NCBI RefSeq assembly: GCF_024213555.1
Contig: NZ_JANAVO010000029.1
Coordinates: 1-34,072, forward strand
DNA length: 34,072 nt
Reading direction: 5' to 3'
Source: Allokutzneria sp. A3M-2-11 16
GTDB lineage: Bacteria > Actinomycetota > Actinomycetes > Mycobacteriales > Pseudonocardiaceae
In this document: positions 1 through 34,072 of the stretch, one piece after another
Layout: every line of letters starts with the position of its first letter
How positions within the stretch are numbered: position 1 is the stretch's first letter
Program-made: the position numbers and the translations under genes
The notes under the pieces: generated by a model
Seen by the model: only the letters and a program-made list of their open reading frames with translations
What the model was told of the DNA's origin: nothing
The model's database searches: none

Positions 1-81
1 TTGCGTTTCGGGCTTTTCGGGCGCCTGGCAATTCATCCTTTAGAGCCATGATCGACTATTATTGTGCGATAAAATGGAGAC

Positions 82-1203
82 ATGACCCTCGATGTGACTG
101 ACGCGAAAGTCAAGGCAACGTTCACCGGTGTCGGTAAAGCCGTCGTTGCATTCCTGGTGGCGTTGATGGAGTATGTCGCTCAGCTCCGGCCCGCTGAACG
201 TGAGTACGCCGAGGAGTTGCTGATGCCGTTGTTGCGGATCTCCAAGGAGAAAGCATCACGACTCCTGGCCAAAGCCGCCGATTTGACCGCTCGTCCGGTG
301 GTCTTGCAGGCGCTGGCCGAAGGCCGCGTCGACGAAGGCAAAGCGTTGATGATCGTCGAACTCCTTCAGCCCCTCTCGGCCGTGCAGGCCGCCACTGCTG
401 AGGAAGCGTTGTTGGCGCACGCGGAGAACAACGCCTACTCCGCCACCCGCCAGTACGCGCGCCGCTACATCGACCGGCTCGACCCCACCGCCGCCGAACA
501 CCGCCACCAGGAGAAGCGCGAGCAACGCAAGGTGGAGAAGACCAACCTTGATGACGGCATGGCATCACTCCGGTTGATCATGCCCGCCCTGGACACCGCG
601 TTGGCCTTTGATCACATCGACGCCATCGCACGCGGCCTACCCAAAGACGGCCGAACACTGGATCAGAAACGCGTCGACGTGGCCCTGGACCTGTTGCTGG
701 GTAAGGAAACCGGTGCCGCGCAGGGTCAGGTGACGGTGAACCTCACCATGGCGATCAGCTCCCTGATCGGCATGGACGACGATCCGGCCATCCTGCAAGG
801 GCACGGGCCGCTGCCGATCAAGATCGCCCGGGATGTCGCCGCAGGAGGGATCTGGAAGCGCATCCTGACCGACCCGGTCACCGGGATCGCCGAGGACGTC
901 ACCACCTACCGGCCCACCGCGAAGCAGCGGGAACTGATTGCCGCCCGCTACCCCCACTGCACGATGATCGGATGCCGACAGCCGGTGCACCGCTGCGACC
1001 TCGACCACTGCTGCCCCTTTGACGGAAGCAACACGTCAGTCGACAACCTCCGGCCGAAGTGTCGGCGGCACCACCGGATGAAGCACGAAACCAGCTGGCA
1101 GTGCCAGAACCTGGAAGACGGACGTCATGTGTGGAAGACGCCGGAGGGGCGGGTCTACGAATCCGAAATGGAACCGATCGCGGAACCCGCCCCGCCGTTC
1201 TAG
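82..1203 (+). CDS. DUF222 / HNH endonuclease-signature protein (13E12 type)
   Basis: A 373-residue protein. The first ~250 residues are an Ala/Leu-rich helical region of the DUF222 (13E12 repeat) type, and the C-terminus carries an HNH fold: Cys293 and Cys298, then Asp308-His309, Asn322, Cys327 and His330-His331. The Cys pairs probably hold a structural zinc and the His/Asn residues form the metal-dependent nuclease centre. Family members are numerous and often multicopy in actinomycete genomes, with no agreed physiological role. The ATG follows GGAGAC closely. The DNA just upstream (about 45-80) is AT-rich for this window, which hints at acquired DNA. The gene converges on the helicase gene with a 4-bp overlap. 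The family is clear; the target and activity are unknown. Confidence 0.88.
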   Translation: MTLDVTDAKVKATFTGVGKAVVAFLVALMEYVAQLRPAEREYAEELLMPLLRISKEKASRLLAKAADLTARPVVLQALAEGRVDEGKALMIVELLQPLSAVQAATAEEALLAHAENNAYSATRQYARRYIDRLDPTAAEHRHQEKREQRKVEKTNLDDGMASLRLIMPALDTALAFDHIDAIARGLPKDGRTLDQKRVDVALDLLLGKETGAAQGQVTVNLTMAISSLIGMDDDPAILQGHGPLPIKIARDVAAGGIWKRILTDPVTGIAEDVTTYRPTAKQRELIAARYPHCTMIGCRQPVHRCDLDHCCPFDGSNTSVDNLRPKCRRHHRMKHETSWQCQNLEDGRHVWKTPEGRVYESEMEPIAEPAPPF

Positions 1204-3440
1204 GCGAGCGCCCCCGCAAGAGAATCCGGGAGCGGGGTCGAATGCACGATTCCCAGTCGCTGGGTTGCGCGCGTCAAAGCGACATACAGATCCTTGAGAC
1301 CCTTCGGGGATTCCTCGCGGATCGAAGCGGGCTCGACCACGATGACAGCGTCGAATTCCAGGCCCTTCGCCTCGCGCACGGTGAGAACACTGACGCGATC
1401 AGAAGGAGAAAGCACAGAAACCGCGTCGCGGAGGGCGGTGGGGATGATGACGCCGAGAGTGCCCTCGCCGACCTCGGCCAACTCCTTCTCGACGAGCTCG
1501 GCGAGGCGGGCGGGGAGATCGTCGGTGGTGACCGGGAGGGACCACGGGGGGACACCGGTGCTGCGCACGGACTTGGGCTCGGCGATCGGCGGGGCGAACT
1601 CGCGGAGGACGGCGGTGGCCACGCGCATGATCTCGGCGGGAGTGCGGTAGTTGACGGTCAGCTCCTCCATCCGCCAGCGGTTCTCCATGTGCGGGGCCAG
1701 CACCTGCTCCCACGACTCGGCGCCCGCCAGGTCACCGGTCTGCGCGACATCGCCGACGAGGGTCATCGACCGCGCGGGGGCCCGCCGCATCAGCAGCCGC
1801 CACGCCATCGCGGACAGCTCCTGCGCCTCGTCGACGATCACATGGCCGAAGGTCCACGTGCGGTCCTGCGCGGCGCGCTCGGCGGTGGTGAGGTTGCTGG
1901 ACCGCTCCTGCCGATCGGCGAGGTGATCGGCGGTGATCATGTTCATCGCCATGAGGACGTCGTCATCGGCGACCTCCTCGTCGATGCGCATGATGTCGAC
2001 GACGCCCTCGGCGAACTCCAGGCGTTCCCGCCGCTTCTTCTCCGCGAGCGCCTTCGCGGCCCGATCGTCCTCACCGAGCAGCTCCATCGCCTCGTCCAGC
2101 ACCGGCACGTCGGCAGGCGTCCAACCGAAGTGTTCGGGGCGGTGCAACAAAGCGCGCTCCTCCTCCGACAGGTGCGGGAACGCCGACTCCAGCAGCTCGG
2201 GGGAGGCGTAGAGCTCCTTCAACAGCCGCTGCGGCGTCAACACGGGCCACAACCAGTCCAACGCGGCGAGCACATCGGGCTCCTCGCGCAGCTCCCGGGA
2301 GATGTCCGCGAGATCGCCCGCCTCCAGCAGGTCCGCGCCCAAACCCTCGGCGACGAGCCGGGTCAGCTCCTTGATGATCGCGGCGGCGAAGGTCGGCTCG
2401 GCGCGGTTGTGCAGCGTGCCCAGGCGCAGCGCGGCCGCCTTCGCCCGCTCCACGGCGGCGGGCTCCAGCAACAGCGTCTCCCGCTCGAAAACGATCTCCA
2501 TCGGCTCGTCCGGCACGCGCTGGCGGTCGGCGACGGCCCTGGCCAGCACGGTCACCATGTCGGGACGACCCTTGATCTCGGCGGCGGCGTCGGGCTCGGT
2601 CAGCCGGGGCCGCACATCCGGGAACAGGTCCCCGACGGTGGCCATCAGCACCCCGGTCTCGCCGAGCGAGGGCAACACCTGGGAGACGTAGTTCAGGAAC
2701 GCCGGGTTCGGGCCGACCACGAGCACACCGCGCTTCGCCAGCTGCTCGCGGTGCGTGTACAGCAGGTACGCGGCGCGGTGCAGCGCCACAGCGGTCTTGC
2801 CGGTGCCGGGCCCGCCCTGCACGACCAGCACCCCGTGCAGCGGCGAGCGGATCACGTTGTCTTGCTCGGCCTGGATGGTGCGGACGATGTCGGTCATCCG
2901 CCCCGTGCGCTTGGCGTTGAGCGCGGCCAGCAGCGCCGTCTCGCCGGTCACATCGTCGGCGTCCTCGACACCGGAGAGATCCAGCAGCTCGTCGTCGACG
3001 CCGATCACGGTGCGCTTGCGGATACGCAGGTGCCTGCGCATCCGGACGCCCTCGGTGCTCGCCCCGGTCGCCACGTAGAACGGCCGCGCCGCGGGGGCCC
3101 GCCAGTCCACCAGCAGCGGCTCGTAGTCGTTTTCCTCGTCGAGGATGCCCATCAGGCCGATATAGCGGTCGGTCTCGTCGGTGAATTCCAGCTTGCCGAA
3201 GCACAAACCCGTTTCGGCGGCGGCGTACTGCGCCAGCTGTTCGGTGTGGAGCCGGGTCGCGGCATTTCTCTCGGTGTGCGCCTGCTCCGAGTCCGGGACC
3301 TGCCGAAGCGCCGAGGAGAGGAACTGTTGTGCCTGCTCACGCAGGGTGTCGAAGCGGTCGTACAGTCGGGCGACGTAATCCTGCTCAGCGGCGAGCGCGG
3401 TGGTCTCGCCCGTTTCCGGCGCATTCGAGACGGTTGACAA
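1200..3440 (-). CDS. HelD/HelR-like RNA polymerase-associated UvrD-family ATPase
   Basis: A 746-residue superfamily 1 helicase-like ATPase. A Q-motif-like AEQDNVIRSP precedes the Walker A loop GGPGTGKT (residues 209-216). A Walker B VIVDEAQELS lies near residue 545, and the C-terminal UvrD motif reads YVALTRATQRLGIVH. The long charged N-terminus (about residues 15-75) fits the coiled-coil arm that HelD inserts into RNA polymerase. HelD proteins release stalled or rifamycin-bound polymerase, and actinomycete HelR gives rifamycin tolerance. The TTG start is chosen because AAGGGAGAAGG lies about 6-8 bases upstream. It is downstream of a sigma factor and a MarR-type gene on the same strand. I found no obvious rifamycin-associated palindrome upstream. 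The HelR subtype is an inference. Confidence 0.9.
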   Translation of the reverse strand: MSTVSNAPETGETTALAAEQDYVARLYDRFDTLREQAQQFLSSALRQVPDSEQAHTERNAATRLHTEQLAQYAAAETGLCFGKLEFTDETDRYIGLMGILDEENDYEPLLVDWRAPAARPFYVATGASTEGVRMRRHLRIRKRTVIGVDDELLDLSGVEDADDVTGETALLAALNAKRTGRMTDIVRTIQAEQDNVIRSPLHGVLVVQGGPGTGKTAVALHRAAYLLYTHREQLAKRGVLVVGPNPAFLNYVSQVLPSLGETGVLMATVGDLFPDVRPRLTEPDAAAEIKGRPDMVTVLARAVADRQRVPDEPMEIVFERETLLLEPAAVERAKAAALRLGTLHNRAEPTFAAAIIKELTRLVAEGLGADLLEAGDLADISRELREEPDVLAALDWLWPVLTPQRLLKELYASPELLESAFPHLSEEERALLHRPEHFGWTPADVPVLDEAMELLGEDDRAAKALAEKKRRERLEFAEGVVDIMRIDEEVADDDVLMAMNMITADHLADRQERSSNLTTAERAAQDRTWTFGHVIVDEAQELSAMAWRLLMRRAPARSMTLVGDVAQTGDLAGAESWEQVLAPHMENRWRMEELTVNYRTPAEIMRVATAVLREFAPPIAEPKSVRSTGVPPWSLPVTTDDLPARLAELVEKELAEVGEGTLGVIIPTALRDAVSVLSPSDRVSVLTVREAKGLEFDAVIVVEPASIREESPKGLKDLYVALTRATQRLGIVHSTPLPDSLAGALA

Positions 3441-3536
3441 CCGGACCCTTCTCCCTTACAATCAGGTGCAGCGGCTGAATGCTGCTCCTTATTTTGCGCA
3501 TGCGGAGCCGACTATAGCGTCCGTTTCCCTTCGGCG

Positions 3537-4025
3537 CTAATCCCCTTTTTCGGCGAGGCGCTCCTGCCACTTCGCCAGCAGTCTCGGCATCTCGGTCTCC
3601 ATGAACCGGAAGAACGCCAGCGTCTCGGTCATCCGCTCGCCCGCGGGCGTGTGCTCGCCCAGCACCTCGATGCCCTCGGCCAGCACCTCCGCCCAGCGCT
3701 CGAAGATCCGCTTGCGGCTGAGCACGGTCTGCTGCCACATGGCGCCGGAGACCTGGAAGTGGTCGCGGCGGGTGCCGGGCTCGCGGTCGCGCACCGCGAT
3801 CTGGGTGTCGCTGAGGTAACGCACCGCCCCGGAGATCGCCGCGGGAGACACCCGCAGCGCCTCGGCCAGCTCGGCCGCGGTCAGCTTGCCGGAGTCACTG
3901 ACCAGCAGCGCGATGAAGACGCGCGCGGGCATCCTGGGCCAGCCGACATCGGAGAGCATCGCCGCCGACCGCTCGATGAACGAGGCCAACTCCTCGTCGC
4001 CGAATCCGGAGTCCTCCACGGTCAT
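3537..4025 (-). CDS. GbsR/MarR-type winged-helix transcriptional regulator
   Basis: A 162-residue protein with a winged helix at about residues 25-90, including the recognition segment LTAAELAEALRVSPAAISGAVRYL and a basic wing (DREPGTRRDHF). The C-terminal half is helical with a tryptophan-rich dimer region (WQQTVLSRKRIFERWAEVL), as in GbsR-like MarR proteins of actinomycetes that often sit beside drug efflux genes. It lies between the sigma-factor gene (73 bp upstream) and the helicase gene (96 bp downstream), all on the minus strand. A palindrome in the upstream gap could be its own operator. The ligand is unknown. Confidence 0.85.
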   Translation of the reverse strand: MTVEDSGFGDEELASFIERSAAMLSDVGWPRMPARVFIALLVSDSGKLTAAELAEALRVSPAAISGAVRYLSDTQIAVRDREPGTRRDHFQVSGAMWQQTVLSRKRIFERWAEVLAEGIEVLGEHTPAGERMTETLAFFRFMETEMPRLLAKWQERLAEKGD

Positions 4026-4075
4026 CTCGCCTCCAGCCTGCCGGGGTCGCCGAGGAGTTTACCCGTGTCACATCA

Positions 4076-4091
4076 TTCACTAATTTGTGAA
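4076..4091. promoter_or_regulatory. Candidate operator palindrome upstream of the GbsR/MarR gene
   Basis: TTCACTAATTTGTGAA is a perfect 5-bp dyad (TTCAC/GTGAA) around a 6-bp AT centre. It is unusually AT-rich for this window. It lies 50-66 bp upstream of the regulator start, in the only gap between the sigma-factor gene and the regulator gene. Autoregulation is inferred from position and symmetry alone. Confidence 0.45.
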
Positions 4092-4098
4092 ACACAGG

Positions 4099-5049
4099 TC
4101 AGCTCGCCCAGTCCAGCAGGCCCTGGTGCCGCTGCGGATCGCGCAGCCGCCGCATCGCCTCCTTCTCCAGCTGCCGGATCCGTTCCCGGGTCAGGCCCAG
4201 GTGGTCGGCGATCTCCTGGAGGGTGCGCTGGCGGCCGTCGTTGAGGCCGTAGCGCATCGTGATGATCAACGCCTCGCGGGGCGGGAGCTGCTCGATCACC
4301 GCGCGCAGCTCGTTGGCCAGCGCCCGGTACTCGATCACGTCGGGGGCGGAGAGCACCTCGGTGTCCTGGATCAGGTCGCCCACGCGGGTTTCCCCGTCGG
4401 TGCCGACCAGGCTGTCCAGGCTCAGCGACTCGCGGCCGACGCGGCGCAGCTCGACGACCTTGTGCACGGGAACGCCCGCGGTGATCGCGACTTCCTGGGC
4501 GGTGGGTTCGCGGTCCAGGCGGGACTGGAGCTCGCGCTCGACCTTCGCCAGCTTCGACAGCGTCTCGACGACGTGCACGGGGAGCCGGATGGTGCGGCCC
4601 TGCTCGGCCATACCGCGGTCGATGGCCTGCCGGATCCACCACGTGCCGTAGGTGGAGAACTTGAAACCCTTTGTGTAGTCGAACTTCTCCACCGCGCGGA
4701 TCAGGCCGAGGTTGCCTTCCTGAACCACGTCCAGCACTCCTACGCCGCGACGTGCGTACTTCTTCGCGGTGGCGACCACGAGCCGCAGGTTCGCGCGGAT
4801 CATGTGCGCCTTGGCCTCGGCCCCGTCCCGCGCCACCAGCTCCAGCTCCGAGGCGGCGCGGCCCCGGTGCGCGCCCCGGTCGAGCAGGTGCCTGGCGTAG
4901 ACGCCGGCCTCGATCCTCCTGGCCAGCCACACCTCCTGCTCGGCGGTGAGCAGCGGTGTAGCGGCGATCTGGTTGAGGTACTGCCGCATCAGGTCGGGTT
5001 CCTCGCCTGCGAGGCGCGGCTCCTGTCGCCGAGCGGATACCCCGTTCAC
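4099..5049 (-). CDS. Group 2 RNA polymerase sigma-70 factor (HrdB/SigB-like)
   Basis: A 316-residue primary-like sigma factor lacking the long acidic region 1.1. Region 1.2 (DLMRQYLNQIAATPLLTAEQ), region 2 (NLRLVVATAKKYA, then VVQEGNLGLIRAVEKFDY and STYGTWWIRQAI), region 3 and region 4.2 (LTRERIRQLEKEAMRRLR) are all present. The GTG at 5049 is preferred to a TTG at 5115 because GGAGG lies 8 bases before it. The -35-binding helix is conventional. In the -10-binding helix the residue equivalent to E. coli Thr440 is Asp (WWIRQAID). That should alter reading of the -12 position, so the regulon may not be a copy of the HrdB regulon. It follows a 51-residue ORF and precedes the GbsR/MarR gene. Confidence 0.93.
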   Translation of the reverse strand: MNGVSARRQEPRLAGEEPDLMRQYLNQIAATPLLTAEQEVWLARRIEAGVYARHLLDRGAHRGRAASELELVARDGAEAKAHMIRANLRLVVATAKKYARRGVGVLDVVQEGNLGLIRAVEKFDYTKGFKFSTYGTWWIRQAIDRGMAEQGRTIRLPVHVVETLSKLAKVERELQSRLDREPTAQEVAITAGVPVHKVVELRRVGRESLSLDSLVGTDGETRVGDLIQDTEVLSAPDVIEYRALANELRAVIEQLPPREALIITMRYGLNDGRQRTLQEIADHLGLTRERIRQLEKEAMRRLRDPQRHQGLLDWAS

Positions 5050-5141
5050 GTGCGCCACCTCCGGCCGTCGTGGAGAACGATCTCCATTTCGGCTACCCGG
5101 ATCGGGCGGAGGCAACCTGGTTCAGGCCGGTCCGATCCTCC

Positions 5142-5297
5142 TCAGTCCGATCCGCGCACGATGTGCGGCTCGGTCTCGCGGGGCTCGTCGCCCAGCCAGG
5201 ACCAGCGGGCCCAGACCGCGGTGTTGTGCGTGTCGGCCGGGGCTTCCGCGCTGCGCGGAAACGGCACCACGCTCTGTCGTGTCGTCGTCCTTCCCAT
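5142..5297 (-). CDS. Small conserved-looking hypothetical protein, 51 residues
   Basis: Starts at an ATG with a strong AAGGAGG 8 bases upstream. This is one of the best ribosome binding sites in the window, so translation is likely. The sequence begins MGRTTTRQSVVPFPRSAEAP and the centre is rich in Trp (AVWARWSWLGDEP). It has no membrane segment, cysteine or recognised domain. It ends 92 bp before the sigma-factor start on the same strand and may share its transcript. The Trp-rich, charged composition would suit a small binding partner of a larger protein, but that is speculation. The ORF stays open upstream to 5396, but those codons lack an initiation site. Confidence 0.6.
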   Translation of the reverse strand: MGRTTTRQSVVPFPRSAEAPADTHNTAVWARWSWLGDEPRETEPHIVRGSD

Positions 5298-5431
5298 GGC
5301 ACTTTCCTCCTTCCCCCCGCCGTCACCGGCGCGGGCTGTGAGTCTCCCTACACCGTGGTGATCGCCACCAGAGTCGTCATCGTTTCGATGTACCACTCGT
5401 TGGGAAAGAACTTGACTCCACAGTGAAAGAG

Positions 5432-5761
5432 CTACTTACCCAGGGGGTGTGCCCGGTAGTTGTCCGCGATGAACTTCGCCACCACCATCGGGGCGGGCGC
5501 GGCCTGGGCGGGCGAGGGGCTCAGGTACTGGTGGTCGGTGGGCTCGGCGTCGACGTCGAAGGCGGACCGGACCGCGACCGACCAACCGGCGCGCGGGGTC
5601 CAGCAGGCCGCGACCGAGCTGCCCGCGAGGTCCATCCGGACGGAGTCCGCGCGGTGGTCGGCCCCGAGGTCGAGTCGTTCCACCAGGATCGCGTGGTCCA
5701 GTACGGCGCGTTCCACTTGCAGGAAGTAGTCGATCGAGACCGCCGTGGCGTGTTGAGACAT
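5432..5761 (-). CDS. DUF6292-like protein
   Basis: A 109-residue protein starting MSQHATAVSIDYFLQVERAVL. The pattern of an N-terminal helix, a central strand region with Cys54 and Trp55/Trp60 (AACWTPRAGWSVAVRSAF) and a C-terminal helix ending in NYRAHPLGK resembles the DUF6292 proteins common in actinomycetes. GGTGAG lies 3-8 bases before the ATG. It is the most upstream gene of the minus-strand run that includes the 51-residue ORF and the sigma factor, 134 bp from the former. The function of the family is unknown to me. Confidence 0.72.
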   Translation of the reverse strand: MSQHATAVSIDYFLQVERAVLDHAILVERLDLGADHRADSVRMDLAGSSVAACWTPRAGWSVAVRSAFDVDAEPTDHQYLSPSPAQAAPAPMVVAKFIADNYRAHPLGK

Positions 5762-5996
5762 GTGCTCACCGTAAGCGCCAGGAGGCTGCGGCGCCATCGT
5801 CGGTCTCGGTGAGAGCGCGTGCCGCCATGCGTCGCAGCGCGCCCGAGATCGCTTGCGGCACAGGGGCACCGGCTCGCCTCGTCCAAAGTGGACCTTGCTG
5901 TATCGATGCCTTGATCGATCCGGTGCGGATTGCAAAATCGATTGCGCAGAGTGATCACCGCGGGCCGGGAACGGCCGTTCTCGTAAGGTGGCGGGC
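5762..5996. other. Divergent intergenic region
   Basis: A 235-bp gap between the divergent DUF6292 and nucleotidyltransferase genes. It holds AT-richer blocks around 5895-5955, where promoters for the rightward gene are likely, but no strong palindrome, terminator or RNA gene could be recognised. Confidence 0.4.
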
Positions 5997-6740
5997 ATGT
6001 TCACCGTCGAGGAACGGAACCGGTTGCGGGACAGCCTGATCGAGGCGGCTCGCGCGGACGGGCGGATCACCGGGGCCGCGCTGACGGGCTCCGCGTCGGT
6101 GGGAGCGGAGGACCGGTGGTCCGATGTGGATCTCGCGCTCGGTGTCGAGGGCGGCGTGGACGCGGTGCTCGGTGACTGGACGGAGTTGATGTACCGCGAA
6201 CACGGCGCGGTGCACCACACCGATGTCGGGTTCCGCTCCACGGTGTACAGGGTTTTTTTGCTGGACAACACTTTGCAGGTGGACATCGCGTTCGCGCCGG
6301 TCGAGGAGTTCGGCGCTCTCGCGCCCACCTTCCGGCTCGTTTTCGGCACGGCGCGGGAACAACCGCAGCAGGAGGCCGCCGATCCCGTGCCGTTGCTGGG
6401 CATGGGGTGGCTCCACGCGTTGCACGCGCGGTCGAGCATCGAGCGCGGCCGGGTGTGGCAGGCGGAGTACATGATCAGCGGTCTGCGAGACCACGTGCTG
6501 GCGCTGGCGTGCGTGCGGCACGGGCTGCCCGCGAACCAGGGGCGGGGCACGGACAAGCTGCCCGCCGCGGCCACCGAGATCGTGTCCGGCGCGCTCGTCC
6601 GCTCGTTGGAGATCTCCGAGCTGTGGCGGGCTTTCGGAGTCGCCACGGACGCGCTGCTGATCGAGGCGGAGCTGGTCGACGCCTCGCTCGCGGAGCGCCT
6701 CGCCGGGCCCCTGGAGCGGCTCAGCCGGTCGGCACCGTGA
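5997..6740 (+). CDS. Nucleotidyltransferase-domain protein
   Basis: A 247-residue protein with the Pol-beta-type nucleotidyltransferase signature GSASVGAEDRWSDVDLAL at about residues 27-44: a GS pair, then two metal-binding Asp residues in DVD. A third acidic residue sits in LQVDIAF near residue 97. The helical C-terminal half resembles aminoglycoside nucleotidyltransferases and the MNT/lincosamide group. The ATG at 5997 is preferred over the in-frame GTG at 5988 because AAGGTGG is correctly spaced before it. The gene overlaps the convergent Lrp gene by 20 bp. The substrate cannot be told from sequence; adenylylation of an antibiotic or of a protein or tRNA partner are both possible. Confidence 0.82.
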   Translation: MFTVEERNRLRDSLIEAARADGRITGAALTGSASVGAEDRWSDVDLALGVEGGVDAVLGDWTELMYREHGAVHHTDVGFRSTVYRVFLLDNTLQVDIAFAPVEEFGALAPTFRLVFGTAREQPQQEAADPVPLLGMGWLHALHARSSIERGRVWQAEYMISGLRDHVLALACVRHGLPANQGRGTDKLPAAATEIVSGALVRSLEISELWRAFGVATDALLIEAELVDASLAERLAGPLERLSRSAP

Positions 6741-7182
6741 GGCCGACCTTCACCCGGTCCAGCACGACGTTGGTGGTGAAGCGCCGGACGGTGGGGTTGT
6801 CGAAGAGCACGCGCTTGGTGACCGCGTCGAACTCGGCCATGTCCCGCGCGCTGATCACCAGGACGAAGTCGATCTGGCCGGTGACGCAGTAGCACTGCTG
6901 CACGTGCTCCTCGTCGAGGAACCGCCGCCGCAGCTCGTCGAGCAGGTGCGCGCGTTCCCGCTCCAGCTCCACCAGCACGACGAAGGTCATGACCTGGCCG
7001 AGCGCGCGCGGGTCGAGCACGGCGACCTCGCCGCTGATCGTGCCGTTCTCGCGCAGCCGCTTGATCCGCCGCTGCACGGCCGCCGAGGACAGGCCGACCT
7101 CCGCGCCGATGTCCTCGGCGATCGTCCGGTTGTTCCGCTGGATGATGGCCAGGATCGCTCGGTCCACGTCGTCGATCTGCAT
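6721..7182 (-). CDS. Lrp/AsnC family transcriptional regulator
   Basis: A 153-residue protein with an N-terminal helix-turn-helix (IDDVDRAILAIIQRNNR then VGLSSAAVQRRIKRL) and a C-terminal RAM/AsnC_trans_reg domain (residues ~70-148) that binds amino acids and forms oligomers. The start at MQIDD matches family length; no clear ribosome binding site is seen, and a TATCGT element 8-13 bases upstream leaves room for a leaderless transcript. It diverges from the MOSC-reductase gene across 94 bp and may control that promoter as well as its own. Confidence 0.9.
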   Translation of the reverse strand: MQIDDVDRAILAIIQRNNRTIAEDIGAEVGLSSAAVQRRIKRLRENGTISGEVAVLDPRALGQVMTFVVLVELERERAHLLDELRRRFLDEEHVQQCYCVTGQIDFVLVISARDMAEFDAVTKRVLFDNPTVRRFTTNVVLDRVKVGLTVPTG

Positions 7183-7276
7183 GACTGCACGATAGGCGTC
7201 GCGCGCGCGGCGTGGCCGCGCCTCCAGCGCTGATCGCGCGCCCGAACCGCGTGCGCGGTATCTAGGATTTCCTGTC

Positions 7277-8962
7277 ATGCGGCTCGACGGGGTTTATCGG
7301 TATCCGGTGAAGGGCTTCTCCGGGCAGGAGGTGCCGGAGACGGTGCTGCTGCCCGGCCGCGGAGTGCCTTTCGACCGGCACCTCGCCGTGGCGCACGGTG
7401 GCCGGGACGTCGCCGAGGACGGAGCGTGGACCACGTGCCACGCCTTCGTGCGCACCGGGCCGTTCCAAGGACTTCCGTTGTTCGGGATCGACTTCGACGG
7501 CACAGCGCTGTCGATGAGCCGGCCCGGTGGGGTTCCGGTGGAGATCCCGTTGGACGACCTGGCCGATGCCGACGCAGTGCTGGCGGACTGGTTTCCCGGG
7601 GCGACGCCGCGCCTGGTGCGCGCGAGCAACGGGTACTGGGACTACTCCGACGCGGGCGTCTCCTTGATCAACAAAGCCACGATCGCGTCGCTGGGGCACG
7701 GCATCGACCCGCTGTCCTTCCGCGCCAACTTCTACCTCTCGGACCTCGAGCCGTGGGCGGAGTTCGGTCTCATCGGCAGGCGCATCCGGGTCGGGCAGGC
7801 GGAGCTGGAGGTGCTGCGGCCCATCGACCGCTGCGCGACCACGTCCGTCCACCCCGTCACCGGCGAGGAGGTCACGAACGTGCCCGCCCTGTTGGCGCGC
7901 GACTACGGACACATCTACTGCGGTGTCTACGCACGGGTCGTAGTCGTGGGACGCGTGGCAGCGGGTGATCCGATCGTCGACCTCGGGCCCGCGCCCGGAG
8001 CCGCCCTCGCGGCCACCGAGCCGTACAACGCGCCACCCGCGCAGCAGTGGCCTCGCCCGGCGCGCGTGGTCCGGCGGGTGCGGGAGAGCGCATCGGTGAC
8101 CAGTTTCTGGCTGAGCGACCCACTCGCGGGAGTGCGGCCAGAACCGCTTGCCGGGCAACACATTCGAATCCACCACAGTGGACGGTGGCGGGCGTACACG
8201 GTGTCGGCCGTCGAGGGCGACCAGCTGCGGATTAGTGTGAAGCGCGACGGCGTGGTGTCGGGGCTGCTGCACGACACGGAGCCGTCGGAGCTGATCATCA
8301 CCGGGCCGTTCGGGACCATGTGCCTGGACTCGGAGTCCTCGCCGTTGTTGTTGGTGAGCGCGGGAATCGGGATCACGCCGATGTTGACGATGATCCGCGC
8401 GGCGGGGGACCGGCCGGTCACGCTGCTGCACGCGGCTCGCGAGGAGTCGCCCGCGTTGTGGGCCGAGGCGAAGGAGTTGGTGCCGGATGCTCGGTTGTTC
8501 CGCAGCCCGCGTCGCCTGGACGCGGACACCGTTGTCGCTGCGGCATCTCCGGGCGACTCGGTATACCTCTGCGGGCCGGTCGAGTTCATGCGCGCGATGC
8601 GTGCAGCCCTTGTCGCGTCAGGAGTTCCGGACTCGCGGATTCACCAGGAGGTGTTCGTCTCTCCGCTCGCGACCTCGGGGGAGCGGACGCCGCCGCCGGA
8701 GCCCGGCCCGTTCCGGGTGCTGTTCGCGGAGAGCGGCGTCGAAGCGCAGTGGAAGGCGGAGTGCGGCACCTTGCTCGAACTCGCCGAGCAGTCCGGTGTG
8801 GACGTGTCGTCGGCGTGCCGGGCGGGCGCCTGTGACACGTGCGTGCGGCGGCTGAGCGGCGGTTCGACCGCATACCTCGCCGATCCCGTGCTGGCGCAGG
8901 GCAACAACCGGATTCTTTTGTGTTGCTCCGTTCCGACCAGCGATGTGATTATCGACGCGTGA
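7277..8962 (+). CDS. MOSC domain / ferredoxin reductase / [2Fe-2S] ferredoxin fusion
   Basis: A 561-residue three-part protein. Residues 1-230 form an MOSC N-terminal barrel and MOSC domain (RYPVKGFSG; RPIDRCATTSVHPVTGEEV, whose Cys is the expected molybdenum ligand). Residues ~245-470 form a flavin/NAD(P)H reductase (SAGIGITPMLTMIR, YLCGPVEFM). Residues ~480-561 form a plant-type ferredoxin with Cys514, Cys519, Cys522 and Cys549/550. The layout matches YcbX- and mARC-like systems that reduce N-hydroxylated compounds, with the electron chain built into one polypeptide. The following kinase gene overlaps its stop codon (GTGA), so the two are translationally coupled. The physiological substrate is unknown. 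Confidence 0.9.
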   Translation: MRLDGVYRYPVKGFSGQEVPETVLLPGRGVPFDRHLAVAHGGRDVAEDGAWTTCHAFVRTGPFQGLPLFGIDFDGTALSMSRPGGVPVEIPLDDLADADAVLADWFPGATPRLVRASNGYWDYSDAGVSLINKATIASLGHGIDPLSFRANFYLSDLEPWAEFGLIGRRIRVGQAELEVLRPIDRCATTSVHPVTGEEVTNVPALLARDYGHIYCGVYARVVVVGRVAAGDPIVDLGPAPGAALAATEPYNAPPAQQWPRPARVVRRVRESASVTSFWLSDPLAGVRPEPLAGQHIRIHHSGRWRAYTVSAVEGDQLRISVKRDGVVSGLLHDTEPSELIITGPFGTMCLDSESSPLLLVSAGIGITPMLTMIRAAGDRPVTLLHAAREESPALWAEAKELVPDARLFRSPRRLDADTVVAAASPGDSVYLCGPVEFMRAMRAALVASGVPDSRIHQEVFVSPLATSGERTPPPEPGPFRVLFAESGVEAQWKAECGTLLELAEQSGVDVSSACRAGACDTCVRRLSGGSTAYLADPVLAQGNNRILLCCSVPTSDVIIDA

Positions 8963-9792
8963 CGGTGGACGACTCGATTCGGCGCAAGTTCACGGTCCGG
9001 TTCGGACCTTCGGCGGTGGCGTGGCTGGACGCGCTGCCCGCGCTGGTGGAGTCGTTGTGCGCGCGGTGGGACCTCACCGTCGAGCAGGCCGTCGCGGTGG
9101 GCGGCACGTCGCGGGTGTACCGGTGCCGCCGCGAGGACGGCTCGCGCGCGTTCCTGAAGCTCACCCCGGACCGGGAGGTCGCCGCCACCGAGCTGATCGC
9201 CCTGCGCGCGTGGCGCCGGTCGCCGCACATGGTGGACGTGCTCGCCGACGACCTCGACGCGGGCGCGTTGCTGCTGCCCGCGATCGACCCGGGGACCATG
9301 ATCGAGGACGAGCCCGACCTGATCCCCTTCGAGGTGTTGCGCTCCCTGCGCGAGGACGTGGACGTGCCCGCGACCGGGTTGCCGCACCTCTCGGAGCGGG
9401 TGAAGTTCATGGCGGAGCTGACGATCCGCCGTGCTCCCGAGCTGGAGTCCTTGACCGGCAAGGGGATCGAGCTGACGTACGGCGGGCCGCAGGGGCTGGT
9501 GCACGGTGATCTGCACGCCCGCAACGTCCTGCGCGGGCCGCACGGGCTGGTCGCCATCGACCCGCGCCCGACGATCGGCGACGTCACGTTCGACCTCGTG
9601 GACTGGGTGCTGACGCCGACCGTGGACACGCTCGCCGAGCTGGAGCGGCGGATCACCAGGCTCACCTCTGATTTGTCCGAAGTGGACGGTGACCGGGTGC
9701 TGGTGTGGTGCTCCGCGCTCGCCGTGGTGATCGCCGCGACCCTGCCGCCGGGCGCGCAGCGCGACTTCCTGCTGGGCCTGGCCGGGCGCTAG
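8959..9792 (+). CDS. Aminoglycoside/hydroxyurea phosphotransferase family kinase (APH(6)-like)
   Basis: A 277-residue protein starting at a GTG that overlaps the preceding stop codon by 3 bases. Features typical of the APH_6_hur family are an early WLDALPALVESLCARW segment, the nucleotide loop GGTSRVYRCRREDGSRAFLKL with an ATP-binding Lys, the catalytic loop GLVHGDLHARNVL and the metal-binding AIDPRPTIGD. Streptomycin 6-phosphotransferases and hydroxyurea kinases belong to this family. No aminoglycoside biosynthetic genes are nearby, so a resistance role or a small-molecule kinase role are both open. Coupling to the MOSC-reductase gene suggests they may act on related compounds. Confidence 0.85.
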   Translation: MTVDDSIRRKFTVRFGPSAVAWLDALPALVESLCARWDLTVEQAVAVGGTSRVYRCRREDGSRAFLKLTPDREVAATELIALRAWRRSPHMVDVLADDLDAGALLLPAIDPGTMIEDEPDLIPFEVLRSLREDVDVPATGLPHLSERVKFMAELTIRRAPELESLTGKGIELTYGGPQGLVHGDLHARNVLRGPHGLVAIDPRPTIGDVTFDLVDWVLTPTVDTLAELERRITRLTSDLSEVDGDRVLVWCSALAVVIAATLPPGAQRDFLLGLAGR

Positions 9793-9839
9793 GTAGTTCC
9801 ACGGATGTGGATCGGGGACGCTCGCCGGACCCTCAGCAC

Positions 9840-9995
9840 ATGTCCAGAGCAGGTAAGGCAGTCGCGTACGCCCTGTTGGCCTTCGCCGCGTTGGTCGCGG
9901 CAGTCGTCCTCGTCCTGGGGCTGCTGAGTGCCTTGCTCTACATCGTCCTCTGGACCGTTCTCGGTGGATGGGAACGGCTGCTGGCCAACTGGTAG
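9840..9995 (+). CDS. Small single-pass membrane protein, 51 residues
   Basis: The ORF begins MSRAGKAVAYALLAF and is almost entirely hydrophobic from residue 8 to 43, then ends WERLLANW. A positively charged N-terminus followed by a long transmembrane helix predicts an integral membrane microprotein. The ribosome binding site is weak. It lies 47 bp after the kinase gene on the same strand and just before a large hairpin. No family was recognised. Confidence 0.5.
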   Translation: MSRAGKAVAYALLAFAALVAAVVLVLGLLSALLYIVLWTVLGGWERLLANW

Positions 9996-10071
9996 TCGCC
10001 GTACTGACGACCATCGTGATCGTGTCGCCCACCGATCGTGCCGCCCCCTCAGATCATCACCCGCGCAGCCC

Positions 10072-10144
10072 AAAATCCCGTTTCGTACTCAAAACGGGTT
10101 ATGGGAGCGCTCTTTTTCCCGTTATGAGTACGAAACGGGATTTT
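10072..10144. repeat. Long inverted repeat, 27-bp arms with 19-bp spacer
   Basis: Arms 10072-10098 and 10118-10144 match at 26 of 27 positions and would form a very stable hairpin ending in a T run (10141-10145). Each arm is itself a small dyad, CCCGTTT to AAACGGG on the left and CCCGTT to AACGGG on the right, so the element is a palindrome of palindromes. It sits between converging genes (membrane microprotein and DinB-like gene), where it could act as a two-way terminator. The rest of 9996-10231 holds nothing else recognisable. Confidence 0.85.
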
Positions 10145-10231
10145 TAGACGGCGCCCGCGGGGGTTGGGGTGTGCGGGCGGGTGGAGTGCATGGGCTGAGT
10201 TTACTTGGTGGGCGGAGTGCGGGGGCGCGGG

Positions 10232-10717
10232 TTAGTCGACGGAGCCGTCGGTGAGTTCGCGGGCGATGTCGAGGTGGCCGGCGTGCCGCGCGTACTCCTG
10301 GAGCACGTGGAACAGGATCCAGCCCAGGGTGGGGCGGTCGTCCTCGGTGAAGCGCCCGCCCGCCTGGGCCAGGTCGGCCAGGCCCGCGCTCGCGGCGATC
10401 TTCCGGGAGTGCTCGGCCTGCTCCCGGTAGAAGGCGATCACCTCGGCGGTCGGGGTCTCCGGCGTCCAGTTTCCGCTGTCGCCCCAGGGGTCCTCCACCC
10501 GCTCGGCGCGGAAACCCCAGCGCAGCCACCGCCGCTCCATGTGCGCGAGGTGGTTGACCAGGCCGATCGGCGTCCACCCGGACGGCACCCGCGAGGACCG
10601 CAGGTCGGCCTCGCCGAGCCCGTCGATCTTCCGCAGCACCTCGGCGCGGTAGTAGTCGAGGTACCCCGCCAGCAGGTCGGCGGGGTCCCCCAGCGCGATG
10701 TCGGGCTCGTCGTCCAT
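10232..10717 (-). CDS. DinB family protein (DUF664 type)
   Basis: A 161-residue four-helix-bundle protein. Histidines in LVNHLAHMERRWLRWGF and YARHAGHLDIARE are the usual divalent-metal ligands of the DinB/YfiT/MST superfamily. Actinomycete members include mycothiol- or bacillithiol-dependent transferases and proteins of unknown activity. Start at ATG 10717. It follows folD on the same strand with a gap of only 10 bases, so the two are probably co-transcribed. The substrate is unknown. Confidence 0.85.
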   Translation of the reverse strand: MDDEPDIALGDPADLLAGYLDYYRAEVLRKIDGLGEADLRSSRVPSGWTPIGLVNHLAHMERRWLRWGFRAERVEDPWGDSGNWTPETPTAEVIAFYREQAEHSRKIAASAGLADLAQAGGRFTEDDRPTLGWILFHVLQEYARHAGHLDIARELTDGSVD

Positions 10718-10727
10718 GCCCGCCAGC

Positions 10728-11567
10728 CTACGAGGCCGCGAACGCGGCGGTGACCGTCTGCTCCAGCAACAGCGCGATCGTGGTCGGGCCGACGCCGCCC
10801 GGGACCGGCGTGACGAGCGCGGCGTGCGGCAGGGCCTCCGCGTAGGCGACGTCACCGACGTTGCCCTCGTTGTAGCCCGCGTCGATCACCACCGCGCCCG
10901 GCTTGATCCAGTCGCCGCGGACGAACTCCGGCTTGCCGACCGCGGCCACCACGATGTCGGCGGTGCGGACGATCGACGGCAGGTCCTCGGTCCTGGAGTG
11001 GCACACGGTGACCGTGGCGTCCCTGGCCAGCAACAGCATCGCGGCGGGCTTGCCGAGGATCGGGCTGCGGCCGATGACCACCGCGTGCTTGCCCCTCGGG
11101 TCCACCTCGTAGGCGTCGAGCAGCCGCATGATGCCGCCCGGCGTGCAGGAGGCGAAACCGGGCTCGGCGAAGGACATCGCCGCGAAGGAGTGCATGGTGA
11201 CGCCGTCCACGTCCTTCTCCGGCGCGATCGCCTCGAACGCGGCGCGCTCGTCGATGTGCGCGGGAACGGGGTGCTGCAACAGGATTCCGTGCACGGCCGG
11301 GTCCTCGGAGAGCTCGCGGACGGCGGCGACGAGCTGCTCGGTGGTGGTCTCCGCCGGGAGCGGGACGTGCCGCGAGGTGATCCCGGCCTTCGCGCAGCGG
11401 TTGCGCTTCATCTTCACGTAGGTCACCGAGGCCGGGTCGTCGCCGACCAGCACGGTGGCCAGGCACGGCTTGGTCCCGGTGCGGCGCTCGAACTTGGCGG
11501 CGCGCTCCGCGGTCTCCTTGACGATGGTGGCGGCGAGTTCGGTGCCGGACATCACGGTGCTGCTCAC
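10728..11567 (-). CDS. folD: Bifunctional methylenetetrahydrofolate dehydrogenase / cyclohydrolase
   Basis: A 279-residue FolD. It interconverts 5,10-methylene-THF and 10-formyl-THF in the cytoplasm, feeding purine and formyl-Met-tRNA synthesis. The family signatures are present: the catalytic YVKMKRNRCAKAG segment, ILLQHPVPAHI, EKDVDGVT, VVIGRSPILGKPAAMLL of the NADP-binding domain, and the C-terminal PVPGGVGPTTIALLLEQT. The GTG start has GGGAG 6 bases upstream. That ribosome binding site lies inside a sequence able to pair with the upstream ZTP riboswitch, which sets the regulation. The DinB-like gene follows. Confidence 0.97.
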   Translation of the reverse strand: MSSTVMSGTELAATIVKETAERAAKFERRTGTKPCLATVLVGDDPASVTYVKMKRNRCAKAGITSRHVPLPAETTTEQLVAAVRELSEDPAVHGILLQHPVPAHIDERAAFEAIAPEKDVDGVTMHSFAAMSFAEPGFASCTPGGIMRLLDAYEVDPRGKHAVVIGRSPILGKPAAMLLLARDATVTVCHSRTEDLPSIVRTADIVVAAVGKPEFVRGDWIKPGAVVIDAGYNEGNVGDVAYAEALPHAALVTPVPGGVGPTTIALLLEQTVTAAFAAS

Positions 11568-11575
11568 GGGGGCTC

Positions 11576-11611
11576 CCTGGGTGGCGTCGTCACGGTCGCT
11601 GATCACCCAGG
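11576..11611 (-). promoter_or_regulatory. Putative Shine-Dalgarno-sequestering stem of folD
   Basis: In the minus-strand RNA, CCTGGGTG (11604-11611, the 3' end of the ZTP aptamer) is exactly complementary to CACCCAGG (11576-11583), which overlaps the folD ribosome binding site AGGGAG. Ligand-bound aptamer would hold CCTGGG and free the site; ligand-free RNA could hide it. This translational switch is an inference from pairing. Confidence 0.65.
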
Positions 11612-11687
11612 CGCGCGGCTCGGACCGGTTCTCCCCGGTCGGGCCGCTCCCCGGTGGTGCCCCACCTCCAGCGCCAGTCACGGCCCG
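11603..11687 (-). ncRNA. ZTP riboswitch (pfl motif) controlling folD
   Basis: Read on the minus strand, the conserved blocks appear in order: a 5' P1 strand CGGGCC, GTGACTGGCG, a GGTGG/CCACC P2 hairpin, CGGGGAGC, a 3' P1 strand GGCCCG, a variable hairpin, and the terminal CCGCGCGCCTGGG. This is the pfl/ZTP consensus, which senses the purine intermediate ZMP/ZTP when 10-formyl-THF is short. Genes under this switch commonly include folD, purH and glyA, so the assignment matches its neighbour. Confidence 0.92.
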
Positions 11688-11744
11688 GGGACAGCCTACG
11701 CGACGGCTTGACCTCAACTTTGGTGTAGGTGTGAGGCTGTGGTC

Positions 11745-12590
11745 ATGACTCCGTTGACCGAGAAGAAGCCGACCGAGAAGAAGCCGACCGGGACCGACGA
11801 GTGGAACCTCGCCGACGTCGACCTCGACGGGTACCTGGCCCGCACCGGCCACCCTCCCGTGGGGGCTCCCACCGCCGCCGCGTTGCGGTCATTGGCGGAG
11901 GCGCACGTGCGCGCGATCCCGTTCGAGAACATCGACGTGGTGCTGGGGCGGCACAAGGGCATCGACGTCTCGGTGATCAACGAGAAGGTCCTGCGCCGCG
12001 ACCGCGGCGGGTACTGCTACGAGCACCAGATGCTCTTCGCCGGGGTGCTGGAACGGCTCGGCTACCGGGTGCGGCGGTTGATGGCCAGGGGCAAGGCCGA
12101 CCGGTCCGGGCCGCACACGCACATGATGCTCGTGGTGAGTGCGGAGGGGCGGGACTACCTCACCGACATCGGCTACGGCGCGAACATGCTCCACCCGATC
12201 CCGTTGCGGGACGGGGTGATCGTCGACCAGGGCGGGTGGGAGCTGCGGCTGGAGGACGACAACGGCTGGTGGGTCCTGTCGAAGCGGGCGGGCGCGGAGT
12301 GGGAGGTCCTGTACGGCTTCGACCTGATCGAGCGGCGGCGGATCGACTACGAGGTCGCCCACCACTACGTCTCGACCCACCCGAAGTCGCCGTTCACCGG
12401 GCAGACCGTGGTGATGCGCCTGGAACCCGGGCTCAGCCGCCGCCTCGTCGGGCACACGCTGACCGTGGAGCGGCCGGACGGCACGGTCACCTCGACCGAG
12501 GTCACAGTGTCCACTTTGGACTCGACGTTGCGGGACCTGGGAGTGGTGCTGACCGCGGAGGAACTCGCCGCGTTGCGCGCGAGGTGGTGA
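11745..12590 (+). CDS. nat: Arylamine N-acetyltransferase
   Basis: A 281-residue cytoplasmic enzyme that moves acetyl from acetyl-CoA to arylamines, hydrazines or related amines. The Cys-His-Asp triad is visible: Cys91 in RGGYCYEHQ, His126 in PHTHMML and Asp141 in TDIGYG. The ATG at 11745 has GAGG 8 bases upstream and is preferred over an in-frame GTG at 11739. The N-terminus holds a duplicated TEKKP segment from a 15-bp direct repeat, outside the normal family core. It diverges from folD, and a GGCGGCGGGA hairpin follows its stop. Confidence 0.93.
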   Translation: MTPLTEKKPTEKKPTGTDEWNLADVDLDGYLARTGHPPVGAPTAAALRSLAEAHVRAIPFENIDVVLGRHKGIDVSVINEKVLRRDRGGYCYEHQMLFAGVLERLGYRVRRLMARGKADRSGPHTHMMLVVSAEGRDYLTDIGYGANMLHPIPLRDGVIVDQGGWELRLEDDNGWWVLSKRAGAEWEVLYGFDLIERRRIDYEVAHHYVSTHPKSPFTGQTVVMRLEPGLSRRLVGHTLTVERPDGTVTSTEVTVSTLDSTLRDLGVVLTAEELAALRARW

Positions 12591-12592
12591 GA

Positions 12593-12630
12593 GGCGGCGG
12601 GACCCCTATCGGGGGTGGGATCCCGCCGCC
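12593..12630. terminator. Bidirectional hairpin terminator after nat
   Basis: GGCGGCGGGA (12593-12602) and TCCCGCCGCC (12621-12630) are perfect complements with an inner CCCC/GGGG stem. It begins 3 bases after the nat stop and lies 9 bases from the end of the convergent small gene. There is no T run, as is usual for high-GC actinomycete terminators. Confidence 0.75.
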
Positions 12631-12639
12631 GGTCCGGTG

Positions 12640-12909
12640 TTACTTCCGCTTGCGCTGCACCAGCCTGCGCAGGATGGACAGCGCGCCGAGGCTCACCAGC
12701 GCCGCCTTGACGGGGTGCCGCTTCGCCTCCGCCATGATCTGCTCGACCTTGCCGGAGACCTCCGGCGGAAGCTTCTGCTCGATCCGGTCCTTGGCCTCGG
12801 ACGCCTTGTCCCGCAAGGTGCCCATGTTCTCCTCGACCTTGTCCGCGACCTGCTCCGTCTTGTTCTTGGTGGTCGGTTGCGGGCGTGCGGTGTGCGGCTG
12901 GGTGGTCAT
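12640..12909 (-). CDS. Small helical protein with membrane-proximal C-terminus
   Basis: An 89-residue protein starting MTTQPHTARP. Residues ~15-60 form a charged amphipathic helix (EQVADKVEENMGTLRDKASEAKDRIEQKL), followed by a short hydrophobic stretch (KAALVSLGALSIL) and a basic tail RRLVQRKRK. This resembles DUF3618-like and YtxH-like stress or envelope proteins without a firm match. The ATG shares one base with the YihY stop codon (TGATG), so translation is coupled to it and the two probably work together at the membrane. Confidence 0.78.
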   Translation of the reverse strand: MTTQPHTARPQPTTKNKTEQVADKVEENMGTLRDKASEAKDRIEQKLPPEVSGKVEQIMAEAKRHPVKAALVSLGALSILRRLVQRKRK

Positions 12910-13829
12910 CACACTGTCCTTTCCTCGGCGGGTTCGCCCGCCTCGATCCGCCGGCCCCTGGCGAGCTCGGCGTTGAACTCGGCGCCGAGCAGCACGGCGA
13001 GGTTGGAGATCCACAGCCACACCAGGAAGCTGATCACCCCGCCGAGCGAGCCGTACGTCTTGTTGTAGGAGTCGAAGTTGGCCAGGTAGAAGGCGAAAGC
13101 GGCCGAGGCGAGCAGCCACAGCCCGACCGCGAGCAGGCCGCCGGGACTGAGCCAGCGGAACCCCGGCCGCGGGTGGTCGACGTTCGGCGCCGCCCAGTAC
13201 AGCAACGCGAACGCGAGGCTGACGAGCAGCACGATCACCGGCCACTTCACGATGTCCCACACGAGGACCCCGGTGGAGCCGACACCGAGCAGCTGGCCGG
13301 CCTGCTCGGCGATCGTCCCGGTCGCCACGACGCCGATCGCGCACACCGCCAGCAGGACGACGATCGCGATCGTCAACGCGAGCCGCAGCAGGATCGTCTT
13401 CCACGCCGGGCGGCCCTCCTCGGTGTCGTAGACGGCGTTCGAAGCGCGCATGAACGCCGCGATGTAGGCCGACGACGACCACAACGCACCCGCGACGCCG
13501 AGCACCGCCAACGGCCAGGCGAGCCCCTGGTTCTGCTGGAGCTCGGTGAGGGCCGTCAGCAGGATTTCCTTGCCCTGCCCCGGAACGAGAGCGTTGATGT
13601 TGTCGGTGAGCGTCCGCGTCGCCTCGGGTCCGAGCAGTCCGAGCACGGACGTGACCACGATCAGCCCAGGGAACAGGGACAGCACGCCGTAGTAGGTCAG
13701 CGCCGCCGCCCAGTCGCTCAGGTTGTCGTCCCCGAACCCGCGCACGGTCCGCTTCAGCACGGCGAACCAGGAGCGCTTCGGCAGGTCCGTCGGGCTGTCC
13801 GGGCGTACGTGGGACGGCAGCTTCGACAT
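12909..13829 (-). CDS. YihY/BrkB-type inner membrane protein
   Basis: A 306-residue membrane protein. It has the family opening DNLSDWAAALTYYGVLSLFPGLIV, then about six transmembrane segments (VLGVAGALWSSSAYIAAFMRA; TIAIVVLLAVCAIGVV; VIVLLVSLAFALLYWAAP; PGGLLAVGLWLLASAAFAFYL; SLGGVISFLVWLWISNLAVLLGAEF). The family function is unsettled: early claims of RNase BN activity were withdrawn, and a transport or envelope role is likely. The start is the ATG at 13829, which has no good ribosome binding site but sits 2 bases after the stop of a small upstream ORF that has one. Confidence 0.9.
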   Translation of the reverse strand: MSKLPSHVRPDSPTDLPKRSWFAVLKRTVRGFGDDNLSDWAAALTYYGVLSLFPGLIVVTSVLGLLGPEATRTLTDNINALVPGQGKEILLTALTELQQNQGLAWPLAVLGVAGALWSSSAYIAAFMRASNAVYDTEEGRPAWKTILLRLALTIAIVVLLAVCAIGVVATGTIAEQAGQLLGVGSTGVLVWDIVKWPVIVLLVSLAFALLYWAAPNVDHPRPGFRWLSPGGLLAVGLWLLASAAFAFYLANFDSYNKTYGSLGGVISFLVWLWISNLAVLLGAEFNAELARGRRIEAGEPAEERTV

Positions 13830-13831
13830 GC

Positions 13832-13861
13832 TCAGCTGCCCGGGATCGGGTCGTGGGTCAC
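13832..13861 (-). CDS. Possible 9-residue upstream ORF coupled to YihY
   Basis: GTG start with GGAGGAG about 7 bases upstream, encoding VTHDPIPGS and stopping 2 bases before the YihY ATG. The only strong ribosome binding site in this leader belongs to the small ORF, not to YihY. The arrangement predicts translational coupling. Confidence 0.45.
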   Translation of the reverse strand: MTHDPIPGS

Positions 13862-13944
13862 CGTCGTTCTCCTCCTGTTCGGGGGTTGCTGACTGCCTGA
13901 TACCCGGATTGGGGCGGCGCAACCATGTTTTGCGGGTGGTCCGG

Positions 13945-14754
13945 CTACGGGTGGGCCAGGAGCGGGATCGCGATCGCCGCGCCCAGGAGACCGAGGGCTT
14001 GGCGCCGCGACAGGCGCTCGCGGAGCGCGGTGATGCCCAGCAACACCGGGATGACCGGGTAGAGCGAAGACAGCACCACGGCGATCGCGACGAGTTCTCG
14101 CTCGGCTGCCAAGCGGAAGAGGACGAGCGCCAACCCCGCGGCGGCACCGGCGGCGCAGCAGGCCAAGGCGCTGCGGGGGCGTGGGATCTGGCGGGTTGCG
14201 ATGAGCAGGGGGGCAACGGTGAGGAGGCCGGTGACGCGACCCGCGAAGACGGGCCACAAGCCCGCGTCGGGACTGGCCTGGGCCAGGGCGAGGTACTGGG
14301 TGGCGATGCCGACGCTCGCGATCAAGCCGTCCGACACGGCGTTGTCGGCGCCGCCGGACGCGGAGACCAGCCAGAGGGCGGGGACGGCCACCGCGATGCC
14401 CAGCCAGGACAGGAGGGACGGGCGCTCGCCGAGCAGGGCGACGCCGACGAGGACCGGCAGCACCATGCCGCCGACCGCGCTCGTGGGGACGACGACGGAC
14501 ATGGCGCCCCGGCTCAGGCCGCGGAACAGGAACAGCATTCCCACACCGGTTCCGACGCCGGACAGCCCGCCCCACAGAATGTCCACTGTGGAGGGTGAGC
14601 CGGGCGTGACCAACGCGATGGCGGCCAGGAGGACTCCGCCCAGTTGACCGAGGAAGGCGACGGTGGCGAACGGGATTCGGCGCGACAGCAGGCCGCCCGC
14701 GAAGTCGGCGACGCCGTAGCCCACGGCTGACGCCAGAGCCAGGAGCGTGCCCAC
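13945..14754 (-). CDS. EamA/DMT-family transporter
   Basis: A 269-residue protein with about ten hydrophobic segments in two repeated halves, as in the drug/metabolite transporter superfamily. The first half includes VGYGVADFAGGLLSRRIP and MSVVVPTSAVGGMVLPVLVGVALLGERPSLLSWLGIAVAV; the second ends VVLSSLYPVIPVLLGITALRERLSRRQALGLLGAAIAIPLL. The paired GER/RER loops are typical. GTG 14754 lies 2 bases after the MarR stop, which makes a two-gene operon. It is probably an exporter whose substrate also relieves repression by the MarR protein. Confidence 0.87.
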   Translation of the reverse strand: MGTLLALASAVGYGVADFAGGLLSRRIPFATVAFLGQLGGVLLAAIALVTPGSPSTVDILWGGLSGVGTGVGMLFLFRGLSRGAMSVVVPTSAVGGMVLPVLVGVALLGERPSLLSWLGIAVAVPALWLVSASGGADNAVSDGLIASVGIATQYLALAQASPDAGLWPVFAGRVTGLLTVAPLLIATRQIPRPRSALACCAAGAAAGLALVLFRLAAERELVAIAVVLSSLYPVIPVLLGITALRERLSRRQALGLLGAAIAIPLLAHP

Positions 14755-14756
14755 GG

Positions 14757-15242
14757 TCAGGCTCGTTCGGCTTGGCCGACCGGGCAGGGAGCGCCCGCGG
14801 TGCAGCTGTCGCGGTCGCACAGGCGGCACAACAGGTCGGCGTCGCCGACGCGGTGGTAGAGGCGGGTGAGCAGTTTGGCGAGCAGGGTGTCCAGCGTTGC
14901 GCGTTCCCCGTCGTCGAGGGCCGCGAGCACGTCGGACAGGACCGTCGTCCGCGTGGTGAGAAGGTCAGCGGCGGCCTTCTCACCCTTCGCGGTCAGCGCG
15001 ACGGCGACCTCGCGGCCCTTCGCGGGGCGGCGTTCGACCAGGTCGGCGGCCTGGAGGGAATCGACCATGCGTGCGGCGGCCGACTGGGTCAGACCTATCT
15101 GGCGCCCCAGCGCGGTCACGCTGAGCTGGGGCGATGTCGCCAGGACGGTCAGCGCGGCGGCACCGCTGGTGCTGGTCATCAGATCGGTGACGGCCAGGGC
15201 CGTCGCGCCGAGCAGGTTCTCCGTTCGGGTCGATTCATGCAT
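14757..15242 (-). CDS. MarR family regulator with C-terminal cysteine cluster
   Basis: A 161-residue MarR protein: helix-turn-helix LSVTALGRQIGLTQSAAARMVDSL and a wing RRPAKGREVAVALTAKGEKAA. The C-terminus adds four cysteines in CRLCDRDSCTAGAPCPVG. That cluster suits zinc or another metal, or redox sensing, and is not part of the classic MarR fold. The gene is followed immediately by the EamA exporter, and a 17-bp perfect palindrome spans its start codon, so autorepression of the pair is likely. Confidence 0.9.
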   Translation of the reverse strand: MHESTRTENLLGATALAVTDLMTSTSGAAALTVLATSPQLSVTALGRQIGLTQSAAARMVDSLQAADLVERRPAKGREVAVALTAKGEKAAADLLTTRTTVLSDVLAALDDGERATLDTLLAKLLTRLYHRVGDADLLCRLCDRDSCTAGAPCPVGQAERA

Positions 15243-15253
15243 GACTCATGCAT
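15237..15253. promoter_or_regulatory. MarR operator palindrome overlapping the start codon
   Basis: ATGCATGACTCATGCAT is a perfect 8+1+8 palindrome. Its left half contains the complement of the MarR initiation codon (15240-15242). A repressor bound here would block both promoter clearance and use of the start region. Confidence 0.7.
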
Positions 15254-15265
15254 AACATGTCGGAG

Positions 15266-16117
15266 CTAGGTCAGCAGCTCGGCGACCTCGGTGGCGCCGC
15301 GAGGCGGGGTCACCCCCAGCTCGGCGAGCCGGTCGGTGCGGAGGGTGGCGCGCAGCGGGCGGTTCGGCCACTCGGGGCGCGGGGCGACGCGGATCAGGCC
15401 GGGATCGGCGCCGACCGCCTCGGCGAGCAGGCGGGACCAGGCGAGCTTGGTGTGCTTCTCCGCCGGAGCGATGTGGACGATTCCCTTGGCGCCCAAAGAA
15501 ATCAGCTCGGCGAAACAGCGAGCGACGTCGTCGACGAGCGCGGGCTGGCGGATCTCCTCGTCGTCGGTGCGCAACTCCTCGCCGCGACCCAGCTTGGCCA
15601 GCACCTGGGCGGGCCAGGTCGGGCGTGGTTCCGCGCTGAGGCCGTAGAGCAGCGGCACGCGGACGATCAGCGTTGACGGCGCCTTGGCCGCGGCCCGCTC
15701 GGCGGCGAGCTTGGACCTGCCGTACTCCTGGGCGGGGTCAGGGGAGTCGGTTTCGCGATAGTCGCCCTCGCCATCGCCCGCGAAGACCCAGTCGGTGGAC
15801 ACGTGCAGGACGCGCGCTCCGATGCGCGTCGCATGCTCAGTGACCAACTCCGTGCCGATCACGTTGACCAGCCGTGCACGCTCCGGTTCCTTCTCGCACC
15901 GCGCGACGTCGGGGATGGCCGCGCAGTGCACTACAAGCTCCGGCTCCGCACGGCCGAAGACCTCCGACACCGAGTCGGCGCTGGTGATGTCCAGCCGTTC
16001 TCCGGCGGAGTTCTTGTTGTGGTGACACGGAATCACGGTGTGGCCCACGGCTTCGAGCCGCTGCCGCACGGCCGTGCCGAGCAGTCCGGAGGCGCCGGTG
16101 ATCAGAACTCGGGTCAT
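15266..16117 (-). CDS. RmlD-like NAD(P)-dependent sugar reductase / extended SDR
   Basis: A 283-residue extended short-chain dehydrogenase. It has the nucleotide motif TGASGLLG at residues 7-14, the active-site strand STDWVFAGDGEG and the catalytic pair in EYGRSK (YxxxK). The pattern matches RmlD_sub_bind proteins (dTDP-4-dehydrorhamnose reductases and the MAT2B-like group). No other rhamnose genes are present, so a role in dTDP-rhamnose synthesis is not supported and a stand-alone reductase is more likely. It is transcribed away from the CmlR-type exporter gene across a short divergent promoter region. Confidence 0.83.
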   Translation of the reverse strand: MTRVLITGASGLLGTAVRQRLEAVGHTVIPCHHNKNSAGERLDITSADSVSEVFGRAEPELVVHCAAIPDVARCEKEPERARLVNVIGTELVTEHATRIGARVLHVSTDWVFAGDGEGDYRETDSPDPAQEYGRSKLAAERAAAKAPSTLIVRVPLLYGLSAEPRPTWPAQVLAKLGRGEELRTDDEEIRQPALVDDVARCFAELISLGAKGIVHIAPAEKHTKLAWSRLLAEAVGADPGLIRVAPRPEWPNRPLRATLRTDRLAELGVTPPRGATEVAELLT

Positions 16118-16129
16118 GAACTCAGCTTA

Positions 16130-16156
16130 AGTACTCGACACGCTCTGCTAGCGTCT
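16130..16156 (+). promoter_or_regulatory. Putative promoter of the cmlR-type leader transcript
   Basis: TTAAGT and TAGCGT (the latter ending near 16154) are separated by about 16 bases and lie just before the GTG of the leader peptide. The TAGCGT to GTG distance would make the leader ORF leaderless or nearly so. Confidence 0.45.
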
Positions 16157-16162
16157 TGTCCC

Positions 16163-16192
16163 GTGTCGAGCCCCGAGGCCTCCAGAGCCTAG
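16163..16192 (+). CDS. 9-residue leader peptide upstream of the MFS drug exporter
   Basis: GTG-initiated ORF encoding VSSPEASRA, with a rare AGA Arg codon at position 8, ending inside the first strand of a strong hairpin. Inducible chloramphenicol exporters such as cmlA of Tn1696 also carry a 9-residue leader used for ribosome-stall control. The length and position agree, but stalling itself is an inference. Confidence 0.6.
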   Translation: MSSPEASRA

Positions 16193-16320
16193 CCACCGGT
16201 CATCCGGTGGCTGTTGCTGACACCCATCGGGTCACCGCGTCGTGGACCGCGGTCGACTTCACCTCATCTTCCTCCAGCTCCCGCGGTCCTTTTCCGGGTC
16301 GACTCCGTAAAAGCAGGGAG
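16191..16320 (+). promoter_or_regulatory. Structured leader with Shine-Dalgarno-masking potential
   Basis: The first hairpin is AGCCACCGG/CCGGTGGCT (16191-16212, 9-bp stem, loop TCAT), starting within the leader stop codon. Near the exporter start, CTCCC (16278-16282) can pair with the ribosome binding site GGGAG (16316-16320), supported by nested CTTTT (16289-16293) and AAAAG (16309-16313). Both features are expected of translational attenuation. Confidence 0.55.
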
Positions 16321-16329
16321 TACTTCGTC

Positions 16330-17514
16330 ATGCCCTTCGCCGTCTACGTGCTGGGGGTGGCGGTCTTCGCCATCAGCACGTCCGAGTTCATGTTGTCCGG
16401 CCTGGTACCGGCCATCGCCGCCGACCTCGCCGTCTCCATCCCCGACGCGGGGATGCTGACCTCGGCGTTCGCCATCGGCATGGTCGTGGGCGGGCCGCCG
16501 TTGGCGGTGCTCACGATGCGCTGGGAGCGACGCCGCGCGCTCGGCGCGTTTCTGGTCGCCTTCGCGGTCGTGCACGTCGTCGGGGCCGTCGCCACTGACT
16601 ACGCCGTGCTGATGGTGACGCGGGTGCTCGGCGCGCTCGCGTGCGCGGCGTTCTGGGCGGTCGCAGCCACCGCCGCGATCGGCATGGCCGGTGAGAACGC
16701 CAAAGCCCGCGCGATGTCCGTTGTGGTCGGTGGGACCACGCTCGCGTGCGTCGCCGGTGTGCCCGGTGGAGCCTTCCTCGGCCAGCACCTGGGGTGGCGC
16801 GCGGCGTTCTGGGCGGTCGCGGTGCTGTCGGCGCTGTCCGTGATCGCCGTGCTGGCGACGTTGCCGCCGAGCGCTCCGGGGCCGGTGGCGCGCGTCGAGC
16901 TGAAGCCGTTGTTCAGCAAGCCGCTCGTCGTCGCGTACGCGCTCAACGCGCTGGTCCAGGGCGCGACGTTCTGCACGTTCACCTACCTCGCTCCGCTGGT
17001 GACCGAGGTCGCGGGGCTCGGAGCCGGGTGGATTCCGGGCACGTTGGTGCTCTTCGGCATCGGGTCGTTCATCGGGATCACGGTGGGCGGGCGCATCGCC
17101 GACGCGCGCCCGCTGACCGTGCTCGGGGCCGGGATGGCCGCGCTCGCGCTCGGCTGGGCCGTGCTGGCGCTGACCGCGGGCAATGCCGTGGTCGCGGTCG
17201 CGCTCGTGTTCGTCCAGGGGCTGCTCGCCTTCGGCATCGCGCCCGTGCTGACCTCGCGGGTGTTCTACCTGGCCGGGTTCGCGCCGACGCTGGCCGGTGG
17301 GTTGAGCACCGCCGCGTTCAACGTCGGCAACACCGTGGGCCCCTGGTTCGGCGGGCTGGCCATCGACGCCGGGCTCGGGTTCCGGTCCCCGGTGTGGGTC
17401 AGCGCGCTGATGATGATCATGGCGCTGGGGGTGTTCGCGCTCATCCCGAAAAATTCCGGGAAGAATGTCCGGCGACGTGTCGATCCGGGTCGCGCCCGTT
17501 CGACGCATGGGTAG
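16330..17514 (+). CDS. MFS drug exporter, chloramphenicol-resistance (CmlR/Cmx) type
   Basis: A 394-residue, 12-helix major facilitator protein of the DHA1 group. It opens MPFAVYVLGVAVFAISTSEFMLSGLVP, closely like actinomycete Cml proteins, and continues with LTSAFAIGMVVGGPPLAVLTMRWERRRAL (motif A region) and VPGGAFLGQHLGWRAAFWAV (motif C). AGGGAG precedes the ATG. The start is set by homology; the frame is open further upstream, but that DNA is the leader peptide and hairpins. Substrate could be chloramphenicol or another amphipathic drug. The C-terminus is long and basic (KNVRRRVDPGRARSTHG). Confidence 0.9.
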   Translation: MPFAVYVLGVAVFAISTSEFMLSGLVPAIAADLAVSIPDAGMLTSAFAIGMVVGGPPLAVLTMRWERRRALGAFLVAFAVVHVVGAVATDYAVLMVTRVLGALACAAFWAVAATAAIGMAGENAKARAMSVVVGGTTLACVAGVPGGAFLGQHLGWRAAFWAVAVLSALSVIAVLATLPPSAPGPVARVELKPLFSKPLVVAYALNALVQGATFCTFTYLAPLVTEVAGLGAGWIPGTLVLFGIGSFIGITVGGRIADARPLTVLGAGMAALALGWAVLALTAGNAVVAVALVFVQGLLAFGIAPVLTSRVFYLAGFAPTLAGGLSTAAFNVGNTVGPWFGGLAIDAGLGFRSPVWVSALMMIMALGVFALIPKNSGKNVRRRVDPGRARSTHG

Positions 17515-17544
17515 AAGCGAGGTCGTGAACGAGGAGGACAAGTC

Positions 17545-17970
17545 ATGTCGGAGAACACGAAGACCCGTCGGATCACCAAGGCCCAGCTCGACGCGGGCGT
17601 GCTCGCGGCAGTGCGCGTCGTGACGGGCTTCCTCTTCGTCAGCCACGGCGGCCAGGGCATGTTCGGCTGGTTCGGCGGCGTCGACGGCGCGGGCGGGACG
17701 GTGCCGTTCGGCTCGTGGCCGGGCTGGTGGGGCGGCGTGATCGAGCTGGCCGGTGGCGCGCTCGTCCTGATCGGCCTGTTCACCAGGTACGCGGCGGTGC
17801 TGTGCTCCGGCGCGATGGCCTACGCGTACTTCGTCGTGCACCAGCCGATGGCGCTGCACCCGATCTCGAACATGGGTGAGCTGGCGGCCATCTACAGCTG
17901 GGTGTTCCTGCTGATCGCGGTCCTCGGTCCGGGCGCGCTGGCCCTGGACAACCTGCGCAGGCGGCGCTAA
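17545..17970 (+). CDS. DoxX family membrane protein
   Basis: A 141-residue protein with four predicted transmembrane helices: LAAVRVVTGFLFVSHGGQGMF, WWGGVIELAGGALVLIGLFTRYAA, VLCSGAMAYAYFVVHQP and LAAIYSWVFLLIAVLGPGAL. The RxxxGxxFxxHGxQ opening and GxxELxGGxxLxxGLxTR loop are DoxX signatures. GAGGAGGACAAG lies before the ATG. Members are linked to oxidative stress and thiol or quinone chemistry in actinobacteria. It sits 30 bp after the exporter and overlaps the convergent MarR gene by 4 bp. Confidence 0.9.
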   Translation: MSENTKTRRITKAQLDAGVLAAVRVVTGFLFVSHGGQGMFGWFGGVDGAGGTVPFGSWPGWWGGVIELAGGALVLIGLFTRYAAVLCSGAMAYAYFVVHQPMALHPISNMGELAAIYSWVFLLIAVLGPGALALDNLRRRR

Positions 17971-18386
17971 CCCTCGAGAGTCCGGGCCAGGGCGGCGCGC
18001 AGAGCGTCGTCCTGGCCCGGTTCCAGTTTCGCCCGCACGTCCTCGTCGAGGCCGGAGATCACGGCCTTCGCCTTGGCCAACAGCTCGCGGCCCTGGTCGG
18101 TGAGATCCAGCCGGGCGGGGTGCCCGTGCCCGGCCAGCGTGCGCCTGACCGCGCCCTGGTCCTCCAGCATGAGGACCGTGGCGCGCATGCTCTGCGTGGT
18201 GATCCCCGCGCGGCGGGCGAGATCGCTGTAGGAGACCTCCGGGTTGCGCGCGACGTGGCCGAGCGCGCCGAGGTGCCGCATGGTCAGGCCGAGCTCGCCG
18301 AGCGCCGCGTCGACCCGGCGTTGCAGCTCCCGGCCCGCGACGACCAGCAGCATCACCGTCGACGACGTGTTCTCATCCTCGGCCAC
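17967..18386 (-). CDS. MarR family transcriptional regulator
   Basis: A 139-residue MarR protein with helix-turn-helix VSYSDLARRAGITTQSMRATVLML and wing LAGHGHPARLDLTDQGREL. The GTG start at 18386 lies inside the 3' end of the DJ-1/PfpI gene (14-bp overlap), so the two are cotranscribed. It probably controls that promoter, where a 9-bp dyad flanks the -10 element, and perhaps the convergent DoxX gene. Confidence 0.88.
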   Translation of the reverse strand: MAEDENTSSTVMLLVVAGRELQRRVDAALGELGLTMRHLGALGHVARNPEVSYSDLARRAGITTQSMRATVLMLEDQGAVRRTLAGHGHPARLDLTDQGRELLAKAKAVISGLDEDVRAKLEPGQDDALRAALARTLEG

Positions 18387-19047
18387 CGGCAGAGTGTCCC
18401 AGGCCGGTGACCAGCCGCTCGGAGAAGGCCAGCGTGCGCGCGGTCAGCCCGGGCCCGGCCAGCTCCGGGGTGCCGACGCCGAACAGCGGCTTCGGCGCGT
18501 ACTCGGAGGCCAGCTCGGCGATCATCGCCAGCTCGTCCCCGGCCAGGTCCTGCACCAGCCGGAAACCGATCTCGTGGCAGCCGGTCGCGGGGCCCGCGGT
18601 GATCCGGTTGCGGTCCTCGACCACGTTGCCGCGCTCCGGGATCGCGCCGACCAGCGGCAGCCTGTCGTGGAGCTGGAAGTTCGTGGTCGCGCGGTAGCCG
18701 CGCAGCAGTCCGGCGGCGCCGAGCAGCAGCGAACCCGCGCACACCCCCGCCACCCACCGCGCCCGGCTTCCCCGGTCCGCGAGGAACTCCAGGGTTTCGG
18801 CGTCCTCCATGACCTCCGGCGGCACGGCTCCGGCGAAGAGCACGTCGAGGTCCTTCGGGCAGTCGGCGAAGGTGGTTGTGGCGCGGGTCGGGAAGTGCGG
18901 CGCGCCCGCGATCTCGTCCCGGTTCTTCCAGGCCAGGTGCACGTTCGCGCCGGGGATCATGCTGATGATCGTGTGGAAGCCGACCACGTCGATCTGCATG
19001 AAACCGGGGCAGACCAGGATCGCGATCTCCAGGGGCTTGTCGGTCAT
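18373..19047 (-). CDS. DJ-1/PfpI superfamily protein (isonitrile hydratase-like)
   Basis: A 224-residue flavodoxin-like protein. The nucleophile is Cys103 in VAGVCAGSLLLGAAGLL, with an early Asp20 (FMQIDVVGF) placed as in isonitrile hydratase InhA. It lacks the C-terminal AraC domain of GlxA regulators. The ATG at 19047 is chosen because GAAGG precedes it and homology begins there; the open frame further upstream runs through palindromic repeats. Possible roles are isonitrile hydration, glyoxalase or chaperone-like activity; the substrate is not determined by sequence. The MarR gene follows with overlap. Confidence 0.87.
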   Translation of the reverse strand: MTDKPLEIAILVCPGFMQIDVVGFHTIISMIPGANVHLAWKNRDEIAGAPHFPTRATTTFADCPKDLDVLFAGAVPPEVMEDAETLEFLADRGSRARWVAGVCAGSLLLGAAGLLRGYRATTNFQLHDRLPLVGAIPERGNVVEDRNRITAGPATGCHEIGFRLVQDLAGDELAMIAELASEYAPKPLFGVGTPELAGPGLTARTLAFSERLVTGLGHSAGGRG

Positions 19048-19068
19048 CGGTGGGCCCTTCCGTCGTGA

Positions 19069-19108
19069 GGCTGCAGTCAAACTAACAGTCCCACTGCAGC
19101 CCGCGCAA
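19069..19108 (-). promoter_or_regulatory. Promoter and dyad operator of the DJ-1/PfpI-MarR operon
   Basis: On the minus strand TTGCGC (19103-19108) and TTAGTT (19080-19085) are separated by 17 bases. GGCTGCAGT (19069-19077) and ACTGCAGCC (19093-19101) form a perfect 9-bp dyad on either side of the -10 element, ideal for a dimeric repressor such as the MarR protein encoded in the same operon. Confidence 0.6.
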
Positions 19109-19122
19109 TACAGGCGTTTTTG

Positions 19123-19208
19123 CCCCGAATGAGTCATTGAGGTACTTGAAGGCCCTGAATGAGTCATTCGGGGAGTTGAGCGCCCCCAATGACTCATTCA
19201 GGGCGCTC
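19123..19208. repeat. Three TGASTCA palindromes phased at 30 bp
   Basis: Three palindromes (19123-19142, 19153-19173, 19183-19203) share an AATGASTCATT core flanked by C and G runs. Their central bases lie at 19133, 19163 and 19193, exactly 30 bp apart. The third is nested in a larger hairpin GAGCGCCC (19178-19185) to GGGCGCTC (19201-19208). The array lies just downstream of the tRNA operon and upstream of the DJ-1/PfpI promoter, so it may end tRNA transcription. Confidence 0.85.
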
Positions 19209-19241
19209 CAGTGCACCAATCGCGACATTGGCGTGACGGGG

Positions 19242-19317
19242 TGGCTGTCCGTCGAGGGGTCGAACCTCGGTCTCCGCGTTCAGAGCGCGGCGTCCATGCC
19301 TGCTGGACCAACGGACA
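19242..19317 (-). tRNA. tRNA-Gln(CTG)
   Basis: A complete cloverleaf on the minus strand: acceptor TGTCCGT/ACGGACA, D-stem GTCC/GGAC, anticodon stem CCGCG/CGCGG with loop CTCTGAA (anticodon CTG), T-arm CGAGG-TTCGACC-CCTCG, discriminator G and an encoded CCA. The U1-A72 pair and G73 are typical glutamine identity features. It is the last gene of the attenuated array and reads CAG, a codon present in the leader peptide. Confidence 0.92.
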
Positions 19318-19333
19318 TCGTGGGTGGTGGGCG

Positions 19334-19407
19334 TGCCCCCGCCAGGATTCGAACCTGGACCGGCCGCGTCCTGAACGCGGTGCCTCTGCCGATTGGGCTA
19401 CGGGGGC
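19334..19407 (-). tRNA. Noncanonical tRNA-Leu(CAG) with short variable arm
   Basis: All four stems pair: acceptor GCCCCCG/CGGGGGC, D-stem GCC/GGC, anticodon stem CCGCG/CGCGG with loop TTCAGGA, T-arm CCAGG-TTCGAAT-CCTGG, discriminator A, no encoded CCA. The anticodon CAG reads the Leu codon CTG, and G36-G37 fits TrmD methylation. The variable region is only 5 bases (CCGGT), whereas bacterial tRNA-Leu is class II with a long arm. The true charging identity is therefore open. Confidence 0.85.
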
Positions 19408-19408
19408 G

Positions 19409-19482
19409 TGCGGTTCCGGGGAGTCGAACCCCGACTGGGCTGGCCCTCAACCAGGTGCCTCTGCCGATTGGGCTAGAACCGC
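19409..19482 (-). tRNA. Noncanonical tRNA-Leu(GAG) with short variable arm
   Basis: Acceptor GCGGTTC/GAACCGC, D-arm identical to the CAG tRNA (TAGCCCAATCGGCAGAGGCA), anticodon loop TTGAGGG with anticodon GAG (reads CTC), T-arm CGGGG-TTCGACT-CCCCG, discriminator A. The first anticodon-stem pair is a C-C mismatch and the variable region is 5 bases. Only one base separates it from the CAG tRNA, so end maturation must be precise. It starts 13 bases after the attenuator U tract. Confidence 0.83.
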
Positions 19483-19495
19483 TTGTGGCGCAAGC

Positions 19496-19522
19496 AAAAA
19501 GCCGCCCCGATCGGGACGGCTT
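19496..19522 (-). terminator. Attenuator terminator before the tRNA array
   Basis: On the minus strand AAGCCGTCCC-GATC-GGGGCGGCTT forms a 10-bp stem (19499-19522) with a GATC loop followed by TTTTT (19496-19500). It lies between the leader peptide and the first tRNA. Its 5' arm, together with the preceding GGA, can instead pair with an upstream segment of the leader ORF. Confidence 0.92.
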
Positions 19523-19560
19523 CCACGGGTGCTGACGAAGGTCAGGTCGAGGAGGCCGCC
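19515..19560 (-). promoter_or_regulatory. Antiterminator pairing of the Leu/Gln attenuator
   Basis: In the RNA, GGCGGCCTCC (19551-19560, within leader codons 14-17) can pair with GGAAGCCGTC (19515-19524) at 9 of 10 positions including one G-U. That pairing uses the terminator's 5' strand, so both cannot form. A ribosome held in the Leu run would leave the upstream strand free; a ribosome running to the stop would cover it. Confidence 0.8.
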
Positions 19561-19601
19561 GGGAGCAGCAGCTGGAGCGACAGGAGTTGAGTGGTGTTCA
19601 T
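19542..19601 (-). CDS. Leu/Gln-rich 19-residue leader peptide of the tRNA array
   Basis: MNTTQLLSLQLLLPAASST, with GAAGGAGG (19607-19614) 5 bases before the ATG. Leu codons are CTC at residues 6, 9 and 13 and CTG at 7, 11 and 12; Gln is CAA at residue 5 and CAG at residue 10. These are the codons read by the GAG, CAG and CTG tRNAs encoded downstream, apart from CAA. The peptide is followed by a terminator and its alternative pairing, the layout of amino acid operon attenuators. Confidence 0.88.
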   Translation of the reverse strand: MNTTQLLSLQLLLPAASST

Positions 19602-19632
19602 GACTGCCTCCTTCGCTCGGTGGTGTGTGCCC

Positions 19633-19662
19633 ATCATCTCCGCGCCCCGCGCTGGACGGCAA
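19633..19662 (-). promoter_or_regulatory. Promoter of the Leu/Gln leader and tRNA array
   Basis: TTGCCG (19657-19662) and GATGAT (19633-19638) with an 18-base spacer on the minus strand. Transcription would start near 19626, giving a 25-base untranslated region that carries the leader ribosome binding site. The -35 element overlaps that of the opposing trp leader promoter. Confidence 0.65.
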
Positions 19663-19683
19663 CGGGTTTTCCGGGTGTATTCT
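19653..19683 (+). promoter_or_regulatory. Promoter of the Trp leader and trpS
   Basis: TATTCT (19678-19683) lies 6 bases before the leader ATG, so the leader ORF is probably leaderless. The best upstream element is TGGACG (19653-19658), 19 bases away, which is a weak -35 match and overlaps the -35 of the divergent tRNA promoter. Confidence 0.6.
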
Positions 19684-19689
19684 GCTCGC

Positions 19690-19731
19690 ATGCTTCGCAC
19701 CGCGTGCCTCGGTTGGTGGCGCTCCACTTAG
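19690..19731 (+). CDS. Trp leader peptide, 13 residues
   Basis: MLRTACLGWWRST with tandem TGG Trp codons at residues 9 and 10. The next bases form CGCTCC/GGAGCG (19720-19736), a pause hairpin across the stop. GAGCGGC (19732-19738) can instead pair with GCCGTTC inside the terminator, giving the antiterminator when a ribosome waits at the Trp codons. This is the arrangement described for the auxiliary TrpRS gene of S. coelicolor. Confidence 0.9.
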   Translation: MLRTACLGWWRST

Positions 19732-19754
19732 GAGCGGCACCCCGTCAGCATGCC

Positions 19755-19783
19755 AAGGGCCGTTCGGATGAGCGGCCCTTTTT
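19755..19783 (+). terminator. Attenuator terminator before trpS
   Basis: AAGGGCCGTT-CGGATG-AGCGGCCCTT forms a 10-bp stem with one G-T pair (19755-19780), followed by a T run to 19783. It lies between the Trp leader and the trpS ribosome binding site. Its distal arm repeats the GAGCGGC of the leader's second strand. Confidence 0.92.
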
Positions 19784-19838
19784 CGTTCCCTGGCAAGGGA
19801 TGCGGCCGCGTCCGGCCCATCACCGACAGGAGAACGTC

Positions 19839-20858
19839 ATGACCAGCGCGCTACTGGAACAGTCCGTCGTCGAGGCCCCCGCCACCTTCCGCGTGCTCAC
19901 CGGGGACCGGCCGACCGGGCGGCTGCACCTCGGGCACTACTTCGGCACGCTGCACAACAGGATTCGCTTGCAGCGCCTCGGGGTCGAGGTGTTCCTGATC
20001 ATCGCCGACTACCAGGTGCTGACCGATCGGGACATCGCCGAACGACTACCGGAGCACGTCGAGGACCTGGTGCTGGACTACCTCGCGGTCGGCTTCGACC
20101 CCGGGCGCGGCACCGTGTTCGCGCACAGCGCGGTGCCCGCGCTCAACCAGCTGCTGCTGCCCTTCCTCAGCCTCGTCTCGGTCGCGGAGCTGGGGCGCAA
20201 CCCCACCGTCAAGGACGAGATCGCGCACTCGCGGCAGGCGGCGGTGAGCGGGCTGATGTTCACCTACCCCGCGCACCAGGCCGCGGACATCCTGTTCTGC
20301 AAGGCCAATCTCGTTCCGGTCGGCCAGGACCAGCTGCCGCACCTGGAGCTGACCAGGACCATCGCCCGCCGGTTCAACGACCGCTACGGCAAGGTCTTCC
20401 CGGAGCCCGCGCCGATGCTGTCCGCCGCACCGCTGCTGCTGGGCACGGACGGCGCGAAGATGAGCAAGAGCCGCGGCAACGCGATCTCCTTGTCCGCCAC
20501 CGCCGATGAGACCGCGCGGCTGATCCGGGGCGCGAAGACCGACGCCGACCGGCACATCACCTACGAGCCGGAGCGTCGCCCCGAGGTCTCCAGCCTCGTG
20601 CTTTTGGCTTCACTGTGCCAAGATCGCGATCCGCACGAGGTCGCGGCGGAGATCGGCGGCGGTGGCGCGGCGGTGCTGAAGCGAACTGTGACCTCCGCCG
20701 TGAACGACTTCTTGGCACCGATCCGAGCTCGTCGGGCCGAGCTGGCGCGAGATCGCGGTTACCTGCGGCAGGTGCTGCGGGTCGGCAACGCTCGCGCCAA
20801 CGAGATCGCGGACACGACGCTGACGGAGGTGCGGCAGGCGATGCGCAGCGTGTACTGA
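19839..20858 (+). CDS. trpS: Auxiliary, indolmycin-resistant-type tryptophanyl-tRNA synthetase
   Basis: A 339-residue class I TrpRS that charges tRNA-Trp in the cytoplasm. The HIGH-type motif is LGHY (31-34) and KMSKS is at 207-211; YPAHQAADIL and VPVGQDQ are TrpRS signatures. CAGGAG precedes the ATG. Two active-site positions differ from indolmycin-sensitive enzymes: Gln9 of B. stearothermophilus TrpRS is Arg24 here, and His43 is Gln59. From memory, changes at His43 give indolmycin resistance. Together with the Trp-Trp attenuator, this suggests an inducible second enzyme rather than the housekeeping copy. It converges on the NACHT gene with only 2 bases between stops. Confidence 0.95.
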   Translation: MTSALLEQSVVEAPATFRVLTGDRPTGRLHLGHYFGTLHNRIRLQRLGVEVFLIIADYQVLTDRDIAERLPEHVEDLVLDYLAVGFDPGRGTVFAHSAVPALNQLLLPFLSLVSVAELGRNPTVKDEIAHSRQAAVSGLMFTYPAHQAADILFCKANLVPVGQDQLPHLELTRTIARRFNDRYGKVFPEPAPMLSAAPLLLGTDGAKMSKSRGNAISLSATADETARLIRGAKTDADRHITYEPERRPEVSSLVLLASLCQDRDPHEVAAEIGGGGAAVLKRTVTSAVNDFLAPIRARRAELARDRGYLRQVLRVGNARANEIADTTLTEVRQAMRSVY

Positions 20859-20860
20859 AG

Positions 20861-23626
20861 TCAGTCGCGCGCGAGGAAGATTGTTTCGGTCGGGATCGCC
20901 GCGAACATCGCGCGTCGCTCCAGGAGGGTGATCCCGGCCGCGATCTCCGGCAGTCGCAGGCACATCGCGGTGAAGCGGAGCGTCGACGCGGCGGTGAGCG
21001 GCAGCTCGCGGTGGAGCATCGGCGACGCGACCGCCTGGAAGCGGTGTGCGACCTGGCGTTCCCAGTCGCTTTCGCGGGTCCTGGCGCTCTCGGCGAGCCG
21101 ATCGGCCAGGACGTCGAGCGAGACGACGGTGTCGTGGACCGGGGAGAGGTTGAGGAAGTCGTGGCGGAACGCGGTAAACCAGGTCTCCGGCTTCTTCGAC
21201 CGGAACGCCGCCGCCAGCGCGGAATCCAGCACCCGGCCGGTGTCATTGGGGCGCACCAGGTCGGTCAGCTTCTGCACGAGCTTGTGCATCGCGTGCCGCT
21301 CCTGCCGCGCGAACTCCCTGAGCTGGGAGAACCATTCGCGGTCGATGGGGACGTCCTGGGCGTCGTTCGCCTGCTGGCGCACCACCTTGCGCTCAGCCGC
21401 GCGGATCGACTCCTGGGCATCGCGGAACGAGGCCAGCGCTCCGTGGGCGGTGGCGATGTCGTCGTCGAGGCCGAGCGGAATCGGCAGCGCGTCGACCAGC
21501 GCGCTGTCCAGGTCGCGTGGGTACTGGAGCTGCTTCGCCCAGGCGGCACAGCGTTCCAGGACCTTGTCGTTTTCGAGCTGTGAGTAATGGTTCACCTGCT
21601 GGCGAACGTGCTCGGCGGCGGTCTCGGCGACCCTGCGCAGCATCAGGAACCTCAGCATCGGTTCGAGCCGGTCGAGATCGTTGTCGATGTGCTGCCGGAG
21701 GGTCGCGGCGTCAAGGGCATTCGGATGCTTGGCTGCGGGCGGCAGCCACAGGCCATCGCCGGTCCACACGGTGTGCTCGGCGGGAACAAGGCGCTGTGCG
21801 GCGGTCATCTCGTCGGCTGTGGGCAGCCGGTAGCCCGACTCGTCCTCGGTGATGGTGTTGGTCCACCGCACGAAGGCCGCCGCGTCGCTGGCGCGCACGC
21901 CTGCGACCGGATCGGTCCAGCCGCCGCCGTCCGGCGCGGGGTTTCCGGTGTCGGTCAGGAACAACTCGTAAACGCTCGCGCTGATCGGGCGGGCGCACAC
22001 CGGGCCGACGCGGTCCCGCAGGTGGCGGATGAGTTGGACGGTTGTGCGCAGCCGTTGACGCTCAGGAGAGTCGTCCTCGCCGCTGAGGAGATCCTCCAGG
22101 CTCGCGCGGAGATCGGGGTCGAGGTCGCTGCTCTGCTCGGCGCAGTCGAAGGCCAGTGACAGGGCGTTGACGGTCCCAGACTGCAGGCAGGCCGCGACGA
22201 TGGGGTCGGCGTCGGACTGGGCGGCGTAGAGGAGTGACGTCTCGCGCCACCACAGATCGTCCACAGTGGACGTCAAGACGTCGACAAGGCTTTTGTCGCG
22301 GATGTGCGCCGCGGCGAGGGATTCCTGGAAGGTCAGGTGGGCGAAGCAGAACAGGTCGCTCTCCCGCTCGACGACCAAGCCGAAGGAACAGACCTCGGTG
22401 AGGAAAGCATCCGCGGTGACATCGGTGGCCATGCGGCTCAGCGCGTCCTTGAGCGTGGACAGGACTTGCTTGCGCGGAAAGTCCCGAACCCGCTCGCGCA
22501 TCATGGTGAACGCGAGCCCGCGCAGCAGGGTTTCCTTGCGGTCGCTGCGCAGGTCGGAGCTCAGCTTCTTGGCCTCCTGCCGTCGCCAGAGCATGACCTG
22601 GCAGATCTCGTTGTACAGCTCGGCGCGACTGCCGGGGAGCGCGCCCCGGTAGCGGTGCACGTTCGCGATCATGGTGAGCAGCAACGGGTTCGCGGTCAGC
22701 TCGGCGAGGCCGGGAGCGTGGTGCAACCGGCGGAGCAGGTCGTCGGCGAGGCCCTGGTGGTCGGGCTGGTGCCGCTCGACGGCGCGGTACCAGCCGCGTA
22801 CGAAAAGGGTTACCTGCTCCTCGGTGAAACTGCGCACCTGCACCACGACCGCGCCCTCGACGCTCGCGCTGCGGAAGCCACGTGGCCGCGAGGTGATCAC
22901 GAAGTCGTTCTTCGAGTACTGCCGCGCCTGGCTCTCCACCCAGTCCGCGACCTTGCGCCGGTCCTCCTGGCGGGACACCTCGTCGAGGCCGTCGAGCAGG
23001 ACGACGCAGTCACCGTCGCGCAGACGCTGCTCGAACCAGCCCGGGGGCTCGACGGTGCGGTAGTGACCGAGGGAGGTCCGGAGCAGCGCGGGTACGGAGA
23101 TGTCGTGGTTCCCGACGATCGCGGACACGTGGTCGCGCAGGTACAGCAGGATTGGCACGGTGCGCCGCCGTCCACGAGGAGAGCGGCTGATGCTGCGCGC
23201 GGTGTGCCGGAGCAGGGTGGTCTTGCCGCTTCCGGGAGATCCGGTCACCGCGAGCACGACCGCCTCCTCACGGTCGAGGAAGTGGCCGATGGAGTGGCGG
23301 TGGGTGACGTCGGTGGGCAGGTCGGCGAGCACGCTCTCGGACACCTGGTGCGGCGCCCGGTAAGCGAGGCTGACGTCGACGAAGACCTCGTCCAGTTCCG
23401 GCGTGTAGTAGCCGACGGTCGCGAGTCCCTTGAGGTCGACGAACCGCAGGCTGTCCAGGACGAACTGGCGGTAGCGCCGACCGAAGCGGGTGACCTTCCG
23501 CCGCAGGATCTGGTCGGTGTGCTCGACGAGCCGCGCGCGCCACCGCTTCCACAGCTCCTTCGGTATGAACAGCAGAGCCACGCCGCCGGTCAGGGCACCG
23601 ATGAACAACCAGCTCCAGAGATCCAC
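20861..23626 (-). CDS. NACHT-family STAND NTPase with FGE-like C-terminal domain
   Basis: A 921-residue protein. Residues 4-22 form an N-terminal membrane helix. The NACHT ATPase has Walker A TGSPGSGKT (128-136), Walker B VVLLDGLDEV (208-217) and sensor FVITSRPRGF (242-251), then a winged-helix/helical region with FAHLTFQESLAAA (428-440). Residues ~545-628 resemble a formylglycine-generating-enzyme (SUMF1-like) domain (DPVAGVRASDAAAFVRW; GYRLPTADEM). The last ~290 residues are helical and unrecognised. Bacterial NACHT proteins include anti-phage sensors; membrane anchoring suits an effector that acts on the envelope. The GTG start has no clear ribosome binding site. The defence role is inferred from the family. 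Confidence 0.88.
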   Translation of the reverse strand: MDLWSWLFIGALTGGVALLFIPKELWKRWRARLVEHTDQILRRKVTRFGRRYRQFVLDSLRFVDLKGLATVGYYTPELDEVFVDVSLAYRAPHQVSESVLADLPTDVTHRHSIGHFLDREEAVVLAVTGSPGSGKTTLLRHTARSISRSPRGRRRTVPILLYLRDHVSAIVGNHDISVPALLRTSLGHYRTVEPPGWFEQRLRDGDCVVLLDGLDEVSRQEDRRKVADWVESQARQYSKNDFVITSRPRGFRSASVEGAVVVQVRSFTEEQVTLFVRGWYRAVERHQPDHQGLADDLLRRLHHAPGLAELTANPLLLTMIANVHRYRGALPGSRAELYNEICQVMLWRRQEAKKLSSDLRSDRKETLLRGLAFTMMRERVRDFPRKQVLSTLKDALSRMATDVTADAFLTEVCSFGLVVERESDLFCFAHLTFQESLAAAHIRDKSLVDVLTSTVDDLWWRETSLLYAAQSDADPIVAACLQSGTVNALSLAFDCAEQSSDLDPDLRASLEDLLSGEDDSPERQRLRTTVQLIRHLRDRVGPVCARPISASVYELFLTDTGNPAPDGGGWTDPVAGVRASDAAAFVRWTNTITEDESGYRLPTADEMTAAQRLVPAEHTVWTGDGLWLPPAAKHPNALDAATLRQHIDNDLDRLEPMLRFLMLRRVAETAAEHVRQQVNHYSQLENDKVLERCAAWAKQLQYPRDLDSALVDALPIPLGLDDDIATAHGALASFRDAQESIRAAERKVVRQQANDAQDVPIDREWFSQLREFARQERHAMHKLVQKLTDLVRPNDTGRVLDSALAAAFRSKKPETWFTAFRHDFLNLSPVHDTVVSLDVLADRLAESARTRESDWERQVAHRFQAVASPMLHRELPLTAASTLRFTAMCLRLPEIAAGITLLERRAMFAAIPTETIFLARD

Positions 23627-23656
23627 GGCCAGGAGTATGCAGCACCGGCAAATGCC

Positions 23657-23688
23657 AGTGTCGGTGTCAGTGTCGGTGTCAGTGTCGG
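23657..23688. repeat. 12-bp tandem repeat, 2.7 copies
   Basis: The unit AGTGTCGGTGTC is repeated at 23657, 23669 and (8 bases) 23681. It covers the P450 stop codon (23679-23681) and lies just upstream of the NACHT start. Copy number may vary between strains by slippage. Confidence 0.85.
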
Positions 23689-24935
23689 GGAGCCACCGTC
23701 ATCGGGAGGCGGTTGGGGTAGGTCGTCGCGTGCGCGACAGCCCGGACTTCCTTGCCGGGGACCGGGATGAGCCGCCATCGGCGGACGATCTCGCGGACGG
23801 CGATGGCGATCTCGGTCAGGGCGAACGTCTCGCCGATGCAGCGCCGGGTGCCGTTGCCGAACGGCAGGAAACATTCGCGTGGTGGGGCGGTGGTGAGCCA
23901 GCGATCGGCGGAGAAGCGCAGTGGGTCGGGGAAGATGTCGGGATCGCGGTGCAGCGCGGCCGGGCTGAACAACACCTCGGTTCCGGTGGGCAGCAGCACT
24001 CCGCCGATCTCGACGGGTTCGACCGCGCGGCGCATGAGCATGGGGAGGGAGTAGAGCCGCAGCGTCTCACTGATCACCGCGCGGAGAACGTTGTCGTCAT
24101 CGTGAACTCGTTGGTCCAGCGCGGGATCACGGCCCATTTCGTGGAAGACCCAGGCGAGGGTGCTGCTGGTGGTTTCGGTGCCCGCGGCGAGGAACGAGGC
24201 CAGCTCGTCGCGCACCAGCTCGGGGTCGATGCGTTCGCCGGTCTCGGGGTCGCGGGCGTCGAGCAGGACGCGCAACAGGTTCTCGTCACCGCGGTCACGC
24301 TCGATCAGCTCGTCGATGATCCCGCGCAGCCGCCTCGCCACGGCGGTGAACCGGCGATCGGCCCCGCTCAGCACGAGCAGCGGGCGGGGCGTGATCGTGC
24401 GCATCAGCACGCCGCGTTCGATGGTGCGCAATGAACGCCTGATGGTGTCCGTGGTCGACTGCGTGATCTCGCTGGCGAAAATGGTGCCCAGCAACGTGTT
24501 CAGCGCGAAGTCGACCATGACGTGGTCGACGCGCAGCCGTTGGCCCGCGTGCCAGGAGGCGGCGAGTGAGCGTGCTCGGTCGCGCATCGTGGTCGCGTAG
24601 TTCGCCAGCCGTTCGCGGTGGAAGACCTGCTGGATGACCCTTCGCTGGCGCAGGTGGAGCTCGCGGCCGGAGGTGAGCAGGCCGTCGCCGAGCAGCGGGC
24701 GGACCTCGTCGAAGAGCTTGCCCTTGGCGAAACTCCGGCCCCGTTCGACGAGGACCTGATTGGCCAGAGCGGCGTCGGTGAGCACGTAGACCCGGAGCGG
24801 CCCGAGGTTGACACCGACGATGCTTCCCTTGTCCCGCAAGGAAGTCAGGAATCCGACCGGGTCACGGGCAAGCCTTGCCAAGTGGCCTGCGAGCGGCAAC
24901 CGGTGTGGTGCGACAGGGACGTCGGTCAGGTTCAC
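23679..24935 (-). CDS. Cytochrome P450 paired with a terpene synthase
   Basis: A 418-residue P450. The oxygen-activation helix is AAGTETTS (AGTETT at 251-256), the ExxR is ETLR (290-293), and the heme loop FGNGTRRCIGE carries the thiolate Cys366. The layout and length resemble terpene-modifying P450s such as CYP170. It probably oxidises the product of the adjacent cyclase, using external ferredoxin and reductase. The GTG at 24935 overlaps the cyclase stop codon by 4 bases (GTGA), a coupled arrangement; an in-frame GTG at 24950 is the alternative. Confidence 0.93.
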   Translation of the reverse strand: MNLTDVPVAPHRLPLAGHLARLARDPVGFLTSLRDKGSIVGVNLGPLRVYVLTDAALANQVLVERGRSFAKGKLFDEVRPLLGDGLLTSGRELHLRQRRVIQQVFHRERLANYATTMRDRARSLAASWHAGQRLRVDHVMVDFALNTLLGTIFASEITQSTTDTIRRSLRTIERGVLMRTITPRPLLVLSGADRRFTAVARRLRGIIDELIERDRGDENLLRVLLDARDPETGERIDPELVRDELASFLAAGTETTSSTLAWVFHEMGRDPALDQRVHDDDNVLRAVISETLRLYSLPMLMRRAVEPVEIGGVLLPTGTEVLFSPAALHRDPDIFPDPLRFSADRWLTTAPPRECFLPFGNGTRRCIGETFALTEIAIAVREIVRRWRLIPVPGKEVRAVAHATTYPNRLPMTVAPRH

Positions 24936-25999
24936 AGCAACCCCCACCACCAGGAGACGACGGGCACCGGGATCGGCTCAAGCGCGGCGTCGGAGGGCCC
25001 GTCCGCGTACACGGTGGGCAGTGCGGCCCAGGTCTCCGGCGGGCTGTCCGGGCCGAAGGGCTTGAGGTAGCGCTCGCTCGTAGTGCCCCAGTCGATGTTC
25101 GCGCGCAACCACTGGCCGAGGCTTTCCAGGTAGCGCTTCAGGTTCTCGCTCGCCGTCGCAGCGGTTTTCGCCCGCAGCGCCAGGAAGAGCGACATCACCC
25201 GGTCCCGCATCGCCACCACGTGCGGGACGGCCTCGGCGGGCGTGCAACGGAGGTCCCGGGCGATCACGTCGACGAAGTTGAGCCCGTTGGGGTGGCGAGC
25301 GGATTCCTGGTGGTAGGAGTAGAGATCGTTGTCGAAGGAGATGAGCATCCAGTTCATCTCGGTCAGCGCGCGCACCGGGAGACCGTTCAGCTCGGCGTGG
25401 GTCAGCTCGTAGCCGTCCGCGGCGTCGTTGAGCGTGGTCAGGATCTCCATCCCGATGGTGTGGCCGAGCACGCGGATCATCACGTACTCGTCCAGGCCCG
25501 GTGAGAGTTCCCGCGCCCGCACGGACGCTTCCCACGCCAGGCCGAAGAAAAGCCTTTGCCAGCCGCAGATCCAGCGCTGGAGTTGCAGCGGCGTGGTGAA
25601 GCCGCCGACGCGCCGACGCATGTCGCGGACCCCCTCCGCCCACGGATTCCCCAGCAGCAGAGGGGTTTCCGGCGCCTCGACCACGCGGGCGAGCTGGGTG
25701 AGGAAGGCCATCGCCTCCTCCGGCGAGCGGCCGAGCCTGCCGGTCTCGAAGGCGGTGTCGTCCAGCGCCTCGGCCAGGTACATGATGTCGGCGGCGATCC
25801 GCACGCGCCCCGCGGCGGCGTCGGGCATGCCCCACGCGCTCACCAGGCCGCAGCGGCTGCGGTCGAGGTAGCCCAGCTCGTCGTCGTCGCAGGCGTTGAG
25901 CGCGGCGAACCAGGAGAAGGAGGCGCGGTCGATCTCCTCCGCGTCGGGCCGTAATCGCGGTGGGATGGGGCAGTAGAACGGCGGGATCGTCACCGGCAT
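24932..25999 (-). CDS. Class I terpene synthase (sesquiterpene-type cyclase)
   Basis: A 355-residue bacterial terpene cyclase. The Asp-rich motif is D80-D81-T-A-F-E85, a DDxxxE variant of DDxxD. The NSE triad is Asn224, Ser228 and Glu232 in FDNDLYSYHQE, and the C-terminal RY pair is Arg310-Tyr311; Arg176 fits the pyrophosphate sensor. These bind the magnesium-diphosphate of a prenyl substrate, most likely farnesyl diphosphate. TTGCCG and TTTAGT with an 18-base spacer lie directly upstream and would start transcription at the ATG, so the gene is probably leaderless. The product cannot be predicted. Confidence 0.93.
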   Translation of the reverse strand: MPVTIPPFYCPIPPRLRPDAEEIDRASFSWFAALNACDDDELGYLDRSRCGLVSAWGMPDAAAGRVRIAADIMYLAEALDDTAFETGRLGRSPEEAMAFLTQLARVVEAPETPLLLGNPWAEGVRDMRRRVGGFTTPLQLQRWICGWQRLFFGLAWEASVRARELSPGLDEYVMIRVLGHTIGMEILTTLNDAADGYELTHAELNGLPVRALTEMNWMLISFDNDLYSYHQESARHPNGLNFVDVIARDLRCTPAEAVPHVVAMRDRVMSLFLALRAKTAATASENLKRYLESLGQWLRANIDWGTTSERYLKPFGPDSPPETWAALPTVYADGPSDAALEPIPVPVVSWWWGLL

Positions 26000-26080
26000 G
26001 GGGAGAACTAAACGAACCGCGCCAAGTGTGCGGCAACCCCTTCCACTCCAACGGGTGGTGTGCGGGCATGTTCAACTGCG

Positions 26081-27016
26081 CTACGGCAGTAGGGGGTGGA
26101 CGCCGGGCGGGAGCGTGCCCGCGGTGGTGGTGAAGTGGTCGAGCAGCGTCGCGCGGAACGCCCGGCCCGCGTTGGTCGGGGTGGTGTCGGCGCGTTGGGC
26201 GAGCGCGATGGTGCGGCTCATTCCCGGTGGTGCCAAAGGCGTTCCGCGTAGCGACGGCCGCGCTGCCAGCACCATGCTCGGCACGATCGCCAGGCCGAGA
26301 CCCACCTCCACGAAGCGCAGCACCGCGTCCATCTCGCCGCCCTCCACCGCGAACGTCGGCTCGAATCCCTCGCGGTGGCACGCGTCCAGGGTGGCCTGCC
26401 GGAGGTCGTAGCCCTGGCGGAACATCACCAGCGGGCGGTCGCGCAGCTCGGCGAGCCGGAGGTGCCTGCGCCGGGTCGGCGGGGGCGCGGCGGCGGGGGA
26501 GGCCACGACCAGGTCCTCGCGCAGGATCGGCGTGCTGGCCAGCGGATCGGGCGTGCGCGGCTCGGAGACGATGATCAACGCCAGGTCCAGCTCGCCGCGG
26601 TTGAGCGCGCCGACCAGGTCCTGCGAGCCGCCCTCCTCGACGACCAGCCGGATACCGGGGTAGCTGTCGTGGAAGCGGCGCAGCACGTCGGCGAAGATGC
26701 TGGCGCACAGGCTCGGCGGGGCACCGACCCGGACCCGCCCGCGGCGCAGCCCGGCCAGCTCGCCGACCTCGAGGCTCGCGGTGTCCACATCGGACAGGAT
26801 GCGCTCGGCGATCGGCAGCAGCGCCTCGCCCGCCGCGGTGAGCGCGATGTTCCCGCGCAGCCTGGTGAACAGCTCCGCGCCCAGCTCCTCCTCCAGCGCG
26901 CGGATCTGCTTGCTCAGTGAGGGTTGCGCCACACCGGCCTCCTCGGCGGCCCTGGTGAAATGCCGGGTCCTGGCCACCGCGAGGAAGTACCTGAGCTGCT
27001 GCAACGTCATGTCCAT
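26081..27016 (-). CDS. LysR family transcriptional regulator
   Basis: A 311-residue LysR protein. The N-terminal winged helix (LQQLRYFLAVARTRHFTRAAEEAGVAQPSLSKQIRALEEELG) is followed by the two-lobed effector-binding domain (VRVGAPPSLCASIF; GELDLALIIV; VGLGLAIVPSMV). It diverges from the succinate dehydrogenase operon across 71 bp, the usual arrangement for a LysR regulator and its target. The effector may be a C4-dicarboxylate or a related metabolite, by inference only. A second ATG at 27010 is equally possible as start. Confidence 0.93.
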   Translation of the reverse strand: MDMTLQQLRYFLAVARTRHFTRAAEEAGVAQPSLSKQIRALEEELGAELFTRLRGNIALTAAGEALLPIAERILSDVDTASLEVGELAGLRRGRVRVGAPPSLCASIFADVLRRFHDSYPGIRLVVEEGGSQDLVGALNRGELDLALIIVSEPRTPDPLASTPILREDLVVASPAAAPPPTRRRHLRLAELRDRPLVMFRQGYDLRQATLDACHREGFEPTFAVEGGEMDAVLRFVEVGLGLAIVPSMVLAARPSLRGTPLAPPGMSRTIALAQRADTTPTNAGRAFRATLLDHFTTTAGTLPPGVHPLLP

Positions 27017-27087
27017 AGCTTAGGGCTATCGAGATGAGTCTGACGATGTATTGGACTTATCGAAACCCGCGCTCCTAGCGTCGAGGC
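27017..27087. promoter_or_regulatory. LysR-sdh divergent promoter region
   Basis: TAGCGT lies 6 bases before the sdhC GTG, so sdhC may be leaderless; TTGGAC lies 19 bases upstream of it. CTATCGAG (27026-27033) and CTTATCGA (27055-27062) are related half-sites that could bind LysR. Confidence 0.45.
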
Positions 27088-27768
27088 GTGTCCCGAACCA
27101 CCACATCCATAGGCGCACTGTGCCGGTCAACGGTCGGCAAGAAGGCCGTGATGGCCGTCTCCGGCGTCGCGTTGCTGCTGTTCGTCGTCGCCCACATGGT
27201 CGGCAACCTGAAGGTCTTCCTCGGCCCGGAGTCGATGGACGGCTACGGCCGCTGGCTGCGCTCCATAGGTTCCGCGTTGCTGGGCAACGAGGGCGTGCTG
27301 TGGGTGCTGCGCATCGGGCTGGTCGTGATGATCGTGCTGCACATGACCGCAGCCATCCAGCTCGCCCGCCGTGCCCGCGCCGCGCGGCCGGAGAGCTACC
27401 GCGCCCGCAGGCCGGTCCAGGGCAGCTACGCCGCGCGAACCATGCGCTGGGGCGGCGTGATCATCGTGCTGTTCGTCGTCTACCACCTGCTGGACCTGAC
27501 GGTCGGCGTGCTCAACCCGCACGGGGTGCACGGCGAGATCTACCGCAACGTCACCGCCGATTTCCAGCTCTGGTACGTGACTCTGGCTTACACGGTCGCG
27601 GTTCTGGCTCTGGGACTGCACATCCGGCACGGCATCTGGAGCGCGTTGCAGACCCTCGGCGTGTCCAGCGCGCGCGTCGTCCAGACAGCCGCACTCGGCT
27701 TCGCCGTCTTCATCTGCGTCGGCTACCTGTCGGTTCCGTTCGCGGTCTTCTTTGGGTTGGTGAGATAG
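27088..27768 (+). CDS. sdhC: Succinate dehydrogenase/fumarate reductase cytochrome b subunit
   Basis: A 226-residue membrane anchor with five predicted transmembrane helices. Histidines in [24 protein letters not shown] and LGLHIRHG are placed as ligands of two b hemes in the single-subunit (B558 / Bacillus-type) anchors. It carries electrons between succinate and the quinone pool at the membrane. It starts the sdhCAB operon, 4 bases ahead of sdhA, and is likely controlled by the divergent LysR protein. Confidence 0.95.
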
Positions 27769-27772
27769 GATC

Positions 27773-29709
<1,937 letters not shown>

Positions 29710-29713
<4 letters not shown>

Positions 29714-30456
29714 GACTGACACTGCGGATCTGGCGACAGTCCACAAAGGACGACGGTCGGTTGGTCGACTACCGCCTCGACGACGTCTCCGAGGACATGT
29801 CCTTCCTGGAGGTGCTGGACGTGCTCAACGAGGAGCTGATCCTCGCCGGGGACGAGCCGGTCGCCTTCGACCACGACTGCCGCGAGGGCATCTGCGGCAT
29901 GTGCGGCATGATGATCAACGGTGTCGCGCACGGGCCGGAACGGGCCACCACGGCGTGCCAGCTGCACATGCGGCACTTCGCCGACGGCGCCACGATCACC
30001 GTCGAACCCTGGCGCGCCAAGCCTTTCCCCGTGGTCAGGGACCTCGTGGTGGACCGCTCGGCCCTCGACCGGATCATCGAGGCAGGCGGCTACATCAGCG
30101 CTCCGACCGGCAGCGCCCCGGACGCGCACGCCGTCGCCGTGCCCAAACCGGACGCGGACACCGCCTTCGAGTCGGCGGCCTGCATCGGGTGCGGGGCCTG
30201 CGTCGCGGCCTGCCCCAACGGCTCCGGAATGCTGTTCACCGCCGCGAAGATCACCCACCTCGGAGTGCTGCCGCAGGGTCAGCCGGAGCGGGACTCGCGC
30301 GTGCTGGACATGGTGCGGGCGCACGACGACCTCGGCTTCGGCGGCTGCACCAACACCGGCGAGTGCACCGCGGTGTGCCCGAAGGGCGTTCCGCTGGACT
30401 CGATCGGGCGGCTCAACCGGGACCTGCTGCGCGCGTCCCTGCGCCCCCGGCGTTAG
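29710..30456 (+). CDS. sdhB: Succinate dehydrogenase/fumarate reductase iron-sulfur subunit
   Basis: A 248-residue protein with the three expected clusters: [2Fe-2S] in [10 protein letters not shown] with a distal Cys in TTACQLHM, [4Fe-4S] in [14 protein letters not shown], and [3Fe-4S] in [15 protein letters not shown]. It relays electrons from SdhA to the heme subunit. The GTG start overlaps the sdhA stop by 4 bases. A small S4-domain gene follows after 8 bases. Confidence 0.97.
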
Positions 30457-30464
30457 ATGGGGCC

Positions 30465-30689
30465 ATGAGCATCCGCGACGTGGAGATCTCCGACGAGTCC
30501 ATCCGGCTCGGCCAGTTCCTGAAGCTGGCCGGGCTCGCCGAGGACGGGGCGCACGCGCGGACGCTGATCGAGGACGGCGAGGTCACCGTCAACGGCCGCG
30601 AGGAGACCCGCCGCGGCAAGCAGCTCGTCCCCGGTGACGTGATCGCCGTCCTCGGCGAGAAGGCCCGGCTGGTCTCGCGGCTCAGCTAG
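30465..30689 (+). CDS. S4-domain RNA-binding protein (YbcJ/YaaA type)
   Basis: A 74-residue stand-alone S4 domain: IRLGQFLKLAGLAEDGAHARTLIEDGEVTVNGREETRRGKQLVPGDVI. The RLGQFLK opening and VNGxxExRRGxxL turn are the RNA-binding signatures. Likely a ribosome- or tRNA-associated protein. GGGG lies just before the ATG. It is 8 bases after sdhB and overlaps the convergent lipoprotein gene by 8 bp. Confidence 0.9.
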   Translation: MSIRDVEISDESIRLGQFLKLAGLAEDGAHARTLIEDGEVTVNGREETRRGKQLVPGDVIAVLGEKARLVSRLS

Positions 30690-31218
30690 TCGGGGCGTTG
30701 CCGATCGCGACCTCGGCGGCCTTGCGCCCGAGCGCGCACGCGCCGTCCGGCTTGTTGCTGGCCATGGTCTGGAAGACCAGGTAGTACTCGTCGGAGGCAC
30801 CCACGTACACGCGGCAGGACTTGCCCTGCACGTCCAGCGCGCTGGCCGGGTAGCCCTTGATCTGCTCCGCCTTCTCGCCCTGCGACAACGCGAGCGAGAC
30901 CGCCTTGTCCGCCTTGTGCACCTGGAGGTCGAGCGAACTGCCCTGGCTGTCGGCCCAGAAACAGGTGGTCGGCGTCTGCGGGCGGCCCTCGCGCGGGAAG
31001 CCGACCTGGTCCGACTTCGCCGACACCAGCCCCAGCTCACCCGCCTGCTGCGCGGTGATCAGCGAACACGGCTTGACGGTGCCGACCGCCAGCGGCTTCA
31101 CCTCGAAGTCGGCGATCGCGGTCCTCTTGGCGGGTTCCTGTGTCGCCGGCGCGCCCCCGCACCCGGTGAGCAGCGTCAACGCCACCAGCGACACCCACAG
31201 CCGTCTGCGCATCTCCAT
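30682..31218 (-). CDS. DUF3558 family lipoprotein
   Basis: A 178-residue secreted lipoprotein. The signal peptide MEMRRRLWVSLVALTLLTGCG ends in the lipobox LLTGC, giving a lipidated Cys20. The mature part (PCSLITAQQAGELGL; TTCFWAD; CRVYVGASDEYY; ACALGRKAAEVAI) has the paired cysteines and layout of DUF3558, a family common on the surface of actinomycetes with unknown function. A second ATG at 31212 has the better spacing from AGAGG. Confidence 0.88.
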   Translation of the reverse strand: MEMRRRLWVSLVALTLLTGCGGAPATQEPAKRTAIADFEVKPLAVGTVKPCSLITAQQAGELGLVSAKSDQVGFPREGRPQTPTTCFWADSQGSSLDLQVHKADKAVSLALSQGEKAEQIKGYPASALDVQGKSCRVYVGASDEYYLVFQTMASNKPDGACALGRKAAEVAIGNAPTS

Positions 31219-31257
31219 GATCCTCTCGTCGGCGATGTGCGCCGCCGAGGCTATCGC

Positions 31258-31908
31258 CTAGCAGAAGCGCGCGCCGAGCTCCTCGAAGATCGCCGTGTTC
31301 AGCTCGAAGGCCAGCCGGGACTCGGCCGCGATGCGCCGCTGCTCGTCGGCGTCCCACGGCGCGTCGTCCAGCAGCCGCCGGTAGTGCGCCTTGAACACCG
31401 GCGCCTTCGGGATGCCGGGGAAGCGGTAGAAGCTGAGCCCGGTCTCCTCGGTGAGGCCGAGGTGGCGGTTGAGCAGGGTGCGCAGGATCTGGCCGCCGGA
31501 GAGATCGCCCAGGTAGCGGGTGTAGTGGTGGGCGACGAAACCGCCCGCCCAGTCGAAGCACACCTCGTGGATGCGCGCGCAGTAGCGCAGCGTCGCCTCG
31601 CCCGGGGTGATCCGCTCGCGCCAGTCCGGTCCGATCAGCGCGGCCAGGTCCCTGGCCAGCGCGGGCAGCCGGGTCAGCTCGTCGTGCACGAACGGGCCCG
31701 CGACCGGGTCGGCGCGCATGACCTCGGCGGCCTGTTCCAGTGCCTCGTAGAAGAAGTAGTGCTGGGCCAGCATCTCCGTGAAGCCCTCTACCGGCAGTTT
31801 TCCCGCCGCGAGGGCGCCGATGACCGGGGTCCGCTCGGCCCTCCGGTGCGCCTCGTCCGTGGCTTCCTTGATCAGTTCGGCGAAGCCGGTCGCTTCCGTG
31901 ATCGCCAT
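31258..31908 (-). CDS. Biliverdin-producing heme oxygenase
   Basis: A 216-residue all-helical enzyme that opens heme to biliverdin, iron and CO. The proximal heme ligand is His21 (DEAHRRAE) and the distal helix kink is GDLSGG (134-139) within YTRYLGDLSGGQIL, as in HmuO of Corynebacterium diphtheriae. GAGGAGG lies before the ATG. An IdeR/DtxR-like box and a TGACA palindrome lie upstream, so iron and perhaps the adjacent TetR protein control it. No heme uptake ABC genes lie in the window. Confidence 0.95.
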   Translation of the reverse strand: MAITEATGFAELIKEATDEAHRRAERTPVIGALAAGKLPVEGFTEMLAQHYFFYEALEQAAEVMRADPVAGPFVHDELTRLPALARDLAALIGPDWRERITPGEATLRYCARIHEVCFDWAGGFVAHHYTRYLGDLSGGQILRTLLNRHLGLTEETGLSFYRFPGIPKAPVFKAHYRRLLDDAPWDADEQRRIAAESRLAFELNTAIFEELGARFC

Positions 31909-31927
31909 CGCGCCTCCTCAGCTGTTC

Positions 31928-31962
31928 TGACAGTATGTCACATCAATCTGACGAGGCGTCAG
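31928..31962. promoter_or_regulatory. Two short dyads upstream of heme oxygenase
   Basis: TGACAGTATGTCA (31928-31940) and CTGACGAGGCGTCAG (31948-31962) are symmetrical sites 7 bases apart that share TGAC halves. Either could be an operator for the neighbouring TetR regulator. The second and third regulatory inputs would overlap the promoter. Confidence 0.45.
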
Positions 31963-31974
31963 GAAAACGCCCAG

Positions 31975-31993
31975 TTAGGGTAACCTAACCCGA
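31975..31993. promoter_or_regulatory. IdeR/DtxR-like iron box
   Basis: TTAGGGTAACCTAACCCGA agrees with the 19-bp IdeR/DtxR consensus at 15 of 19 positions by my count, including the TTAGG and CTAACC cores. It lies 67-85 bp upstream of the heme oxygenase start. Iron repression of heme oxygenase through DtxR is established in C. diphtheriae. Confidence 0.75.
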
Positions 31994-32002
31994 GTCGAAG
32001 AC

Positions 32003-32608
32003 CTAGCGCTTGCGCGGCAGCTTCCGCGCCGACCCGTCCGCGGCCAGTCGCGCGCCCACCGCGCGCAGGACGAACAGCGTGGTCAGCTCGGTGTTCCCGG
32101 AGCCGCCCGCCAGGCAGGCGTTGATCAGCGGGATCAGGCCGTCGACATCGGCCTCCGGCAGGTAGCCCTCGTCGATCCCGGCGCGCAGGACCCCGCGCAG
32201 CTCCTGCTCCAGATCGCGCACGTGCTCGACGACCTGGCCGTAGGCGGACTGCGGCAGCAGCGAGCGCAGCGCGGGCCCAGGCGGGATGTGCTGCGCGGCC
32301 ACCTCGCGCAGCTGGAAGCGCACGTAGGTGGCCAGCCGCCGCACCGGGTTGTCCACTTCGGACAGTGCGGCGCGCAGGCGCACCACGTAGTGCTCGGTCT
32401 CCGCCGCCGCGTAGGCGACGAGCAGGGCTTCCTTGTCCGGGAAGTGGTTGTACATCGCGGTGCGCCCCACCCCGGCCGCCGAGGCGATGTCGGCGAGGGT
32501 GATCCGGTCGAACCCGCGCTCGTACATCAGCCCGGCGAACGCGTCGAAGATCCGCTGCCGGGTCTGCTCCCGGTGCGCGGCGAGGGAACCCCCGATGATC
32601 TTCGGCAC
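32003..32608 (-). CDS. TetR family transcriptional regulator
   Basis: A 201-residue TetR protein. The N-terminal helix-turn-helix is RQRIFDAFAGLMYERGFDRITLADIASAAGVGRTAMYNHFPDKEALLVAYA; the rest is the helical ligand and dimer domain. It starts with GTG. It lies 94 bp upstream of the heme oxygenase gene on the same strand and 34 bp after the cupin gene, so it may regulate either. Confidence 0.92.
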   Translation of the reverse strand: MPKIIGGSLAAHREQTRQRIFDAFAGLMYERGFDRITLADIASAAGVGRTAMYNHFPDKEALLVAYAAAETEHYVVRLRAALSEVDNPVRRLATYVRFQLREVAAQHIPPGPALRSLLPQSAYGQVVEHVRDLEQELRGVLRAGIDEGYLPEADVDGLIPLINACLAGGSGNTELTTLFVLRAVGARLAADGSARKLPRKR

Positions 32609-32642
32609 GCGTGTGAGGATACCGCTCAGAAGCGGCCCTGTT

Positions 32643-33089
32643 TTAGAAGCGACACAGCTGGGAGATCTCCTCGGCGTGCTCGGGGTAGGTCGTGGAGAGC
32701 TCGTCGGCCCGGCCGAAGTCCACCGAGTCGTCGGAGTACGGCGGCGACATGAACGTGCCCAGCAGGCTCCACTCGCCGGTGCTGCGGCTGCCCTGCCAGA
32801 CCCCAGGCGGCACCACCACCTGCGGGCGCTGCCCCGCCGCCAGGTCCGGGCCCAGCACCGGCCGCTCCACCCGGCCGTCCGGGTGCAGCAGCACCATCTG
32901 CGCGGGCGCCCCGGCGTGGTAGCTGAAGATCTCCAGGTGCTTCAGCCGGTGCATCCCGGAGAAGTCCCGCGCGGTCATCAGGTAGTAGATGCCCGAACAG
33001 TCCTCGCTGAGCCAGGTCTGCGCCCAGAACCCGCCCTCCACCGGGAGCGGCTGGAGCCCGAGCGCGTCGACGATCTCGTGGTACGTCAC
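32643..33089 (-). CDS. Cupin protein of the DUF985 family
   Basis: A 148-residue cupin starting at GTG 33089 (TYHEIVDALGLQPLPVEGGFW). The typical DUF985 segments are EGGFWAQTW, SGIYYLMTARDFSGMHRLKHLEIFSYHAGAP and VVVPPGVWQGS, which supply a metal or ligand pocket. AGGGAC precedes this start; an in-frame start at 33125 would overlap the upstream SDR gene and is less likely. It lies 7 bases after the SDR gene, so the two are cotranscribed. Function unknown, perhaps a sugar-related epimerase-like or sensing role. Confidence 0.88.
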   Translation of the reverse strand: MTYHEIVDALGLQPLPVEGGFWAQTWLSEDCSGIYYLMTARDFSGMHRLKHLEIFSYHAGAPAQMVLLHPDGRVERPVLGPDLAAGQRPQVVVPPGVWQGSRSTGEWSLLGTFMSPPYSDDSVDFGRADELSTTYPEHAEEISQLCRF

Positions 33090-33096
33090 GTTGTCC

Positions 33097-33837
33097 CTAC
33101 CAGGTCGGGTGTGTGGACACTCCACCGTCCACGGTCAGATTCTGCCCCGTGATCCACTCGGCCAGCGGCGAGGCCAGGAAAACGCACGCGTTGCCCACGT
33201 CCTCCGGCGTGCCGAGCCGGTGCAACGGGGCTGCCGCGTGCCACCGCCTGACCCCTTCCGGCCACTGCTCCTCGATCCCCGGGCGGCCGATGAGGCCGGG
33301 CGAGACCGCGTTGCACCGGATGCCGAAGCGCCCGTACTCCAACGCGGCGGCCTTGGTGTGCATGAGCACCGCGGCTTTCGCGGTGGCGTAGGCGGCGTGG
33401 CCCTCGGCCGGGTTCGTGCCTTCGACGGAGGCGATCGTGATGACCGAGCCGCGCTCGGTGGGGATCATCGTGCGGACGACGGCTTGGGTGAGCGCGAAGA
33501 CCGCGTTGAGGTTCGCGTCGATGATCTCGCGCCAGTCTTCGGCTGTCGTGTCCTTGAGTGGGCGGACCGTTTGCACCGCGGCGTTGTTGACGAGGACGTC
33601 GACGGGGCCGACCTCGTCGACCATCGCTTGTAGCTGTGCGGGGTTCGTGAGGTCAGCTTGGGTTGTGGTGCCCCGGATCTCCTCGGCGAGTGCTGCGGCT
33701 TCGTCGGCGCTGCGGTGGTAGTGGGCGATCACCTCGGCTCCGGCCGCGGCGAACCTCCTGGCGATGCCCGAGCCGATGTTCCCGCCAGCGCCGGTGATGA
33801 GCACGCGTTGTCCGTTGAGGGTGATCACGGTGGTCAT
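33097..33837 (-). CDS. SDR family NAD(P)-dependent oxidoreductase
   Basis: A 246-residue classical short-chain dehydrogenase. The cofactor loop is TGAGGNIGSGIA, followed by NNAA, the catalytic Ser in ITIASVEG and Tyr-Lys in YATAKAA; the C-terminus holds LASPLAEWITGQNLTVDGG. It resembles 3-ketoacyl-ACP reductase and sugar dehydrogenase-like SDRs; substrate unknown. It is the first gene of a minus-strand group with the cupin and TetR genes. The ATG lacks a clear ribosome binding site, and a repeat array lies just upstream. Confidence 0.92.
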   Translation of the reverse strand: MTTVITLNGQRVLITGAGGNIGSGIARRFAAAGAEVIAHYHRSADEAAALAEEIRGTTTQADLTNPAQLQAMVDEVGPVDVLVNNAAVQTVRPLKDTTAEDWREIIDANLNAVFALTQAVVRTMIPTERGSVITIASVEGTNPAEGHAAYATAKAAVLMHTKAAALEYGRFGIRCNAVSPGLIGRPGIEEQWPEGVRRWHAAAPLHRLGTPEDVGNACVFLASPLAEWITGQNLTVDGGVSTHPTW

Positions 33838-33871
33838 TATGGCGGGGGTGCGCGGTGGGGGGGCTTGCGTG

Positions 33872-33993
33872 GCTGGGCTTCCAGCGTTCGTGGGTTGGAT
33901 TTCCAGCGTGGGGCGCTGGGCTTCCGGCTTGTGTGGGCTGGGCTTCCAGCGGAGTCGGCTGGACTTCCTGCGGGGGGCGCTGGGCTTCCAGCG
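33872..33993. repeat. Six-copy phased hairpin array
   Basis: The 15-base unit GCTGGGCTTCCAGCG, itself a GCTGG/CCAGC hairpin, occurs six times (three exact, three with one to three changes) at 33872, 33894, 33915, 33937, 33958 and 33979. The period is 21-22 bp, two DNA helical turns, so all hairpins face the same side. It lies upstream of the SDR start; the rest of 33838-34072 contains no convincing gene. Confidence 0.88.
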
Positions 33994-34072
33994 GTGGGTC
34001 GGCTTGACCTGGGGCCCCTTGCGCGTGCCCTTGGGCCTCTCGGGGGCACGGGATGAAACCCCGGCCCTCGCG

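What the first reader, a model, noticed from the sequence alone, without database searches (positions are those of the whole stretch)
19242..19662. Leader-peptide attenuator controlling a Leu/Leu/Gln tRNA array
Seen: promoter, strong ribosome binding site, a 19-residue ORF with three CTC, three CTG and one CAG codon, an intrinsic terminator with T run, a mutually exclusive antiterminator, then tRNA genes whose anticodons (GAG, CAG, CTG) read those same codons. Known: such leaders normally control biosynthetic operons or synthetases. Inference: when these tRNAs are uncharged, cleaved or scarce, ribosomes stall in the Leu/Gln run, the terminator fails and spare tRNAs are made. It would be a self-referential tRNA reserve, useful against anticodon nucleases, synthetase inhibitors or phage-induced tRNA loss. 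I know of no described tRNA operon controlled in this way.
Basis: partly seen in the sequence, partly recalled or inferred. Interest (0 to 1): 0.95.

Follow-up and report, generated by a model that had tools for sequence, protein, structure and literature searches.

The report
tRNA sets switched by matching leaders
A short coding stretch ahead of spare tRNA genes is written in the very codons those tRNAs read, and about a hundred related arrays show the same match, so these soil bacteria probably make spare tRNAs only when ribosomes run short of them.

Summary
On the minus strand a 19-codon ORF (MNTTQLLSLQLLLPAASST; CTC x3, CTG x3, CAG x1, CAA x1) is followed by a terminator, a competing antiterminator and three tRNA genes: Leu-GAG, Leu-CAG, Gln-CTG. 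It belongs to a large, apparently undescribed family. A terminator pattern learned from related arrays found 145 sites in 105 of 390 genomes of the same family (Pseudonocardiaceae, by named matches); 138 of 145 precede tRNA genes. Leader codons match the array's own tRNAs: 0.269 of codons against 0.162 with arrays shuffled (101 clusters, z 16, 0 of 2000 shuffles). The match is confined to the ORF frame (other sense frames z 0.3 and 0.2), absent from the last six codons that form the antiterminator arm, present at synonymous-codon level (z 6.3), and own beats swapped in 30 of 31 genomes with several arrays. A sister locus without the Gln and Leu-GAG tRNAs also lacks Gln codons. Best explanation: ribosome-mediated attenuation of reserve tRNA arrays, sensing shortage of those tRNAs. 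Changed anticodon loops suggest reserves against tRNA-cleaving enzymes; that trigger is inference. I had no expression data. I found no description of such control in the searches made.

The parts
19657..19662 (-). -35-like TTGCCG
   Evidence: family motif TTGACG-17/18-GATGAT; not listed by the strict scan
19633..19638 (-). -10-like GATGAT, 31 nt before the ATG
19607..19613 (-). ribosome binding site AAGGAGG
19542..19601 (-). leader ORF MNTTQLLSLQLLLPAASST; control codons CAA CTC CTG (TCG) CTC CAG CTG CTG CTC
19551..19560 (-). antiterminator 5' arm GGCGGCCTCC inside the end of the leader ORF
19515..19524 (-). antiterminator 3' arm GGAAGCCGTC, shared with the terminator's 5' arm
19496..19524 (-). 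intrinsic terminator, stem 19524-19513 / 19508-19497, T run 19500-19496
   Evidence: not listed by the strict scan
19408..19482 (-). tRNA-Leu(GAG), 75 nt, short variable arm
19333..19407 (-). tRNA-Leu(CAG), 75 nt, short variable arm
19242..19317 (-). tRNA-Gln(CTG), anticodon loop CTCTGAA (housekeeping TTCTGGC)
19690..19731 (+). divergent Trp leader MLRTACLGWWRST (neighbouring attenuator of the usual kind)
19755..19780 (+). terminator of the Trp leader
19839..20858 (+). extra tryptophanyl-tRNA synthetase (Pfam W/Y synthetase family; TrpRS by my reading)

Best explanation
A ribosome-mediated transcription attenuator controls a reserve set of tRNA genes. Ribosomes that translate the leader freely reach its stop codon and cover the antiterminator arm in its last codons; the terminator then forms and the tRNAs are not made. 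If the tRNAs that read CUC, CUG and CAG are cleaved, uncharged or scarce, the ribosome stalls seven or more codons before the stop; that arm stays free, pairs with the terminator's 5' arm, and the tRNA array is transcribed. Across Pseudonocardiaceae such leaders are, as a rule, lists of the codons their own array reads, so the response is matched to the missing tRNAs. Shown by sequence: anatomy, codon-array match, reading frame, codon-level preference, position effect, conservation. Inferred: transcription, stalling, readthrough, and the trigger, most likely depletion or damage of the housekeeping tRNAs, with array copies altered so as to survive.
For: 138 of 145 terminator sites precede tRNAs; the reversed pattern found none in 390 genomes. 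A leader ORF with a good RBS stands before 137 of 145 sites but only 5 of 627 random places in the same loci. Matched codon fraction 0.264 against 0.161 for 138 sites (z 17.7) and 0.269 against 0.162 for 101 clusters (z 16.3), 0 of 2000 shuffles each. ORF frame z 16.1, other sense frames 0.3 and 0.2; synonymous-codon test 897 of 1157 against 845.1, z 6.3. 420 of 457 array anticodons have a readable codon in the leader core, 58.4% when shuffled. Matches exceed the shuffle from the 7th codon before the stop upward, not in the last six. Within-genome swap: own higher in 30 of 31. Tyr codon in 18 of 18 leaders with tRNA-Tyr, 12 of 83 without. Leader tail complementary to the terminator arm by 6 nt or more in 88 of 101, shuffled 25%. 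Genus covariation in three genomes.
Against: No transcript or reporter data. 7 of 145 sites lack a recognised tRNA; 3 of 101 clusters (L139, L147, L250) have no matched codon in the core, and some small arrays match in only one codon (L135, L178, L181, L191). Gly-tcc, Glu-ctc and both Pro anticodons show little or no significant enrichment. Isoacceptor match is loose: leaders of arrays with only Glu-ctc use GAA 13 times and GAG 15 times, and those with only Gln-ttg use CAG 12 to CAA 4. One antisense frame gave z 3.4. MFE antiterminators form in 101 of 101, but in 77% of shuffled tails too. The window's promoter and terminator fail a strict scan.
Confidence: 0.9

Rival explanations
1. Ordinary amino-acid attenuation: the leaders sense starvation for leucine, glutamine and so on, and the tRNA genes are incidental targets.
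For: Leucine leaders stand before leuS and leuA in Streptomyces (PMC8079986, passages). At amino-acid level the match is also strong (z 15.1).
Against: Given the amino acid, codon choice still favours the array's own isoacceptors (z 6.3). Leaders of large arrays list many amino acids, such as L204 with 21 tRNAs. More tRNA does not relieve starvation (inference).
Confidence: 0.12
2. A T-box-like switch: tRNA binds the leader RNA directly at codon-like triplets, without translation.
For: Leader triplets are complementary to array anticodons, and the downstream switch is a terminator/antiterminator.
Against: The match is confined to one reading frame of an ORF with start and stop; most leaders carry several matching codons rather than one specifier; Rfam reports no T-box in the window nor in the 6 other loci scanned.
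Confidence: 0.02
3. The ORF is a translated small protein whose sequence matters, for example a Leu-rich membrane peptide, and the terminator only insulates the tRNA genes.
For: The window peptide is hydrophobic in its middle, and many leaders share an N-terminus like MTNMRERG.
Against: Composition follows the tRNA content, including synonymous codons. A conserved protein would not covary with neighbouring tRNA genes.
Confidence: 0.03
4. The system is real but the reserve is not against nucleases: the altered tRNAs serve another end, such as translation under antibiotic stress, codon supply for secondary metabolism, or deliberate misreading.
For: A 26-tRNA operon in Anabaena is induced by ribosome-targeting antibiotics (PMC10272220, abstract and passages). 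The window's tRNA-Leu genes are short-armed where the housekeeping GAG and CAG genes are long-armed.
Against: Changes cluster beside the anticodon (positions 32, 37, 38), as proposed for phage tRNAs that escape host tRNases (PMC10264068, abstract). The short Leu body also occurs in the housekeeping Leu-TAG gene, so no foreign identity is needed.
Confidence: 0.35

Closest known systems
Ribosome-mediated transcription attenuation of amino-acid and synthetase genes in actinomycetes (leaders before leuS, leuA, trpE, trpS, alaS, thrS; PMC8079986, passages seen; auxiliary TrpRS of Streptomyces, Vecchione and Sello 2010, title seen in a reference list, text not held)
   Same: Short ORF with control codons, alternative hairpins, terminator in several cases; the window's own divergent TrpRS gene has such a leader.
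   Different: The regulated products are tRNA genes, not enzymes, and the leader lists the codons of several tRNAs, with a preference at synonymous-codon level.
Anabaena trn operon of 26 tRNAs with repressor TrcR (PMC10272220, abstract and passages)
   Same: Extra tRNA set, silent in normal growth, induced by translational stress.
   Different: Controlled in trans by a DNA-binding repressor; words beginning with leader or attenuat do not occur in the held text. Here each array carries its own codon-matched cis switch.
tRNA array units of mycobacterial chromosomes, plasmids and phages (PMC5966550 and PMC12803027, passages seen)
   Same: Dense clusters of extra tRNA genes with a proposed anti-defence role.
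   Different: In the plasmid and phage arrays that I read I saw no such leader and terminator by eye, but only three (L302, L304, L307) showed 400 nt before the first tRNA; in L303 and L305 the array start was not in the stretch. Neither paper contains words beginning attenuat, leader, terminator or promoter.
Phage tRNAs with changed anticodon loops that escape host tRNases (PMC10264068, abstract)
   Same: Changes next to the anticodon in the extra copies.
   Different: Here the tRNAs are in bacterial genomes and conditionally expressed by inference; resistance is not shown.
T-box riboswitch (recalled)
   Same: Terminator/antiterminator switch answering to tRNA state.
   Different: T-boxes bind tRNA directly; here an ORF is read in frame by ribosomes, and no T-box model matches.

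Membership tests
Ribosome-mediated transcription attenuator | Short translatable leader ORF with RBS upstream of the terminator | tested here: met
   Window; ORF found at 144 of 145 sites, with a good RBS at 137, against 75 and 5 of 627 random places; translation itself not tested
Ribosome-mediated transcription attenuator | Control codons in the reading frame, enriched for what the regulated products serve | tested here: met
   In-frame z 16.1, other sense frames 0.3 and 0.2; swap test 30 of 31
Ribosome-mediated transcription attenuator | Intrinsic terminator before the regulated genes | tested here: met
   Fold -20.4 kcal/mol, z -3.15; 138 of 145 sites precede tRNAs; not listed by the strict scan
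Ribosome-mediated transcription attenuator | Mutually exclusive antiterminator whose 5' arm a non-stalled ribosome covers | tested here: met
   tail complementarity 88 of 101 against 25% shuffled; no codon match in the last six codons; the folding test alone is weak
Ribosome-mediated transcription attenuator | Readthrough rises when the control codons stall ribosomes | not testable with these tools
   Needs RNA-seq or reporters
T-box riboswitch | T-box covariance model match | tested here: not met
   No T-box among Rfam matches in the window nor in 6 other array loci
Mobile tRNA array unit (mycobacterial type) | Dense cluster of extra tRNAs on a plasmid, phage or island | tested here: inconclusive
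   Arrays of 1 to 21 tRNAs, but no pattern match in viral contigs and only small, tRNA-sized matches of array L204 to plasmids and phages; island borders not examined
tRNase-resistant reserve tRNA | Anticodon loop differs from the housekeeping isoacceptor | tested here: met
   412 of 581 array tRNAs differ from the G000 copy; Arg-acg CTACGGA in 29 of 29 housekeeping-type genes, CTACGAA in 61 of 70 array genes; Leu-cag TTCAGGT in 30 of 30, CTCAGAA in 22 of 31
tRNase-resistant reserve tRNA | Survives cleavage that cuts the housekeeping copy | not testable with these tools
   Needs biochemistry

The most novel reading that the evidence does not exclude
Pseudonocardiaceae carry a modular, inducible tRNA-replacement system: each spare-tRNA array is preceded by a leader whose in-frame codons are an inventory of that array, so loss of any listed tRNA by cleavage or inhibition switches on a damage-resistant replacement set. 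It would be a bacterial defence or counter-defence that senses tRNA damage through stalled ribosomes.
Probability: 0.5. Interest if true: 0.97.

Novelty: new variant of a known kind. Interest (0 to 1): 0.93.

Why it matters
Attenuators are textbook for enzymes of amino-acid supply; here the same device appears to control tRNA genes themselves, with leaders that spell out the array. That gives a direct handle on the open question of what clustered extra tRNA genes in bacteria and mobile elements are for: each leader predicts which tRNA shortage the array answers, and each prediction can be tested with a reporter. It would also be a readable record of which tRNAs these soil bacteria tend to lose in nature.

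Tried and rejected
T-box or other known cis-RNA: no match. Match caused by codon usage or kinship: opposed by the within-genome swap (31 genomes with two or more usable pattern sites, the three genus loci added), by frame and by the position effect. Chance terminator hits: the reversed pattern gave none. Chance ORFs: 75 of 627 random places in the same loci have one, against 144 of 145 sites. Folding-only evidence for the antiterminator: weak, since 77% of shuffled tails also pair; I rely on complementarity length instead. Class I tRNA-Leu as mischarged tRNAs: considered, but the host's Leu-TAG, TAA and CAA genes are also 75-77 nt. Looking for the leader by BLAST over the family: beyond the genus only fragments of 22-62 nt in 28 of 390 genomes. 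Viral origin: a looser pattern had no match in viral contigs. Other families of the order: 18 of 397 genomes match, all in the window's own family, 0 of 318 outside it; diverged terminators would be missed, as the window's own is, so 145 is a lower bound. The 7 sites without tRNA were left out of the match statistics. I had read the early loci L003, L004, L005, L007, L048, L069 and L071 before testing; 5 of them (L003, L007, L048, L069, L071) are among the 145 sites. The promoter motif was likewise read off some of the tested loci, and its null is one mononucleotide shuffle each.

The first script failed on coordinates; in the redo the G001 leader was still missed and was read by eye. One search was out of frame and redone. 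In one search the control showed 7 of 22 genes differing; one control locus (L081, two genes) proved to be an array, and without it 6 of 20 differ, all Leu-caa (CTCAAAA to TTCAAAA, position 32), none at 37 or 38. Array loop counts are over all sites, orthologues included.

Full report
What is in the window. On the minus strand a short ORF at 19601-19542 (MNTTQLLSLQLLLPAASST) stands behind AAGGAGG and is followed by a GC-rich hairpin with a T run and three tRNA genes, Leu-GAG, Leu-CAG and Gln-CTG. The terminator (19524-19497) and an antiterminator (19560-19551 with 19524-19515) share the same arm and exclude each other; each folds better than 199 of 200 dinucleotide shuffles. The strict promoter and terminator scan listed neither, so the promoter rests on resemblance to the motif TTGACG-17/18-GATGAT, which scores 9 of 12 or more in 100 of 139 upstream regions against 17 of 139 shuffled ones.

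Extra, not housekeeping. The genome (G000, 8.81 Mb) has a long-armed tRNA-Leu(CAG), two long-armed tRNA-Leu(GAG) genes and tRNA-Gln genes for CTG and TTG elsewhere. The window's three are additional copies; the two Leu genes have the short body also seen in the host's Leu-TAG gene.

Genus. Both other genomes held for the genus carry the locus beside the same TrpRS gene. G002 keeps all three tRNAs and a leader MNTAQLLSPQQLPPAASPS. In G001 the Leu-GAG gene is a stub, tRNA-Gln is absent from the locus, and the leader MNIKHLLSLVLLPSAASST has no Gln codon while keeping Leu codons, RBS, stop, antiterminator and terminator. A relative of the window's tRNA-Gln sits in another G001 array (L071), whose leader does carry Gln codons.

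Family. Reading upstream of other odd tRNA arrays in the host and relatives showed the same plan at those with a terminator: leader, hairpin near the stop, terminator, array; one small array of the host (L061) showed none by eye. A terminator pattern from these, run over 390 genomes of the family with up to 2 mismatches, hit 105 genomes at 145 places; the pattern read backwards hit none. All 145 places were examined by script (loci and earlier): 138 are followed by tRNA genes within 500 nt, 1 to 21 per array within the 2.5 kb looked at. Each of the 138 has an ORF ending 17-32 nt before the terminator, 136 of them 17-28 nt. That is not given by chance: 144 of 145 sites have such an ORF and 137 one with a good RBS, against 75 and 5 of 627 random places in the same loci. 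The window's own terminator does not fit the pattern, so 145 is a lower bound. An exact form of the pattern, run over one genome for each of 84,980 species, gave 30 loci: 29 carry titles of genera that NCBI places in Pseudonocardiaceae; one is titled Rhodococcus rhodnii, but its contig length equals that of a G259 contig, a genome of the window's family. In an order-wide sample 18 of 397 genomes matched, all in the window's family, 0 of 318 outside it.

Do leaders match arrays? For each site I asked which leader codons the array's own anticodons read (standard wobble). Over 138 sites the fraction is 0.264, against 0.161 when arrays are shuffled among leaders (z 17.7); over 101 clusters of dissimilar leaders 0.269 against 0.162 (z 16.3); no shuffle of 2000 reached either. 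Of 457 array anticodons 420 have a readable codon in the leader core, 58.4% by shuffling. Swapping leaders within genomes that hold several arrays, which removes kinship and codon usage, own exceeds swapped in 30 of 31 genomes (0.271 against 0.143). Single anticodons: Tyr codons in 18 of 18 leaders with tRNA-Tyr and 12 of 83 without; TGG in 20 of 21 against 30 of 80; CTG in 27 of 28 against 43 of 73; but Gly-tcc 9 of 16 against 35 of 85. Some arrays with one or two tRNA types are plain to the eye: L125, Arg only, MDTTRRRRSGSPCSPP; L132, two Leu, MTDVRQCELLLLLGCADSPP; L152, Arg and Cys, MTNTRRCCSRSQGSPP. Others are not: L139 and L147 have no matched codon, L135, L178, L181 and L191 have one.

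Why ribosomes. The match exists only in the ORF frame (z 16.1); other sense frames give 0.3 and 0.2 (antisense -0.8, 3.4 and 0.0). With the amino acid held fixed, codon choice still favours the codons the array reads (897 of 1157 against 845.1, z 6.3). The excess starts at the seventh codon before the stop and is absent in the last six, which is the part that pairs with the terminator arm (6 nt or more in 88 of 101, shuffled 25%). A ribosome stalled there would itself hide the arm, so this is the geometry of a working attenuator. In the window the last control codon is the seventh before the stop. The terminator's upper stem keeps its first pair in 91 of 101 clusters through A-T, G-C, G-T, T-A and C-G, although the pattern itself limits one side.

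What the arrays may be for. Array tRNAs differ from the host's housekeeping copy in the anticodon loop in 412 of 581 cases, mostly at positions 32, 37 and 38. Housekeeping-type Arg-ACG loops are CTACGGA in 29 of 29 genes found in 30 family genomes, while arrays have CTACGAA in 61 of 70; Leu-CAG is TTCAGGT in 30 of 30 and CTCAGAA in 22 of 31 array genes. Other array tRNAs, such as Pro-TGG (4 of 35 differ) and Thr-CGT (1 of 12), keep the housekeeping loop. Loop changes were proposed to let phage tRNAs escape host tRNases (PMC10264068, abstract). The tRNase VapC-mt11 cuts tRNA-Gln(CUG) and tRNA-Leu(CAG) in vivo and needs a GG before the cut (PMC6459853, abstract): two of the three isoacceptors of this window, whose Gln copy has CTCTGAA without GG, though the two Leu copies keep GG. 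The host has 12 PIN-domain matches, which shows opportunity, not function. So a reserve against tRNA damage is plausible and not shown.

Known or not. Attenuators of this build precede amino-acid and synthetase genes in actinomycetes (PMC8079986, passages). A stress-induced tRNA operon exists in Anabaena but uses a repressor protein (PMC10272220, abstract and passages). Two papers on mycobacterial tRNA arrays contain no word beginning attenuat, leader, terminator or promoter. Of five plasmid and phage arrays read by eye, three showed the stretch before the first tRNA and no such leader; in two the start lay outside the stretch. Five literature searches for attenuated or leader-controlled tRNA genes or arrays listed 1, 0, 16, 20 of 37 and 12 of 275 papers; none of the listed titles and opening abstract lines describes such control. 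The library lacks most subscription journals, and I opened few of the listed papers.

Verdict. Observation confirmed; interpretation supported and widened from one locus to a family. Mechanism 0.9; trigger by tRNA damage about even.

Noticed in passing
window 19690-19731, 19755-19780, 19839-20858 (+): Divergent extra TrpRS gene with its own Trp leader MLRTACLGWWRST and terminator, sharing the intergenic region with the tRNA leader; a WW leader is also readable by eye in both genus relatives. G000 has three matches to this synthetase.
   Followed up: partly
window 11598-11691 (-): ZMP/ZTP riboswitch match above gathering score.
   Followed up: no
window 19122-19211: Three copies of a 30-nt repeat around GAATGAGTCATTC with inverted symmetry, between tRNA-Gln and a DJ-1/PfpI gene; G002 has a similar but diverged stretch (by eye).
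   Followed up: partly
window 20864-23626 (-): Large NACHT NTPase next to the TrpRS gene, of a type often linked to defence (recalled).
   Followed up: no
G000 genome, L053, L056, L060: Housekeeping tRNA-Leu genes for TAA, CAA and TAG are 75-77 nt, without the usual long variable arm, while CAG and GAG are 84-86 nt.
   Followed up: partly
array leaders such as L146, L195, L205: Several large-array leaders share an N-terminus like MTNMRERGTQR; whether array content explains it was not tested.
   Followed up: no
L166, L172, L174, L187, L199, L209: Sites of genus g16 with a single tRNA-Glu(TTC) and a short leader ending like GMEEKHGS; the similar L181 and L221 are called Arg-acg by ARAGORN instead.
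   Followed up: no
L148, L194, L216, L223, L225, L228, L257: Seven terminator sites without a recognised tRNA within 500 nt; L194 and L216 have a Cys-containing leader (CDELCPLC) and might precede a degenerate tRNA-Cys.
   Followed up: no
L061 (G000:C13): A two-tRNA cluster (Glu-CTC, Phe-GAA) of the host without an evident leader or terminator in the stretch seen.
   Followed up: no
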